Under the pieces are notes generated by a model that had not been told where the DNA came from, did no database searches, and worked only from the letters and a program-made list of their open reading frames with translations. The position numbers and the translations under genes were made by a program. Shown here piece by piece: positions 1-64,000 of a stretch of 64,000 nt of DNA. The DNA comes from Paracoccus sp. SMMA_5_TC. Lineage in GTDB: Bacteria > Pseudomonadota > Alphaproteobacteria > Rhodobacterales > Rhodobacteraceae. The stretch spans positions 310,001 to 374,000 of the forward strand of contig NZ_CP102355.1 in NCBI RefSeq assembly GCF_009696685.2, given 5' to 3'. The stretch's first letter is position 1; each line of letters starts with the position of its first letter.

Positions 1-787
<787 letters not shown>

Positions 788-927
788 CTAAGGCCCGTTT
801 AGCCCCGGCGGCGAATATGGTCAACGGTCGGACCCCTCGCAGCGCGGGGATTCGACACACCCTGACCCCCGAAATGCCCGCATTTTTCCGCGTCCGCCCC
901 CGGCCTGCCGCGAGCGGACCGGGCGGG

Positions 928-3786
<2,859 letters not shown>

Positions 3787-3851
3787 CGCCACGTCCTGAT
3801 TCCGCCAGAGGCATCAGATAGGCATTCGCAGCCAAATGGCAACCATGGAAA

Positions 3852-3866
3852 GAACATCCGGCGAAC
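3852..3866 (-). promoter_or_regulatory. LexA (SOS) box upstream of uvrA
   Basis: On the minus strand the sequence reads GTTC-GCCGGAT-GTTC, an exact match to the GTTC-N7-GTTC LexA operator known in alphaproteobacteria. It sits 66 bp upstream of the uvrA ATG, in the same orientation as the gene. The position and exact match make LexA repression of uvrA likely. Confidence 0.82.
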
Positions 3867-3893
3867 ATTCGCCGGCGTGGCAGCCTTGCGGCC

Positions 3894-4901
3894 CTAGCCG
3901 CCGGTGTGGCTCATGAAACGGCTCATCTGGCCGCTGACATGCCGGCGCGAGTAATCGAAATCATGCCCCTTGGGCTTGTGGCGGATCGCCTCGCGGATGG
4001 TATCGGTCAACAGGCGGTCGTCGTCGCTGGCCCGCAGCGGCGCGCGCAGATCGGCGCGATCCTCTTGCCCAAGGCACATGAACAGTTCGCCCGTGCAGGT
4101 CAGCCGCACCCGGTTGCAGCTTTCGCAGAAATTATGTGTGAGCGGGGTGATGAAGCCGATTTTCTGCCCGGTCTGTTCGACCCGGACATAACGGGCCGGG
4201 CCACCGGTGCGTTCGGTCAGCGGCGTCAGCGTCAGTCGCTGTTCCAGCCGCGCGCGCAGGTCCGACAGCGGCCAATACTGGTCAAGCCGCTGTTCCTCGC
4301 CCATGTCGCCCATGGGCATCACCTCGATGAAGGTCAGGTGATGGCCCTGATCGGCGCACCATTCGGCCAGGCCGAACAATTCGTCCTCGTTGAAGCCCTT
4401 GAGCGCGACGGTGTTGATCTTGACCCGCAGCCCGGCGCGTTGCGCGGCGCGGATGCCATCCAGCACCTGCGGCAGCCGGCCCCAGCGGGTGATCCGGGCA
4501 AAGCGGTCGGGGTCCAGCGTATCCAGCGACACATTGACGCGCCGGACGCCGCAGGCGGCCAGTTCATCCGCAAAGCGCGCCAACTGGCTGCCGTTGGTGG
4601 TCAGCGTCAGCTCCTCCAGCCCCTGGCCCAGATGGCGCGACATGGCGCGAAAGAATTCCATGATGTTGCGCCTGACCAGCGGCTCGCCCCCGGTGATGCG
4701 CAGCTTGCGCACGCCCAGCCTGACAAAGGCCGAACACAGCCGATCCAGTTCCTCAAGCGTCAGCAAGTCCCGCTTGGGCAGGAATTGCATGTGTTCCGAC
4801 ATGCAGTAGGTGCAGCGGAAATCGCAGCGATCCGTGACCGACACCCGCAGATAGGTGATCGGGCGGGCAAACGGGTCCACAAGCGGGGCGACAGCGTCCA
4901 T
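3894..4901 (-). CDS. moaA: GTP 3',8-cyclase MoaA
   Basis: Radical SAM enzyme that converts GTP to 3',8-cyclo-GTP, the first step of molybdenum cofactor synthesis. The 335-residue product has the N-terminal cluster motif CDFRCTYC, the GGEPL motif for SAM, a second [4Fe-4S] site [11 protein letters not shown]...C, and the C-terminal GG needed for activity. The start at [10 protein letters not shown] was chosen because the further upstream codons do not resemble the family. It is a stand-alone gene, with no other moa gene adjacent, and is divergent from a lipoprotein gene. A perfect inverted repeat lies 24 bp upstream of the start. Confidence 0.95.
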
Positions 4902-4924
4902 GATGCGAAGATACGCCCCGCCAC

Positions 4925-4941
4925 CATGCTTCACAAGCATG
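4925..4941. promoter_or_regulatory. Perfect 17-bp palindrome between moaA and a divergent lipoprotein gene
   Basis: CATGCTT-CAC-AAGCATG has 7-bp arms and a 3-bp spacer. It lies 24 bp from the moaA start and 101 bp from the divergent lipoprotein start. The geometry suits a dimeric repressor site. No regulator family is recognised from the sequence. Confidence 0.4.
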
Positions 4942-5041
4942 CCAAAGCGTTGAAACTGTCGTAACCATGCGGGCATGTCGCGATGGACAAGCAACCTTTG
5001 CAGGCCCTAGGCTGCGACCATTTCCAAGGACGGAGAGTTTC

Positions 5042-5596
5042 ATGCGCATCCCATCCCTGCCCCTGATCGGCACCCTGTGCCTGCTGGGCCTTGCCGCCTG
5101 CAGCCAGGATGGCGCCGGCAAGGACACGCCCCCTGCCCCCGGCGCGGTCCTGCCCAGCATGACCGATCCGGCCACCGGGGCGGCGGTGATCCCCGGCCCG
5201 GTGCTGACAGGGACCGCGCCGCGCACGCCGGGCAAGGTCAGCGGCGCCTCGAGCATCGGAGCACCGGTTTCGGCCACGGTCAGCCAGCTTGACCGCGCGA
5301 CTCCTGCCGAAAGACAGGCCGCGGCAGCGGCCCCGGCGACAGCCGAGCGGCGGCTGGGCAGCACCATCGCCTCGCTGGGCGATCCGTCGATGCCGGGCTT
5401 CTGGATCAAGACGCCGCTGGTCAAGAGCGAAACCGCCGGACGCATCGTCAACCCCGCCAACGGCAAATCGGCCAAGGTGCGGCTGCTGCCCCTGCCCGGC
5501 CCGGCCGGTGCCGGCAGCCAGGTGTCGCTGTCGGCGCTGCAATTGATCGGTGTCAGCCTGACCGACCTGCCCGAAATCGAGGTCTATCAGGGCTAG
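5042..5596 (+). CDS. Lipoprotein with C-terminal RlpA-like segment
   Basis: The 184-residue product has a lipoprotein signal peptide (MRIPSLPLIGTLCLLGLAAC) with lipobox LAAC at residues 17-20, so it should be anchored to a periplasmic membrane face. A low-complexity Pro/Ala/Gly stretch follows. The last 65 residues contain GFWIKTPLV, GRIVNP and SALQLIGVSLTDLPEIEVY. I believe this pattern is conserved in Rhodobacteraceae lipoproteins and it resembles a double-psi beta-barrel (RlpA-type) fold. That fold is an inference and the function is unknown. The start has GGACGGAG upstream. The TAG stop shares CTAG with the stop of the convergent gene. Confidence 0.75.
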   Translation: MRIPSLPLIGTLCLLGLAACSQDGAGKDTPPAPGAVLPSMTDPATGAAVIPGPVLTGTAPRTPGKVSGASSIGAPVSATVSQLDRATPAERQAAAAAPATAERRLGSTIASLGDPSMPGFWIKTPLVKSETAGRIVNPANGKSAKVRLLPLPGPAGAGSQVSLSALQLIGVSLTDLPEIEVYQG

Positions 5597-6261
5597 CCCA
5601 GCCAGCGCCCGGCCTCGCGCCGGGCAAAGGGTTTCAGCCGCGGGCCATGCTGCGCCAGCCAGTCGCGCACGGCCTGCGGGTCATGTCTTGACAGATCGCG
5701 CAACCACCAGGCGATGGCCTTCTGCACGAACCATTCGCGGTCGTCGGCCAGCCGGCCCAACCAGCCCAGGATGCGGTCGCGACGCGCCAGGTCCAGCGGC
5801 TTGGGGTTGCGGATCCGGGTCCAGGGCAAGGTGCCGACCAGGGCCGCGCGCCGCACCCAGAACTGCGGATGGTCCAGCCAGGTTTCCACCTCGTCCAGCC
5901 GGACGGGATCGGCGACAAGGCGCCGGGCCCCTGCGCCCATGGCGTGGTCGGCGATCGCCCAGGCATCGAATTGCGGCACCCAGCCGGCGATCAGGCGCCA
6001 GACCGCGTCATCGGGCCGTATCCGGGCCTGGGTCAGCAGCTTGGCCGCGGCAATGCGGGCCTCGTGCACGTTGCTGTCCCATAACCGGCCAGCCAGATCG
6101 ATGCGGCCGGGCAGATCCAGTTCGGCCCGCCAGCCGCGCGCCAGTTCGTCGATCACCGGCACCGCCACGCCCAGATAAGGGCGCGGGACCTTGTGATAGG
6201 CGGCCATGTCCGCCGCCTTTGCGGCATCGGCCCGTGCCTGCAACTGCTCAAGCTCGCGCAT
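5593..6261 (-). CDS. DNA alkylation repair protein (AlkD-like HEAT repeats)
   Basis: The 222-residue protein resembles AlkD-type DNA glycosylases, which remove N3- and N7-alkylpurines without base flipping. It is built of helical HEAT-like repeats. Recognisable segments are LWDSNVHEARIAA, FDAWAIADHA, PQFWVRRAALVGT and DDREWFVQKAIAWWLRDLS near the C terminus, the last being strongly AlkD-like. The ATG at 6261 was chosen over the one at 6267 because AAAGG is spaced six bases from it. It ends on a CTAG shared with the convergent lipoprotein gene and lies just downstream of glmS on the same strand. Confidence 0.85.
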   Translation of the reverse strand: MRELEQLQARADAAKAADMAAYHKVPRPYLGVAVPVIDELARGWRAELDLPGRIDLAGRLWDSNVHEARIAAAKLLTQARIRPDDAVWRLIAGWVPQFDAWAIADHAMGAGARRLVADPVRLDEVETWLDHPQFWVRRAALVGTLPWTRIRNPKPLDLARRDRILGWLGRLADDREWFVQKAIAWWLRDLSRHDPQAVRDWLAQHGPRLKPFARREAGRWLG

Positions 6262-6296
6262 GGTCATCCTTTCGCCACGCCTGCCGTGGCAATGGG

Positions 6297-8114
6297 CTAT
6301 TCCACCGTTACCGACTTGGCCAGATTGCGCGGCTGGTCGACATCGGTGCCCTTGGCCACTGCGGTGTGATAGGCCAGATATTGCATCGGCACCGCGTAAA
6401 GGATCGGCTGGAACAGGCCGCCGCCCTGCGGCATGGTCAGGCTGGCGCGCACGCCATGACCGCCGCTCGCGATCCCCTCGGCATCCGAAATCAGCAGCAC
6501 CTGGCCGTGGCGGGCCATGACCTCCTGCATGTTGGACACGGTCTTGTCGAACAGCCCGTCGCGCGGCGCCACCACCACCACCGGCACATTGCGGTCGATC
6601 AGCGCGATCGGGCCGTGCTTGAGTTCGCCCGAGGCATAGCCTTCGGCATGGATATAGCTGAGTTCCTTGAGCTTCAGCGCCCCTTCCAGCGCCACGGGAT
6701 AAAGCGGCCCGCGGCCCAGATAAAGCACGTCCTGCGCCTCGGACAGCCAGCCCGCCAGCCGCCGGCATTCGTCGCTGAGCAGCAGCGCCTGATTGACCAG
6801 CCCCGGCAGTGCCCGCAGGTCGGCCAGATGCGCCGAGAGGCCGGCGTCATCCAGCCGGCCGCGGTCATGCGCGGCCTTCAGCGCCAGCACCGCCAGCACC
6901 GCCAGCTGGCAGGTGAAGGCCTTGGACGAGGCGACGCCCACCTCGATCCCGGCCAGGGTGGGCAGGGCGATATCGGCGTCGCGGGCAATGGCCGAGGTGC
7001 CGACATTGACCACGCCGATGGTGCGCGCAACCTTGCCGCGCGCGTAATGCAGCGCCGCCAGCGTATCGGCGGTTTCCCCCGACTGGCTGACGAACAGCGC
7101 CCAGCTGTCGGGCGACAGCGGCGGCTCACGATAGCGGAATTCGGACGCCACATCCAGATCGCAGGGCAGCCCGGCAAGGCTTTCGAACCAGTAGCGCGCC
7201 ACATGCGCCGCGTAATAGGCGGTGCCGCAGCCCACCAGCGTCAGCCGGTCGACATCGCGGAAATCCAGCGCCTCGGGCAGCACGATGCGGTCGCCCTTGA
7301 TGTAATGGTTCAGCGCATCGCCCAGCACCACCGGCTGTTCGGCGATTTCCTTGGCCATGAAATGGCGGTGCCCGCCCTTGTCGATTCGGGTGGCGCCAAC
7401 ATCGATCTGCTGGATCTCGCGGTTCGCGGGCCGGCCCTGCGCATCGAAGATCTGCGCGCCGTCGCGGCGCAGGATCACATGGTCGCCGTCCTCGAGATAG
7501 GTGATCCGGTCGGTAAAGGGCGCCAGCGCGATCGCGTCCGAGCCCAGGAACATTTCCCCCTGGCCATGGCCCACCGCCAGCGGGCTGCCGCGACGGGCCC
7601 CGATCATCAGATCGGTCTCGCCCTCGAACAAAAAGGCCAGGGCAAAGGCCCCGTGCAGCCGCGCCAGCGTCGCACGCGCCGCGGCAATCGCATCCAGCCC
7701 CTGGGCCATGTGCCAGGCGGTCAGCAGGGCCACGGTTTCGGTGTCGGTCTGCGATTCCGGCTGCAAGCCCAGCGCGATGACCTCGTCGCGCAATTCGCGG
7801 AAATTCTCGATGATGCCGTTATGGACCACGGCCACGGGACCGCGGCGATGGGGATGGGCGTTCGCCTCGGTCGCGGCGCCGTGGGTGGCCCAGCGGGTAT
7901 GGCCGATGCCGGCATGGCCCGGCAGCGGCTCATGCACCAGCCGGTCCGACAGGTTGATCAGCTTGCCCACGGCGCGGCGGCGGTCGAGCCGGCCCGATTC
8001 GTCCACGGTGGCAACGCCGGCACTGTCATAGCCGCGATATTCCAGGCGCTTGAGCGCCTCGACCAGTTGGGGCGATACCTCGTGATCGCCCAGGATGCCG
8101 ATGATCCCGCACAT
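6297..8114 (-). CDS. glmS: Glutamine--fructose-6-phosphate aminotransferase
   Basis: Makes glucosamine-6-phosphate from fructose-6-phosphate and glutamine, the entry step to peptidoglycan and LPS amino sugars. The 605-residue product starts MCGIIGILG with the nucleophilic Cys1. It has an N-terminal Ntn glutaminase domain (about 1-220), two SIS sugar-isomerase domains, and the C-terminal motif DQPRNLAKSVTVE. The ATG lies two bases after the glmU stop, so glmU-glmS are one operon. No glmS-ribozyme-like leader is possible in so short a gap. Confidence 0.97.
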   Translation of the reverse strand: MCGIIGILGDHEVSPQLVEALKRLEYRGYDSAGVATVDESGRLDRRRAVGKLINLSDRLVHEPLPGHAGIGHTRWATHGAATEANAHPHRRGPVAVVHNGIIENFRELRDEVIALGLQPESQTDTETVALLTAWHMAQGLDAIAAARATLARLHGAFALAFLFEGETDLMIGARRGSPLAVGHGQGEMFLGSDAIALAPFTDRITYLEDGDHVILRRDGAQIFDAQGRPANREIQQIDVGATRIDKGGHRHFMAKEIAEQPVVLGDALNHYIKGDRIVLPEALDFRDVDRLTLVGCGTAYYAAHVARYWFESLAGLPCDLDVASEFRYREPPLSPDSWALFVSQSGETADTLAALHYARGKVARTIGVVNVGTSAIARDADIALPTLAGIEVGVASSKAFTCQLAVLAVLALKAAHDRGRLDDAGLSAHLADLRALPGLVNQALLLSDECRRLAGWLSEAQDVLYLGRGPLYPVALEGALKLKELSYIHAEGYASGELKHGPIALIDRNVPVVVVAPRDGLFDKTVSNMQEVMARHGQVLLISDAEGIASGGHGVRASLTMPQGGGLFQPILYAVPMQYLAYHTAVAKGTDVDQPRNLAKSVTVE

Positions 8115-8116
8115 GC

Positions 8117-9457
8117 CTATTTGCCCTTTTTCTGGCGCAGGGCCTGCATCAGACGCGCTGCCAGACCTGCCTTGTTCACCTGCTTGGCGCGGCCCAGTGC
8201 CAGCGCCTCGTCCGGCACATCCTGGGTGATGACCGAGCCCGAGCCCGTCATCGCCCGCGCCCCGACCCGAACCGGTGCGACCAGCATGGTGTCGGAACCG
8301 ATGAAGGCATCGGCGCCGATTTCGGTCCGGTGCTTGTTCACGCCGTCGTAATTGCAGGTCACGGTGCCGGCGCCGATATTGCTGCGTTCGCCGACATGGG
8401 CATCGCCCAGATAGGTCAGATGGCCGACCTTGGCGCCCTCTTCCAGCACGCTGTTCTTGATCTCGACGAAATTGCCGACATGGACATCGCCGCCCAGTTC
8501 CGCCCCGGGCCGCAGCCGGGCAAAGGGGCCCACGGTGGCGCCGGCGCTGACATGGCAACCCTCGAGATGGCAGAAGGCCAGGATCTCGGCGCCGCTTTCG
8601 ATGGTCACCCCCGGTCCCAGCACCACATTCGGCCCGATGATGGCGTCGCGGCCCACGCAACTGTCCAGCGAGAACCAGACCGTCGCCGGATCGGTCAGCG
8701 TCACCCCGTCCTCGAGCGCCCGGGCACGGGCGCGCGCCTGAAAGGCGGCTTCGGCCCGGGCCAGCTCGGCGCGGGTGTTGATGCCCATGGTCTCGGATTC
8801 GTCGCAGGTGACGACATCGACCTGCAACCCCGCCGCGCGCACCAGCGCCGGCAGATCGGTCAGATAATACTCCCCGGCCGCATTGCGATTGCCGATGCGC
8901 GGCAGGAACGTGCGCAGCAACTCTGCATCCGCCGCGATCACCCCGGAATTGACCAGGCCGATGGCCCGGGTTTCGGCATCGGCATCCTTGTATTCGACGA
9001 TCCGTTCCAGCCCTTGGGGCCCGACCACCAGCCGGCCATAGCGTCCGGGATCGGCGGCGTGAAAGCCCAGCACCACGACATCCGCCGGGTGTTCGACCAG
9101 GACCGCCAGGGTTTCCGGCTGGATGAAGGGGGTATCGCCGTAAAGCACCAGCACCCGGCCCTGGAATCCCTCCAGCAATGGCAGGGCCTGGGAAACGGCA
9201 TGGGCCGTGCCCAGCTGTTCGGCCTGCATGGCGATGCGGGCATCGGGTTCGATGCGGGCAACGGCGCGGCTGACGGCATCGGCACCATGGCCGGCGACCA
9301 CGACCACCTGTTGCGGATCCAGCGCCCGCCCGGCGGCCAGGGCATGGGCCAGCAACGGCACGCCCCCCAGCCGGTGCAGCACCTTGGGCAGATCCGATTG
9401 CATCCGGCTGCCCTGCCCGGCAGCAAGGACGATCAGCGCAACGGGTTTCTCGACCAT
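8117..9457 (-). CDS. glmU: Bifunctional UDP-GlcNAc pyrophosphorylase / GlcN-1-P acetyltransferase
   Basis: Catalyses the last two steps of UDP-N-acetylglucosamine synthesis. The 446-residue product has the uridyltransferase motif LAAGQGSRMQSDLPKVLH at the N terminus. A left-handed beta-helix acetyltransferase domain follows, visible as hexapeptide repeats from about residue 250 (for example IGPNVVLGPGVTI and IGAGTVTCNYDG). An ATG at 9457 is preferred because AAGAGG lies five bases upstream; a GTG directly before it (9460) is possible. It is the first gene of the glmU-glmS operon and is divergent from the phosphatase gene. Confidence 0.97.
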   Translation of the reverse strand: MVEKPVALIVLAAGQGSRMQSDLPKVLHRLGGVPLLAHALAAGRALDPQQVVVVAGHGADAVSRAVARIEPDARIAMQAEQLGTAHAVSQALPLLEGFQGRVLVLYGDTPFIQPETLAVLVEHPADVVVLGFHAADPGRYGRLVVGPQGLERIVEYKDADAETRAIGLVNSGVIAADAELLRTFLPRIGNRNAAGEYYLTDLPALVRAAGLQVDVVTCDESETMGINTRAELARAEAAFQARARARALEDGVTLTDPATVWFSLDSCVGRDAIIGPNVVLGPGVTIESGAEILAFCHLEGCHVSAGATVGPFARLRPGAELGGDVHVGNFVEIKNSVLEEGAKVGHLTYLGDAHVGERSNIGAGTVTCNYDGVNKHRTEIGADAFIGSDTMLVAPVRVGARAMTGSGSVITQDVPDEALALGRAKQVNKAGLAARLMQALRQKKGK

Positions 9458-9560
9458 CACTGCCTCTTGCCTGTTCCCTATCCCTGGCCGGCGTTCTACC
9501 TAGAGGGCGCTGGCGGGGAAAGGCCCCAACGCATCAAACATCTTGACGAAAGGTTTCAGC

Positions 9561-10238
9561 ATGGCCGGAACGGTGGTCTTTGATCTGGACGGAACCCTGG
9601 CCGACACCTCGGGCGACCTGATCGCGGCGGCCAATGCCTGTTTTCGTGCCCGCGGGCTGGGCGATCTGCTGGACCCGGTCGGCGATGCGCTGATCGCCTT
9701 TCATGGCGGTCGGGCCATGCTTCGCGCGGGCTACGCCCGCCTGTCCCCCGAGATTCTGCTGCCCCCCGGCGCCGAGGACGAGGATTATGGCCGGCTGCTG
9801 GATCACTACGGGCAGGCAATCGCGGTTCACACCCGGCTTTATCCCGGCGCCGAAGCCGCGCTGGAGGCGTTGGCACATGCCGGCCATCGTCTGGCGGTCT
9901 GCACGAACAAGCCCGCGGCACTGGCCGAGACGCTGTTGCAGGAACTCGGCATCCGTGACCGGTTCGCGGCTATGGTCGGGGCCGACAGTCTGCCGGTGCG
10001 CAAGCCCGATCCCCGCCCCTATCGCGAGGCGGTGCGCGCCGCCGGCGGTCAGGTCGCGCGTTCCTTTCTGGTCGGGGATACCGAAACCGACCGCAAGACC
10101 GCAGCAGCCGCCGGGGTGCGGGTGGCGCTGGTCGCCTTTGGCCCCGAAGGTGCCGGCCTGGCGCGGCTGGCGCCCGAGGCGATGCTGCGCCATTTCGACG
10201 ATCTGCCGCAACTGGCCCGCGACTGGCTGACGGCCTGA
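9561..10238 (+). CDS. gph: Phosphoglycolate phosphatase, HAD family
   Basis: HAD-superfamily phosphatase that removes phosphate from 2-phosphoglycolate. The 225-residue protein has motif I VFDLDGTLADT at residues 6-16 with both catalytic aspartates, motif II in AVCTNKP, the lysine of VRKPDPRPY, and the acidic motif LVGDTETD. AAAGG eight bases upstream fixes the ATG. The terminal segment and length fit Gph, but other HAD phosphatases of subfamily IA cannot be excluded. It converges on bfr across a strong stem-loop. Confidence 0.86.
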   Translation: MAGTVVFDLDGTLADTSGDLIAAANACFRARGLGDLLDPVGDALIAFHGGRAMLRAGYARLSPEILLPPGAEDEDYGRLLDHYGQAIAVHTRLYPGAEAALEALAHAGHRLAVCTNKPAALAETLLQELGIRDRFAAMVGADSLPVRKPDPRPYREAVRAAGGQVARSFLVGDTETDRKTAAAAGVRVALVAFGPEGAGLARLAPEAMLRHFDDLPQLARDWLTA

Positions 10239-10247
10239 TCCAGGATG

Positions 10248-10273
10248 CTGCGGGGGAAACCCGCCCCCGCAGC
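10248..10273. terminator. Bidirectional stem-loop between gph and bfr
   Basis: GCTGCGGGGG and CCCCCGCAGC form a perfect 10-bp stem around a short loop. It sits between the convergent stops of gph (10238) and bfr (10287). There is no long T run, but the position suits termination of both genes. Confidence 0.65.
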
Positions 10274-10286
10274 GGTTCCAGATCGA

Positions 10287-10772
10287 TTATTCGGCCTCGT
10301 CAGCCGATTTGGCGTTCAGCTGGCCATAATTCTGGGCGCCGATCTGTTCATAAAGCCCCAGCTGGGTTTCCAGAAAGTCGATATGGCCTTCCTCGTCGGC
10401 CAGCAGTTCGTCGAACAGGCTGCGGCTGACGTAATCGCCGACCTTGTCGCAGTATTCGCGCGCCTCGATATACAGCGTCCGGGCATCGTGTTCGGCGGCC
10501 AGATCGGATTCCAAGGTTTCCTTGAGGTTCTGGCCGATGCGCAGCGGGTCCAGCTTTTGCAGGTTCGGATGGCCTTCCAGGAAGATGATGCGCTGGATCA
10601 GCCGGTCGGCGTGGTGCATTTCCTCGATCGACTCGGCGCGGGACTTGTCGGCGATCTTGCCAAAGCCCCAGTCCTGCTGAAGCCGGTAATGCAACCAGTA
10701 CTGGCTGACTGCCGTCAGTTCAGACCGCAGCGCTGCGTTCAGATATTCGATGACCTTTGCGTCGCCCTTCAT
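10287..10772 (-). CDS. bfr: Bacterioferritin
   Basis: Iron-storage protein that forms 24-subunit heme-containing shells and oxidises Fe(II). The 161-residue product is near the Escherichia coli Bfr length. Ferroxidase residues are recognisable: Glu18 (SELTA), Glu51 and His54 in EEMHHADR, Glu94 in LAAEHDA, and Glu127/His130 in DEEGHIDF. Met52 in the same EEMHH motif is the heme ligand. The gene follows bfd on the same strand, so storage and release functions are paired. Confidence 0.96.
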
Positions 10773-11010
10773 GGCTTACCCCTGTGCGGTTATGTCTCAG
10801 CCCTCGCAGGACCGGAGGAACCGCCAGATTATCGCAAGCGCGCATGGTGTCCAGAAACAAAGGCATGCAACCGCCGCAGTCGGCGCGCTTGCCCAGGGCA
10901 TGATAGATCTTGCCGGGGGTGATGATCGTCTGCGGGTCGGCGGCACGCATCCAGTCCACCGCGGCGCGAATGTCATGGTCGGAAATCTGCGTGCAGTGGC
11001 AAACGATCAT
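10720..11010 (-). CDS. bfd: Bacterioferritin-associated ferredoxin
   Basis: Small [2Fe-2S] protein that delivers electrons to bacterioferritin for iron release. It starts MIVCHC and has the second cysteine pair in ADCGGCMP, giving the CxC...CxxC Bfd pattern within the first 48 residues. The frame stays open to 96 residues and overlaps the start of bfr by 53 bp. The last 30 or so residues are basic and not family-like. Either the tail is real or a small indel has removed the normal stop. The domain call is firm; the 3' end is uncertain. Confidence 0.85.
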
Positions 11011-11029
11011 GGGGTCACCTCATGCGCGA

Positions 11030-11057
11030 TTACTTAGCAAATTTCTCGGACAAGTAA
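11030..11057. promoter_or_regulatory. Inverted repeat in the bfd-queA divergent promoter region
   Basis: TTACTT and AAGTAA form 6-bp inverted arms around 16 bp, 20 bp upstream of the bfd ATG. An iron-responsive regulator site would be expected for bfd-bfr. I cannot match this repeat to a known consensus with confidence. Confidence 0.25.
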
Positions 11058-11124
11058 AGCCCGAGCATTTCACTTGTGGATGAGCATGCTTGACGCCAAC
11101 CGGCGGCGGCGACACAACCCGGCC

Positions 11125-12180
11125 ATGAAACTGGACGATTTCGACTTTGACCTGCCCGAATCGCTGATCGCCACCCGCCCGGCCCGGCCCAGATCCTCGG
11201 CCCGGCTGCTCTTGGCGCAGGGCGACGACATCCGCGACCTGCATGTGCGTGATCTGGCCGACCTGCTGGGGCCGGGCGATCTGCTGGTGCTGAACGACAC
11301 CCGGGTGATCCCGGCCCGGCTGACCGGCACCCGCAGCCGCCAGACCGCGCAAGGCGAGGTGCAGGCCCGGATCGAGGTCACGTTGCTGGAACCGGCGGCC
11401 GACGGCTGGCGGGCGCTGGCCAAGCCGCTGCGCAAGCTGCGTCCGGGCGAGGTGATCCGCTTTTCCGACCGGTTTTCGGCCGAAGTCGTCAGCATGGCCG
11501 AGGGCGGGCTGACCCTGCGTTTCGATGCCGAGGGCGAAGATTTCGACGCGGCGCTGGCACAGGTGGGGGCGATGCCGCTGCCGCCCTATATCGCCGCGCT
11601 GCGGCCGCCGGATGCCGCCGATCACCAGGACTATCAGACCGTCTGGGCCCGCAAGTCCGGGGCCGTCGCCGCCCCCACCGCCAGCCTGCATTTCGATCAC
11701 GACCTGCTCGACCGCCTGCGCGCCAGGGGGGTCGAATTCGTGCATGTCACCCTGCATGTCGGCGCCGGCACCTTCCTGCCGGTCAAGGTCGAGGATGTGA
11801 CCACCCACAAGATGCATGGCGAATGGGGCGAGGTCACCCCCGAGGCGGCCCAGGCCATCAACAGGGCCCGGCAGAGCGGCAGACGCGTGATTGCGGTCGG
11901 CACCACCGCGCTGCGCCTGATCGAATCGGCGGCAGATCCCGAGGGTGTCATGCATCCTTTTCGCGGAGTTACGGAAATCTTCATCTATCCGGGCTATCGT
12001 TTTCGGGTGACGGATGCGCTGATGACCAATTTCCACCTGCCCCGATCGACATTGCTGATGCTGGTTTCAGCCCTGATGGGCCAGGATCGCATCCGTGCCA
12101 TCTATCGGCATGCCGTCGATTCGGGCTATCGCTTCTTCAGCTACGGCGACGCATCCTTGCTGATCCCCGGGGGAACCTGA
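11125..12180 (+). CDS. queA: S-adenosylmethionine:tRNA ribosyltransferase-isomerase QueA
   Basis: Transfers and isomerises the ribosyl group of SAM onto preQ1-modified tRNA to make epoxyqueuosine. The 351-residue product begins [20 protein letters not shown]. It contains [37 protein letters not shown] and [20 protein letters not shown], all characteristic of QueA. The ATG at 11125 was chosen because the family starts there and the upstream codons do not align. The stop overlaps the next start as TGATG, so queA and the MFS gene are coupled. Confidence 0.96.
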
Positions 12181-13424
12181 TGCTGAATGTGCTGCGCACC
12201 ACCTGGCCCCTGCTGCTGGGCATCCTGCTGCTGATGGTCGGCAACGGAATGCAGGGCACGCTGCTGGGTATCCGCGGCAAGATTGAGGCGATTTCGACCA
12301 CACAGATGTCGGTGGTGATGTCGGCCTATTTCGGCGGGTTCCTGCTGGGATCGCGGGTGGTTCCGGGGCTGATCCAGCGGGTGGGGCATGTGCGGGTCTT
12401 TGCCGCCCTGGGCTCGCTGATTTCGTCGGTGCTGATCCTTTATGCGGCCGCGCCGCATTGGCTGGCCTGGTCGCTGATGCGGCTGCTGATCGGGTTCTGC
12501 TTTTCGGGCGTCTATATCACCGCCGAAAGCTGGCTGAACGCCTCGGCCAGCAACGAATCGCGTGGCCAGGCCATGTCGGCTTACATGATCATGCAGATGC
12601 TGGGCATCATCAGCGCCCAGTTGCTGATCAATGTCGCCGACCCGGCCGGCTATCTGCTGTTCGTGATCCCATCGGTGCTGGTCAGCCTGTCGTTCCTGCC
12701 GATCCTGCTGTCCGCGCAGCCGGCACCGCAATTCGCCACCCTGAAACGGATGAGCTTTGGCAAGCTGTTCCAGGTGTCGCCGCTGGGCTGCATCGGCCTG
12801 TTCCTGATGGGCGGGGTGTTTTCTGCGATCTTCGGCATGGCTGCGGTCTGGGGCTCGATGAAGGGGCTGTCGGTGCGCGACATTTCCGCCTTTGTCGCAG
12901 CGATCTATGCGGGCGGGCTGCTCTTGCAATATCCCATCGGCTGGTTGTCCGATCACGGCGACCGGCGGGCCATCGTCCTGACCCTGGCGATCCTGGGCGC
13001 GGCGGTCTGCATGCTGACGGTCATGCTGCAGCCCGGCATCTGGGGCCTGCTGCTGGCGGCGGCGCTGATCGGCGGCGTTGCCAACCCCGTCTATTCGCTG
13101 CTGCTGGCCTATACCAACGACTTCCTGGACAATAGCGACATGGCGGCCGCTTCGGCGGGGCTGCTGTTCATCAACGGCATCGGCGCGATGACCGGCCCGC
13201 TGATTACCGGCTGGCTGATGGACTGGATCGGCCCTGACGGGTTCTGGCTGTATCTTTTCGCGCTGATGACGCTGCTGGCCGGCTATACCGCCTATCGCCG
13301 GATGCGGCGCGCAGCGCCTACCCTGGACCAGAACTTTGCCATCATCGCCCCCTCGGCCACCCCGGTCGCGGTGGAGGCCGCACTGGAAACCGCCAGCGGC
13401 GAGGACGGTCCGCGCGCGGGCTGA
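12180..13424 (+). CDS. MFS transporter
   Basis: Inner-membrane major facilitator with about twelve hydrophobic segments across 414 residues. It starts [21 protein letters not shown] loop after the second segment reads GSRVVPGLIQRVGHVRVF, matching the MFS motif A region, and a related GWLSDHGDRRA loop starts the second half. The sequence resembles the YcaD-like branch. The substrate is unknown. The cytoplasmic C-terminal tail of about 40 residues is polar. The start overlaps the queA stop by one base. Confidence 0.85.
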   Translation: MLNVLRTTWPLLLGILLLMVGNGMQGTLLGIRGKIEAISTTQMSVVMSAYFGGFLLGSRVVPGLIQRVGHVRVFAALGSLISSVLILYAAAPHWLAWSLMRLLIGFCFSGVYITAESWLNASASNESRGQAMSAYMIMQMLGIISAQLLINVADPAGYLLFVIPSVLVSLSFLPILLSAQPAPQFATLKRMSFGKLFQVSPLGCIGLFLMGGVFSAIFGMAAVWGSMKGLSVRDISAFVAAIYAGGLLLQYPIGWLSDHGDRRAIVLTLAILGAAVCMLTVMLQPGIWGLLLAAALIGGVANPVYSLLLAYTNDFLDNSDMAAASAGLLFINGIGAMTGPLITGWLMDWIGPDGFWLYLFALMTLLAGYTAYRRMRRAAPTLDQNFAIIAPSATPVAVEAALETASGEDGPRAG

Positions 13425-13484
13425 AGGGCTTGCGGCAAGGCCCCGTCGGTGCAACCATTCCCCCATCAACAGCAGGGGGCCGCA

Positions 13485-14066
13485 ATGTCGTCACATGCCA
13501 CCGCAGAGCAGATCAATCATTTCTGGTTGGTCGAGGTTGGGGAAAAGGGCTGGTATGAACGGTCCGACACGCTGGATGCCGAAATCCGTGATGGCTTCAT
13601 GCACACGTGGGAACAGGCCGCCTATCTGGCGCCGGCATGGGCGCGCACGGCTGAAGGCGCGCTGGCCGCGCTCATCCTGACCGATCAGTTCCCGCGCAAC
13701 ATGTTCAGGGACGATCCGCGCGCATTTGCCACCGACCCGCTGGCGCGCGATCTGGCGCGGCAGGCAATTGACGCCAGTTATCACCTGCAGATCGAACCGC
13801 CCGCCCGCCAGTTCCTGTTCATGCCCTTCGAGCATTCCGAGGATCTGGCCGATCAGGATCTGGCCGTCGATCTGTTCACACGCTTCATGCCCGGCGAAAA
13901 TCTTCGCCACGCGCAGCTGCATCGCGACACCATCGCCCGTTTCGGGCGCTTCCCCTGGCGCAATGCCGCCCTTGGCCGCACCCCCACGCCGGCGGAAAAC
14001 CGCGTGATGGAGGCCGGCGGCTATGGCGCATTGGTGTCGGGCAAGCTGTCGCTTGCTGACGTCTGA
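13485..14066 (+). CDS. DUF924 family protein
   Basis: The 193-residue protein belongs to the DUF924 (UPF0228-like, TPR-fold) family, recognised from ILTDQFPRNMFRDDPRAF, FLFMPFEHSEDLADQDLA and the HRDTIARFGRFPWRNAALGR segment. Its molecular function is not established. The start at MSSHATAEQI was chosen because the upstream in-frame codons do not fit the family and GGGGG precedes this ATG. It lies in the same orientation as lpdA, 45 bp downstream, but separate transcription is possible. Confidence 0.87.
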   Translation: MSSHATAEQINHFWLVEVGEKGWYERSDTLDAEIRDGFMHTWEQAAYLAPAWARTAEGALAALILTDQFPRNMFRDDPRAFATDPLARDLARQAIDASYHLQIEPPARQFLFMPFEHSEDLADQDLAVDLFTRFMPGENLRHAQLHRDTIARFGRFPWRNAALGRTPTPAENRVMEAGGYGALVSGKLSLADV

Positions 14067-14111
14067 GAAATGGTTTAACGCTCAACTATCTTTTTTCAGA
14101 GGGGGAAGTCC

Positions 14112-15503
14112 ATGGCGCAGTCCTTCGACATGGTGGTGATCGGTTCCGGGCCTGGCGGCTATGTCTGCGCCATTCGCGGCGCCCAGCTGGGCCTTAAGGT
14201 CGCCTGCATCGAGCGCGAACATCTGGGCGGCATCTGCCTGAACTGGGGCTGTATCCCGACCAAGGCACTGCTGCGTTCGGCCGAGGTGTTCCACCTGATG
14301 CACCGCGCCAAGGAATTCGGTCTGTCGGCGGACAAGATCGGCTACGATCTGGGCGCCGTGGTGCAGCGCTCGCGCGGGGTGGCCAAGCAGCTGGCGGGCG
14401 GCGTCGGGCACCTGCTCAAGAAGAACAAGGTCACCGTCATCATGGGCGAGGCCACGCTGACCGCGCCGGGCAAGCTGTCGGTCAAGACCGACAAGGGCAC
14501 CGAGGAAGTGACCGGCAAGGCCATCGTGCTGGCCACCGGCGCGCGCGCGCGCAATCTGCCGGGTCTCGAGGCTGACGGCGATCTGGTCTGGAACTACAAG
14601 CATGCGCTGCAACCGCCGCGGATGCCGAAAAAGCTGCTGGTGATCGGCTCGGGCGCGATCGGCATAGAATTTGCCAGTTTCTTCAATACTCTGGGCGCCG
14701 ACACCACCGTGGTCGAGGTGATGGACCGCGTGCTGCCTGTCGAGGATGCCGAAATCTCGGCCCTGGCGAAGAAACAGTTCGTCAAGCAGGGCATGAAGAT
14801 CATGGAAAAGGCGACGGTCAAGAAGCTGGACCGCGCCGCCGGCAAGGTCACCGCCCATATCGAAAAGGACGGCAAGACCGAGACTCAGGAATTCGACACG
14901 GTGATTTCGGCCGTGGGCATCGTCGGCAATGTCGAAAACCTGGGCCTGGAGAAACTGGGCGTCAAGATCGACCGCACCCATGTGGTGACCGACGAATATT
15001 GCCGCACCGGGGTCGATGGGCTTTATGCCATCGGCGATGTGGCGGGCGCGCCCTGGCTGGCGCACAAGGCCAGCCACGAAGGCGTGATGGTGGCGGAACT
15101 GATCGCCGGCGGTCACCCGCATCCGATCAAGCCGAATTCGATCCCCGGTTGCACCTATTGCAACCCGCAGGTGGCATCTGTCGGTCTGACCGAGGAAAAG
15201 GCCAAGGCCGCCGGTTATGAGGTCAAGGTGGGCCGCTTCCCCTTCATCGGTAATGGCAAGGCCATCGCCCTGGGCGAGCCCGACGGGCTGATCAAGACCG
15301 TGTTCGACGCCAAGACCGGCGAACTTCTGGGGGCCCATATGGTCGGCGCCGAGGTGACCGAGCTGATTCAGGGCTATGTCGTGGGCCGCACGCTGGAAAC
15401 GACCGAAGCCGAGCTGATGGAAACCGTATTCCCCCACCCGACGCTGTCGGAAATGATGCACGAGGCGGTGCTGTCCGCCTATGGCCGCGCCATCCATTTC
15501 TAG
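14112..15503 (+). CDS. lpdA: Dihydrolipoyl dehydrogenase
   Basis: FAD enzyme (E3) that reoxidises dihydrolipoamide with NAD in 2-oxoacid dehydrogenase complexes. The 463-residue product has the FAD motif GSGPGGY, the redox disulfide GGICLNWGCIPTKALL, the NAD motif VIGSGAIGIEFASFF, and the C-terminal FPHPTLSEMMHEA with the catalytic His-Glu. GAGGGGG precedes the ATG. No E1 or E2 gene is adjacent, so the partner complex cannot be told from context. Confidence 0.96.
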   Translation: MAQSFDMVVIGSGPGGYVCAIRGAQLGLKVACIEREHLGGICLNWGCIPTKALLRSAEVFHLMHRAKEFGLSADKIGYDLGAVVQRSRGVAKQLAGGVGHLLKKNKVTVIMGEATLTAPGKLSVKTDKGTEEVTGKAIVLATGARARNLPGLEADGDLVWNYKHALQPPRMPKKLLVIGSGAIGIEFASFFNTLGADTTVVEVMDRVLPVEDAEISALAKKQFVKQGMKIMEKATVKKLDRAAGKVTAHIEKDGKTETQEFDTVISAVGIVGNVENLGLEKLGVKIDRTHVVTDEYCRTGVDGLYAIGDVAGAPWLAHKASHEGVMVAELIAGGHPHPIKPNSIPGCTYCNPQVASVGLTEEKAKAAGYEVKVGRFPFIGNGKAIALGEPDGLIKTVFDAKTGELLGAHMVGAEVTELIQGYVVGRTLETTEAELMETVFPHPTLSEMMHEAVLSAYGRAIHF

Positions 15504-16349
15504 ACCGCAGGCAAGCACGATCTGCCCCCTGCCCGCGACAGGCTGAAGGTCGGGGGGCTAGATCGCTCTTCCCGCAGCGCGGCGGCTGCGGCAGGCCCCA
15601 GCGTAATGCCGGGGCCTCTGCCACCGCAACGTGTTGAAAAAGCAATATTATCCCTGTTCGTGGGGTTCAGAGAGGCTGCCGAAGGGATAATCGCGGCATA
15701 CTATTGCCCCCGGCAGCGAAGAGGATCCGCTTGCAAGACCCGGCCCGGCAGCAATTGCCCGCCGCCCAGCGCTGTCCCGCACAAGCGTCAGCGCCAAGGA
15801 CATGCGACGGGCGCCACCCCTGCCGCCAGCATGTCCACGGATCGCACCAAGGCTCTGCACGTGCATGAGGGCGGCGCGGGCCTGCGCTGCGGGAATGACC
15901 TCGGGGACGACGGTTCCGTCCCAAACCACGGAACATTCCCCGGCCCAACGGATGGCCGGATGCCGGTCATCGCCCGCAACGCGATCCGGCCCAGGGCGCG
16001 CGACGGCAAAGACATCCCTCCGCTGTCGGAAGGCAGGCGTTCGGGCACAGGTATTCTGCACGCAGCTTCGCGCCAATAGGCAGAAAAGGTGGCGGGGGAG
16101 TGTCACCAGAGCCGCAGGCGGGGTGCCGTGCAGGTGCGGATTCGACCCGAGCAGGGGGAAGGGGTCCGCGCGGGCCGGCTCTACGACCGTCGACACCTTG
16201 CAAGACAGGGTTTATCGGAAGCCTCCCACCCGAGGCCCGGTCGCGCACATGCGGATGCCGAAAAGAGTGGCCGCAGGGCGACCAACCAGGGCTGCATCTC
16301 GACGGGCGCGTCTAGCCCGGCCCCGAGGCTGGCGGTGCCGGGCGACAGT
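15504..16349. other. 846-bp region without a convincing gene
   Basis: Open frames cross this stretch on both strands (for example 15648-16196 minus and 15606-16079 plus). Their products are rich in Arg, Pro, Gly and Cys, lack any recognised motif and have no good ribosome binding site. Apart from the stem-loop after lpdA I see no RNA gene, repeat or remnant I can name. Confidence 0.5.
15593..15617 (+). terminator. Stem-loop downstream of lpdA
   Basis: AGGCCCC and GGGGCCT form a perfect 7-bp stem around an 11-base loop, about 90 bp after the lpdA stop. No T run follows, so intrinsic termination is only possible. Confidence 0.35.
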
Positions 16350-17519
16350 TCACGCCGGCACGGGCATGCGCCTTTCGATCACACCGGCAAACCAGCTTGA
16401 GCCGGCAGGAATGGCGTTGTCATCAAAGTCATAGGCCGGGTTGTGAACCATGGCCGTATCGCCATTGCCGACAAAGATATAGGCGCCGGGTCGTTCCAGC
16501 AGCATGTAGCTGAAATCCTCGCCCCCCATCAGCGGTGCGATATCGGTCTTGACCGAGCCCGCGATCTCGCGCGCGACCTCGGCGGCAAAAGCGGTGGGCT
16601 CGGGGTGATTGACCGTCACCGGATAGCCGCGATCATAGTTCACCACGGCCTCAGCCCCCAGTGCGGCGGCGGTATGGGTAGCGACGCGCCGGATTCCTTC
16701 TTCAAGCTGATCGCGCACCTCGGGGGTCAGGCTGCGGGCCGTGCCCTTGAGCCGCACCACCTGGGGGATGACGTTGTGGGCGGTGGAATCGGTTTCGACC
16801 ACGCAGACGGAAATCACCCCGCTTTCCAGCGGATCGACGTTGCGCGCCACCACCGATTGCAGCGCCACGATGATCTGCGCGGCAACCAGAGTGGTGTCGA
16901 TCGCCTCGTGCGGCTTGGCGGCATGGCCGCCCTTGCCGGTCACCACGATGTCGAACTGATCGGCTGCCGCCATCATCGCGCCCTCGCGGATGGCGAAACT
17001 GCCCACCGGATAGCCGGGCATGTTGTGCATGCCATAGAATTCCTGAATGCCCCAGCGTTCGACCAGCCCGTCCTGGATCATCGCCTGACCGCCGGCGCCG
17101 CCTTCCTCGGCCGGTTGAAAGATCACCACGGCCGTGCCGTCGAAATTGCGGGTCTCGGCCAGATATTTTGCGGCCCCCAGCAGCATGGCGGTATGGCCGT
17201 CATGGCCGCAGGCATGCATCACCCCCGGCGTGTTCGAGGCATGTTCGGCCCCGGTCAATTCATGGATCGGCAAGGCATCCATATCGGCCCGCAGGCCGAT
17301 GACACGGCCGCTTTTGGTGCTGCGGCCGCGGATGACACCGACGACACCGGTGCGACCCACGCCCTCGGTCACCTCATCGACGCCGAAACTGCGCAACAGT
17401 TCGGCCACGCGCGCAGCGGTGCGATGAACCTCGTATTGCAATTCGGGGTGCTGATGAAAATCCCGTCGCCAGGCGGTGATTTCGGGCAACAGTTCGGCGA
17501 AGCGGTTCTTGACAGGCAT
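16350..17519 (-). CDS. M20 family metallo-amidohydrolase (hippurate hydrolase-like)
   Basis: Cytoplasmic dinuclear-metal amidohydrolase of the M20D family, which cleaves N-acyl amino acids or similar amides. The 389-residue product has WRRDFHQHPELQYEVHRT at the N terminus, the metal motif MHACGHDGHTAMLLGAA, the glutamates of QPAEEGGAGG, and MGGEDFSYML near the C terminus. The start at MPVKNRFAEL is fixed by AAGGAG nine bases upstream. It sits 69 bp beyond the ABC ATPase gene on the same strand, suggesting hydrolysis of imported substrates. The exact substrate is unknown. Confidence 0.9.
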   Translation of the reverse strand: MPVKNRFAELLPEITAWRRDFHQHPELQYEVHRTAARVAELLRSFGVDEVTEGVGRTGVVGVIRGRSTKSGRVIGLRADMDALPIHELTGAEHASNTPGVMHACGHDGHTAMLLGAAKYLAETRNFDGTAVVIFQPAEEGGAGGQAMIQDGLVERWGIQEFYGMHNMPGYPVGSFAIREGAMMAAADQFDIVVTGKGGHAAKPHEAIDTTLVAAQIIVALQSVVARNVDPLESGVISVCVVETDSTAHNVIPQVVRLKGTARSLTPEVRDQLEEGIRRVATHTAAALGAEAVVNYDRGYPVTVNHPEPTAFAAEVAREIAGSVKTDIAPLMGGEDFSYMLLERPGAYIFVGNGDTAMVHNPAYDFDDNAIPAGSSWFAGVIERRMPVPA

Positions 17520-17588
17520 GTGACATCTCCTTCGCCGGCAGGTTACGCCTTTCCCCCGCCGCCGCAAGCCCGGCATCCACGCAAGCGG

Positions 17589-19421
17589 CTAGTCCTGATG
17601 CGTTACGGGCTCGACCAGCACCAGATGTCCCGGCGCCACCTGCCGATAGGTCGAGGCCGGCGCGACATATCCCACCGGGTGGATCGGCGAGGGGATGGGA
17701 CGAAAGCGCAGATCCTCGGATATCTTGCGCCGGCCGGGATCGGCCACCGGCACCGCCGCCATCAACTGGCGCGTATAGCTGTGCTGGGGCGTTTCAAACA
17801 CCTGCCGACGGCTGCCGATCTCGACGATGCGGCCCAGATACATCACCGCAACCTGATGGCTGACCCGTTCCACCACGGCCATGTCATGGCTGATGAACAG
17901 AATGGCGATGCCCAGGTCGCGCTGCAACTCCATCAGCAGGTTCAGCACCTGCGCCTGCACCGAAACATCCAGCGCCGACACCGCCTCGTCGGCGACGATC
18001 AGCCGCGGGTTCAGCGCCAGCGCGCGGGCAATGGCGATGCGCTGCCGCTGACCGCCCGACATTTCATGCGGATAGCGGCGCATGAAGGCGCGCGGCAGTT
18101 CGACCCGGTCGAACAGATGCGCGATGCGATCATGACGTTCGGCGCGGTTGCCGATGCCATAGTTCAGCATCGGCTCTTCGATCTGGTCAAAGAGCCGCAT
18201 CTGCGGATCAAGGCTGGCAAAGGGATCCTGAAAGATCATCTGCATGTCGCGCCGCGCATCGCGCAAGCCCGAGGGGGAAAGCGCCAGCACATCCTGCCCA
18301 TTCAGGCGCACCGTGCCGGAACTGGGCTCGATCAGCCGCAGGATCGAACGGCCGGTGGTCGATTTGCCGCAACCCGATTCGCCGACCAGCGACAGGGTTT
18401 CACCTGGCCGCAAGGTAAAGCTGACATCTTCGACCGCATGAACCTGGGCGACGGTGCGACGCAGCAATCCTCCCTTGACCGCGAAACGGGTGCAGAGATG
18501 GGCCACCTCCAGCAGCGGTTCGGGGCCGGGCGGGGGCATGGGCGCCGGGGCGACGTCGCGGCCATCACGCATCAGTCGCATCGGCTCGGGCGCATCGCGT
18601 CCGGTCATTTCGCCCAGACGCGGCACCGCGGCCAGCAATGCACGGGTATAGGGCTGGCCGGGGCGGTCGAATATCTGCTCGACCGGGCCTTCCTCGACCT
18701 TGTTGCCGCGAAACATGACCACCACGCGGTCGGCCATCTGCGCCACCACCGCCATGTCATGGGTGATGAACAGCACTGCCATGCCGGTTTCACGCTTGAG
18801 CCGGTCGATCAGTGCAAGGATCTCGGCCTGGATGGTGACATCCAGCGCCGTTGTCGGCTCGTCGCAGATCAGCAGCCGCGGACGGCAGGCCATGGCCATG
18901 GCGATGACGACGCGCTGCCGCATCCCCCCCGACAGTTCGTGCGGATACTGGCCCAGCCGCCGCTCGGGTTCGGGGATTCGCACCTCGCGCAACAGTTCAA
19001 GCGCCCGCGCACGTGCTTCGCGGCGCGAAAGGTCGCGATGGGTCATCAACCCCTCGGCCAGCTGGTCCCCGACGGTAAAGACGGGATTCAGCGCGGTCAT
19101 CGGTTCCTGAAAGATCATCGCGATCTGGTTGCCGCGAATGTCGCGCATCACGGCAGGTGCAGCCTGCGCCAGGTCGGTAACGCCCTCGTCGCGCTGAAAC
19201 AGCAACTCGCCCTGAGCGATGCGGCCACCGCCGAATTCGACCAGACGCATCAGCGACAGCGAACTGACAGATTTTCCCGAACCGGATTCGCCAACGACAC
19301 AGACGCATTCGCCGGGCGCGATGTCGAAAGACAGATCGTGCACACCCGTGACGCGCCCGTCGCGGGTCTGAAAATCGACCCGCAGCCGGCGGATCGAAAC
19401 AAGCGGTGGTTCATCCAGCAT
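17589..19421 (-). CDS. Fused two-domain ABC transporter ATP-binding protein (peptide/nickel type)
   Basis: ATP-hydrolysing component of a peptide-type importer. In 610 residues it fuses the two ATPases that are separate in DppD/DppF, as in GsiA or YejF. Domain 1 (about 1-270) has GESGSGKS, LSGGMRQRVVIA and LLICDEPTTALD. Domain 2 (about 315-565) has GESGCGKST, MSGGQRQRIAIARAL and IVADEAVSALD. A Pro-rich linker joins them. The gene is divergent from the binding-protein and permease genes and followed by the M20 hydrolase. The substrate is inferred only. Confidence 0.93.
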   Translation of the reverse strand: MLDEPPLVSIRRLRVDFQTRDGRVTGVHDLSFDIAPGECVCVVGESGSGKSVSSLSLMRLVEFGGGRIAQGELLFQRDEGVTDLAQAAPAVMRDIRGNQIAMIFQEPMTALNPVFTVGDQLAEGLMTHRDLSRREARARALELLREVRIPEPERRLGQYPHELSGGMRQRVVIAMAMACRPRLLICDEPTTALDVTIQAEILALIDRLKRETGMAVLFITHDMAVVAQMADRVVVMFRGNKVEEGPVEQIFDRPGQPYTRALLAAVPRLGEMTGRDAPEPMRLMRDGRDVAPAPMPPPGPEPLLEVAHLCTRFAVKGGLLRRTVAQVHAVEDVSFTLRPGETLSLVGESGCGKSTTGRSILRLIEPSSGTVRLNGQDVLALSPSGLRDARRDMQMIFQDPFASLDPQMRLFDQIEEPMLNYGIGNRAERHDRIAHLFDRVELPRAFMRRYPHEMSGGQRQRIAIARALALNPRLIVADEAVSALDVSVQAQVLNLLMELQRDLGIAILFISHDMAVVERVSHQVAVMYLGRIVEIGSRRQVFETPQHSYTRQLMAAVPVADPGRRKISEDLRFRPIPSPIHPVGYVAPASTYRQVAPGHLVLVEPVTHQD

Positions 19422-19596
19422 CGGCCACTCCTGTCGCGCAAGTCAGCCAAGGCTAGCGCGGCAGGACAACAATGCAACCTCTTGACAGCCGGAAGTTGCA
19501 CCTTGCTTTTGCCGCAAAACCGGTCTGAAACTTGGGCAGCAGGCGGCTCTGACCACTGATCGGCCGCAAATGCCATGGGTCCAACGGGAGAATGCG

Positions 19597-21300
19597 ATGA
19601 AAGTGAGACACCTGATGCTGGGCGCAGCCGCCGCCGCGCTGACGACGCAGGCGGCATGGGCAGAACGCGGCGCGGATGGCCAGGTCAACGTGATCATGTG
19701 GCAGGCGCCGTCGACGATGAACCCCTATCTGTCGGCCGGCACCAAGGATGTGATTGCCAGCAGCGTGGTGCTGGAACCTCTGGCCAGTTTCACCACCGAG
19801 GGCACGATCGAGCCGCGCCTGGCCGCCGAAATCCCCTCGGTCGAGAATGGCGGCATCGCCGAAGACCTCAAGAGCGTGACATGGAAGCTGAAGCCGGGGG
19901 TGAAATGGGCCGATGGCACGCCCTTCACCGCGGCCGATGTGGTGTTCACCGCCAATTACTGCATGGATCCTGCCGGCGGCTGCGCGCAGCTGGCCAAGTT
20001 CGAGGGTGTCGACAAGGTCGAGGCCGTGGATGATCTGACCGTGCGCATCAGCTTCAAGGCGCCGCGGCCCGATCCGTTTTCGGCCTTTGTCGGTGCGCAA
20101 AGTCCCGTGCTGCAACAGGCCCAGTTCCAGAACTGCACCGGAGAAAAGGCCCCGACCTGCACCGAGCAGAACTTCAACCCTCACGGCACCGGCGCCTTCA
20201 AGGTGACGGAATTCCGCACCAATGACACCATCACCTTCGAGGCCAATCCCGAATATCGCGATGCGGCCAAGCCGGCATTCGCGCGGCTGGTGATGAAGGG
20301 GGGCGGCGATGCGGCGGCGGCGGCGCGTTCGGTCCTGGAAACCGGCGAATTCGATTATGCCTGGAATACGCAACTGGCACCCGATGTGATCGCCAGCATG
20401 GAGGCTGCGGGCAAGGGCAAGAGCGTGGCGGCCTTTGGCAGCCTTGTCGAACGGTTGCACGTCAACCTCAGCAACCCCTCTTCCGACCTGCCTGAGGGTG
20501 AACGCTCGACGTTGAAACATCCCCACCCCTTCCTGACCGATCCGGCGGTGCGCAAGGCGCTGTCCATGGCCATCGACCGTCAGCTGCTGACCGAAATCGG
20601 ATATGGTCCTGCCGGTCAGCCCACCTGCAACCTGGTGCCGGCGCCGGCCGCCTGGGCCTCGGACAACACCGAATGCCTGACCCAGGACATCGAAGGCGCC
20701 AAGGCATTGCTTGAGCAGGCCGGATGGGTCGCCGGCGGCGACGGCATCCGCGAAAAGGACGGTCAGCGTCTGAAGCTGGTGTTCCAGACCTCGGTCAACG
20801 CCGTGCGCCAGGACTTTCAGGCCTTGATCAAGCAATGGTGGCAGGAAATCGGGGTCGAAACCGAACTCAAGACGGTCGATCCTTCGGTGTTCTTCGGCGG
20901 CGACGCCGGATCGCCCGACACCTTCCAGAAGTTCTATGCCGACATCGAAATGTATGCCAACAACTTTGAGGGCAACAATCCCGAACCCTATCTGGCGCGC
21001 CAGACCTGCGACAAGGTGCCCAGCCCGGCGAACCAATGGCAGGGCGAAAACACCAGCCGCTACTGCGATGCCGAATATGACCGGCTGATCGCCGAAATGT
21101 CGCAGACCGTCGACCCGGCAGCGCGCGGCGAGCTGGGCAAGAAGCTGAACGACATGTTGACCAAGGACAGCAATGCAGTGATCCCGCTGGTCTATCGCGG
21201 CACCGCGTCGGCGGTTTCCAACACGCTGGGCGGGGTCAAGCTGAACGCCTGGGACAGCGAATTGTGGAACGTCGCCGATTGGTATCGCGTCAAGCCGTGA
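19597..21300 (+). CDS. ABC transporter substrate-binding protein, family 5
   Basis: Periplasmic binding protein of the peptide/opine/nickel type (SBP_bac_5). The 567-residue precursor has a Sec signal peptide ending TTQAAWA near residue 22. Family motifs seen are WKLKPGVKWADGTPFTAADV, GTGAFKVTEF and VRKALSMAIDR. Several cysteine pairs in the mature part could form disulfides. GGGAG precedes the ATG. It heads the plus-strand half of the importer, and a GC-rich stem-loop separates it from the permeases. Confidence 0.94.
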   Translation: MKVRHLMLGAAAAALTTQAAWAERGADGQVNVIMWQAPSTMNPYLSAGTKDVIASSVVLEPLASFTTEGTIEPRLAAEIPSVENGGIAEDLKSVTWKLKPGVKWADGTPFTAADVVFTANYCMDPAGGCAQLAKFEGVDKVEAVDDLTVRISFKAPRPDPFSAFVGAQSPVLQQAQFQNCTGEKAPTCTEQNFNPHGTGAFKVTEFRTNDTITFEANPEYRDAAKPAFARLVMKGGGDAAAAARSVLETGEFDYAWNTQLAPDVIASMEAAGKGKSVAAFGSLVERLHVNLSNPSSDLPEGERSTLKHPHPFLTDPAVRKALSMAIDRQLLTEIGYGPAGQPTCNLVPAPAAWASDNTECLTQDIEGAKALLEQAGWVAGGDGIREKDGQRLKLVFQTSVNAVRQDFQALIKQWWQEIGVETELKTVDPSVFFGGDAGSPDTFQKFYADIEMYANNFEGNNPEPYLARQTCDKVPSPANQWQGENTSRYCDAEYDRLIAEMSQTVDPAARGELGKKLNDMLTKDSNAVIPLVYRGTASAVSNTLGGVKLNAWDSELWNVADWYRVKP

Positions 21301-21314
21301 TCGCTGACGCCACC

Positions 21315-21338
21315 GACCGGCCCTGCGCGGGGCCGGTC
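21315..21338 (+). terminator. Stem-loop between binding-protein and permease genes
   Basis: GACCGGCCC and GGGCCGGTC form a perfect 9-bp stem with a six-base loop, 14 bp after the binding-protein stop. Such hairpins commonly protect or partly terminate the 5' cistron so that binding protein is made in excess. The remaining 230 bp before the permease gene shows no ORF with supporting evidence. Confidence 0.55.
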
Positions 21339-21570
21339 ACCACCTGAACGACGGAACATGCGCAGGATGGCGGGATGGGTCGCGCCGGCGCGGCACTGGA
21401 CCCTGCCGACGATAACGGCGAAACGAGGATTGCGCATTGGCAAGCCGCGACGATCTTGAACCCCTGTCCTTCGACGGGCCTGCCGCACGCCGAAGCGGCC
21501 CGGATGACGGTAGGGCCGACTGTGGAGCTTGCTCGCCGGACCCACATGAAATGACCGCAGGGGGACCACC

Positions 21571-22578
21571 ATGCTGACCTATGCCTTGCGCCGGGTGTTG
21601 CTGGCGATCCCGACCTTGCTGTTCATCTCTCTGGTGATCTTTCTGCTGCTTGAGGCATCACCCGGCGATCCGCTGGGCGACGTGCCGCTGACCGTCCCGC
21701 CCGAGGTCAAGGAACGCATGCGCGAGGCCCTGGGTCTGGGGCAGGCATGGTATATCCGCTATGCATTATGGCTGAAGCAGTTCTTCTGGGTCGAACCGCT
21801 CTACTGGTTCGACCGCGTATTCGGCACCGGCTTCAGCGCGGGCATGCAGCGCATCATCAGCTTCCAGTCGCGCAGCCCGGTGTTCGATGTGATCGCCCAG
21901 CGCCTGCCGCAGACCCTGACCGTGGTCGGGATGTCCTATCTGCTGGGGGTGCTGATCGCCATTCCCATCGGCATCATCTCGGCCTATCGGCAATACAGCT
22001 GGTTCGACCAGATCGGCACCTTCATCGCCATGGTCGGTTTCTCGCTGCCCACATTCTTCACCGGCGTGGTGCTGATCATCGTGTTCGGGATCAAGCTGCA
22101 ATGGTTTCCCTCGATCTACGACACCACGCTGCGGGTCACCGACTGGAACAGCTTCGTCGCGCAGGTGCGGCAGATGGTGATGCCGGTCACGGTGCTGGCG
22201 CTGTATAACGCCGCCCAGATCAGCCGTTTCATGCGCGCCGCGATGCTGGACAACCTGCGCCAGGATTATGTGCGCACCGCCCGCGCCAAGGGGTTGTCGG
22301 AACGGGTGGTGGTGTTGAAGCACGTCCTGCGCAACAGCCTGATCCCGGTGGTCACAGTCATCGCACTGGGCCTGCCGGCGGTGTTCGGCGGCGCCATCAT
22401 CACCGAACAGGTGTTCAAGGTGAACGGTCTGGGCCAGCTGCTGATCCTGGCCATCAACGCCAATGACATTCCCATGGTGATGACGCTGACCTTCATCTTT
22501 GCGGTGCTGATCGTCACCTTCACCCTGATCGCAGACCTGCTTTACGGCATCCTGGACCCGCGGATTCGCTATGACTGA
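21571..22578 (+). CDS. ABC transporter permease (DppB-like)
   Basis: Inner-membrane permease of the peptide-type importer, 335 residues. It starts MLTYALRRVLLAIPTLLFIS with the first membrane helix and has about six hydrophobic segments. The EAA loop RQDYVRTARAKGLSERVVVLKHVLRNSLIPV is the ATPase contact and is typical of DppB/OppB. GGGGGACCACC precedes the ATG. The 3' end overlaps the next permease by 8 bp. Confidence 0.93.
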   Translation: MLTYALRRVLLAIPTLLFISLVIFLLLEASPGDPLGDVPLTVPPEVKERMREALGLGQAWYIRYALWLKQFFWVEPLYWFDRVFGTGFSAGMQRIISFQSRSPVFDVIAQRLPQTLTVVGMSYLLGVLIAIPIGIISAYRQYSWFDQIGTFIAMVGFSLPTFFTGVVLIIVFGIKLQWFPSIYDTTLRVTDWNSFVAQVRQMVMPVTVLALYNAAQISRFMRAAMLDNLRQDYVRTARAKGLSERVVVLKHVLRNSLIPVVTVIALGLPAVFGGAIITEQVFKVNGLGQLLILAINANDIPMVMTLTFIFAVLIVTFTLIADLLYGILDPRIRYD

Positions 22579-23515
22579 CCCTGTGCCGCCCCAAGATCCT
22601 GCCCTGACGCCCAGCGAGGGCGCGAACCAGGACGCGCCAGCGCGCAGCCAATGGCGCGATGTCTGGTATCAGTTCCGCCGACACCGGGGGGCGATGGTGG
22701 CGCTGGCCGTGTTTCTGGGCATCGTCCTTTTCGTCAGCATCGGCCCGCTGCTCTGGACCATCGATCCGACCTATGTAGACTACCGCGCCCGCAATCAGGG
22801 GTTCAGCATGGCGCACCCCTTGGGCACGGACCAGCTGGGCCGCGATCTGCTGGCGCGGATGATGGCGGGCGGGCAGGTCTCGATCGCCGTGGGCCTGGTC
22901 GCCATGTCCATCGCGCTGAGCCTGGGCAGTCTGATCGGCGTCTGCTCGGGCTATTTCCGCCGGCTGGACGCGCCACTGATGCGCCTGACCGAACTGTTCC
23001 TTGCCTTGCCCCTGCTGCCGCTGCTGCTGCTGATGGTGACGCTGTTCCGCGAACCGCTGGCCAAGGCGCTGGGGCCCGCCGGCGGCACCTTCCTGCTGAT
23101 CGTGCTGGCGATCGGCGTCACCTCGTGGATGCAGACCGCGCGCATCGTGCGCGGCGACGTGCTGGGCCTGAAGGAACGCGAGTTCATCCTGGCCGCGACC
23201 TCGATCGGCACGCCGGCATGGCGGATGATCCTGCGCCATGTGCTGCCCAATGTCATCTCGCCGATCATGGTGGCGGCGACGCTGGGGATTGCGACGGCGA
23301 TCATCACCGAAAGCGCGCTCAGCTTTCTGGGCCTGGGCTTTCCCCCGGATTTCCCGACCTGGGGGCGGCTGCTTTATGACGCGGTGGACCAGATGCAGAT
23401 GTATCCCTGGCGGGTGATCCTGCCGGGGCTGTTCATCTCGCTGACGGTGCTGTCGGTGAACTATATCGGCGACGGGCTGCGCGATGCCATGGACCCGCGC
23501 ATCCGCGGCCGCTAG
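22571..23515 (+). CDS. ABC transporter permease (DppC-like)
   Basis: Second permease of the importer, 314 residues. A polar N-terminal tail of about 45 residues precedes the first helix. The EAA loop REFILAATSIGTPAWRMILRHVLPNVISP and the segment TESALSFLGLGFPPDFPTWG are typical of DppC/OppC. It overlaps the first permease by ATGACTGA. Its TAG stop lies in a CTAG shared with the stop of the convergent thiamine pyrophosphokinase gene. Confidence 0.94.
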   Translation: MTDPVPPQDPALTPSEGANQDAPARSQWRDVWYQFRRHRGAMVALAVFLGIVLFVSIGPLLWTIDPTYVDYRARNQGFSMAHPLGTDQLGRDLLARMMAGGQVSIAVGLVAMSIALSLGSLIGVCSGYFRRLDAPLMRLTELFLALPLLPLLLLMVTLFREPLAKALGPAGGTFLLIVLAIGVTSWMQTARIVRGDVLGLKEREFILAATSIGTPAWRMILRHVLPNVISPIMVAATLGIATAIITESALSFLGLGFPPDFPTWGRLLYDAVDQMQMYPWRVILPGLFISLTVLSVNYIGDGLRDAMDPRIRGR

Positions 23516-24168
23516 CCGGCCGCCAGCAGGGCCCGGGCAAGGCCGGCGATTTCCTCGCGCGGCAGCATCAACAGCACCGGCCCGGTCTCGACGGTCAGCG
23601 CCACGGGCCCGGTGGCCCGGTTCGATGTGCCTACCCGCCCCTGCGGATCCAGGGCAAGCCCGTCCAGCGGCCAGAACAGCCCGGCCGAACGCATCCGGGC
23701 CGGTCCCATCGGGAAAAGCGACACCCTTGTGCCTGCAATCAGTGCCAATTCCAGCCGGGGCGGCATCAATGTGATGGCGTCTTCGCCCGCGATCAGGATG
23801 CAGGGCGGCCCGATGCGGCGCGCCAGAACATTCAGCGCCGCCAGGAAATGGTCTTGTCGTGCGCCCGCGAACCCCACCGCAATCACAAGCGGCGCGGCAA
23901 TCCGTGACAGGCTTTTTTCGAAATCGGTGCTGTCCTGCTCGGCCACGGGATGCAGTCGCCCCGGCGGGATTATCGCCTGCACCCGGGCCGAAATACTGTC
24001 GAAATCACCCCAGACCGCTTCGGGGATCAGGTCGTGATCCAGCGCCCTGTCTGCCCCGGCGTCGGCGGCAGCGACCTTCGGCGCCAGCGCCAGCGCCAAG
24101 GCCAGATCGTCGGCGCGGACCGGACCGCCGCCGATCAGCGTCACCGGCTGTTCGCTGGTCAGGATCAT
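23512..24168 (-). CDS. Thiamine pyrophosphokinase
   Basis: Transfers pyrophosphate from ATP to thiamine to give the cofactor thiamine diphosphate. The 218-residue product has AADAGADRALDHDLIPEAVWGDFDS and the following EQDSTDFEKSL, the conserved acidic metal and substrate motifs of TPK. A C-terminal beta-rich thiamine-binding half follows. The start overlaps the DUF2842 stop as ATGA, placing it in a purA-DUF2842-TPK operon. No TPP riboswitch is apparent in so tight a junction. Confidence 0.9.
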   Translation of the reverse strand: MILTSEQPVTLIGGGPVRADDLALALALAPKVAAADAGADRALDHDLIPEAVWGDFDSISARVQAIIPPGRLHPVAEQDSTDFEKSLSRIAAPLVIAVGFAGARQDHFLAALNVLARRIGPPCILIAGEDAITLMPPRLELALIAGTRVSLFPMGPARMRSAGLFWPLDGLALDPQGRVGTSNRATGPVALTVETGPVLLMLPREEIAGLARALLAAG

Positions 24169-24377
24169 TCGCCCTTGCCGATGCCGGAAAACAGCCTGCG
24201 GAAGGGCAATGCCCACAGCACGCCCAGGGCGACATAGACTGCCAGCTCGACCAGGATCGGCTGGCGACCCCAGCTGCGATCCATCCAGTTCACCAGGCTG
24301 ACCGCCAGAACCACATAGATCGGCAGCCCGATCAGCAGCAGGGCCAGCGACCAGCGTTTGCGCCTTTTCAGATCCAT
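24165..24377 (-). CDS. DUF2842 membrane protein
   Basis: The 70-residue protein has two predicted membrane helices, around residues 9-31 and 42-60. The pattern RRWSLALLLIGLPIYVV and PILVELAVYVALGVLWALPF matches the DUF2842 family, which I know mainly from alphaproteobacteria. Its function is unknown. It lies 15 bp after purA and overlaps the TPK start by four bases, so it is translated within that operon. Confidence 0.85.
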   Translation of the reverse strand: MDLKRRKRWSLALLLIGLPIYVVLAVSLVNWMDRSWGRQPILVELAVYVALGVLWALPFRRLFSGIGKGE

Positions 24378-24392
24378 GCGCCCGCGTCCGCC

Positions 24393-25685
24393 TCAATCGA
24401 CAAAGGGGTCGGTAACCAGGATGGTGTCGTCACGCTCGGGCGAGGTCGACAGCAGCGCGACCGGACACTGGATCAGTTCCTCGATCCGGCGGACATACTT
24501 GATCGCAGCCGCAGGCAGATCTGCCCAGGAACGGGCGCCTTGCGTCGATTCCTGCCAGCCCTCCATTTCTTCATAGACGGGGGTGACGCGGGCCTGCAAC
24601 GCGGCGGCGGTGGGCAGGTGATCGTAGTGCTGGCCATCGATTTCATAGCCGGTGCAGATCTTCAGCGTCTTGAAACCGTCCAGCACGTCAAGCTTGGTCA
24701 GCGCGATGCCGTTCACCCCCGAAATCGCGCAGGTCTGGCGGACCAGCACCGCATCGAACCAGCCGCAGCGACGCTTGCGCCCGGTGACCGTGCCGAATTC
24801 ATGGCCGCGTTCGCCCAGGCGCTGGCCATCGGCATCATCCAGTTCGGTTGGAAACGGACCTTCGCCGACGCGCGTGGTATAGGCCTTGACGATGCCCAGC
24901 ACGAAGCCGATGGCGCTGGGGCCCATGCCGGTGCCGGTTGCGGCCATGCCCGACATCGTCGTCGATGAGGTCACATAGGGATAGGTGCCGAAATCGATAT
25001 CCAGCAGGCTGCCCTGGGCGCCCTCGAACAGGATGCGCTTGCCGGCCTTGCGGTAATCGCTCATCACCTTCCACACCGGCTGGGCAAAGGCCAGCAGCTT
25101 GGGCGCGATCGCCAGAAGCTGCGCGCGCAGATCGTCGCGGTCGATGGCCGTGGCGCCCAGACCCTGGCGCAGCGCATCATGATGGGCCAGCAGGCGGTCC
25201 AGCCGTGCGTCCAGCGTTTCCAGATCGGCCAGATCGGCAACCCGAATGGCGCGCCGGCCGACCTTGTCCTCATAGGCCGGACCGATGCCGCGGCCGGTGG
25301 TGCCGATCTTCGAGGCGCCCGCGGCCTCTTCGCGCAGCTTGTCCAGATCCTGATGCAGCGGCAGGATCAGGGGGGTGTTCTCGGCGATCATCAGATTGTC
25401 GGGGCCGATGGCGACCCCCTGCCCCGCAAGCTTGTCGATTTCGGCAAACAGCGCCCAGGGGTCCAGGACAACGCCATTGCCGATGACCGCCATCTTGCCC
25501 TTGCGCACGATGCCCGAAGGCAGCAGCGAAAGCTTGAACACCTGTTCGCCGATGACCAGAGTATGGCCGGCGTTGTGACCGCCCTGAAAACGCGCGATCA
25601 CATCGGCGCGCTCGGACAGCCAGTCGACGATCTTGCCCTTGCCTTCGTCGCCCCATTGCGCGCCGACGACCACCACATTGGCCAT
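24393..25685 (-). CDS. purA: Adenylosuccinate synthetase
   Basis: GTP-dependent ligation of aspartate to IMP, the first committed step to AMP. The 430-residue product begins [23 protein letters not shown], with the P-loop and catalytic Asp13, followed by [42 protein letters not shown] and the KRRCGWFD segment. The length is standard. AAGGA precedes the ATG. A short hairpin (TCTGCGG/CCGCAGA, 25697-25719) lies just upstream in the leader. Confidence 0.97.
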
Positions 25686-25899
25686 TGTGCTTTCCTTCTG
25701 CGGTCATGAATGCCGCAGATGGTATAATGTCCCCGGCCGCGCGGGGAAAGCGCATTCGCTCGGCATGGGGTGCCGGCAACCTGGGGTTGATCTTCCGTGC
25801 AAGGCAGCATTGCAAAACCGGCCATGGTCATAAGCCGAAGCAACGACTATCTGTCGTGACAAGGGAGGAAACCATTCGCCAAGACCGAAAGGGTTTCCA

Positions 25900-26118
25900 A
25901 TGGCTATCACGACGACGACCTTCAAACCCACGCTGTCCGCGGTTCTGCGCAATTTCATCGACGGGTTCAACGCGCGCTCGGCCGCCTATATCGAGCGGCA
26001 TTCGCGCCGCGCCGAAATCGAGGCCCTGCAGGCAAAGTCGGACGCGGAACTGGCCCGCATGGGTCTGACCCGCGACCGTATCCCGCATTACGTCTTTGCC
26101 GATCGGTTGTGGTTCTGA
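25900..26118 (+). CDS. DUF1127 family small protein
   Basis: The 72-residue protein contains a DUF1127-type segment, NFIDGFNARSAAYIERHSRRAEIEALQAKSD (helical, Arg-rich), ending AELARMGLTRDRIPHYVFADRL. Small DUF1127 proteins in Rhodobacter and Agrobacterium are RNA-binding or stress- and phosphate-related. That role here is inferred. AAAGGG precedes the ATG. Unlike the second DUF1127 gene at 52.9 kb, no CCTCCTCCC hairpins follow; only one plain stem-loop does. Confidence 0.82.
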   Translation: MAITTTTFKPTLSAVLRNFIDGFNARSAAYIERHSRRAEIEALQAKSDAELARMGLTRDRIPHYVFADRLWF

Positions 26119-26136
26119 ACAGGTCACCCGCCGCGT

Positions 26137-26154
26137 CCCGTCCATGCGGACGGG
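26137..26154. terminator. Stem-loop between the DUF1127 and glutamine amidotransferase genes
   Basis: CCCGTCC-ATGC-GGACGGG is a perfect 7-bp hairpin between the convergent stops at 26118 and 26159. It lacks a T run but is well placed as a shared transcript end. Confidence 0.5.
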
Positions 26155-26158
26155 CCGC

Positions 26159-26953
26159 CTAGGCTGCAACGCGATCGACGGCTGGCTGGAACGAATGAAT
26201 TTCCACGCCTTCGCCGTCAAAGATGCAAAAACTTTGGGGCGGAATCTCGAGCCAGCCGGTCTCGTCGCTTTCCAGCGGTTCGGAAACAACCGCCCGACCG
26301 TTTCGCGTGTCCGACCAGCGATGAAACAGTGTCGGGGCGTGTTCGTCGCTGGCATAGCGCAGGGCGTAAAGCCGATGACCGTCGCTGAAAGCCGCCGTCA
26401 GCCGCACATGGGGTGCAGAACCGCGTTGCCTGGCCAATGCTTCGAAGCGAGCGGTTGCACGCGCCATGGCCGCGGCCGGATCCTTATCAAGTCCTTCGGC
26501 AAGGGCGGTCAGGAAAAGCGCCTCGCTGTCGGTGGCGCCCTTGCGATGGGCGTAAAGTTCGTCCGGAATCAGCGCCTCGGCATGACGGCGGAAATTGTCA
26601 TAACCGCCGAACTGACCATTGTGCATGAACGCCCATCTGCCCACCGCAAAGGGATGGCAGTTGTTCCGGCTGGTGGCCGTTCCTGTCGAGGCGCGCACAT
26701 GTGCTAGGAAAAGATGCGATTTCAGGGTGGCGGTCAGGCTTTTCAGATTGCTGTCCGACCAGGCCGGCATGATGTCGCGGTAAAGCCCCGGTTCTTCGCG
26801 TTCACCATACCAGGCGATACCGAAGCCATCGGCATTCACAGGTGTGTGGCAACGCATGGCGCCGTGGCTTTGCCGAACCAGGGAATGACCCGGACGGCAA
26901 ATCACGTCCTCGAGAAAAATCGGACTGCCAATATAGGCTGCCCAGCGACACAT
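26159..26953 (-). CDS. Class II glutamine amidotransferase (YafJ-like)
   Basis: The 264-residue protein starts MCRWAAYIG, giving the N-terminal cysteine nucleophile of Ntn-type glutaminases after Met removal. Other family segments are RCHTPVNADGFGIAWYG, LFLAHVRASTG, NCHPFAVGRWAFMHNGQ and GATDSEALFL. It resembles YafJ and the glutaminase-only EgtC-like group. The acceptor reaction is unknown. Upstream in-frame codons were rejected because Cys2 must be N-terminal. Confidence 0.87.
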   Translation of the reverse strand: MCRWAAYIGSPIFLEDVICRPGHSLVRQSHGAMRCHTPVNADGFGIAWYGEREEPGLYRDIMPAWSDSNLKSLTATLKSHLFLAHVRASTGTATSRNNCHPFAVGRWAFMHNGQFGGYDNFRRHAEALIPDELYAHRKGATDSEALFLTALAEGLDKDPAAAMARATARFEALARQRGSAPHVRLTAAFSDGHRLYALRYASDEHAPTLFHRWSDTRNGRAVVSEPLESDETGWLEIPPQSFCIFDGEGVEIHSFQPAVDRVAA

Positions 26954-27006
26954 GCCCGTCCCCCACAGGTGATTTTCCCTTGGCTTAGCACGGATCGGCT
27001 GCCGAA

Positions 27007-27309
27007 TCACCTGGACTCTTGGTCAGAAACCTCTTCGACGATCACAAGATCGCGCAAGGATGCGTTGCGCGCATGCGCGAGCGCGGCCTGATAATCTGCC
27101 GAATGATAGCAGGCAACCGCATCCTCAAGACTGGGAAAGCGGATCACGACATGGCGCGACCGATCGGCGCCTTCGATGACCTTGTGGCGGGTGCCGCGGG
27201 CCAGGAACACACCGCCATGCGCGGCAATCACCGGGCCAGCCTGACGCGCATAGCGGCCATAGGCATCGGCATCGGTAACATCGACATGCGAGATCCACAG
27301 CGCTGTCAT
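27007..27309 (-). CDS. DUF1330 family protein
   Basis: The 100-residue protein has the dimeric alpha-beta barrel pattern of DUF1330: [64 protein letters not shown]. Function is not established for the family. Its ATG overlaps the alaS stop as ATGA, so it is co-translated with alaS. Confidence 0.88.
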
Positions 27310-29963
27310 GAGCGTTCGCCCACCAGCCTTTCCACCGCGGCAATGGCCTGATCGGCGGCTTGCAGGCTGGGCGCCCCGCCCTGCGCGCGATCGGGCCGGC
27401 CACCGCCGCCCTTGCCGCCCAAGGCCGCGGTCGCCGCCTGGACCAGATCGACGGCGCTGACCCGCGCGGTCAGATCAGGGGTGACACCGGCCGCGACCGT
27501 TGCCTTGCCGTCGGCCTCGGCCAGAACCACCACCGCGCCCGAGCCCAGGCGTGCCTTCATCTCGTCCACCAGCGGGCCCAGTTCCTTGCCGGAAACCCCC
27601 TCGACGCGGCGGGCGATCAGCTTGATGCCGTTGATGTCGCGGGGCGCCTCGTCACCGCCATTGCCCATGGCCAGTTGCCGCTTCAACTGCGCAACCTCGT
27701 TGGCAAGCGCCTTGCGTTCATCGGCCAGCGCACGGACCTTGTTGACCACATCGCCGGCCTGCGCCTTGAGAATGCCGGCGATTTCCGCCAGTTCGGCATC
27801 CATGCGTCGCAGTTCGTCCATGGCGGCCTGCCCCGTCAGCGCCTCGATCCGGCGGATACCTGCTGCCGAAGCGGTTTCGGTGGTGATTGCAAACATGCCG
27901 ATGTCGCCGGTGCGGGCAACATGCGTGCCACCGCACAATTCCAGCGAATAGGTGTTGCCGCCTGCCCCCTTGCCGGAACCGGCAAGTTCGCCCATCGAGA
28001 CCACCCGCACCTCATCGCCATATTTTTCACCGAAAAGCGCTTGCGCGCCCAGGGCCCGGGCGTCGTCGGGCGTCATGATCCGGGTTTCCACCGGGCTGTT
28101 CTGACGGATGAACTCGTTGACCTCGCGCTCGATGCGGGCAAGCTCATCGCCGGTCAGCGCCTTGCCGTGGCTGAAATCGAACCGCAGCCGGTCGGGTGCG
28201 TTCAGGCTGCCACGCTGGGCAACGTGATCGCCAAGGGCGCGGCGCAGTGCCTCGTGCAGCAGATGGGTGGCCGAGTGATTGGCGCGTATGGCGCTGCGGC
28301 GGTCATGATCCACCTCCAGCTGCGCACCCTGGCCACGGCTGATGCTGCCCAGCGTCACTTCGGCCACATGCACGAACAGACCGTTCGCCTTTCTTGTATC
28401 TGTCACCCGCGCGGCACCGGTCTCGGTCCTGATCAATCCGGTATCCCCGACCTGACCGCCGGATTCGGCATAAAACGGGGTCTGGTTGACCACGATCTGG
28501 ACCTGTTCGCCCTCAGCGGCCTGTTCGATCACGGCGCCGTCCCGGACAAGCGCAAGAATCTGCCCCTCGGCAGCCTCGGTTTCATAGCCCAGGAATTCGC
28601 TTGCGCCATGCTGATCGGCAATGTCAAACCAGATGGCCGCATCACGGGTTTCGCCCGAACCCGCCCATGCGGCGCGCGCCTTTGCCTTCTGTTCGGCCAT
28701 GGCCCGATCGAAACCGGCCGTATCGACCCCGCGCCCCTGTTCGCGCAATGCGTCCTGGGTCAGGTCCAGCGGAAAACCGTAGGTGTCGTAAAGCCTGAAG
28801 GCAGCCTCGCCCGGCAGGTCTGCACCTTCGGGCAACCGCGACAGTTCATCCTCCAAAAGCCGCAATCCGCGGTCCAGCGTCTGGCGGAATCGCGTTTCCT
28901 CAAGCTTCAGCGTTTCTTCGATCAGCGCCTGGGCGCGGCCCAGTTCCGGATATGCGCCACCCATCTGCCGCACCAGCGCCGGCACCAGCCGGTGCATCAC
29001 CGGATCCTTGGCGCCAAGCATATGGGCGTGGCGCATGGCGCGGCGCATGATGCGGCGCAGCACATAGCCGCGGCCCTCGTTGCTAGGCATCACGCCATCG
29101 GCAATCAGGAAGCTGGTCGAGCGCAGGTGATCGGCGATGACGCGATGGTGCACCTTGCCGGGCCCGTCGGGATCGGCGCTGGTGGCGTGGGCGCTGGCCT
29201 CGATCAGGGCGCGCATCAGGTCGGTGTCGTAGTTGTCATGCTTGCCCTGCAGCAACGCGCCGATCCGTTCCAGCCCCATGCCGGTGTCGATCGACTGCAT
29301 GTCCAGCGCCCGCATCGAGCCATCCTCGAACTGCTCGTTCTGCATGAACACCAGGTTCCAGATCTCGATGAAGCGGTCGCCATCCTCTTCCGCGCTGCCG
29401 GGCGGGCCACCCCAGATATTGTCGCCGTGATCGAAGAAGATTTCGGTGCAGGGACCGCACGGGCCGGTCGGGCCCATCTGCCAGAAATTGTCGCTGGTCG
29501 CGATGCGGATGATGCGTTCATCCGGCAGTCCGGCGACCTTTTTCCAGATATTCGCGGCCTCGTCATCGGTGTGATAGACGGTGACCAGCAGCCGGTCTTT
29601 CGGAATGTCGAAATCCTTTGTCAGCAACTCCCAGGCAAAGGGAATCGCCTGTTCCTTGAAGTAATCGCCAAAACTGAAATTCCCCAGCATCTCGAAAAAG
29701 GTATGATGCCGGGCGGTATAGCCCACGTTGTCCAGATCGTTGTGCTTTCCGCCGGCGCGCACGCATTTCTGCGCCGTGGTGGCACGGTTGTAGTCGCGCG
29801 TCTCGACCCCGGTGAACAGGTTCTTGAACTGGACCATGCCCGAATTGGTGAACATCAGCGTCGGGTCGTTACGCGGCACCAGCGGGCTCGACTCGACCAC
29901 CTTGTGGCCATTGCGTTCAAAGAAGTTCAGGAAGGTAGAGCGGATGTCGTTCAAGCTGGGCAT
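27306..29963 (-). CDS. alaS: Alanine--tRNA ligase
   Basis: Charges tRNA-Ala and edits Ser/Gly mischarging. The 885-residue product has the class II aminoacylation domain at the N terminus ([21 protein letters not shown] is slightly variant but typical). The editing-domain zinc site is seen as HSATH and CGGTH. The C-Ala domain holds the Gly-rich [19 protein letters not shown] precedes the ATG. It lies downstream of recA on the same strand, separated by a terminator-like stem-loop. Confidence 0.97.
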
Positions 29964-30149
29964 GGCAGGCCTTATCGCAATGCGGTCATTCCGGCAGTCG
30001 CCGTTTTGCAGTCCGGTCTAGCCCCAGCCATGGCGGCTGTCCAGCAATCCCGGCGGGGCTGCACGAATTCGCCGTGGGCAGGCCAGCACCCAAGGCCGCG
30101 CAACATCGCGCCGGCCTTGCATCCCGCGTGTCAGAGCCTGGGCAAAACC

Positions 30150-30177
30150 GGGCGCGCCGCACGGTGACCGCGCGCCC
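30150..30177 (-). terminator. Intrinsic terminator of recA
   Basis: On the minus strand GGGCGCGC pairs with GCGCGCCC (8 bp) and is followed by CGGTTTTG. It begins six bases after the recA stop. The stem plus a short T run fits a Rho-independent terminator that insulates alaS from SOS-induced recA transcription. Confidence 0.7.
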
Positions 30178-30182
30178 CGGCG

Positions 30183-31253
30183 TCAATCCTCGGTCACCGC
30201 ATCGTCGCCTTCATCGGTCGCGCCGAAATCCAGGCCATGGCTGGCGCGGATCCTGTCCTCGATGGCATAGGCGATTTCGGGGTTGTCGCGCAGGAACTGC
30301 TTGGCGTTCTCGCGTCCCTGGCCGATGCGCTCGTCGCCATAGGAATACCAGCTGCCCGATTTCTCGACCACGCCCGCCTTGATGCCAAGATCGATGAGCT
30401 CCCCCACCTTCGAGATGCCTTCGCCATACATGATGTCGAATTCCACCTGCCGGAAAGGTGGCGCTACCTTGTTCTTGACGACCTTGACGCGGGTGGTATT
30501 GCCCACCACCTCATCGCGGTCCTTGATCGACCCGGTCCGGCGGATGTCCAGGCGCACCGAGGCATAGAATTTCAGCGCATTGCCACCTGTCGTCGTCTCG
30601 GGGTTGCCGAACATCACCCCGATCTTCATCCGGATCTGGTTGATGAAGATCACCATGCAGTTGCTGCGCCCGATGCTGGCGGTCAGCTTGCGCATCGCCT
30701 GGCTCATCAGCCGGGCCTGACTGCCCATCTGCATGTCGCCCATGTCACCTTCGATCTCGGATTTGGGCGTCAGCGCCGCCACCGAATCGACCACCACCAG
30801 ATTGACCGCGCCCGAGCGCACCAGAGTATCGACAATCTCCAGCGCCTGTTCACCTGTATCGGGCTGGCTGATCAGCAGCTCGTCCAGATTGACGCCCAGT
30901 TTCTTGGCATATTGCGGGTCCAGCGCGTGTTCGGCGTCGACAAAGGCGCAGACACCCCCCTTTTTCTGTTCTTCGGCGACCACATGCAGGGTCAGCGTGG
31001 TCTTGCCCGAACTTTCCGGACCGAAAATCTCGATGATGCGCCCCTTGGGCAGGCCGCCGATGCCCAGCGCGATGTCGAGGCCCAGCGAACCGGTCGAAGT
31101 TGCCTCGATCTCGGCCACCGGGTTGTCAGCGCCCAGTTTCATGATCGAGCCCTTGCCGAACTGACGTTCGATCTGCGCCAGGGCGCTGTCCAGCGCCTTC
31201 TGCTTGTCTGCTGTCCGCTTGTCGTTCATGTCGAAAAGTGTCGCCCCTGCCAT
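30183..31253 (-). CDS. recA: Recombinase A
   Basis: Forms filaments on single-stranded DNA, drives strand exchange and activates LexA self-cleavage. The 356-residue product has Walker [10 protein letters not shown], Walker [11 protein letters not shown], the loop-2 region [16 protein letters not shown], and an acidic C-terminal tail. The start at [10 protein letters not shown] was chosen because Rhodobacteraceae RecA proteins begin in the same way and GAGG lies upstream; an internal ATG at 31229 is the alternative. An exact SOS box lies 62 bp upstream. Confidence 0.97.
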
Positions 31254-31315
31254 GCCGTGCCTCATGCTTATTTCATACCCCGACCGCCGGGGCAATCAGC
31301 GCCGCCCTACCAGAT

Positions 31316-31330
31316 GTTCACTGGTTGTTC
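31316..31330 (+). promoter_or_regulatory. LexA (SOS) box between recA and a sulfotransferase-like gene
   Basis: GTTC-ACTGGTT-GTTC matches the alphaproteobacterial LexA operator exactly. It is 62 bp upstream of the recA start (minus strand) and 167 bp upstream of the divergent gene at 31498. Relative to recA it is inverted compared with the uvrA box. Confidence 0.82.
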
Positions 31331-31497
31331 CAATTAAGGCGCGCCCTGCCTGGAATGCAAGCCTTGGTTAACGAATCGCGGCACAAACAAGTCACGCCTG
31401 CCTGCAAAGCTTACGGGAAATCGTTAAGAAACGGTTTACAGGGTCGTGGCGACTGGATATCCGGCCAAGGTTGCGAACTGACGGGATTCCTGCCTGA

Positions 31498-32082
31498 ATG
31501 CTGATCTTCTGGGACAGACGTCTGGTTTTCCTGGCCACGCCCAAGGCAGGATCCACCGCCATCGAAACCGCGCTCGAACCGCTGGCGAATCTGGCGGTGC
31601 AGCGTCCCGAGGCGCTCAAGCACACGGACCTGTTGCGCTATCGGCAGCATATCGAGCCCTGGCTGCATTCGGTCACCGGCGATCGTTTCACGACGGTTGC
31701 CTTGATGCGCGAACCCATCGACTGGCTGCGCAGCTGGTATCGTTTCCGCCTTCGCGACGATGTCGAGGATCCCGATCATGCCATGGTGGGGGTCAGCTTT
31801 GCCGATTTCGTGCGTCATTATGCCGATCCGCGGGGCATGCCCGCCGCGCGTGTGGGAACCCAGGGCGCATTCCTGACGCACGGCTCGGATCGCGTTGACC
31901 GGATCTTTCGCTACGAGGACATCGATCGCTTCACGCATTTCCTTGAAGACACGCTGGACTGCGCAATCAGCCTGCCCCGTGTCAACGTGCCGCCCGCGGT
32001 CGATGTCAGCCTGCCCAAAGATCAGGAGGAATTGCTGCGGAGAATGCTGGCCCCGGACATCGAGCTTTATCAGACGCTCTGA
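31498..32082 (+). CDS. Sulfotransferase-like protein
   Basis: The 194-residue protein has FLATPKAGSTAIETAL near the N terminus, resembling the 5'-phosphosulfate-binding loop of PAPS sulfotransferases. VALMREPIDWLRSWYRFR resembles the 3'-phosphate-binding segment. It is shorter than most sulfotransferases, so it may be a minimal member. Acceptor and pathway are unknown. No good ribosome binding site precedes the ATG. The 3' end overlaps cckA convergently by 13 bp. It is divergent from recA and shares its SOS-box region. Confidence 0.72.
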   Translation: MLIFWDRRLVFLATPKAGSTAIETALEPLANLAVQRPEALKHTDLLRYRQHIEPWLHSVTGDRFTTVALMREPIDWLRSWYRFRLRDDVEDPDHAMVGVSFADFVRHYADPRGMPAARVGTQGAFLTHGSDRVDRIFRYEDIDRFTHFLEDTLDCAISLPRVNVPPAVDVSLPKDQEELLRRMLAPDIELYQTL

Positions 32083-34148
32083 TCGCAGCGACCGCTTCTT
32101 GCAGCGGCCGGGGCTTGCTCAAGCTGCCGGCACACCAGTGCCGTCAGGTCCGACAGCGAGAACGGCTTGGCCAGAAATGCCGCGCCCGGAATCGGCTCGC
32201 GTCCTTCGCAGAAAATGTCCTCGGCATAACCTGACATGAAGATGACCCGCGTATCGGGACGCTGTGCCAAGGCGCTGCGAACCCAGCTGGGTCCGTCCAT
32301 GCCTGGCATGACGACATCGGTGACAAACACATCCACCGCCAGGGACTGATCGGAAAGCAGCGTCAAGGCCTCTTCGGCGCAAGAGGCCTCAAGAACATTC
32401 AGACCCTGCAACTTCAAGGCGCGGCTTGCAAAGGCACGCACCGGCGCTTCGTCCTCGACCAGCAGGACGGTCGCATCGGCTTCAAGGCGACTGCGCATTT
32501 GCACGGGAGCCGGGCATTCCTGCGTCACGGAATCGGCCAGACGATCATGCGCAGGAAAGAACAGGGTGAAACACGATCCTTCGCCCAGCGTGCTGTCGCA
32601 AAAGATGTAGCCTCCGGTCTGCTTGACGATGCCATAGGCTGTCGAAAGCCCCAATCCCGTGCCCTCTCCCATGCGTTTCGTGGTGAAGAAGGGATCGAAT
32701 ATCTTGGCAAGATCATCGGGCGCGATGCCGCAACCCTGATCCTGGACCTGGATACGAACGTAATCGCCCGCCGGCAACGAGGCGCGACCGATCTCGGCCC
32801 CGGCCTCAAGGTGCAGATTATCCGTGACGATGCGAATGTCGCCGCCTTGAGGCATGGCATCGCGCGCATTCACGACCAGATCCATGATGACCTGTTCGAA
32901 CTGGCGCCGATCTGCGCGGATCATGCGCAAATGCGGGTCATGGTCGAATGTCAGCACGATCCTTTCGCCCACAAGGCGGTTCAGCAGATGCGTCAGATCC
33001 GACAGCGTATCGCGCAGATCCATCAGCTGCGGTTTCAGGGTCTGCTTGCGTGAAAAGGCAAGCAGTTGCCGGACAAGGGCTGCGGCGCGATTGGCGTTCT
33101 GACTGATCTGATCCAGATCCGCATAATCGGGATCGGCCTTGTCATGCCGCAGCATCAGCAGATCGCAATGACCGGTAATGGCCGTCAGCAGGTTGTTGAA
33201 GTCATGCGCAATTCCGCCAGCAAGCTGACCTATGGCCTGCATCTTCTGACTTTGGACGAACTGGGCCTCGAGCGTCTTGAGCGCGCTTGCGTCCGAAAGC
33301 ACCGCGGTGACCGCGTCCCCTTGGCCGCGCGCCAGGGTGACCTGCACGAAGCGTTCCGGACCCTCGCCCCGGGTATGAAGCACCTCGGCCCCGCCCTGCA
33401 TGCGGCCGCTGCCCACATCAGCGATCCAGCCGGCCAGCCCTCGCCCCAGCCCATCCAGCAGCATCGCCAGCGGCTGCCCTACCAGATCCTCACCCAGCAT
33501 GTCCCGAGCCGCGCGATTGGCTCGGTGAATGATGCCCGACACATCCAGTTGCAGAAGCGCCACGGGCAACATGTCGAAATCCTCTGCCTGTGGCCGCGTC
33601 AGCGCGACCGGGGCCGGAGGCGCAGATTCGGTGACGGCCAGCCACAATTGCAGACCCGAGGCCGAAACCCTGCGGATGGAATGGTCCCCGGCATCATCCA
33701 GGGGTTGGAGCAAATTGCGGCGTCCGTCCTCAAGCCCGATGCCGATGTGGCGCCAGGCGGCATCGGGATCGGCATGGCGGCGTGCCAGCAGCGCCTGAAT
33801 TGACCGGCCGGTCAAGTCGCCGAACCGCCGGCGCGAGGCCTCGTTCTGCGCCAGCACAAGCCCGTCAGGATCGACGGCCATTGCCGCGCCCTCGTGGCCC
33901 ATCATTTCTGCATGCACGCGCCGCAAGTCGCGTCGCAACGCGATCGCCCGCATCAGATGGCGCAGCGATATCGCGCCCCCAAGAAGATACCACGTCGCCA
34001 GAACGGCACCGATCACCAGCAGCGCACGACCGCCGTATGCGTCCTGTGGCCACATCGCCAGCCACAAGGCGCCGATCAGCGCCGGCAGTGTCAGCAGCGG
34101 CACCAGAACCTGCGCCGAGCGCAAGCTTTCTGCCCGTTCCGAAACCAT
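32070..34148 (-). CDS. cckA: Hybrid histidine kinase CckA
   Basis: Membrane-bound hybrid kinase/phosphatase heading the CckA-ChpT-CtrA phosphorelay. The 692-residue product has two N-terminal membrane helices (about residues 17-60), PAS-like regions, the H-box MQAIGQLAGGIAHDFNNLL, an ATPase domain with QVIMDLVVNARDAMPQGG and GEGTGLGLSTAYGIVKQTGG, and a C-terminal receiver with phospho-acceptor Asp in FVTDVVMPGMDG. GGAGGGCGC before the ATG at 34148 decides the start; earlier codons overlap the neighbouring gene. The gene follows the RsmB-type gene on the same strand. Confidence 0.93.
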   Translation of the reverse strand: MVSERAESLRSAQVLVPLLTLPALIGALWLAMWPQDAYGGRALLVIGAVLATWYLLGGAISLRHLMRAIALRRDLRRVHAEMMGHEGAAMAVDPDGLVLAQNEASRRRFGDLTGRSIQALLARRHADPDAAWRHIGIGLEDGRRNLLQPLDDAGDHSIRRVSASGLQLWLAVTESAPPAPVALTRPQAEDFDMLPVALLQLDVSGIIHRANRAARDMLGEDLVGQPLAMLLDGLGRGLAGWIADVGSGRMQGGAEVLHTRGEGPERFVQVTLARGQGDAVTAVLSDASALKTLEAQFVQSQKMQAIGQLAGGIAHDFNNLLTAITGHCDLLMLRHDKADPDYADLDQISQNANRAAALVRQLLAFSRKQTLKPQLMDLRDTLSDLTHLLNRLVGERIVLTFDHDPHLRMIRADRRQFEQVIMDLVVNARDAMPQGGDIRIVTDNLHLEAGAEIGRASLPAGDYVRIQVQDQGCGIAPDDLAKIFDPFFTTKRMGEGTGLGLSTAYGIVKQTGGYIFCDSTLGEGSCFTLFFPAHDRLADSVTQECPAPVQMRSRLEADATVLLVEDEAPVRAFASRALKLQGLNVLEASCAEEALTLLSDQSLAVDVFVTDVVMPGMDGPSWVRSALAQRPDTRVIFMSGYAEDIFCEGREPIPGAAFLAKPFSLSDLTALVCRQLEQAPAAARSGRCDQSV

Positions 34149-34206
34149 GCGCCCTCCGTTCCTCACCCTCGCCCAGCCCGCATACCGCATGATCGTTAAC
34201 ACCCGA

Positions 34207-35358
34207 TTAATCGCGTTGCAGGAGCGCAAGGTAAAACCCGTCCGAGGCATCCAGCGGTGTGAACAGCCTTTCGTCGCACAGTCGGAAATGGGGCGTGCGC
34301 ATAAGAAAATCGGCAATCTGGCGCTGGTTTTCGCAGCCAAGGACCGAACAGGTCATGTATGCCAGGTGACCCTTGCTCGTGACATGCTGCGCAACGCGGT
34401 CAAGTATCGTGGACTGGGCTTGACCAAGCTGCGCCAGCTGCCCGGGCGTCAGACGCCATTTGCTGTCCGGGGTCCGCCGCCAGGTGCCGCTGCCGGAACA
34501 GGGCACATCTGCCACGACAAGGTCGAAATGGCCCCTTACCTGACCCGGTTGGGCAATGCGAATCTGGGCCCCGGCACGGGCAGCGCGCGCGGGCAGATCC
34601 TGCATCCTGCGGGCATCGATGTCATGGGCGGTGATTTGCCCGACCCCGCGCGCCGCGAGCGCCAAGGCCTTGCCACCGCCGCCAGCACAATAATCCAGCA
34701 CGGAGCTTGCCACAGGCAAGGCCGCGCAGGCCAGTTGCGGGGACAGATCCTGCAATTCCACAAGCCCCTGCGCATAGGCTTTCGTGTTGTTGAGCCGCCG
34801 CGCCCCTTCGGTCACCTGCAAGGCGCCGTCAAGGCCAGGCCAAGGCTTCACCGCAATGCCCTCGGCGGCCAGAGCGGCGATGGCCTGCTGTGGCGTTGCG
34901 CGAAGGTCGTTCACCCTTAGCCAGACTGCCGCGCGATCCCGCAGCGCCAGGGCTACCGGCCTTGCATTCTGCCCCAGCGCCTGTTGCCATTCCGGGATCA
35001 ACCATTCCGGCAGATCAAGCTGGTCTATGTCCGAAGGCTCTGCCCCGCGACGCAGTTCCGCCGGGGCCAGCAGCTCTGGTGCGTGACGTTCGCCGGTGAA
35101 GAGCGTATCTGGCGCGATACCCAGTTCGCGACACATGCCCAGCATCAACCCTCGGCCGCTTTGGGCACCCCCGCGAACCGCGCGCGACCGCGCCCGCCGC
35201 AGATTGTCGAAAACCAGATCCCGCACCGCTGCCCGGTCACCCGATCCTGCAAAGCGGCTGCCTCGTGCCCAGCGCAACAGGGCGGCCTCCGCCGGTTCGC
35301 CCGCCAGAATCCGGTCCAGGATGGCTATTGCCGCTTGCGCGCGGGCGGCAGGTGTCAT
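34207..35358 (-). CDS. RsmB-type 16S rRNA (cytosine-C5) methyltransferase
   Basis: SAM-dependent RNA m5C methyltransferase. The 383-residue product has the SAM motif VLDYCAGGGGKALALAA and the two catalytic cysteines, in VADVPCSGSGTWRR and in YMTCSVLGCENQ. The N-terminal 100 residues are helical and may be a reduced NusB-like RNA-binding domain. AAGGAG eight bases before the ATG fixes the start. The family is certain; the exact target (C967 for RsmB) is inferred. Confidence 0.88.
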   Translation of the reverse strand: MTPAARAQAAIAILDRILAGEPAEAALLRWARGSRFAGSGDRAAVRDLVFDNLRRARSRAVRGGAQSGRGLMLGMCRELGIAPDTLFTGERHAPELLAPAELRRGAEPSDIDQLDLPEWLIPEWQQALGQNARPVALALRDRAAVWLRVNDLRATPQQAIAALAAEGIAVKPWPGLDGALQVTEGARRLNNTKAYAQGLVELQDLSPQLACAALPVASSVLDYCAGGGGKALALAARGVGQITAHDIDARRMQDLPARAARAGAQIRIAQPGQVRGHFDLVVADVPCSGSGTWRRTPDSKWRLTPGQLAQLGQAQSTILDRVAQHVTSKGHLAYMTCSVLGCENQRQIADFLMRTPHFRLCDERLFTPLDASDGFYLALLQRD

Positions 35359-35423
35359 CGGCCAAACTCCTTCGGCACGAATGGATTGCGAATGGACGCA
35401 GGAAATCTGCTTGCACTGCGTTG

Positions 35424-36260
35424 TCAATCCCAGCTTTCGGCAACTTCGGCTGCCTCATCGGGTCCTGTCTGTCCACCCATATGCTGACCCGGCGCCATCA
35501 GATCGCCGCGCGCGGCAACAAGCAGCGGACCGCGCCCGCCGCTCACCAATGCGCCTCTGCCCTGACCGATCGCGGCCAGAGAGGCGGGCGATCCAGTCAC
35601 CCCTGTCCCCAGAGGCGCGCCCAGCAGCATCAGCCTTTCCCGCACCAGGCGACGCTCTCCCGAGCTTATGGCCGCGAAACTGTTGTAGGTTTCAGGCGAG
35701 GCAGTCATGCCCTGAAATCCGCGCTGCACCAGCATCTGATGCAAGGTATCGAAGCGGGCCAGGTAACGGTTGGCGTGAACCGGGGTTCGGGAATGAAACG
35801 CGCCGGCAGCCGCGCGCCAGCTTCCTGTCTCGGCGTAAAGGTTGCGCAGGAAACGCGCCGCATAGCGGGCATTGCCCAGCGGATCGAACATCGCCTCGAG
35901 CGAGGAAAAATTTTCCCCGTGCCAACGATAGTTCAACTGGAAGCAGCCGATATCCAGATTGGTGCGCCCCTGCGCCAGCCGGTCGCGAGCAAAGGCGATG
36001 GCGCTTGACGGATCGTCAAACCAGGTGCCTTCGCCTTCGGAATTGGCGCTCCAGGCCCAGGGGCGAACCACCCCGTCCAGGCGCCGGCCGGTCTCGGTCA
36101 GGGTCAGCGCCCCCAGAATGTCGGCGGGCACACCTTCCTCTTCCGCCGCGCGCAATGCCGCCCATTCGCATACCTCGGCCCCGGGCATGCCCCATACCGG
36201 CGCCGATAGCACAACCAGCGTCATCAGGAACCGGCAAGAGACAGAAAGGATACGGAGCAT
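35424..36260 (-). CDS. Lytic transglycosylase, SLT domain
   Basis: Secreted peptidoglycan lyase. The 278-residue precursor has a Sec signal peptide ending near APVWG (residue 24). The catalytic glutamate is probably in LTLTETGRR. NLDIGCFQLNYRWHG and RAAAGAFHSRTPVHANRYLARF complete the SLT domain (about residues 30-175). The C-terminal 100 residues have no recognised domain. It borders the accessory island to its right. Confidence 0.88.
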   Translation of the reverse strand: MLRILSVSCRFLMTLVVLSAPVWGMPGAEVCEWAALRAAEEEGVPADILGALTLTETGRRLDGVVRPWAWSANSEGEGTWFDDPSSAIAFARDRLAQGRTNLDIGCFQLNYRWHGENFSSLEAMFDPLGNARYAARFLRNLYAETGSWRAAAGAFHSRTPVHANRYLARFDTLHQMLVQRGFQGMTASPETYNSFAAISSGERRLVRERLMLLGAPLGTGVTGSPASLAAIGQGRGALVSGGRGPLLVAARGDLMAPGQHMGGQTGPDEAAEVAESWD

Positions 36261-36738
36261 CTGAAAGGCCAGGGATCATGCATATCCAAGCCTTTAGCCG
36301 CAAAAGGTTAAGATCGGGTGTTCAGTCATACCGGCGCTCAATCGATGCCAGGATGCCGCACCCGCCGAAGGATCCACGCCAATACCTGGTTCTGTTGCCC
36401 AGATGTTCCGAAAATCACAGCCTCCTTCGCGCGCGGGCATCCATTGGCGGTCGTGCCGCGTGCTGCCCAGGTCCGGTGAATGCCCGCTCCCTTACTGGCA
36501 GGTAAGCCGAACGCCATTCTTGATCTGGCGCCGAGGTTTTGTGTCAGCGACCTCATGGCCGCGGAACTGACGTCAATCAGCCTCCGGAAAACACGGCGCG
36601 GTTCACATCGACGTACCGCCAGTTCCTGAGGTATCATCTGTATCTAACCGATCAGAGGGCTCGCCTCGCCCTCCCGCGGCCAGCGGGAAGCGCTCTGAAA
36701 GACCTTTGCAGTGTCGCTTGTTCTTGTTGGAGGTTGCT
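36261..36738. other. 478-bp non-coding left flank of the accessory island
   Basis: No open frame here has a recognisable product or a good ribosome binding site. The sequence is less GC-rich than its surroundings and contains TTTTCCGAAAATC-like and ATC-rich patches. It may hold promoters or decayed DNA for the secreted-protein genes that follow. No insertion-sequence ends were found. Confidence 0.45.
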
Positions 36739-37095
36739 ATGGCGGCGTGCCCCCATATTCAAAGCTTGCTGCGAATGCTCAGTAGGCTCTCGCATCTCTT
36801 GGTGCTGGTCATGACGCCTGCCTCGGGCGCCTTGGCGTAGGACGTTTGGCGCGGCACCGCGCCATTTTGCCACGGCGCATGCCTCGAGGGCGAAGTCGAG
36901 ATAGACCGTAACGATCATGGGGACGGATCGCCTTGTTGGTCAGGCACGAAGGCGCTCTGCCGCCCCGTCCATGTCTGCCAGCCGCAGCAAACAATCACCA
37001 GCTGCTATGGGGTCGTCCAAATGTGTGATGATGGATTCTATATTCATCCTCAGAACTGGAAGAGTGCCGGATCTATTTCTGCGGACTTTGCGTAG
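36739..37095 (+). pseudogene. Cys-rich secreted protein interrupted by an in-frame TAG
   Basis: GGAGG five bases upstream marks the ATG. The first 33 codons encode a hydrophobic signal-like leader ending MTPASGALA, then a TAG (36838-36840). The same frame continues for 84 more codons to a TAG at 37093. The downstream part starts DVWRGTAPFCHGACLEG, then has HGDGSPCWSGTKALC, HVCQPQ and SCYGVVQMC. With seven cysteines and a W-x-GTAPFC-x2-x-C motif it looks like a mature secreted domain. The stop falls exactly at the expected signal cleavage site. It is either a recent nonsense mutation or a read-through or sequence-error case. The function is unknown. The LGFP gene follows after 24 bp. Confidence 0.6.
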
Positions 37096-37119
37096 GCTTC
37101 GATTGGTGAGGGTCTCGGA

Positions 37120-37929
37120 ATGCTGACTGGCTTGGGCATTCTGTCGCGTCTGGTGCTGACTGGTGCCGTGCCGCTGCTGGTAGCCGCCAAAGGCGCCCAG
37201 GCCTGCGAAGCAGCCGATCAGCCCTACGGCTTGATTCGAGACGTTTATCAAACGCTCGGGGGCGAAGGCGGCAACCTGCTCTGCCCGTTGGCTCCGGAGC
37301 GGGACGGACCGTCTGGAGGCCGCGTCCAGGACTTTCGCAACGGAGGTGTGGCCTGGTCCCCCAACGTGGCTCCGCATGCCTTCCACGCCGTCTACCGCGC
37401 CGGCATGAACCTGCGTGTAGTTTGGGGGGTAGAGCCGTGGTCTTATGACATCTTCATCCTGCGGTGGGACGTGAATGGCCAGAACATGGGCCAGATCGAC
37501 GTTGATGGCGACCAGCGCCGGGCGGATATCCCGATCTTGGCAGAAGGGCTTCATTCCATCTCCTTCCAGGGCTGCGACCGGCGTCCGAGCGGAACGTCAA
37601 GGTGTAATCACGGATGGTCCAACCCCATCTCGTTTTACGTCAACAAGTCAGGCTACTGCCGGGCCTATAGCTTGGAGGCTGAGAGTAAAGGCCAACTGAA
37701 CCGAAACGCTTGTCGCCACAAAGGATCGCGATGGGAGGCCTCCATAAGCGAACACTACACGTGGTGCATGTCTATCTCATTCAAGGACAGCCGGTCGGAA
37801 ACCGAAATAAGGGCACGCGACCTGTCAAGTTGCCTTGCCATCGCAAACCCAAACCTCTGCACGAGGTTTCCTTGTCCTCCTGAGTCTTCACCCAACCGTC
37901 CTCCATATGGACGCTCAGTTTGGCCTTGA
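37120..37929 (+). CDS. Secreted protein with LGFP-like repeat
   Basis: The 269-residue precursor has a signal peptide ending AAKGAQA near residue 28. It is followed by one segment resembling an LGFP repeat (residues about 36-85: IRDVYQTLGGEGG, ERDGPSGGRVQDF, GGVAWSPNVAPHAF), a repeat linked to cell-envelope binding. The middle part is beta-rich, and the C-terminal third has about ten cysteines and no recognised domain. GAGGG precedes the ATG. Codon use (ATA, AGG, AGT, TTG) and lower GC set it apart from flanking housekeeping genes, suggesting horizontal acquisition. The function is unknown. Confidence 0.68.
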   Translation: MLTGLGILSRLVLTGAVPLLVAAKGAQACEAADQPYGLIRDVYQTLGGEGGNLLCPLAPERDGPSGGRVQDFRNGGVAWSPNVAPHAFHAVYRAGMNLRVVWGVEPWSYDIFILRWDVNGQNMGQIDVDGDQRRADIPILAEGLHSISFQGCDRRPSGTSRCNHGWSNPISFYVNKSGYCRAYSLEAESKGQLNRNACRHKGSRWEASISEHYTWCMSISFKDSRSETEIRARDLSSCLAIANPNLCTRFPCPPESSPNRPPYGRSVWP

Positions 37930-38041
37930 TGGACGCAGGCGAAAGCACCGCTAAGCTACAGCCTGGTTACGGAACGGGCCATCATGCAAGAATACGACCG
38001 TAGCGAGCTGATCATCCTAGCTAACCCATTGCATTTTCAGG

Positions 38042-38514
38042 CTGCTGAAGAAATCTGGCGGCCAAGAGCCCGAACCCGACCACCGCGCAGTCCGCGACGC
38101 GCTGGAGAAGCACCGCGCCAAGGTCGAGACCCGCCGCTCACCGGCCGAAAAGGGCGCGGTGATCGAGGTGTTGCGGCTCTTTGCCTTGGTCGATGGCGAG
38201 CTTGCCCCGCCGACACCAACAGCCTGATGGCGCGGTCGGATTGGTCGCACAGCGAGGCCTGGGCCTGTCTGTCAAAGGCCGATCTGGCCTTCCACCAGAG
38301 CGAGGCGGTGGTCGAGATCGACCTGGACGGCGACAAGCTGGTCTGTTCGCGCACGACCGTGACCCAGCCGCAGCTGACCGGCATGGGTGGCGTCGATGAC
38401 GACAGCCTGGCGACAACGCTGATCCAATGGCTGGAACGCGAGTTGCTGGCCAAGCAGATCGCCAGGTATGGTGCCGCAGCCATCGAGAGGACCCCGAAGG
38501 CCCCCGCCGCCTGA
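38042..38514 (+). pseudogene. Frameshifted remnant resembling a helicase/restriction-subunit C terminus
   Basis: One frame from about 38042 reads LLKKSGGQEPEPDHRAVRDA through EKGAVIEVLRLFALVDGELA and then stops at 38227. A second frame carries on with MARSDWSHSEAWACL, EIDLDGDKLVCSRTTVTQPQ and SLATTLIQWLERELLAKQIA to a TGA at 38514. Losing one C in the CCCC at 38205-38208 would explain the shift. The layout VDGEL...EIDLDGD...LIQWLER is reminiscent of the tail of DEAD/DEAH helicase or type III restriction Res proteins, but that is a tentative match. The 5' part of the gene is absent. Composition is again high-GC, unlike the LGFP gene. Confidence 0.5.
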
Positions 38515-38560
38515 CGGCCGGGCCTGCCATGCCCGCTTCATCTGACCCTGACCCGCACAT

Positions 38561-38584
38561 ACGCCCTGCCTTCTGGCAGGGCGT
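38561..38584 (+). terminator. Intrinsic terminator-like hairpin after the helicase remnant
   Basis: ACGCCCTGCC-TTCT-GGCAGGGCGT is a perfect 10-bp stem with a tetraloop, followed by TATAATTT. It lies 46 bp after the remnant's stop. The 230 bp from here to guaB contain no gene I can support. Confidence 0.7.
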
Positions 38585-38810
38585 TATAATTTGTGCGATC
38601 ACTCTGCCATACGGCGATGGTCGAAAGCCCGCCGGCTCCATGATTTCGATGGCGACGACGGCGGCGCGTCGCTGCATCAGCAAATTGGCCACCCTATCGT
38701 TTCAGCATCAGTCTGCATCAGTTCAGCGCGCTGATACTGGCGTAAGTGGTTGAAATATGGTGCCCGACCCTGCACGGAACGGGCAGCCTTAAATCGACGC
38801 AAATCCTTTA

Positions 38811-40403
<1,593 letters not shown>

Positions 40404-40504
40404 TCAACGCGGCGTCACGCGGGGCGGGTGATTGACGCAACCGTGGCGCGTGCCGCAGGCTTTGCGTAGCGGCCCGCGAACGGCCGATTCAAGGGGAGGA
40501 ACAT

Positions 40505-41632
40505 ATGAACAAGATCATCACCGGCATCGGGGCCCTGCTGGCCAGCGCCGCGCCGGTGCTTGCCGGCGGGATCGAACGCGCGCCGCAATCGCTGGCGCCA
40601 CTGTTCGAACAGGGAAATTACGCCGAACTCAGCTTTGGCGGCGTCGATCCCAGCGTGCGCGGCACCGATGTGGCCGGCTTTGCCACCGGCGATGTGGCGC
40701 AGGGCTATGGCTTTTTCGGGCTGTCCTACAAGCATCAGTTCAACGAAAACCTGTCGGGCGTGCTGATCGTCGAACAGCCCTTTGGCGCCGACATCCGCTA
40801 TCCGACCGCGCCGGGCGGATCGCCGGTGCTGGGTGGCACCCGGGTCGAGGTGAACTCGACCACCTATACCGCCCTGCTGCGCTACAAGTTCGACAACAAC
40901 TTCTCGGTCCATGGCGGTATCCGGGGTTCGCATGCCGACGGCCTGGTCAGCCTGCGCGGCGCGGGCTACGCCGCCACGTCTGGCTATGATCTGGACATCG
41001 ACGGTGCCTGGGGCGTGGGCTGGGTCGCCGGCGTCGCCTATGAGGTGCCCGAGATCGCGGCGCGGGTGTCGCTGACCTACAATTCGCCCATCGAACACGA
41101 TTTCGACATGACCGAAAGCGGTGGCCCGCTGCCGGCGACCTTCAGCGGCAACTACACGGTCAAGACCCCGCGCAGCTGGACGCTTGAAGGCCAGACCGGC
41201 ATTGCCGCCGACACGCTGCTGTTCGGTTCGATCCGCTGGGTGAAATGGTCCGAATTCCAGGTGGACAACTTCCTGTTCCCCATTGCCTCGCCCGCCGGCT
41301 CCATCCCGCTGGTCGAGGTCGAGGACACCACCACCTACACCATCGGCGTGGGCCGCAAGTTCACCGAGAACTGGTCGGGATCGATGTCGTTCCTTTATGA
41401 ACCCAGCGAGGGCGAGACCGTTTCGCCGCTGGCGCCGGTCAATGGCCGCAAGGGGGTGACCCTGGCCGCGGTCTATACCCGCGACAACATGAAGATCACC
41501 ACCGGCATCAACTACACCAAGCTGGGCGATGCCACCCTGGGCGTGGGCCCCAGCGGCGCCAAGCGCGAGGTCGCCCGCATGAACGACAGCGAAGCCTGGG
41601 GCGTGGGCGTGCGCATCGGCTACAGCTTCTGA
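40505..41632 (+). CDS. OmpP1/FadL-family outer membrane protein
   Basis: Outer-membrane beta-barrel related to the long-chain fatty acid channel FadL. The 375-residue precursor has a signal peptide ending AAPVLA (residue 20). N-terminal hatch-like ERAPQSLAPLFEQGNYAEL follows, then many amphipathic strands (for example YTALLRYKF, WTLEGQTGI, YTIGVGRKF), and the chain ends in Tyr-Ser-Phe, the usual terminal strand. GGGGAGG precedes the ATG. A bidirectional terminator separates it from murD. The substrate is inferred. Confidence 0.9.
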   Translation: MNKIITGIGALLASAAPVLAGGIERAPQSLAPLFEQGNYAELSFGGVDPSVRGTDVAGFATGDVAQGYGFFGLSYKHQFNENLSGVLIVEQPFGADIRYPTAPGGSPVLGGTRVEVNSTTYTALLRYKFDNNFSVHGGIRGSHADGLVSLRGAGYAATSGYDLDIDGAWGVGWVAGVAYEVPEIAARVSLTYNSPIEHDFDMTESGGPLPATFSGNYTVKTPRSWTLEGQTGIAADTLLFGSIRWVKWSEFQVDNFLFPIASPAGSIPLVEVEDTTTYTIGVGRKFTENWSGSMSFLYEPSEGETVSPLAPVNGRKGVTLAAVYTRDNMKITTGINYTKLGDATLGVGPSGAKREVARMNDSEAWGVGVRIGYSF

Positions 41633-41657
41633 AGCTGGTGAAATCGCCACAAACCGA

Positions 41658-41681
41658 CAGGGCCCCGCAACCGGGGCCCTG
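41658..41681. terminator. Bidirectional terminator between the FadL-like gene and murD
   Basis: CAGGGCCCCG-CAAC-CGGGGCCCTG is a perfect 10-bp stem with a tetraloop, followed by TTCATAT on the plus strand. It sits between the convergent stops at 41632 and 41698 and closes the murD end of the division operon. Confidence 0.75.
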
Positions 41682-41697
41682 TTCATATCGACTGCCG

Positions 41698-43107
41698 CTA
41701 TGCGCCCTGGTCGCGCAGCGCCTGGACAAGGGCGGTGAAATGCTCGCCGCGCTTTTCGAAATTCGGATACTGGTCGAAGCTGGCGGCGGCCGGCGCCAGC
41801 AACACGGTGTCGCCGGGCTGCGCCTCGGCCGCGGCACGGGCCACGGCCTGGTCCATGGTCTCGAGCACCTCATGCGGGGTCTGCCCCAGTTGCAGCGCGA
41901 AATCGCGGGCGGAGTGGCCGATCAGATAGGCCTTGACCACCGCGCCCAGCAGCGGCTGCAACGCCTCGATGCCGCCATCCTTGCCCATGCCGCCGGCGAT
42001 CCAGCGGATGTTCTGGAACGCGGTCAGCGCCTTGGCGGCGGCATCGACATTCGTGGCCTTGCTGTCGTTGACCCAGCGCACGCCGCCAAATTCCGCCACC
42101 GTCTGGCTGCGATGCGGCAGACCGGCAAAACTGTGGAAGGCGCGCTCGATCTCGCGCGGGGCGACGCCGACGGCGCGGGCGGCGGCATAGGCGGCGCAGG
42201 CATTCTGGTGGTTGTGTTCGCCCGGCAGGCCCTTGACCTCGCGCAGATCGATCGAGGCCACCTGCCGCCCCTTGCGGTATTCGGCCAGGAACCCCTTGCG
42301 TGCGAACACCGTCCAGCCGAAGCCGTCCAGCTTCTGCCCCGAGGAGACCCGGATCACCCGGTCGTCCATCGGGCCCATGGCCAGCTGATCGGCCAGATAG
42401 CGGCCCTCGATTTCGTCCACGCCGATCACCGCGCGATCGGGGCCGCCCTCGGCGAACAGCCGGCGCTTGGCGGCGAAATAGCCGCCCGGGCCGCCGTGCC
42501 GGTCCAGATGGTCGGGCGACAGGTTGGTGAACACCGCGACATCCGGGGTCAGCGCCCGCGCCAGGTCGGTCTGATAGCTGGACAGTTCCAGCACAATCAC
42601 CTCGCCTTCCTCGGCCGGGCGCAGCGACAGAACGCCGGTGCCGATATTGCCGCCGATCTGGGTGGGGCGGCCGGCCTCGCGCAGGATGTGATGGATCAGC
42701 GCCGTGGTGGTGGATTTTCCATTCGAGCCGGTGACCGCGATCACGCGTGGCGGCGTGTCGAACTGATCCCAGTCGCGCGTGGCCAGGCTGCGAAAGAACA
42801 GGCCGATGTCATTGTCGACCGGCACCCCCCGCGCATAGGCCATGGCGATGACCGGATGCGGGCGGGGGTAAAGATGCGGGATGCCGGGGCTGGTGATCAG
42901 CGCCGCGATGCCATCCCAGTTCTGGTCGCGGGTCAGGTCCAGCACCGTCAGCCCGTCGGCTTCGGCCTGGGCGCGGGTATCGGCGCCGTCGTCCCAGACC
43001 ACCACCCGCGCGCCCCCGGCCGCCAGGGCCGCCACGGTGGCGCGGCCGGACCGGCCCAGCCCCAGAACCGCTATGGTCTGACCTTCGACGCCTTGAACCG
43101 GAATCAT
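41698..43107 (-). CDS. murD: UDP-N-acetylmuramoylalanine--D-glutamate ligase
   Basis: Adds D-Glu to UDP-MurNAc-L-Ala in the cytoplasm. The 469-residue product has an N-terminal Rossmann motif [15 protein letters not shown], the ATP loop [50 protein letters not shown], and [15 protein letters not shown], all standard for MurD. AAAGG precedes the ATG. It is the last gene of this division/cell-wall operon in the window; ftsW does not follow. Confidence 0.97.
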
Positions 43108-43136
43108 GATGCTGCCTTTGCTAGCGGGATGCGGGA

Positions 43137-44219
43137 TCAGCGCAGTTTCAGCGTCGCCAGACCGATCAGCGCCAGGATCAGCGCGATGATCCAGAAGCGA
43201 ATGACGATCTGCGCCTCGCCCCAGCCCTTCTTTTCGAAATGGTGATGAATCGGCGCCATCAGGAACACGCGCTTGCCGGTGCGCTTGAAATACAGCACCT
43301 GGATAATGACCGACAGCGCCTCGACCACGAACAGGCCGCCGACGATGGCCAGCACGATTTCATGCTTGGTCACCACCGCAATCGCGCCCAGCGCCCCGCC
43401 CAGCGCCAGGCTGCCGGTGTCGCCCATGAACACCGCCGCCGGCGGCGCGTTATACCACAGGAACCCCAGGCCGCCGCCGATCAGCGCCGCCACGAACACC
43501 GCCAGCTCGCCGGTGCCGGGCACGAAATGCACGCCCAGATAATTGGCGAAATTGGCGTTGCCGACCATATAGGCGATCACGGCAAAGCTGGCGGCGGCGA
43601 TCATCACCGGCATGATCGCCAGACCGTCCAGCCCGTCGGTCAGGTTGACGGCATTGGCCGCGCCGACGATCACCAGCACCGCAAAGGGCACGAACAGCAC
43701 GCCCAGGTTGATCAGCGTATCCTTCAGGAACGGCAGCGCCAGCTGGCCGCTCAGCCCCGCAGGGTGCAGCCAGGCCGCCGCCGTCCCGGCACAGCCCGCG
43801 ATCAGCAGCCCCAGCAGCAACCGGATGCGCCCCGACAGGCCGGCGTGATGCTGCTTGGTCACCTTGGCATAGTCGTCGGCAAAGCCGATGGCGGCATAGG
43901 CCAGCGTCACCAGCAGCACGATCCAGACATAGCCATTGTCCAGCCGTGCCCACAGCAGCGTGCCGACCACCAGCGCCGCCAGGATCAGCAGCCCGCCCAT
44001 GGTCGGCGTTCCCGCCTTTGAGAAATGGTTCTGCGGTCCGTCGTCGCGGATCGGCTGCCCCTTTTTCTGCTTGCGCCGCAGCAGGTCGATCAGCGGCCGG
44101 CCGAACAGAAAGCCGAACAGCAGCGCGGTGAAGAAGGCGCCGCCGGCCCGAAAGGTGATATAGCGGAACAGGTTGAAGAAATCCCCGCCATCCGACAGGT
44201 TGGTCAGCCAATACAGCAT
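43137..44219 (-). CDS. mraY: Phospho-N-acetylmuramoyl-pentapeptide transferase
   Basis: Integral membrane enzyme making lipid I from UDP-MurNAc-pentapeptide and undecaprenyl phosphate. The 360-residue product has about ten hydrophobic segments. Conserved polar sites are [25 protein letters not shown] with the DDxxK motif, [25 protein letters not shown] and [13 protein letters not shown]. Its ATG overlaps the murF stop by one base. Confidence 0.97.
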
Positions 44220-45604
44220 TACGCGGTCCTTTCGCCAGGCGGCGTGCTTTGGCGTGACTGTCGCAGCGCGTCAACCACCATCGAGATTTTCGAGCCCTTC
44301 GACCCTTTCACAAGCACGATATCGCCGGTCTGCACCAGCGTGTCGGCCTGCGCGGCCAGTTCGGCGGCGGTCTCGGCATGGCGCCCGCGCCGCGCCTCGG
44401 GCAGCGCCTGGTGCAGCGCCAGCATCCGCGGCCCCGCGGTATGGACCAGGTCCACCGCCTGCATCGCCGCGTCGCGGGCCATGTCGGCGTGCATGCCGAT
44501 TTCCTCGGGGCCGAGTTCCAGCATATCGCCCAGAATCGCGACCCGCCGCCCGCCGTCAAGCCGCGCCAGCGTCGCCAGCCCCGCCGCCAGCGAGGTCGGG
44601 TTTGAATTATAGGCGTCGTCGATCAGGCGGATACCGCCCAGATCCTCGACCGCGCCGCGTCCCACCACAGGGCGCCAGTCGCCCAGATCCCGCGCGGCCT
44701 GCGCCAGATCGGCACCCGCTGCAGCCAGCGCCGCCAGCACGCCGACCGCGTTCATAACGAAATGGGTGCCGGCGCTGGCCAGGGTGAAATCGACAGTCTC
44801 GCCCAGGATGCGGGCGCGCACGCGGGTGGCGCCATCGCCGGTCCGGACCGTCAGCGGCCGTGCCATGCCTTGGTCGCCAAATCCGATGACCAGCGCCCCT
44901 GCCCGGTCGGCACAGTCGCGCAGGATCGGCGTCACCGCCAGATCCTCGGGCAGAACCGCGGTGCCGGGTTGCGTCAGCCCGGCAAAGATCGCGCCCTTTT
45001 CGCGCGCGATCCCCTCGATGGCGCCGAAAGCCTCGAGATGGGCGGCGGCCACGGTGGTGATCATCGCCACCTGCGGGCGGGCCAGTCGGGCCAGCGGCTC
45101 GATCTCGCCGGGATGGTTCATGCCGATCTCGATGATGGCATAATCGGTGTCCGCCGGCATCCGCGCCAGGGTCAGGGGCACGCCCCAATGATTGTTGTAG
45201 CTGGCTTCGGCGGCATGAACGCGCCCCTGCCCCGCCAGCGCCACCCGCGCCATTTCCTTGGTCGAGGTCTTGCCGACCGAACCGGTGATCGCGATCACCC
45301 GACCCTGCATCCGCGCGCGGCCGGCCCGGCCCAGCGCCTGCAGCGCCTGCAACACATCGGGCACCAGCAGCAGCGGCGCGTCGGGGGCGACACCTTCGGG
45401 GATGCGGCTGACCAGGGCCGCGCCGGCGCCGCGCGCCAGCGCCTGGGCGACGAAATCATGGCCATCACGCGCCGCCTGCAACGCCACGAACAGATCGCCC
45501 GGCGTCAAGCTGCGGCTGTCAATCGAAACGCCGGTAACGGCAAAATCACGGGTTGCGCGTCCGCCGGTGGCGGCGGCCGCATCCTGCGCAGTCCAAAGCG
45601 TCAT
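44219..45604 (-). CDS. murF: UDP-N-acetylmuramoyl-tripeptide--D-alanyl-D-alanine ligase
   Basis: Adds D-Ala-D-Ala to complete the peptidoglycan pentapeptide precursor. The 461-residue product has [17 protein letters not shown] near the N terminus, the ATP loop [13 protein letters not shown], the [13 protein letters not shown] segment, [11 protein letters not shown] and [12 protein letters not shown]. It overlaps murE as ATGA at its start and mraY by one base at its end. Confidence 0.97.
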
Positions 45605-47085
45605 ATCTTGCCATCCAGCGCGGCGACGGCGACCGATGCCTGCTCGGCGTCGTCAAAGGGAAACACGTCATTGCCGATGATCTGCCCGGTCTCGTGCCCC
45701 TTGCCGGCGATCAGCAACGCGTCGCCGGGTTGCAGGGCATCGACGCCGCGCAGGATCGCCTCGGCCCGGTCGGCGACCTCGATCGCCTCGGGTCCGGCGC
45801 CAGCCAGAACTTCGGCGCGGATGGCGGCAGGATCCTCGCTGCGGGGGTTGTCGTCGGTGACATAGACGACATCGGCGAAATCGCGCGCCGCCTCGCCCAT
45901 CAGCGGCCGTTTCAGCCGGTCGCGGTCGCCGCCGGCGCCAAAGACCACGATGATGCGTCCCATCACATGCGGCCGCAGCGATTGCAGCGCCGAGGCCAGG
46001 GCGCCGGGCTTGTGGCTGTAATCGACAAAGACCGCGGCACCGTTGTCGCGCACCGCCGCCAGTTCCATACGCCCGCGCACCGTGGTCAGGCCGGGCAGCG
46101 TGTCGATGACGCGGGCCGGATCGTCCCCCGCCGCCATCGCCAGCCCCGCCGCCGCCAGCACGTTTTCGGCCTGAAACCCGCCAATCAGCGCCAGCCGCAC
46201 CAGATGCGCCTGGCCGAGATGGCTGAAGCGCAAGTCCTGCCCGGTGGCATCGTAACGCTGGCCCAGGATGCGCAGATCGGCGCCCTCGTCTCGGCCGATG
46301 GTGGTCAGGACCAGGCCGCGGTCGCGCGCGATCCGGGCCATCTGCCGGCCGCGCGGGTCGTCGATGTTGATGACCGCGCCCGCGCCCTCGTCCAGGACGC
46401 GATCGAACAGCAGCGCCTTCGCGGCGAAATATTCATCGAAATCGCGGTGATAATCCAGATGATCCTGACTGAAATTGGTGAAGGCCGCCGCCTTAAGCCG
46501 CACCCCGTCCAGCCGGCGCTGGTCCAGCCCGTGCGAACTGGCCTCCATCGCGGCATGGGTGACGCCGGCGGCCGCGGCCTCGGCCAGCACGCGGTGCAAG
46601 GTCAACGGGTCGGGCGTGGTATGGGCCAGCTTGGCCTGATAGTCGCCCTGCACCCCCATGGTGCCCAGGCTGATGGCGCTGTGTCCCAGCGCCTGCCAGA
46701 TCTGGCGGGTAAAGGTCGCGACCGAGGTCTTGCCCGAGGTGCCGGTGACCGCGACCATGGTGTCGGGCTGGGCGGCGAACCACAGCGCAGCCGCACCCGC
46801 CAGCGCGGCGCGCGGATCCTCGGCCACCACCAGCGCCGCCGGTGAATCCGCCAGCAGCTCGGCGGCGATTTCGGCGCCGCGGCGGTCGGTCAGCACCGCA
46901 CAGGCGCCCTGGCGCAGCGCATACTGGATGAATTCGCCGCCGTGCACGGTCGATCCGGGCAGCGCCGCGAACAGATGACCTGGCCTGACCTGGCGCGAAT
47001 CGACGGAAATGCCCGTCACCTCGGGGTCGCGCCCCTTGTCCCCCCTGAGCCCCAAAAGGGACAGCCGCATCGCCCGCTGTGCCAC
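45601..47085 (-). CDS. murE: UDP-MurNAc-L-Ala-D-Glu--2,6-diaminopimelate ligase
   Basis: Adds meso-diaminopimelate to the peptidoglycan precursor. Family motifs are GISVDSRQVRPGHLF, VTGTSGKTSVATFTRQI, and DDNPRSEDP, whose DNPR is diagnostic for the DAP-adding rather than Lys-adding enzyme. Two starts compete. An ATG at 47100 overlaps the ftsI stop as TGATG but lacks a ribosome binding site. A GTG at 47085 (VAQRAMRLS) has GGAGG four bases upstream and is preferred here, giving 494 residues. The 3' end overlaps murF as ATGA. Confidence 0.95.
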   Translation of the reverse strand: MAQRAMRLSLLGLRGDKGRDPEVTGISVDSRQVRPGHLFAALPGSTVHGGEFIQYALRQGACAVLTDRRGAEIAAELLADSPAALVVAEDPRAALAGAAALWFAAQPDTMVAVTGTSGKTSVATFTRQIWQALGHSAISLGTMGVQGDYQAKLAHTTPDPLTLHRVLAEAAAAGVTHAAMEASSHGLDQRRLDGVRLKAAAFTNFSQDHLDYHRDFDEYFAAKALLFDRVLDEGAGAVINIDDPRGRQMARIARDRGLVLTTIGRDEGADLRILGQRYDATGQDLRFSHLGQAHLVRLALIGGFQAENVLAAAGLAMAAGDDPARVIDTLPGLTTVRGRMELAAVRDNGAAVFVDYSHKPGALASALQSLRPHVMGRIIVVFGAGGDRDRLKRPLMGEAARDFADVVYVTDDNPRSEDPAAIRAEVLAGAGPEAIEVADRAEAILRGVDALQPGDALLIAGKGHETGQIIGNDVFPFDDAEQASVAVAALDGKI

Positions 47086-47099
47086 GGATCCTCCGTTCA

Positions 47100-48905
47100 T
47101 CAGTTCGAGACGAGCTTTAGCCCATCCGGCAACGGCCGTTCAACCATGGGCAGCGGCGTTTCCACCATCGGCCGCAGGCCCAGCAGCGGGGCGACGCGGC
47201 GGATCAGCTCGCCGGCGACGGGGGCGGCGGTCGAGCCGGCGGTGCGGCTTTCCCCGCCACCCGCCAGCCCGACCGAAGGTTCGTCCAGCGTCAGCACCAG
47301 CACATATTCCGGTGCGCTGGCCGGAAAGGCCGAGGCGAATGTCGCCACCACCTTGTTGCGGTAATAGCCGCCCTGCGGACGCGGCTTGTCGGCGGTGCCG
47401 GTCTTGCCCGCGACCTCGTAGCCCTCGACATTGGCGCTGCGGGCAGTGCCGCGGGTGACGACCTGGCGCAACAGCTGCATGGCGGTATTGGCTGCCGCCG
47501 GGGACAAGACCTGCTCGCCCTCGCGTGGACTGCGCTCATGGACCAGTGTCGGCCGCACCCGCTTGCCGCCATTGGCGATGGTGGCATAAGCCGCCGCCAG
47601 ATGCAGCGGGCTGGCCGCCAGTCCATGACCAAAGGACACCGTTGCCGCCGTGACCGCCGGCCAGCGCGACGGCACCAGCGGCTTGCCGGTCGGGCCCTCG
47701 CTCATCTCGATCGTGGTCGGCTCGAAAAAGCCCAGCTTCTCAAGAAAGTCGCGCTGGCGCTCGACCCCGACCAGCTGGGCCACCCGCACCGTGCCCACGT
47801 TCGAGGACTTGGCGATGATGTCGGCCACCGACAGCTGACCGCCGTAATTGTGGAAATCGTTGATGAGATATTTGCCGATGCGCATCGGCGATTTGGAATT
47901 GATCATCGTCGCCGGGCTGACCAGCTTCAGGTCCAGCGCCTGCGCCACCGGGAATATCTTGAAGGTCGAACCGAGTTCGTATTGACCCTGCACCGCGCGG
48001 TTGAACAGCGGGCTGTCCGAAGGATCGCCCTTCAGCAGCGGGCGCGGGCGGTCGTTGGGGTCGAAATCCGGCAGGCTGGCCATGGCCAGAATCTCGCCTG
48101 TCTTGACATGCATCAGGATGCCGGTGGCGCCCTTGGCGTTCATCACCTTCATGCCGTTGCCCAGCACCTCCTCCATCGCGGCCTGCACGGTCAGGTCCAG
48201 CGACAGGGTCAGCGGCGCGCCGTCATTGGCCGGATCGCGCAGCCAGCGGTCGAAGGCCTTTTCCACCCCGGCGACGCCGACCACCTCGGCGCTGGCCACA
48301 TCCTCCTTGCCGAAGGTGGCGCCACCCAGGATGTGGCTGGCGATGTGACCATTGGGGTAAAGCCGCATCTCGCGCGGGCCGAACAGCAGCCCCGGTTCGC
48401 CGATGTCATGGACGGCCTGCATCTGTTCGGGGCTGATCTTGCGCTTGATCCAGACGAAGGTGCGCTTGCCGGTAAAATCCTTCAGCAAACGCTCGCGGTC
48501 CAGATCGGGAAAGATGCGTGCCAGCTCGCGCGCGGCGCCCTGCGGATCGACCATCTGGTGGGGGTGCGCATAAAGCGAATGCGTCAGCAGGTTGGTGGCC
48601 AGCACCCGGCCGTGGCGGTCGGTGATATCGGCACGCTGCGAGATGATCTGCGCCCCCGTCGTCTGCACCCGGGGTTCGCGCGGCTGGGTCGAGGCCAGCA
48701 CCCCCATCTTGACCCCCACGATCGAAAAGGCCAGCGCAAAGGCACAGGACATGAACACCAGCCGCCCGCGGGCGCTGCGGCGCGCACCTTCCTGGATTTC
48801 GGCATGGCGCTGCGCCCGGTTCTGTGCCTCGATCGTATCGGGATTTTCACCGTTGGCGCGGGCGCGAAGGATGCGGGCCAGCGGGCGCAAGGGCGTGCGG
48901 ATCAT
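47100..48905 (-). CDS. ftsI: Peptidoglycan D,D-transpeptidase FtsI (PBP3)
   Basis: Septal peptidoglycan cross-linking enzyme of the divisome. The 601-residue product has a cytoplasmic tail, one membrane helix (about residues 48-70), a dimerisation domain, and a transpeptidase domain with the active-site ELGSTFKIF (SxxK), KSSNVG (SxN) and GKTGTADK (KTG). The ATG overlaps the ftsL stop as ATGA, fixing the start at MIRTPLRPL. Confidence 0.97.
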   Translation of the reverse strand: MIRTPLRPLARILRARANGENPDTIEAQNRAQRHAEIQEGARRSARGRLVFMSCAFALAFSIVGVKMGVLASTQPREPRVQTTGAQIISQRADITDRHGRVLATNLLTHSLYAHPHQMVDPQGAARELARIFPDLDRERLLKDFTGKRTFVWIKRKISPEQMQAVHDIGEPGLLFGPREMRLYPNGHIASHILGGATFGKEDVASAEVVGVAGVEKAFDRWLRDPANDGAPLTLSLDLTVQAAMEEVLGNGMKVMNAKGATGILMHVKTGEILAMASLPDFDPNDRPRPLLKGDPSDSPLFNRAVQGQYELGSTFKIFPVAQALDLKLVSPATMINSKSPMRIGKYLINDFHNYGGQLSVADIIAKSSNVGTVRVAQLVGVERQRDFLEKLGFFEPTTIEMSEGPTGKPLVPSRWPAVTAATVSFGHGLAASPLHLAAAYATIANGGKRVRPTLVHERSPREGEQVLSPAAANTAMQLLRQVVTRGTARSANVEGYEVAGKTGTADKPRPQGGYYRNKVVATFASAFPASAPEYVLVLTLDEPSVGLAGGGESRTAGSTAAPVAGELIRRVAPLLGLRPMVETPLPMVERPLPDGLKLVSN

Positions 48906-49282
48906 GGCGTCGTCTCCTGTGGTCGGCGGGGCGGAAATCCTGGTGGGCGCGGGGTCAGGGCCGCGTCGGGGCCTTCGGCGGCTTCGCCGGGCCGGGTCAC
49001 GGGAAAGGCGACCTGTCCCACATCGACAAACTGCTCGGCGCCAAAGGGAACCAGCCGCAGCTTGTCGAAATTCAGATTGACCAGATTGCGCAGCCGTTCG
49101 GGGCGATTCAGATAGGCCCATTCCGCGCGCAGAACCCCCAGTTCTTCGCGCAGCGCACCGATCTGACGCTGGACATTGGCCATGTCGTTGATCGCGGCCT
49201 GGGTGCGATAATTCTCGCGATAGGCCCAGAAGGCCAGTCCCATCACGATCAGCGTGGTCATCACATACAGCAGCGAACGCAT
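48902..49282 (-). CDS. ftsL: Cell division protein FtsL
   Basis: Bitopic divisome scaffold that acts with FtsB and FtsQ. The 126-residue protein starts [20 protein letters not shown], a single membrane helix. A coiled-coil follows (about residues 25-60, VQRQIGALREELGVLRAEWAYLNRPERL) and a Pro-rich tail ends the chain. The sequence is weakly conserved in general, but length, topology and position between rsmH and ftsI make the call firm. The start overlaps the rsmH stop by one base. Confidence 0.92.
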   Translation of the reverse strand: MRSLLYVMTTLIVMGLAFWAYRENYRTQAAINDMANVQRQIGALREELGVLRAEWAYLNRPERLRNLVNLNFDKLRLVPFGAEQFVDVGQVAFPVTRPGEAAEGPDAALTPRPPGFPPRRPQETTP

Positions 49283-50250
49283 CAGCCCCTCCGCTCGTTC
49301 AGCATCGGCAGGCCCAGCAGTCCGGGGGCAACACGGCCGGCCGGGGCCTGGGTGCGGATACCCACGCGCAACAGGGCCGAGCGCGCGCGCGGGTTGGCGG
49401 CCAGTTCCGCCTCGTCCGGGCCGATGGCGCGACGAAAGGGCAGGTGAAATGCGGCCTCGTCGCGTTGGCTTTCCGGGGCATGACGGCTGCCGCCGCCAGC
49501 ACTGTTCGATCGCGCCTGCATGAAGCGCTTGACGATGCGGTCCTCGAGCGAATGAAAGCTGACCACCGCCAGCTTGCCGCCCGGGCGCAGAGCCCGTTCG
49601 GCCGCGGCCAGCCCCTCGACCAGCTGGCCGAATTCGTCGTTCACCCAGATGCGGATGGCCTGAAAGGCACGGGTCGCGGGGTGGCTTTGTCCCGGCTTGG
49701 GACGCGGCAGGCAGCCGGCGACGATATCGGACAGCTGCCCGGTGCGCGTCAGCGGCCGCGCGGCGACGATGGCACGGGCAATGCGGCGCGCGGCGCGTTC
49801 CTCGCCATACAGATACAGCACATCCGCGATTACCTGTTCGGGGGCGCTGTTCAGCAGATCGGCCGCGGTCGGGCCATCGCTACCCATGCGCATGTCCAGC
49901 GGGCCATCGCGCAGAAAGGAAAAGCCGCGCTCGGCCTGGTCCAGCTGCATCGAACTGACCCCCAGGTCCAGCACCACGCCATCGACCTGTTCGCCCGCCA
50001 GCCGGTCCAGATCGGAAAACGTGCCTTCGACCAGACGCAGCCGGTCACCATACTGGCCGGCCCAGGCCGCCGCCAGGGCAAAGACCGAAGGATCGCGGTC
50101 GATGCCGATGACCCGTTCGGCACCTTGCGCCAGAAGGCCGCGCGCATAACCGCCGGCGCCGAATGTGCCGTCGATCCAGGTGCCGGTCACAGGCGCAACG
50201 GCCCGCAACAGCGGGCCAAGCAGGACGGGCAGATGGGGAGCATCGGCCAT
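49282..50250 (-). CDS. rsmH: 16S rRNA (cytosine1402-N4)-methyltransferase
   Basis: Methylates N4 of C1402 in the ribosomal P site. The 322-residue product begins [20 protein letters not shown] and has [16 protein letters not shown] (SAM motif), [25 protein letters not shown], and [12 protein letters not shown]. It lies three bases after the mraZ stop and overlaps ftsL by one base. Confidence 0.97.
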
Positions 50251-50253
50251 GCC

Positions 50254-50760
50254 CTACCCCCCCTCCTGTGGCGCCAGCGACAACAGCGACAGCGGGTCGG
50301 CACCGGGTTCCAGTTCGGGGACGCGGGCCTCGAGCGCGCGTTCTTCCTCGGCATAGGCTTCAGGCGACCAGACCTTGAGACTGTCGCCGGCCGAGATGAA
50401 GAAGGCACTGTCGCTGAGCCCGATCTTTTCGCGCAGTTTCTGCGGCAGGACCAGACGACCGTCACCGTCGATCTCGGCCTCGTCAGCGTGGCCCTGATAG
50501 ATGTTTTCCAGCAAGTTGCGGGCAGCGCTGCCGCGCGGCATCCGGGCGATGCCGGCCTCGATTTCCTCCATCGCGGCGATGGTGAACAACTGCAGGTATT
50601 TCCAGTCGCGCGTCCCATGGACGATGACCAGCTGCGCGCGCTTGCCGGTGTCCCAGTCGGGGTCGCAGGCTTCAAAGACGCGGCGGAACTTGGCGGGGAT
50701 GGAAACGCGACCCTTCGCGTCCACCTTGACCTCTTCCGACCCTCTGAACCGGCGTGCCAA
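50254..50760 (-). CDS. mraZ: Transcriptional regulator/division protein MraZ
   Basis: AbrB-fold DNA-binding protein that autoregulates the division and cell-wall cluster. A TTG at 50760 is the likely start, with AAGGAG nine bases upstream, giving 168 residues beginning ARRFRGSEEVKVDAKGRVSI after the initiator. A second repeat carries EIDGDGRLVLPQKLREKIG. The longer in-frame extension to 50943 does not resemble the family and was rejected. It is the first gene of the operon. Confidence 0.93.
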   Translation of the reverse strand: MARRFRGSEEVKVDAKGRVSIPAKFRRVFEACDPDWDTGKRAQLVIVHGTRDWKYLQLFTIAAMEEIEAGIARMPRGSAARNLLENIYQGHADEAEIDGDGRLVLPQKLREKIGLSDSAFFISAGDSLKVWSPEAYAEEERALEARVPELEPGADPLSLLSLAPQEGG

Positions 50761-51143
50761 CGGCGCGCACTCCTTCCACTGTCCCGGCCTTTCCGGTCGC
50801 CCGAAAAGGAAAGGGCGGATCGGGCTGCTGCCACTGCCCGATCCGCCGCCCTCGTTCCCATCTCTGGGCCCCGTAGTTTCGGGGATCGCACCCTGCCTTT
50901 CGCGCCACCTGGGGGAGGTGCTGCTCGCACGCGGCAAGGTCATGTTCGGAAGCGGGTTGCCTGTATGAAAGCCTGCTTGTCGCCTGCGGGGTCTTGCCGC
51001 CCCTATGCCCGTTCCGTGAGGTCAGGGATGCCATGGGAATTTACGGGACGCAATGGATTTGTTTGGGGCCCAAGCAGGGGCCGGCAGGGGTTCGCCGGTG
51101 AACGACTCGGGAACCTGTATTTACCATCGCTGCCACTGTCCCA

Positions 51144-51162
51144 TAAGTAGACAGACTACTTA
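51144..51162. promoter_or_regulatory. Perfect palindrome downstream of the putative mraZ promoter
   Basis: TAAGTAG-ACAGA-CTACTTA has 7-bp arms and lies just downstream of a sigma-70-like element on the minus strand. It does not look like the TGGG direct repeats bound by MraZ in other bacteria. A different regulator, or an RNA hairpin, is possible. Confidence 0.4.
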
Positions 51163-51174
51163 CGCATCACACCA

Positions 51175-51202
51175 TATGTAGTGGGCGATTGATCTGTGGC
51201 AA
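51175..51202 (-). promoter_or_regulatory. Putative sigma-70-type promoter of the mraZ operon
   Basis: On the minus strand TTGCCA is followed after 16 bp by TACATA. The match to consensus is moderate. It is the best pair I saw in the AT-richer part of the upstream region. Confidence 0.3.
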
Positions 51203-51461
51203 TTTGGTCCCAGATTTTCCCGAAAATGGTCCACACGCCGGCGGCAGGCGGGAAACCTCGTTCCAATGCCCGGAATGCGCGCCTTGTGGCGCAGATTCGG
51301 CCGTGCAGATCACGGTCATTCACGCCGCGGTGATTCGGGGAAGGTCGGGCTTTCCCGTAAAATCCCAAGCCAGCTTCGGGCGCAGGGCGATCACCAACCA
51401 CCTGCATCCGCATGCCGCGATGCGTCATGGACAGGACGAACCGCAGCGGGCCGAATCAGGA

Positions 51462-52556
51462 TCAGGCCATCCCGCCGGCCACCAGCCGCGCCGCCAGGTG
51501 GGCAAAGGCCTCGGCCACAGGACCGCTGCCAGCCGCGACCGGGATGCCGGCATCCCCCGCCAGCCGCAGGTCCAGATCCAGCGGGATCTCGCCCAGGAAG
51601 GGCAGATCCAGCGCCCGGGCCTCGGCCGCGACACCGCCATGGCCGAACAGATGCGCCTCGTGCCCGCAGTTGGGGCAGACATAACTGGACATGTTCTCGA
51701 CCAGGCCCAGCACCGGGGTCTTGAGCTTGCCGAACATGTCGATGGCACGGCGCGCGTCGATCAGCGCCACGTCCTGCGGCGTCGAGACAATGATCGCCCC
51801 CGTCACCCGCGCCTTCTGGCACAGCGACAGCTGCACATCCCCCGTGCCCGGCGGCAGGTCCACCAGCAGCACATCCAGCCGGCCCCATTTGACCTGGGTC
51901 AGCATCTGTTGCAGCGCCCCCATCAGCATGGGCCCGCGCCAGACGACCGCCTCGCCTGCCTTCATCATCAGTCCCAGCGACATCACCGTGACGCCATGGG
52001 CGTGCAGGGGTTCGATCGTCTCGCCGTCGCTTTTCGGCCGCTGTCCGGTCAGCCCCAGCATCTGCGGCTGCGACGGCCCATAGATATCGGCATCCAGCAG
52101 CCCGACCCGACGGCCCTGTCGCGCCAGCGCCACGGCCAGATTGGCCGTCAAGGTCGATTTTCCGACCCCGCCCTTGCCCGAGCCGATGGCCAGGATGCGA
52201 TCAACACCGCTGACCGGTGCCGGCCCCGCCTGCGGCGTGGGGTGGCGGCCGATCTTCAGCGACGGCGCATCGGCCCGGGGTGCGGCCGGGGGCGTGGTGC
52301 CGGCAGGGGCCGAAGGCGCGGTGGTGACGATCTGCACCTTTTCGACCCCCGGCAGCTCGGCAAGCCGCCGCTGGGCCTCGGCCTCGACCCGGCCCAGATT
52401 GCGTGCATAGGCGGCGTCCGGCGCCTCGATGACAAAGCGGACCACCCCCGATTCGACGCCCAGCGCGCGGACGAAATCCCGCGAAACCAGGTTTCCGCCC
52501 CCCGGCACATCGATCGCGGCAAGCACTTCAAGCACACGTTCTCGTGAGATGGTCAT
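51462..52556 (-). CDS. mrp: Mrp/ApbC-family iron-sulfur cluster carrier ATPase
   Basis: P-loop ATPase that carries and delivers [4Fe-4S] clusters. The 364-residue product has an N-terminal MIP18-like domain (about 1-90), an Ala/Pro linker, the deviant Walker A GSGKGGVGKSTLTANLAV, DADIYGPSQPQMLG, VDLPPGTGDVQLSL, and the CxxC of YVCPNCGHEAHLFG that binds the cluster. The start at MTISRERVLE fits the family. It is divergent from the DUF1127/sRNA locus. Confidence 0.95.
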   Translation of the reverse strand: MTISRERVLEVLAAIDVPGGGNLVSRDFVRALGVESGVVRFVIEAPDAAYARNLGRVEAEAQRRLAELPGVEKVQIVTTAPSAPAGTTPPAAPRADAPSLKIGRHPTPQAGPAPVSGVDRILAIGSGKGGVGKSTLTANLAVALARQGRRVGLLDADIYGPSQPQMLGLTGQRPKSDGETIEPLHAHGVTVMSLGLMMKAGEAVVWRGPMLMGALQQMLTQVKWGRLDVLLVDLPPGTGDVQLSLCQKARVTGAIIVSTPQDVALIDARRAIDMFGKLKTPVLGLVENMSSYVCPNCGHEAHLFGHGGVAAEARALDLPFLGEIPLDLDLRLAGDAGIPVAAGSGPVAEAFAHLAARLVAGGMA

Positions 52557-52743
52557 GGCGGTCCCCGTCTTTCGGCGCCACCAACATCGCAATTCGCCAC
52601 CCGCTGGGCAAGGCGGTGAAATCGCGCATTTCCGCCAAACCCCTGTGACCCCGCGTAAAATCGTTGTTAGCGCCATCAGAATCGCGAAAGTCTTGTTACG
52701 GTTTTGTAAAAATGGCGCCTTATTAACGATTTGTGACCGCATT

Positions 52744-52772
52744 TTGAGCAAGCCATTCCGATACTGCATAGC
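52744..52772 (+). promoter_or_regulatory. Possible stress-type promoter of the DUF1127-sRNA locus
   Basis: TTGAGC, a 17-bp spacer and CATAGC lie 111 bp before the DUF1127 ATG. The homologous Rhodobacter sphaeroides locus is driven by RpoHI/RpoHII. The match here is only suggestive. Confidence 0.3.
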
Positions 52773-52882
52773 AGCATCTCGCCCCGCAGCCATTGTGCAA
52801 ATGCAGAAACAGCGCCATCTTGGCTTCAACAGCGCGGCACCCGAAACCCCGCCGCGCCAGACGAAAGACCGAAGGTAAGAAG

Positions 52883-53110
52883 ATGGCTGTTCTTGATCTG
52901 ATCCATGGCGCGCAGCGCAGCGAAACCGGCCTGATCGGCACGATTTCCGGCTTCATCGCAAATGCCCGCGACTACATGGCCCGCCGCGCCCTCTACAACC
53001 AGACCGTCCGCGAACTGCGCGGGCTGAGCACGCGCGAACTGGCCGATCTGGGCCTGACCCCGTCCAGCCTGACCAGCGTCGCCTATGAAGCGGCCTGGGG
53101 GCGCAAGTAA
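52883..53110 (+). CDS. DUF1127 small protein heading a CcsR-type sRNA array (CcaF1-like)
   Basis: The 75-residue protein has a helical N-terminal region and the DUF1127 core, with ARDYMARRALYNQTVRELRG followed by LSTRELADLGLTPSSLTSVA. In Rhodobacter sphaeroides the equivalent small DUF1127 protein CcaF1 binds RNA and affects maturation of the CcsR sRNAs encoded behind it. The same gene order here supports that role. GAAGG precedes the ATG. The first hairpin of the sRNA array begins 11 bp after the stop, so the sRNAs are probably cut from the same transcript. Confidence 0.88.
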   Translation: MAVLDLIHGAQRSETGLIGTISGFIANARDYMARRALYNQTVRELRGLSTRELADLGLTPSSLTSVAYEAAWGRK

Positions 53111-53120
53111 GTTTCCCTTT

Positions 53121-53191
53121 CCGGACCCCTCCTCCTCCCTGGGTCCGGGTTTCGGCGGCATCCTCCCTCCCTCCTCCCTGAGGGTGCCGCC
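53121..53191 (+). ncRNA. CcsR-type sRNA unit 1
   Basis: Hairpin A is CCGGACCC/GGGTCCGG (8 bp) with loop CTCCTCCTCCCT. Hairpin B is GGCGGCA/TGCCGCC (53154-53191), extended by about four inner pairs. Both loops contain CCTCCTCCC. The unit is 71 nt and begins 11 bp after the DUF1127 stop. Confidence 0.82.
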
Positions 53192-53200
53192 AGGAAAGCC

Positions 53201-53235
53201 GGCAGCAGCTTCCACCAGATGGCGAAGCTGCTGCC
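53201..53235 (+). other. Strong hairpin without the CCTCCTCCC motif between sRNA units 1 and 2
   Basis: GGCAGCAGCTT and AAGCTGCTGCC form a perfect 11-bp stem with a 13-base loop lacking the array motif. It could be a processing signal for RNase cleavage or a partial terminator. Its role is unknown. Confidence 0.6.
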
Positions 53236-53244
53236 ACAGATACC

Positions 53245-53317
53245 GCGAAACCCTTCCCTCCTCCCCGGGTTTCGCAGTTCAGGCGGCAGACTCTCCCTCC
53301 TCCCCGAGGATGCCGCC
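53245..53317 (+). ncRNA. CcsR-type sRNA unit 2
   Basis: Hairpin A is GCGAAACCC/GGGTTTCGC (9 bp perfect) with loop TTCCCTCCTCCCC. Hairpin B is GGCGGCA/TGCCGCC (53282-53317) with inner CTC/GAG pairs. The unit spans 73 nt. Confidence 0.82.
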
Positions 53318-53328
53318 ATCCTTACGGC

Positions 53329-53399
53329 GAAGCCCCTCCTCCTCCCTGGGCTTCCCGGTTCCGGCGGCGCCCCGTCTCCTCCTCCCTGGGGGCGCCGCC
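53329..53399 (+). ncRNA. CcsR-type sRNA unit 3
   Basis: Hairpin A is GAAGCCC/GGGCTTC with loop CTCCTCCTCCCT. Hairpin B is GGCGGCGCCCC/GGGGCGCCGCC (11 bp, 53363-53399). The unit spans 71 nt. A small GCGCC-GCAA-GGCGC hairpin follows at 53409-53422. Confidence 0.82.
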
Positions 53400-53429
53400 T
53401 TGAAATACGCGCCGCAAGGCGCAGGAATG

Positions 53430-53497
53430 CGACGGCCTCTCCTCCTCCCTGGGCTGTCGATACGCGGCGATGGCGCCCTCCTCCCTGCCATTGCCGC
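53430..53497 (+). ncRNA. CcsR-type sRNA unit 4
   Basis: Hairpin A is CGACGGCC/GGCTGTCG with one G-U pair. Hairpin B is GCGGCGATGGC/GCCATTGCCGC (11 bp with one G-U, 53464-53497) and loop GCCCTCCTCCCT. The unit spans 68 nt. Confidence 0.8.
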
Positions 53498-53503
53498 ATC
53501 CAT

Positions 53504-53574
53504 ACGCGGCCCCTCCTCCTCCCTGGGCCAGCGTTGTGCGGCGGCGCCCCCTCCTCCTCCCTGGGCGTCGCCGC
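53504..53574 (+). ncRNA. CcsR-type sRNA unit 5
   Basis: Hairpin A is ACGC+GGCCC/GGGCC+GCGT with a single-base bulge. Hairpin B is a 12-bp stem with one G-U pair (53538-53574), directly followed by TTTT. The unit spans 71 nt and its second hairpin doubles as the terminator of the locus. Confidence 0.8.
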
Positions 53575-53578
53575 TTTT
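53538..53578 (+). terminator. Intrinsic terminator of the DUF1127-sRNA operon
   Basis: GCGGCGGCGCCC pairs with GGGCGTCGCCGC (one G-U) and is followed by TTTTCATTTC. It is the only hairpin of the array with a T tract, so it probably ends the whole transcript, 32 bp before the rlmJ ATG. Confidence 0.78.
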
Positions 53579-53609
53579 CATTTCGACATGCGCGGGCTAA
53601 GCGGGGCGG

Positions 53610-54386
53610 ATGTTGTCCTATCAGCACGCCTTTCACGCCGGTAACCTGGCCGATCTGCACAAGCACGCGCTGCTGGCGTGGATGCTGGATTACCTGACCC
53701 GCAAGCCGAAACCGATCAGCTATCTGGAAACCCATGCCGGGCGCGGCCTTTACGACCTGGCCGGGGCCGAGGCAGACAAGACCGGCGAGGCCGCGCAGGG
53801 CATCCGGCGCGCGCTGGATCAGGGTTGGCTGGCCGCCGATCATCCGTTGATGCGGGCGCTGTCGGCGATCCGGGCTGCGCACGGACCCCACGCCTATCCG
53901 GGATCGCCGCTGATCGCGCACCATTTCCTGCGCCCCGGCGATGTCGCGCATCTGGCCGAGCTGCATCCGGGCGAACACCAGGCCCTGGCGGCAGTGGCGG
54001 GCTTTGCGCATCTGCACCGTCAGGACGGCTTCCGGATGGCGCAGGCACTGTGCCCGCCGACCCCGCGCCGGGGGCTGCTGCTGATCGACCCCAGCTATGA
54101 GCTCAAGACAGACTATTCCGCGATCCCCGGCCAGATCGCCAAACTGGCGCGAAAGTGGAACGTCGGCGTGATTGCATTGTGGTATCCGCTGCTGCGCGAC
54201 GACCGCCACCGGCCGATGCTGGCGGCGCTGGCGAACAACCATCCGCAGGCGCTGCGCTCGGAAGTGGGCTTTCCGCCGGCGCGCCCCGGTCACGGCATGA
54301 TCGGATCGGGCATGTTCGTCGTGAACCCGCCCTTTGGTCTTGATGACGAAGCACGGCGCCTGCGCGCCATCTATGACAGGCTGTAG
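53610..54386 (+). CDS. rlmJ: 23S rRNA (adenine2030-N6)-methyltransferase RlmJ
   Basis: Methylates N6 of A2030 in 23S rRNA. The 258-residue product begins MLSYQHAFHAGNLADLHKHA, the hallmark N terminus, then ETHAGRGLYDL, and the catalytic DPSYE in LLIDPSYELKTDY. GGMFVVNPPF-like sequence closes the Rossmann domain. The 3' end overlaps the convergent ampD gene by 16 bp. Confidence 0.93.
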   Translation: MLSYQHAFHAGNLADLHKHALLAWMLDYLTRKPKPISYLETHAGRGLYDLAGAEADKTGEAAQGIRRALDQGWLAADHPLMRALSAIRAAHGPHAYPGSPLIAHHFLRPGDVAHLAELHPGEHQALAAVAGFAHLHRQDGFRMAQALCPPTPRRGLLLIDPSYELKTDYSAIPGQIAKLARKWNVGVIALWYPLLRDDRHRPMLAALANNHPQALRSEVGFPPARPGHGMIGSGMFVVNPPFGLDDEARRLRAIYDRL

Positions 54387-54997
54387 GCAAGGCCGGCCGC
54401 CAGCCGGCGGTCGGTTTCATCCTCGGGGCCGCGCGCCCAGGGCCGGAACCGCAGCCGGAATGCCGCCAGCCGGCCCGGACCCGGCGGATAGCCGATGCGT
54501 GTCAGGCTGTCCTCCAGCGGCAGATCGGCGCCGGGCTGCGGCCAGACCGCCAGCCCTTGCAGCGCCAGCCGCCGCCAGTCGAAGCGCGGGCCGGGGTCGA
54601 TCTTGCGGTCGGGCGCCATGTCGGAATGCGCGATCACCCCGGCGGCCGGGATCTGCCAGCGCGCCATCACCGCGCGCAGCAGCACCTCCAGCGCGGCCAT
54701 CTGCGGTTCGGGAAAGGGTCGGTCGCCGGGATTGGCCAATTCGATGCCGATGCTGCGGGAATTGACATCCGCCTGCCCCTGCCAGGAGCCGGCGCCGGCG
54801 TGCCATGCGCGGCGATCCTCGGCCACAAGCGCCTCGGTCAGTCCGGATTCATGGATCAGCCAATGGGCGCTGACTTCGGCCAGCGGATCGCACAGCCGCG
54901 CGCGCGCCTGGGCGGCATCAGCCATGCCGGTGTAGTGCAGGACCACCAGCGTTGGCCGCTGCCCGCGCCGATCCCCGTGATTGGGCGACAGGCTCAA
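54371..54997 (-). CDS. ampD: N-acetylmuramoyl-L-alanine amidase, AmpD type
   Basis: Zinc amidase that cleaves anhydromuropeptides for peptidoglycan recycling. Zinc ligands are visible in VVLHYTGM and IAHSDMAPDRKIDPG, with the family segments AHWLIHESG and SIGIELANPGD. No ATG or GTG precedes the conserved SPNHGDRR region. A TTG at 54997 overlaps the upstream lipoprotein stop as TTGA and gives 208 residues. No signal peptide is seen, which fits the cytoplasmic AmpD. Confidence 0.88.
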   Translation of the reverse strand: MSLSPNHGDRRGQRPTLVVLHYTGMADAAQARARLCDPLAEVSAHWLIHESGLTEALVAEDRRAWHAGAGSWQGQADVNSRSIGIELANPGDRPFPEPQMAALEVLLRAVMARWQIPAAGVIAHSDMAPDRKIDPGPRFDWRRLALQGLAVWPQPGADLPLEDSLTRIGYPPGPGRLAAFRLRFRPWARGPEDETDRRLAAGLAYSLS

Positions 54998-55572
54998 AGC
55001 CTGGGCTGGCGATAGGGCGCGGGATCCCAGCCGCAGACATAGCCGTCGCCGTCGGGATCCATGCCGCGCGGATCGATCAGCGGGCCGCCGGCGGCCAGAA
55101 ATGCGGCCTGCGCCGCGGCAGCATCGGCAAAACCGCGGCAAAGGCGCATCGCCGCCGCATCCGAGCCGCCGCTGCGCGGATACACCCGGGTTCCGGGTGC
55201 ATGCGTCTGCTGATGGGCATAACGCACCAGCATCGGCGTGGGACCGTTCGCCGGCGCCGCAGCAACCGTCGCCGGCGCGGGCTGCGCCGCCGGGCGTTGG
55301 CTGACCCTTACGGTTCCCGGCGCGACCTGACGGCGCGCGGTCGTGCCGGCGATATCGGCAGCAGTCGGCGCCTGCACCGGCAGCGCCAGCGGGATCACCG
55401 GCGGCACCGCCGCCCGACCCTGCAAGGCGGCCTCGCGCTGTTGGACATAGGCCGCATAGCGCGAGCCGTTGTGCATGGCGCTGTAATTCGGGTTCCAGCC
55501 GGTGTTTTCGGCACAGGCTGCCAGGCACAGCAGCCCTGCGCCCAGCATGCCCAGTCGCGCGATCTTGGCCAT
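54994..55572 (-). CDS. Lipoprotein with C-terminal excalibur-like motif
   Basis: The 192-residue precursor has a lipobox (LLCLAAC, about residues 16-22), an Ala/Pro-rich linker and a conserved end. The end holds MRLCRGFADAAAAQ and then DPDGDGYVCGWDP, which resembles the excalibur DxDGDGxxC calcium-binding motif. GGAGGAAGTG before the ATG fixes the start. Its stop overlaps the TTG of ampD, so they are co-translated. It may bind the envelope, but the function is unknown. Confidence 0.75.
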   Translation of the reverse strand: MAKIARLGMLGAGLLCLAACAENTGWNPNYSAMHNGSRYAAYVQQREAALQGRAAVPPVIPLALPVQAPTAADIAGTTARRQVAPGTVRVSQRPAAQPAPATVAAAPANGPTPMLVRYAHQQTHAPGTRVYPRSGGSDAAAMRLCRGFADAAAAQAAFLAAGGPLIDPRGMDPDGDGYVCGWDPAPYRQPRL

Positions 55573-55594
55573 CACTTCCTCCGCTTGGCGCCGG

Positions 55595-57079
55595 TCACCA
55601 CCAGCGCGGGGGTTTCGCGTCGAAGCCTGCCGCAGTTTCCAGCACCTGCGCAAGGTTCAAAAGCCCGCCTTCGTCCCAGGGTCGGCCGATCAGCTGCATC
55701 CCCAGCGGCAAGCCCTGAGCGTTCAGCGCCACCGGCACCGAAATGCCCGGCAGCCCGGCAAGGTTCAGCGTCACGGTGAACACGTCGTTCAGATACATCT
55801 CGACGGGGTTGGCGTCATTGGCCGAACCCAGGGCAAAGGCGGCGCTGGGGGTGGTCGGCGCCAGGATGGCATCGACGCCGGCGGCATAGGCCTGGTCGAA
55901 ATCGCGCTTGATCAGCGCGCGGACCTTGCGCGCACGGTTGTAATAGGCGTCGTAGAAGCCGGCCGACAGCACATAGGTGCCGATCATGATGCGGCGCTGC
56001 ACCTCGGGGCCGAAGCCCTCGGCGCGGGTCTTTTCATACATCTCGACCACGCCATCGCCGGCATCCAGCCGGGCGCGGCGGCCATAGCGCACGCCGTCAT
56101 AGCGGGCCAGGTTCGAGGAAGCCTCGGCCGGGGCGATCACGTAATAGGCCGGCAGCGCGTATTTCGTATGCGGCAGGCTGATATCGACGATCTGGGCACC
56201 GGCGTCCTTCAGCATCTCGGCGGTGCGCGACCACAGCGCGTCGATTTCATCCGACAGGCCGTCGATGCGATATTCGCGGGGAATCCCGATGCGCTTGCCG
56301 CGGATGTCGCCGGACAGCGCGGCTTCGTAATCGGGCACCGGGCGGTCGGCGCTGGTCGAATCCCTTGGATCGACCGAAGCCATCGCCCCCAGCATGATCG
56401 CGGCGTCGCGCACGGTCTTGGTGATCGGCCCGGCCTGATCCAGCGAGCTGGCATAGGCGATCACCCCCCAGCGGCTGACGCGGCCATAGGTCGGGCGCAG
56501 CCCCACCGTGCCGGTGAAGGCCGCCGGCTGGCGGATCGAGCCGCCGGTGTCGGTCGCGGTCGCCCCCAGGCACAGATCGGCCGCCACCGCCGCCGCCGAG
56601 CCCCCCGACGAGCCGCCGGCCGTGCGCGCCACGCCATCGCCCAGCTTCCAAGGGTTGACGGTCGCGCCATAGACGCTGTGTTCGGTGGACGAGCCCATGC
56701 CGAATTCGTCCTGGTTCAGCTTGCCCAGCATGACCGCGCCCTGATCCCACAGGTTCTGGGTGACAGTCGATTCATAGGGCGGGCAAAAACCCTCGAGGAT
56801 CCGGCTGGCCGACTGGCTGGGCACATCGCGCACGCAGAACAGATCCTTGACCCCCACGGGGATCCCGGTCATCGGCGCGGCCTCGCCGGCGCGCAGGCGC
56901 TGATCGGCCGCCCGCGCCATCTCGCGCGCCTTTTCGGGGGTGTTGTGGACAAAGGCGTTCAGCGCGCCCGAATCTTCGATGGCGTTCAGGCAGGCTTCGG
57001 TCAGTTCGACGGCGGTGATGTCGCCCCGGGCCAGCGCGTCGCGGGCCTGGGCAATGGTCATGCGGTTCGGTTCGGTCAT
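55595..57079 (-). CDS. gatA: Aspartyl/glutamyl-tRNA amidotransferase subunit A
   Basis: Amidase subunit that makes ammonia for converting Glu-tRNA-Gln (and Asp-tRNA-Asn) to the amide. The 494-residue product has the catalytic Lys in [11 protein letters not shown] and the Ser-cisSer-Ser amidase signature region [17 protein letters not shown] with GSIRQPA. The ATG overlaps the gatC stop as ATGA. gatB is not in this window. Confidence 0.96.
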
Positions 57080-57363
57080 TCCACCACCTTCGGCACGGCA
57101 AAGAAACCCTCGCGCGCATCGGGCGCGTTCTTCAGGATCAGATCCTGCATGTTGCCGTCGGTCACGACATCCTCGCGGCGCTTGAGCCGCATCGGCTCGA
57201 CCCCGGTCATCGGCTCGACGCCATCGACATCGACCTCGTTCAACTGTTCCATGAAATGCAGGATACCGTTCAGCTGCTGCGCCAAAGCGGGCAGGTCGGC
57301 GTCCTTGACCGCGATGCGCGCCAGATGCGCGACCTTGCGGGCTTCATCCTGAGTGATCGCCAT
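57076..57363 (-). CDS. gatC: Aspartyl/glutamyl-tRNA amidotransferase subunit C
   Basis: Small subunit that wraps around GatA and stabilises the complex. The 95-residue product has [35 protein letters not shown] followed by the region [22 protein letters not shown], typical for GatC. It is the first gene of gatC-gatA and overlaps gatA by four bases. Confidence 0.95.
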
Positions 57364-57491
57364 GGGGGCTCCTTTCGCTTGCGCCGGGTTTAGCGCCGGG
57401 GCGCAGGGGGGGCAAGCGGCTGCGCAAGCGGAACTTTACGCCGCCCCCCGCCCTTGGCAGGATGAACGCACCGAACAGCAAGGAGCACGCG

Positions 57492-58184
57492 ATGAAACTG
57501 ACCTGGCTAGGCCATTCCGGTTTTCGGCTTGAAATCGAACGGGCGGTGATCCTGATCGACCCCTGGCTGTCGGGCAATCCGATGTTTCCGGCCGAACGCC
57601 GCGCCGAGGCCATCGGGGGCGCCACCCACATCCTGATCACCCATGGCCACGGCGACCATACCGGCGACACCATCGCCATCGCCCGCGAACTGGGCATCCC
57701 GGTGGTGGGCATCTATGACATTATCTCGACCTGGACCCGTCACGAGGGCATCGAGGGCATCGGCTACAACAAGGGCGGCACGGTGGATCTGGGCGGGGCC
57801 AGGGTGACCATGGTCAATGCCGCGCACTCCTCCTCCCTGGAGGGTGCCGAGGGGCCGGTCTATGCCGGCCACGAATCGGGCTACATGATCGCCGGCGAGG
57901 GCCATGTGATCTATGTGTCGGGCGACACCGACATCATGGCAGACATGGGCTGGATGGGGGAATATCACCGCCCCGACATCGGCATCCTGGCCTGCGGCGG
58001 CCATTTCACCATGGACATGGATCGCGCCGCCTGGGCCGCCCGCAAGTATTTCGATTTCAAGACCGTGATCCCCTGTCACTACCGCACCTTCCCGATGCTG
58101 GCGCAGGATGCCCGCGCGCTGCAGGCCGGGCTGCCGGGGGTCGCGGTGATCGAGCCCGAGGTGCTGCAACCGATCGTGATCTGA
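57492..58184 (+). CDS. UPF0173 metal-dependent hydrolase
   Basis: Metallo-beta-lactamase-fold hydrolase of the UPF0173 family. The 230-residue product begins MKLTWLGHSGFRLEIE and has the metal motif THGHGDHTGDT, NAAHSSSLEGAEGPVYAGHESG, YVSGDTDIMADM, and the late histidine in IPCHYRTFPML. The substrate is unknown. AAGGAG six bases before the ATG at 57492 decides the start over an upstream ATG at 57462. Confidence 0.93.
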   Translation: MKLTWLGHSGFRLEIERAVILIDPWLSGNPMFPAERRAEAIGGATHILITHGHGDHTGDTIAIARELGIPVVGIYDIISTWTRHEGIEGIGYNKGGTVDLGGARVTMVNAAHSSSLEGAEGPVYAGHESGYMIAGEGHVIYVSGDTDIMADMGWMGEYHRPDIGILACGGHFTMDMDRAAWAARKYFDFKTVIPCHYRTFPMLAQDARALQAGLPGVAVIEPEVLQPIVI

Positions 58185-58276
58185 GACGCACCGGCGACAG
58201 TTGCGCGCAGCCCCTTGCCGCCGCGCTGCCGGACGGGCTACAGGACGCGCTCGACCAAAACTGAAAGGAAAGCCGC

Positions 58277-58486
58277 ATGAAACTCAGCGCGCGCAACAGC
58301 TTCAAGGGCAAGATCGTCGCCCTGACCAAGGGCGCCACCACCGCCCATGTCCAGATCGACATCGGCAACGGCGCCGTCGTCACCTCGTCGATCACCAACG
58401 AGGCCGTGGATTCCCTGGGCCTGACCGTCGGCGGCGACGCCTATGCCGTCATCAAGGCATCGGATGTGATGGTCGCCATCGACTGA
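58277..58486 (+). CDS. Molybdenum-pterin/molybdate-binding protein (Mop domain)
   Basis: The 69-residue protein is a single Mop (TOBE-type) domain: KLSARNSFKGKIVALTKGAT, HVQIDIGNGAVVTSSITNEAV, LTVGGDAYAVIKASDVMVAID. Such molbindins bind molybdate as oligomers and buffer it for cofactor synthesis. AAAGGAAAG precedes the ATG. A hairpin follows the stop. No mod transport genes are adjacent. Confidence 0.92.
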   Translation: MKLSARNSFKGKIVALTKGATTAHVQIDIGNGAVVTSSITNEAVDSLGLTVGGDAYAVIKASDVMVAID

Positions 58487-58496
58487 TGACCGCCGC

Positions 58497-58521
58497 GCGT
58501 GCCGCAGCCATTGCGGCACGC
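58497..58521 (+). terminator. Stem-loop after the mop gene
   Basis: GCGTGCCGCA-GCCAT-TGCGGCACGC is a perfect 10-bp stem, 10 bp after the stop. The T tract is weak (ATTCCCC). It also lies beyond the 3' end of the convergent 45-codon gene at 58560 and could serve both. Confidence 0.6.
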
Positions 58522-58559
58522 ATTCCCCGACCGTGCGGGGTGCCTGCGATCCGGCCTGG

Positions 58560-58697
58560 TCAGGCAGGATCTTGCGCCGGACGGCGCGTCAGGCGCGCAA
58601 AACTGAAATAGCCATACATCTGATCAAGAACCGCAAGCGCCGGCAGGGTTTGCGCCGATGCCGCGGGTTGGGGGGTGATCTTCGGGGTCGTGTTCAT
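58560..58697 (-). CDS. Small 45-residue protein
   Basis: The frame encodes 45 residues: MNTTPKITPQPAASAQTLPA, then LAVLDQMYGYFSFARLTRRP and a short tail. GGAG lies seven bases before the ATG. The LAVLDQMYGYF segment looks amphipathic and purposeful, and I have an impression of similar short proteins in Rhodobacteraceae, though I cannot confirm that. It is on the sdh strand, 135 bp after sdhB, beyond a hairpin, and so is probably transcribed separately. The function is unknown. Confidence 0.6.
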   Translation of the reverse strand: MNTTPKITPQPAASAQTLPALAVLDQMYGYFSFARLTRRPAQDPA

Positions 58698-58786
58698 TGC
58701 TGCACTCCGGGGTCAGAAGCGATTTCCTCCCCGGAATGATATAATGCCGCGCGGCAACGTCTTACATCGCTGCGACGCGGCGTCAG

Positions 58787-58804
58787 CCTGCCGCCAGCGG
58801 CAGG
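58787..58804 (-). terminator. Stem-loop at the end of the sdh operon
   Basis: CCTGCCG-CCAG-CGGCAGG forms a 7-bp stem 28 bp after the sdhB stop. There is no T run. It is the best candidate for the transcript end. Confidence 0.45.
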
Positions 58805-58832
58805 GCCGCCATGTGCGCGCGGCATGACCGGG

Positions 58833-59612
58833 TCACACCACCCGATCGACCATCATGTGCTTGATCGAGGCGATGGCCTTGGCCGGGTTCAGCCCCTTGG
58901 GACAGGTGTTGGTGCAGTTCATGATCGTGTGGCAACGATACAGCTTGAACGGATCCTCAAGCGCATCCAGCCGCTCGCCCGTGGCCTCGTCGCGCGAATC
59001 GATGATCCAGCGATAGGCAGCCAGCAACGCCGCGGGGCCCAGATAGCGGTCGCCGTTCCACCAGTAGCTTGGGCAAGAGGTCGAACAGGACGCGCAAAGG
59101 ATACACTCATAAAGCCCGTCCAGCTTCTTGCGATCCTCGATCGATTGCCGCCACTCCTTGTCGGGGGTCGGGGTTTCGGTGATCAGATAGGGATTGACCG
59201 AGGCATGCTGGGCATAGAAATGCGTCAGGTCCGGCACCAGATCCTTGACCACCGGCATATGCGGCAGCGGATAGATGTTCACGTCGCCCTTGATCTCGTC
59301 CATGCCGTAGATGCAGGCCAGATGGTTGCCGCCATCGATGTTCATGGCACAGGATCCACAGATCCCCTCGCGGCAGGACCGGCGAAAGGTCAGCGTCGGA
59401 TCGATCTCGTTCTTGATCTTGATCAGCGCGTCCAGAACCATCGGCCCGCAATTGTCCATGTCGACAAAATAGGTGTCGATGCGCGGATTTTCCCCGCTGT
59501 CGGGATCCCAGCGATAGATGTTGAAACGGCGCAGGTTCGTGGCCCCCGCGGGCTTGGGCCAGGTCTTGCCGACCCGCATGCGGCTGTTCTTGGGAAGGGT
59601 AAGTTGGACCAT
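58833..59612 (-). CDS. sdhB: Succinate dehydrogenase iron-sulfur subunit
   Basis: Iron-sulfur subunit of complex II carrying [2Fe-2S], [4Fe-4S] and [3Fe-4S] centres. The 259-residue product has CREGICGSC with a later cysteine for [2Fe-2S], and [17 protein letters not shown] and [20 protein letters not shown] for the other two. It is the last gene of the sdh operon, separated from sdhA by two lipoprotein genes. Confidence 0.97.
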
Positions 59613-59684
59613 TGGGCTCTACTCCTGGTGGTCAGACCGCCATCTTGCGATAAGCCGTCCTGCGCTGTGCTGGGGTGAAAGGCG

Positions 59685-60023
59685 TCAGCCCGCCTTCCAT
59701 CCCGGTTGTTCCGTCAGCGGCCGCGATGGCATCTGCCCCGATCGGCGCTGCACGCAATTGCTGAAGACCTGCGCGGGATCGCGCGGGACGATACGATCGG
59801 CAGGGACTTCGACCGACACGAAGCCGCCGCGATAGCCGCCCGAGCCCACGCCAAGCCCGACGCGGGTGCGGGGGCTTTCCGGCACCGCTGCGCTGCGGGC
59901 CTCGGCCGCGCAGATGGTTTCCGCCTGGGCGAGCGGGATCGGCGCCTGCACGCAGGCCGCCAGCATCAGGGCCAGCCCCGCCAGCGTCAGGGCGACGCCA
60001 CTGCGGCGATGCCGGGCGCGCAT
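59685..60023 (-). CDS. Small lipoprotein within the sdh operon (distal)
   Basis: The 112-residue precursor has an Arg-rich start and lipobox LMLAAC near residue 24. The mature part has cysteines in AETICAAEARSAA and in VFSNCVQRRSG, and the pattern RVGLGVGSGGYRGGFVSVEVPAD. Its ATG overlaps the preceding lipoprotein stop as TGATG. Sandwiched between sdhA and sdhB, it is probably co-expressed with complex II. No function is known. Confidence 0.78.
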   Translation of the reverse strand: MRARHRRSGVALTLAGLALMLAACVQAPIPLAQAETICAAEARSAAVPESPRTRVGLGVGSGGYRGGFVSVEVPADRIVPRDPAQVFSNCVQRRSGQMPSRPLTEQPGWKAG

Positions 60024-60388
60024 CAGGCCGTCCGCCTGGCTGCGGCCGCAGCCCCGGCAATGCACTGGGAGGTGGCCGGCCGGGCAACGATGGCCGCCAC
60101 TGCGCTGCTGGCGCCGGTATTGGCGCTGTCGGCAATGCTGGCCAGTTCCGCCGTGGTGGCGTTCTGCATCACGCAATCGGTATAGGGGGCGACATTCGCG
60201 CCCGGCAGACGCTTGGCCATCTCGCGATTGACGACCACGCGGGCGGACGAACGGATGGCGGCATCTGGCGCCGGCGCGGGCGCCGTGACCGGCGGCACGG
60301 CCGGAGGCATCGGCGCAACGCCGGGCGACTGCACGACGCAACCGGACACGGCCAGCGCCGCAGCCGTCAGGATCAGGGGAAAACGCAT
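60023..60388 (-). CDS. Small lipoprotein within the sdh operon (proximal)
   Basis: The 121-residue precursor starts [17 protein letters not shown] with a clear lipobox. The Pro/Ala-rich linker is followed by NREMAKRLPGANVAPYTDCVMQNATTAELASIA and a C-terminal ATSQCIAG. The two mature cysteines (in DCVMQNAT and SQCIAG) could form a disulfide. GAGGG seven bases upstream supports the ATG at 60388, which overlaps the sdhA stop as TGATG. The function is unknown. Confidence 0.78.
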   Translation of the reverse strand: MRFPLILTAAALAVSGCVVQSPGVAPMPPAVPPVTAPAPAPDAAIRSSARVVVNREMAKRLPGANVAPYTDCVMQNATTAELASIADSANTGASSAVAAIVARPATSQCIAGAAAAARRTA

Positions 60389-62190
60389 CAATAAACCCTC
60401 GCTTTCGGTGCGATCTTCTTGAGATCGATCCCGCCGTCCTCTTGCCGCGTCAGCGGTTCGAGGTGAACGGGCCGATAGGCCAGTTTAACATCGTTCCCTT
60501 CGACCCAGGCAAGCGAGTGCTTGCGCCAATTGGCATCATCCCGCTCGGGCCAGTCCTCATGAGCATGGGCGCCGCGGCTTTCCTTGCGCGCCTCGGCCGC
60601 GACAATCGTCGCCAGGGCGTTCGGCATCAGGTTGGTCAGCTCCAGCGTCTCCATCAGGTCGCTGTTCCAGATCAGGCTGCGATCCGTCACCTTCAGATCG
60701 TCCAGCTTGGCCGCGATGCGGCGCATCTTGTCGACCCCTTCGGCAAGCGTCTTGTCGGTGCGGAACACCGCCGCATCCGCCTGCATGGTGCGCTGCATCT
60801 CAAGGCGCAATTCGGCAGTGGGCACCGCGCCATTGGCATGGCGCAACCGGTCGAAGCGATCCATCACCTGATCGACCGCCTGACGGTTGGTCGAGGGAAT
60901 GGCCGATTTGCGGTCGATCACCTGTCCGGCGCGGATCGCGGCGGCGCGGCCGAACACCACCAGGTCGATCAGGCTGTTCGAGCCCAGCCGGTTCGCGCCA
61001 TGGACCGAGGCGCATCCCGCCTCGCCGACCGCCATCAGCCCGGGGAACACCGCATCCGGGTCGGCCTCGGTCGGGTTCAGAACCTCGCCCCAGTAGTTGG
61101 TGGGGATGCCGCCCATGTTGTAATGCACCGTCGGCAGCACCGGGATCGGTTCGCGGGTGACATCGACACCGGCAAAGATCCTGGCCGATTCCGAAATGCC
61201 CGGCAGACGCTCGTGCAGGGTTTCCGGCGGCAGATGCATCAGGTTCAGGAAGATGTGGTCCTTGTGCGCGCCAACGCCGCGGCCTTCGCGGATCTCGATG
61301 GTCATGCAGCGGCTGACCACGTCGCGGCTGGCCAGATCCTTGTAGGTGGGTGCATAGCGTTCCATGAAACGCTCGCCCTCGGAATTGGTCAGATAGCCGC
61401 CCTCGCCGCGGGCGCCTTCGGTGATCAGGCAGCCCGAGCCATAGATGCCGGTCGGATGGAACTGCACGAATTCCATGTCCTGCAGGGGCAGGCCGGCGCG
61501 CGCCACCATCCCGCCGCCGTCGCCGGTGCAGGTATGGGCCGAGGTGGCGCTGAAATAGGCGCGCCCATAGCCGCCCGTGGCCAGCACCACCATCTTGGCG
61601 TTGAACACGTGGATGGTGCCGTCATCCAGTTTCCAGCACACCACGCCGGTGCAGCGGCCATCGGTGACGATCAGGTCCAGCGCGAAATATTCGATGAAGA
61701 ATTCGGCCTTTTCCTTCAGCGACTGGCCGTAAAGCGTGTGCAGGATCGCATGGCCGGTGCGGTCGGCGGCGGCGCAGGTGCGCTGCACCGGCGGGCCTTC
61801 GCCGAATTCGGTGGTGTGGCCGCCAAAGGGGCGCTGGTAGATCTTGCCCTCTTCGGTGCGGGAAAACGGCACGCCGTAATGTTCCAGCTCATAGACGGCC
61901 TTGGGGGCCTCGCGCGCCAGGTATTCCATGGCGTCGGTATCGCCCAGCCAGTCCGAGCCCTTGACGGTGTCATACATGTGCCATTGCCAGTTGTCCGGGC
62001 CCATGTTCGACAGCGACGCGGCGATGCCGCCCTGTGCCGCCACCGTATGCGAGCGGGTCGGGAACACCTTGGTCACGCAGGCGGTGCGCAGGCCCTGTTC
62101 GGCCATGCCCAGCGTCGCGCGCAGCCCGGCGCCGCCGGCGCCGACGACCACCACGTCGTAATCATGCGTCTGGTATTGATAAGCAGCCAT
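60388..62190 (-). CDS. sdhA: Succinate dehydrogenase flavoprotein subunit
   Basis: FAD-containing catalytic subunit of complex II that oxidises succinate to fumarate. The 600-residue product has [20 protein letters not shown], the covalent flavin site [14 protein letters not shown], and late motifs [20 protein letters not shown] and [18 protein letters not shown]. It overlaps the lipoprotein gene by one base and follows sdhD by nine bases. Confidence 0.97.
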
Positions 62191-62199
62191 GGCGATCCC

Positions 62200-62589
62200 T
62201 CAAAGCACGACGATCGCGCCCAGACCCATGCGGGCCAGCGCGTAGATGGCCGCGGCGATCACCGTCCAGCCAAGGATGACAGAAAAGATGATCGCGGCCT
62301 TGCGGGCGGTGCCCTGCAGATAGTCGTCGATCATGATCCGGGTGCCCTTGATGAAATGCACCATGCCCACGGCAACGAACAGCCCGGTGATCAGCGCCGG
62401 GATCGGTCGCCCGAAATAGACCAGAAGTTGCTGATGCGGCAGGCCGATGGCGCGGGCCACCACGATCATGAACAGCGGCGTCAGGATCAGCAGCGCGACC
62501 GCAGTCACCGTCATTGCCCAATGATGCAGCGTGCCCTGATGGGCCGAACCCAGGCCCTGCGCAGCCTTGCGGGGGGTGATATAGCGCAT
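62200..62589 (-). CDS. sdhD: Succinate dehydrogenase membrane anchor subunit D
   Basis: Heme- and quinone-site anchor of complex II. The 129-residue protein has three hydrophobic segments (about residues 27-48, 56-76 and 90-115), with RMGLGAIVVL at the end and histidines in HQGTLHHWAMT and VHFIKGTRIMIDDYL. AAGGAGGG precedes the ATG. It follows sdhC by 12 bp. Confidence 0.92.
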   Translation of the reverse strand: MRYITPRKAAQGLGSAHQGTLHHWAMTVTAVALLILTPLFMIVVARAIGLPHQQLLVYFGRPIPALITGLFVAVGMVHFIKGTRIMIDDYLQGTARKAAIIFSVILGWTVIAAAIYALARMGLGAIVVL

Positions 62590-62601
62590 CTGCCGCCCTC
62601 C

Positions 62602-62994
62602 TTAGAACACGAAGAAGATGATCAGGGTCAGCACGGCCAGAATTACCGAACCGGCGATCAGCGCCTGGCTGGATTTCTGCGCCTGGTCGATTTCCAGCCC
62701 ATAGCCGGCGTCATAGAACAGGTGCCGCAGCCCGGCCAGCAGGTGATACCACAGCGCCCACATCGACCCGGTCAGGATCAGAAAGCCCAGCCAGGACCGC
62801 ACCACCCAATCGGCGGCAGCGAAGGCACGCGGCGAGGCCACGGCGGCGACCAGCCACCAGACGATCAGCACGATGCCCGCCACCAGCGCATGGCCGGTGA
62901 TGCGGGTCAGGATCGAGGTGATGGCGGCAAGGGGCAGGCGATAGACCTGCAGATGCGGTGACAGCGGCCGGTTTCCCCGGTTGACGTCAGCCAT
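62602..62994 (-). CDS. sdhC: Succinate dehydrogenase cytochrome b556 subunit C
   Basis: Membrane subunit of complex II that shares the heme b with SdhD. The 130-residue product starts MADVNRGNRPLSPHLQVYRL, has the TSILTRITGHAL motif, and the YHLLAGLRHLFYDAGYG motif with the heme-ligand histidine. Three membrane helices are visible. AGGAGAGCGC decides the ATG. It is the first gene of the operon, preceded by a double GTGATCAC palindrome. Confidence 0.95.
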   Translation of the reverse strand: MADVNRGNRPLSPHLQVYRLPLAAITSILTRITGHALVAGIVLIVWWLVAAVASPRAFAAADWVVRSWLGFLILTGSMWALWYHLLAGLRHLFYDAGYGLEIDQAQKSSQALIAGSVILAVLTLIIFFVF

Positions 62995-63143
62995 GATGCG
63001 CTCTCCTGCGTTCAGGGCCCTGGCCGCGCGTCGCGGCTGGCGGCAAGGGCTGGCCGAATTTGCAATCGCTTCTAGTCCAATATTTCCCGCTGTCACGGGC
63101 CGACGGCGGCATTGCGGCGTTTGCCGGCAGATTTTCCGATTTT

Positions 63144-63174
63144 GTGATCACGCAAACGCCAGCCGTGATCACAT
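63144..63174. promoter_or_regulatory. Double GTGATCAC palindrome upstream of the sdh operon
   Basis: TGTGATCACG, 11 bp, then CGTGATCACA. Each half is itself a palindrome and the two are inverted copies of one another. Their centres are 21 bp apart, close to two helical turns. The element lies about 150-180 bp upstream of sdhC, between sdhC and mch. This looks like a cooperative repressor or activator site; the regulator is unknown. Confidence 0.55.
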
Positions 63175-63286
63175 CGGCGCGGATTGCCCCAACCGGGACG
63201 ATCCTTTTCCGAAAACCCCGCGATTCCCCAGCGAAAGCCGGAAAAAACGCGGGTGGCGGGGCCGGACCCGGCCCCGACCGGGCGGA

Positions 63287-64000
63287 TCACATGGGCATCA
63301 AGGCCCAGTAATCCAGGTCCAGCAAGACCTGCGGATGATATTTTCCGTCAGGCCCGCGCAAAACGTGATCACCTGCCGCGCCCTTGTGCGCGACCAGCCG
63401 CAGGCGGATGGCGCCGACGCCCGGCGCCTCGGTCGGGGCCTTGTCCAGCACCTCGGACCAAGCCCGCACGGTATCGCCGGCGAAACAGGGGTTGGCATGG
63501 GCACCGGCATTCAGCGCCACGATCATCTGCGCATTGGCCAGCCCGTTGAAGGACAGCGCCCGCGCCAGGCTGATGACATGGCCGCCATAGATCAGGCGCC
63601 GGCCGTCCTGGCGATGGGTGGCGTCGAAATGCACCTTGGCGGTGTTCTGCCACAGCCGGGTGGCCAGCATGTGCTCGGCCTCTTCGATGGTGACGCCATC
63701 GACGTGGTCGATGATCTCGCCCGGGCTGTAGTCGCCCCAGCGGTGCGGCTCGCCGGCCAGCTCGAAATCATACCGGCTGAAGTCCAGCCCCGCCGGCACC
63801 ACCAGATCCTGTGGCGCCACCACCGCGGCCAGATCCGGCAGGACCGGCTGCGGCGCCGGTGCAGCGGGATCGCGCTTGCGCACCATCACCCAGCGCACAT
63901 AGTCCAGCACCGCAATGCCCATCTGGTTCAGCCCGCGCGTGCGCACATAGACCACGCCGGATGTGCCGTTCGAGTTTTCCCTGAGCCCGATCACCTCTGA
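63287..64000 (-). CDS. mch: Mesaconyl-CoA hydratase (MaoC-like), 3' part
   Basis: Hydrates mesaconyl-C1-CoA to beta-methylmalyl-CoA in the ethylmalonyl-CoA pathway, used to assimilate acetyl-CoA. The visible 237 residues, cut at the right edge, contain VIGLRENSNGTSGVVYVRT, VLDYVRWVMVRKRDP, DHVDGVTIEEAEHMLATRL and YGGHVISLARALSFNGLANA, which match the Rhodobacter Mch double-hotdog enzyme. The N-terminal part lies beyond 64000. It runs on the same strand as, and upstream of, sdhC. Confidence 0.88.
   Translation of the reverse strand, partial: SEVIGLRENSNGTSGVVYVRTRGLNQMGIAVLDYVRWVMVRKRDPAAPAPQPVLPDLAAVVAPQDLVVPAGLDFSRYDFELAGEPHRWGDYSPGEIIDHVDGVTIEEAEHMLATRLWQNTAKVHFDATHRQDGRRLIYGGHVISLARALSFNGLANAQMIVALNAGAHANPCFAGDTVRAWSEVLDKAPTEAPGVGAIRLRLVAHKGAAGDHVLRGPDGKYHPQVLLDLDYWALMPM

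Follow-up and report, generated by a model that had tools for sequence, protein, structure and literature searches.

A five-unit array assigned to the CcsR/cuckoo small RNA family behind a DUF1127 gene

As judged from its sequence, the locus behind the DUF1127 gene in the window (the whole 64-kb stretch of DNA that was analysed) is a genuine CcsR/cuckoo array of the CIN1 type, unexceptional in length for this known family of stress RNAs. The assignment is based on a covariance model built with the window's genome left out, conserved synteny, a Pfam match to DUF1127 and covariation, which together support the first-pass annotation in proposing a CcsR/cuckoo array behind a DUF1127 gene. The best explanation, in which we place good confidence, is that a stress-induced precursor would be processed to sRNAs of two loops each, which would then mask ribosome-binding sites. 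The features of the locus are as follows, R1 denoting the held-out covariance model.

52765..52777, no strand assigned: tentative LysR (VtlR/LsrB)-like box TGCATAGCAGCAT, in a conserved block just upstream of the putative promoter
52793..52821, + strand: putative promoter TTGTGC-N17-CATCTT, loosely RpoH-like, in a conserved block
52883..53110, + strand: gene for a CcaF1-like DUF1127 protein of 75 aa (Pfam PF06568, 40.3 bits, cut-off 23.3)
53120..53191, + strand: unit 1, two hairpins with CCUCCUCCC loops (fold; R1 59.1 bits)
53201..53235, + strand: non-motif hairpin 1, between units 1 and 2 (12-bp outer stem, z -5.38)
53245..53317, + strand: unit 2 (fold; R1 59.8 bits)
53325..53399, + strand: unit 3 (fold; R1 66.8 bits)
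53409..53422, + strand: non-motif hairpin 2, between units 3 and 4 (5 bp, z -2.18)
53430..53497, + strand: unit 4 (fold; R1 53.2 bits when searched alone)
53504..53574, + strand: unit 5 (fold; R1 69.9 bits)

The motif CCTCCTCCC occurred ten times on the + strand between 53131 and 53561, and an eleventh, solitary copy lay at 57829 of the window. In 100 dinucleotide shuffles of the window the motif appeared 0.62 times on average (maximum 4), and the whole genome (3.12 Mb, three contigs) held 15 copies, 10 of them within the array. When the units were folded separately, the motif lay in a loop for all 10 copies and each of the five units formed two hairpins; the unit folds, at boundaries of our own choice, had z scores of -4.31 to -5.45, and none of 200 shuffles was equally stable. 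Motif count and folding thus bear out the ten shared-loop hairpins in five units that had been described earlier. They had been called consecutive, which is not strictly so, as two non-motif hairpins interrupt the row; these two had also been noted and are present at 53201-53235 and 53409-53422, the second being weak (6 of 200 shuffles match its stability). The folded spans of the units were 68-75 nt, compared with the 68-73 nt given before. The final hairpin is followed by TTTTCATTT, with TTTT at 53575-53578, and the second hairpin of unit 5 together with TTTT is likely the terminator. The T-tailed hairpin claimed earlier is therefore in place, but termination is something that we infer: the terminator scan reported merely a 5-bp stem inside the 3' arm of the last hairpin, with 1.0 chance matches expected, and, being limited to loops of 3-8, was blind to the last array hairpin as such.

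Rfam at gathering scores gave no match in the window. In an E-value-thresholded search of 1,101 bases, CcsR1 (RF02791) scored 44.9, 38.8 and 35.5 bits against a gathering score of 65.3 (best E 1.7e-09), and the best ar14 (RF02344) match scored 56.5 bits against 58.8 (E 2.4e-09). Among 38 loci, related ones and controls, CcsR1 never reached its gathering score; ar14 reached it in 4 of 20 close loci (L055, L162, L168 and L176, P. kondratievae included) and, of another 18 loci (14 from Alphaproteobacteria, 4 from elsewhere), in 5. Since CcsR1 fails in all 38 loci and ar14 passes in few, the verdict was rested on R1, which was built from 75 two-hairpin units of 19 relatives (loci drawn from 22) and whose structure comprises the second hairpin only (9 pairs), the first entering as sequence. 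The results showed that R1 matched all five window units with 53.2-69.9 bits, unit 4 being searched alone because its match would overlap that of unit 5; the next-best match in the 64 kb, antisense within the array, reached 17.5 bits. Read to the letter, at the Rfam gathering scores, the covariance-model check that the first-pass annotation had named is failed, all units falling below those scores; with the held-out model all five are found. At E < 0.01, R1 matched 14 of 14 Rhodobacterales-type loci (some of them MAGs), 7 of 7 Rhizobiales loci and 1 of 6 non-alphaproteobacterial loci (26.8 bits), the 27 loci having been chosen from at least 120 motif-pattern loci and being, as motif-picked loci, bound in part to match. 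The weakest rhizobial locus scored 29.7 bits, compared with 26.8 bits outside the Alphaproteobacteria, indicating that R1 tells near members of the family apart from unrelated loci well, and distant members only poorly. Three non-alphaproteobacterial loci (L045, L125 and L153) carry CTCCTCCC evenly spaced, 15-36 nt apart, and are perhaps tandem repeats unrelated to CcsR/cuckoo.

Covariation was assessed on the unit alignment, where double-change cells numbered 204, compared with 78.5 in shuffles (0 of 500 as high) and 46-102 in slid controls. Double changes were seen in 16 of 17 pairs, compared with 13.1 in shuffles, of which 8 of 500 reached 16. The second hairpin was strongly paired (94.1% of alignment cells), and the first, which is poorly aligned, was paired in 61.9%. 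In an arm-swap test of 215 unique hairpins from 23 loci, real arms formed a mean of 14.55 pairs per hairpin and swapped arms 11.54 (sd of 10 shuffle means 0.23), which upholds the earlier statement that the stems differ yet stay complementary. A separate idea, that stems are kept distinct against cross-folding, was rejected, as cross-pairing within arrays equalled that between arrays (first hairpins, -9.67 vs -9.62 kcal/mol; second hairpins, -13.57 vs -13.94 kcal/mol).

The PF06568 match at 52883-53110 confirms the DUF1127 gene that had been placed ahead of the array. This gene is short, lies on the same strand and stands directly upstream, as in the CcsR1-4 and ccaF1 locus labelled CIN1 (PMC10253847, excerpt). 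The first motif follows about 20 nt past the DUF1127 stop, an rlmJ gene lies 3' of the array, and upstream there is an Mrp-like gene of opposite orientation. In 19 of 23 genus loci a DUF1127 open frame has its stop 18-62 nt ahead of the first motif; the nearest named relative is Paracoccus kondratievae (rlmJ, 75.3% identity; DUF1127, 61.8%), so that the window probably comes from a Paracoccus. Three three-hairpin loci, L160 (G002), L169 (G013) and L175 (G020), have the same loop motif without a DUF1127 frame just upstream, and L176 (G021) is an eight-hairpin array without a recognisable one there.

Within the arrays, two hairpin types, first and second, take turns along the units. The type was assigned by parity from the 3' end, stem-start labelling being too noisy, and the parity and first/second counts were made without G002, G013 and G020 and after removal of one false G004 hairpin. 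In the genus arrays, ATAC preceded 54 of 113 first hairpins compared with 3 of 114 second hairpins, and GGCGGC preceded 0 of 113 first compared with 56 of 114 second hairpins, both counts including orthologous and duplicated units; with unique flanks, ATACG preceded 35 of 102 first and 2 of 97 second hairpins. Outside the genus, in 15 arrays of even motif number out of 22 (L055 left aside), ATAC was uninformative (9/67 vs 6/67), and a run of four A/T preceded 23 of 67 first compared with 6 of 67 second hairpins. RNase E sites of R. sphaeroides are enriched in A/U (PMC6238624, excerpt), and because the enzyme cuts amid A/U there, the A/U-bearing linkers are read as likely cut sites. A widened step stood ahead of the last two units in 16 of 20 genus arrays, and in 15 of those 16 the linker folds into a hairpin (-8.8 kcal/mol or lower) with differing stem sequences, the window copy being 53409-53422. 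The hairpin at 53201-53235 had no clear genus counterpart at that place by spacing (G010 ambiguous), and 8 of 22 named arrays had a 60-75 nt step at the counterpart place, judged by spacing only.

In the explanation that we prefer, stress transcription, processing and targets are drawn from R. sphaeroides and S. meliloti. One stress-induced transcript would start upstream of the CcaF1-like DUF1127 gene, run through the five units and end at the last hairpin; RNase E and the DUF1127 protein would cut the A/U-bearing linkers, giving five sRNAs of about 70 nt with two CCUCCUCCC loops each; and these loops would pair with GGAGG-type ribosome-binding sites, so that mRNAs for transport and carbon metabolism would be translated less. 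The ccaF1 gene of R. sphaeroides and CcsR1-4 belong to a single RpoHI/HII operon that is processed by RNase E (PMC10253847, excerpt). Against this explanation, CcaF1-type DUF1127 proteins may also act via protein contacts (PMC12501420, excerpt). The anti-Shine-Dalgarno (aSD) loops of the ar14 RNA NfeR1 silence ntrB (PMC10746234, excerpt), and by analogy an aSD bait mechanism is plausible for the window array.

We searched gene starts of the window's genome for sequences complementary to the loops. The full complement GGGAGGAGG was found 3-11 nt before ATG at no gene start genome-wide, with 2 antisense hits inside the array, so that targets would have to pair over fewer bases. The shorter GGGAGGA occurred 4-12 nt before ATG at 34 places in the genome (one in the array), compared with 5 for the reversed pattern; 29 of the 34 places were read, giving 28 genes with 25 frames of at least 60 aa, all of them Pfam-scanned, and four others had no locus. 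Eight of the 25 scanned frames are transport components by Pfam name, and a ninth candidate carries DUF485, which we take to be associated with acetate permeases. Several further candidates are carbon-metabolism enzymes, namely an E1 dehydrogenase, PhaC, MaoC, an enoyl-CoA hydratase and a short-chain dehydrogenase. In kind, the candidate targets are similar to the NfeR1 predictions, a comparison made with no control set and no claim of enrichment.

The lack of a full 9-nt complement at gene starts also fits another reading, in which the array works chiefly in cis, stabilising the DUF1127 mRNA as its 3' UTR and buffering its decay, and the loops serve as a platform for the DUF1127 protein or Hfq instead of as baits for mRNAs. 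Under that reading the position of the array directly behind the DUF1127 stop in 19 of 23 genus loci and the recurrence of a non-motif hairpin inside the array would be expected. However, the ten window loops share a 9-mer and the stems differ, and stability alone needs neither; moreover, the three-hairpin loci G002, G013 and G020 keep the loops without a DUF1127 frame ahead, and trans silencing of an mRNA is known for a related RNA (PMC10746234, excerpt). We consider a mainly cis role unlikely.

Array length was then compared among relatives. The exact 8-mer CTCCTCCC was present 3 to 16 times per locus in 23 genus loci. Motif hairpins numbered 7-16 per array across 20 genus arrays, the window (10) included, when one-mismatch loops were allowed and the three-hairpin loci G002, G013 and G020 were left out; the number was even in 19 of the 20 arrays (14 of 20 when exact motifs alone were counted). 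R1 matched in 161 of 198 Rhodobacteraceae genomes (nearly one per genus), with at least five matches in 34, the window's included, and a maximum of 9, although matches in a genome may span more than one locus; the window's genome had 5, and the two among the matches listed both lie in the array. The longest arrays at named loci were those of a Loktanella MAG (14), P. kondratievae (12) and another MAG (12), each 26-28 nt behind a DUF1127 frame. Unit number thus varies widely among relatives, so the five units instead of the four of R. sphaeroides, which had been singled out earlier, are indeed present but unremarkable. One genus array, L163 (G005), contains nearly identical 184-nt tandem steps, probably a recent expansion.

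Such redundancy of loops (7-16 motif hairpins in each of 20 genus arrays) and the tandem steps of G005 would also suit a sponge function, in which the array titrates another sRNA, or else ribosome sites in bulk, at a dose set by copy number. As NfeR1 acts by specific mRNA silencing (PMC10746234, excerpt) and no titrated partner was identified, a sponge is in our view quite improbable. A chance or low-complexity CT-rich repeat without function, which the C-rich motif and the unrelated loci with evenly spaced CTCCTCCC might bring to mind, has a negligible likelihood given the covariation, the held-out model, the conserved synteny and the failure of 5 of 6 non-alphaproteobacterial loci of the same pattern to match R1 at E 0.01. 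The processed precursor with ribosome-site-blocking loops stays the preferred explanation.

To describe the control region of the proposed precursor, we aligned 19 upstream regions, which revealed two conserved blocks. One contains the putative promoter, with TTGTG and CATSTT in 19 of 19 regions; a promoter scan gave no sigma-70-type site. TTG in the -35 is a conserved feature of R. sphaeroides RpoHI/HII promoters (PMC3441632, excerpt). The rsp_0557 promoter has TAT on the -10 side (PMC10673084, excerpt), whereas the -10 side of the window's promoter lacks it.

The other block, which is LysR-like, centres on TGCATRGCAGCATT and, read on the other strand, resembles the VtlR motif, given for Brucella as CAATGCAGCCATGCA (PMC12595884, excerpt). 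The window box matched this motif at 11/15, and 5 of 100 shuffles did equally (p 0.05). A match of at least 11/15 at that place was found in 15 of 19 genus loci, relatives reaching 14/15, and in G004, G006, G014 and G019 the best match lay elsewhere. We also compared named loci that combine five or more motifs with a DUF1127 frame: of the 20 non-rhizobial ones, 19 matched at 12/15 or better in the same orientation (the L042 match lay elsewhere), and six rhizobial loci matched at 12-13/15 in the opposite orientation, L055 being too near its end. Against the printed consensus GCAT-N3-TG-N3-T (PMC7486931, excerpt), a single position deviates in the genus form and two positions do in the window.

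TGCATNGCAGCAT had three exact copies in the genome of the window: in the array box, 173 nt ahead of a second DUF1127 match, and in front of a MaoC-like gene; when one mismatch was allowed, it occurred at 34 places (reversed control, 0). The full dyad TGCTGCATRGCAGCA gave 106 sites in 81 genus genomes (control, 0), outside which the window's own box falls by one base. About 34 of these sites lie before arrays, 4-5 before other DUF1127 genes and 27 before a MaoC-like leader; about 20 precede small genes encoding some 75 aa, and the remainder are unclassified. In S. meliloti, the LysR regulator LsrB activates the ar14 RNA NfeR1 (PMC10746234, excerpt), and in Brucella, VtlR controls DUF1127 genes and AbcR2 (PMC12595884, excerpt); the resemblance of the box to the VtlR/LsrB motif suggests the same wiring of a LysR regulator to DUF1127 and aSD RNA genes in Rhodobacterales. 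None of the papers listed in a literature search on VtlR/LsrB boxes dealt with CcsR, and the original cuckoo, ccaF1 and CcsR papers may describe an upstream LysR box or longer arrays.

Two further ideas about the box were rejected. The small genes behind the dyad looked DUF1127-like by eye, and neither the DUF1127 profile nor Pfam matched them (none above the Pfam cut-off in 5 of 5 family members tested); in this family (L261, L262, L278, L306, L314 and similar) the leader reads GGGAGGAAAC ... GTTTCC, for which self-pairing is possible. A feed-forward scheme, with the LysR-like box also driving loop-complementary genes, had its initial hint in GGGAGGA near all six non-array box sites and was not supported. 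Among the 106 dyad sites of the 81 genomes, 24 non-array, non-DUF1127 sites had GGGAGGA within 160 nt; about 16 of these belong to one small-gene family, with GGGAGGA away from the start codon, and one is really an array site. GGGAGGA was present at 1 of 27 MaoC-like leader sites, the window genome's own, and in 35 of 424 background stretches.

One relative, G007 (L188), carries a syntenic array with changed loops. In this one-contig relative, seven hairpins lie on the minus strand behind a DUF1127 gene and before an rlmJ frame (by eye). None of the seven loops contained CCTCCTCCC or CCUCCUCCC, all seven contained CTCCCCC (CUCCCCC) and six contained CCTCCCCC; the first two, which are the two loops with CUCCUCCC, retain CTCCTCCC followed by more C. 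No CCTCCTCCC pair was found in G007. A search for paired C-extended loops matched G007 six times and 15 others of 81 genomes once each, the single match of G063 sitting in array-like sequence. A shift of ribosome sites matching the G007 loops was not supported, G007 not being the extreme: starts with GGGGAGG/GGAGGAG numbered 60/70 in G007 and 28/29 in G000, and the ratio was 0.27-0.73 in eight other genomes, the GGAGGAG pattern also counting antisense hits inside normal arrays. On a wider view, the arrays would be a length-variable magazine of aSD loops, tuned by duplication and with loops drifting together, and their wiring to a LysR (VtlR/LsrB-type) box would be an ancestral alphaproteobacterial circuit. 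We hold this possible but doubtful, having lowered it because two G007 loops keep CUCCUCCC and the small genes are not DUF1127 genes.

The family itself is already known, and what is added here, namely the linker signal, the control region and the G007 loops, is of modest interest. The boundary signal, the recurring non-motif hairpin, the LysR-like box and the C-extended relative provide handles on the cutting, regulation and aim of these RNAs, and arrays of at least five units are common in Rhodobacteraceae, beyond the 2-4 hairpins described for cuckoo RNAs (PMC4504443, excerpt), compared with which the window has ten in one row. Like CcsR1-4/ccaF1 of R. sphaeroides, the window locus has a DUF1127 gene, then predicted tandem sRNAs, then a likely end terminator (PMC10253847, excerpt), and its units resemble RS0680a in having two stem-loops with one aSD motif each (PMC3927594, excerpt); it differs from CcsR1-4 in its five units instead of four, in the two non-motif hairpins between units and in its score of 44.9 bits against a cut-off of 65.3. 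The loop motif is also found in S. meliloti families (PMC3927594, excerpt). The array shares hairpins with CCUCCUCCC aSD loops with ar14/NfeR1 (RF02344; 56.5 vs 58.8 bits), which in rhizobia, however, is an RNA of three hairpins transcribed from a promoter of its own (PMC10746234, excerpt). In the VtlR/LsrB regulon of Rhizobiales, LysR-type regulators control DUF1127 genes and aSD sRNAs (PMC12595884, PMC10746234 and PMC7143759, excerpts), an arrangement that the window locus may parallel, its putative box matching the motif at 11/15 only.
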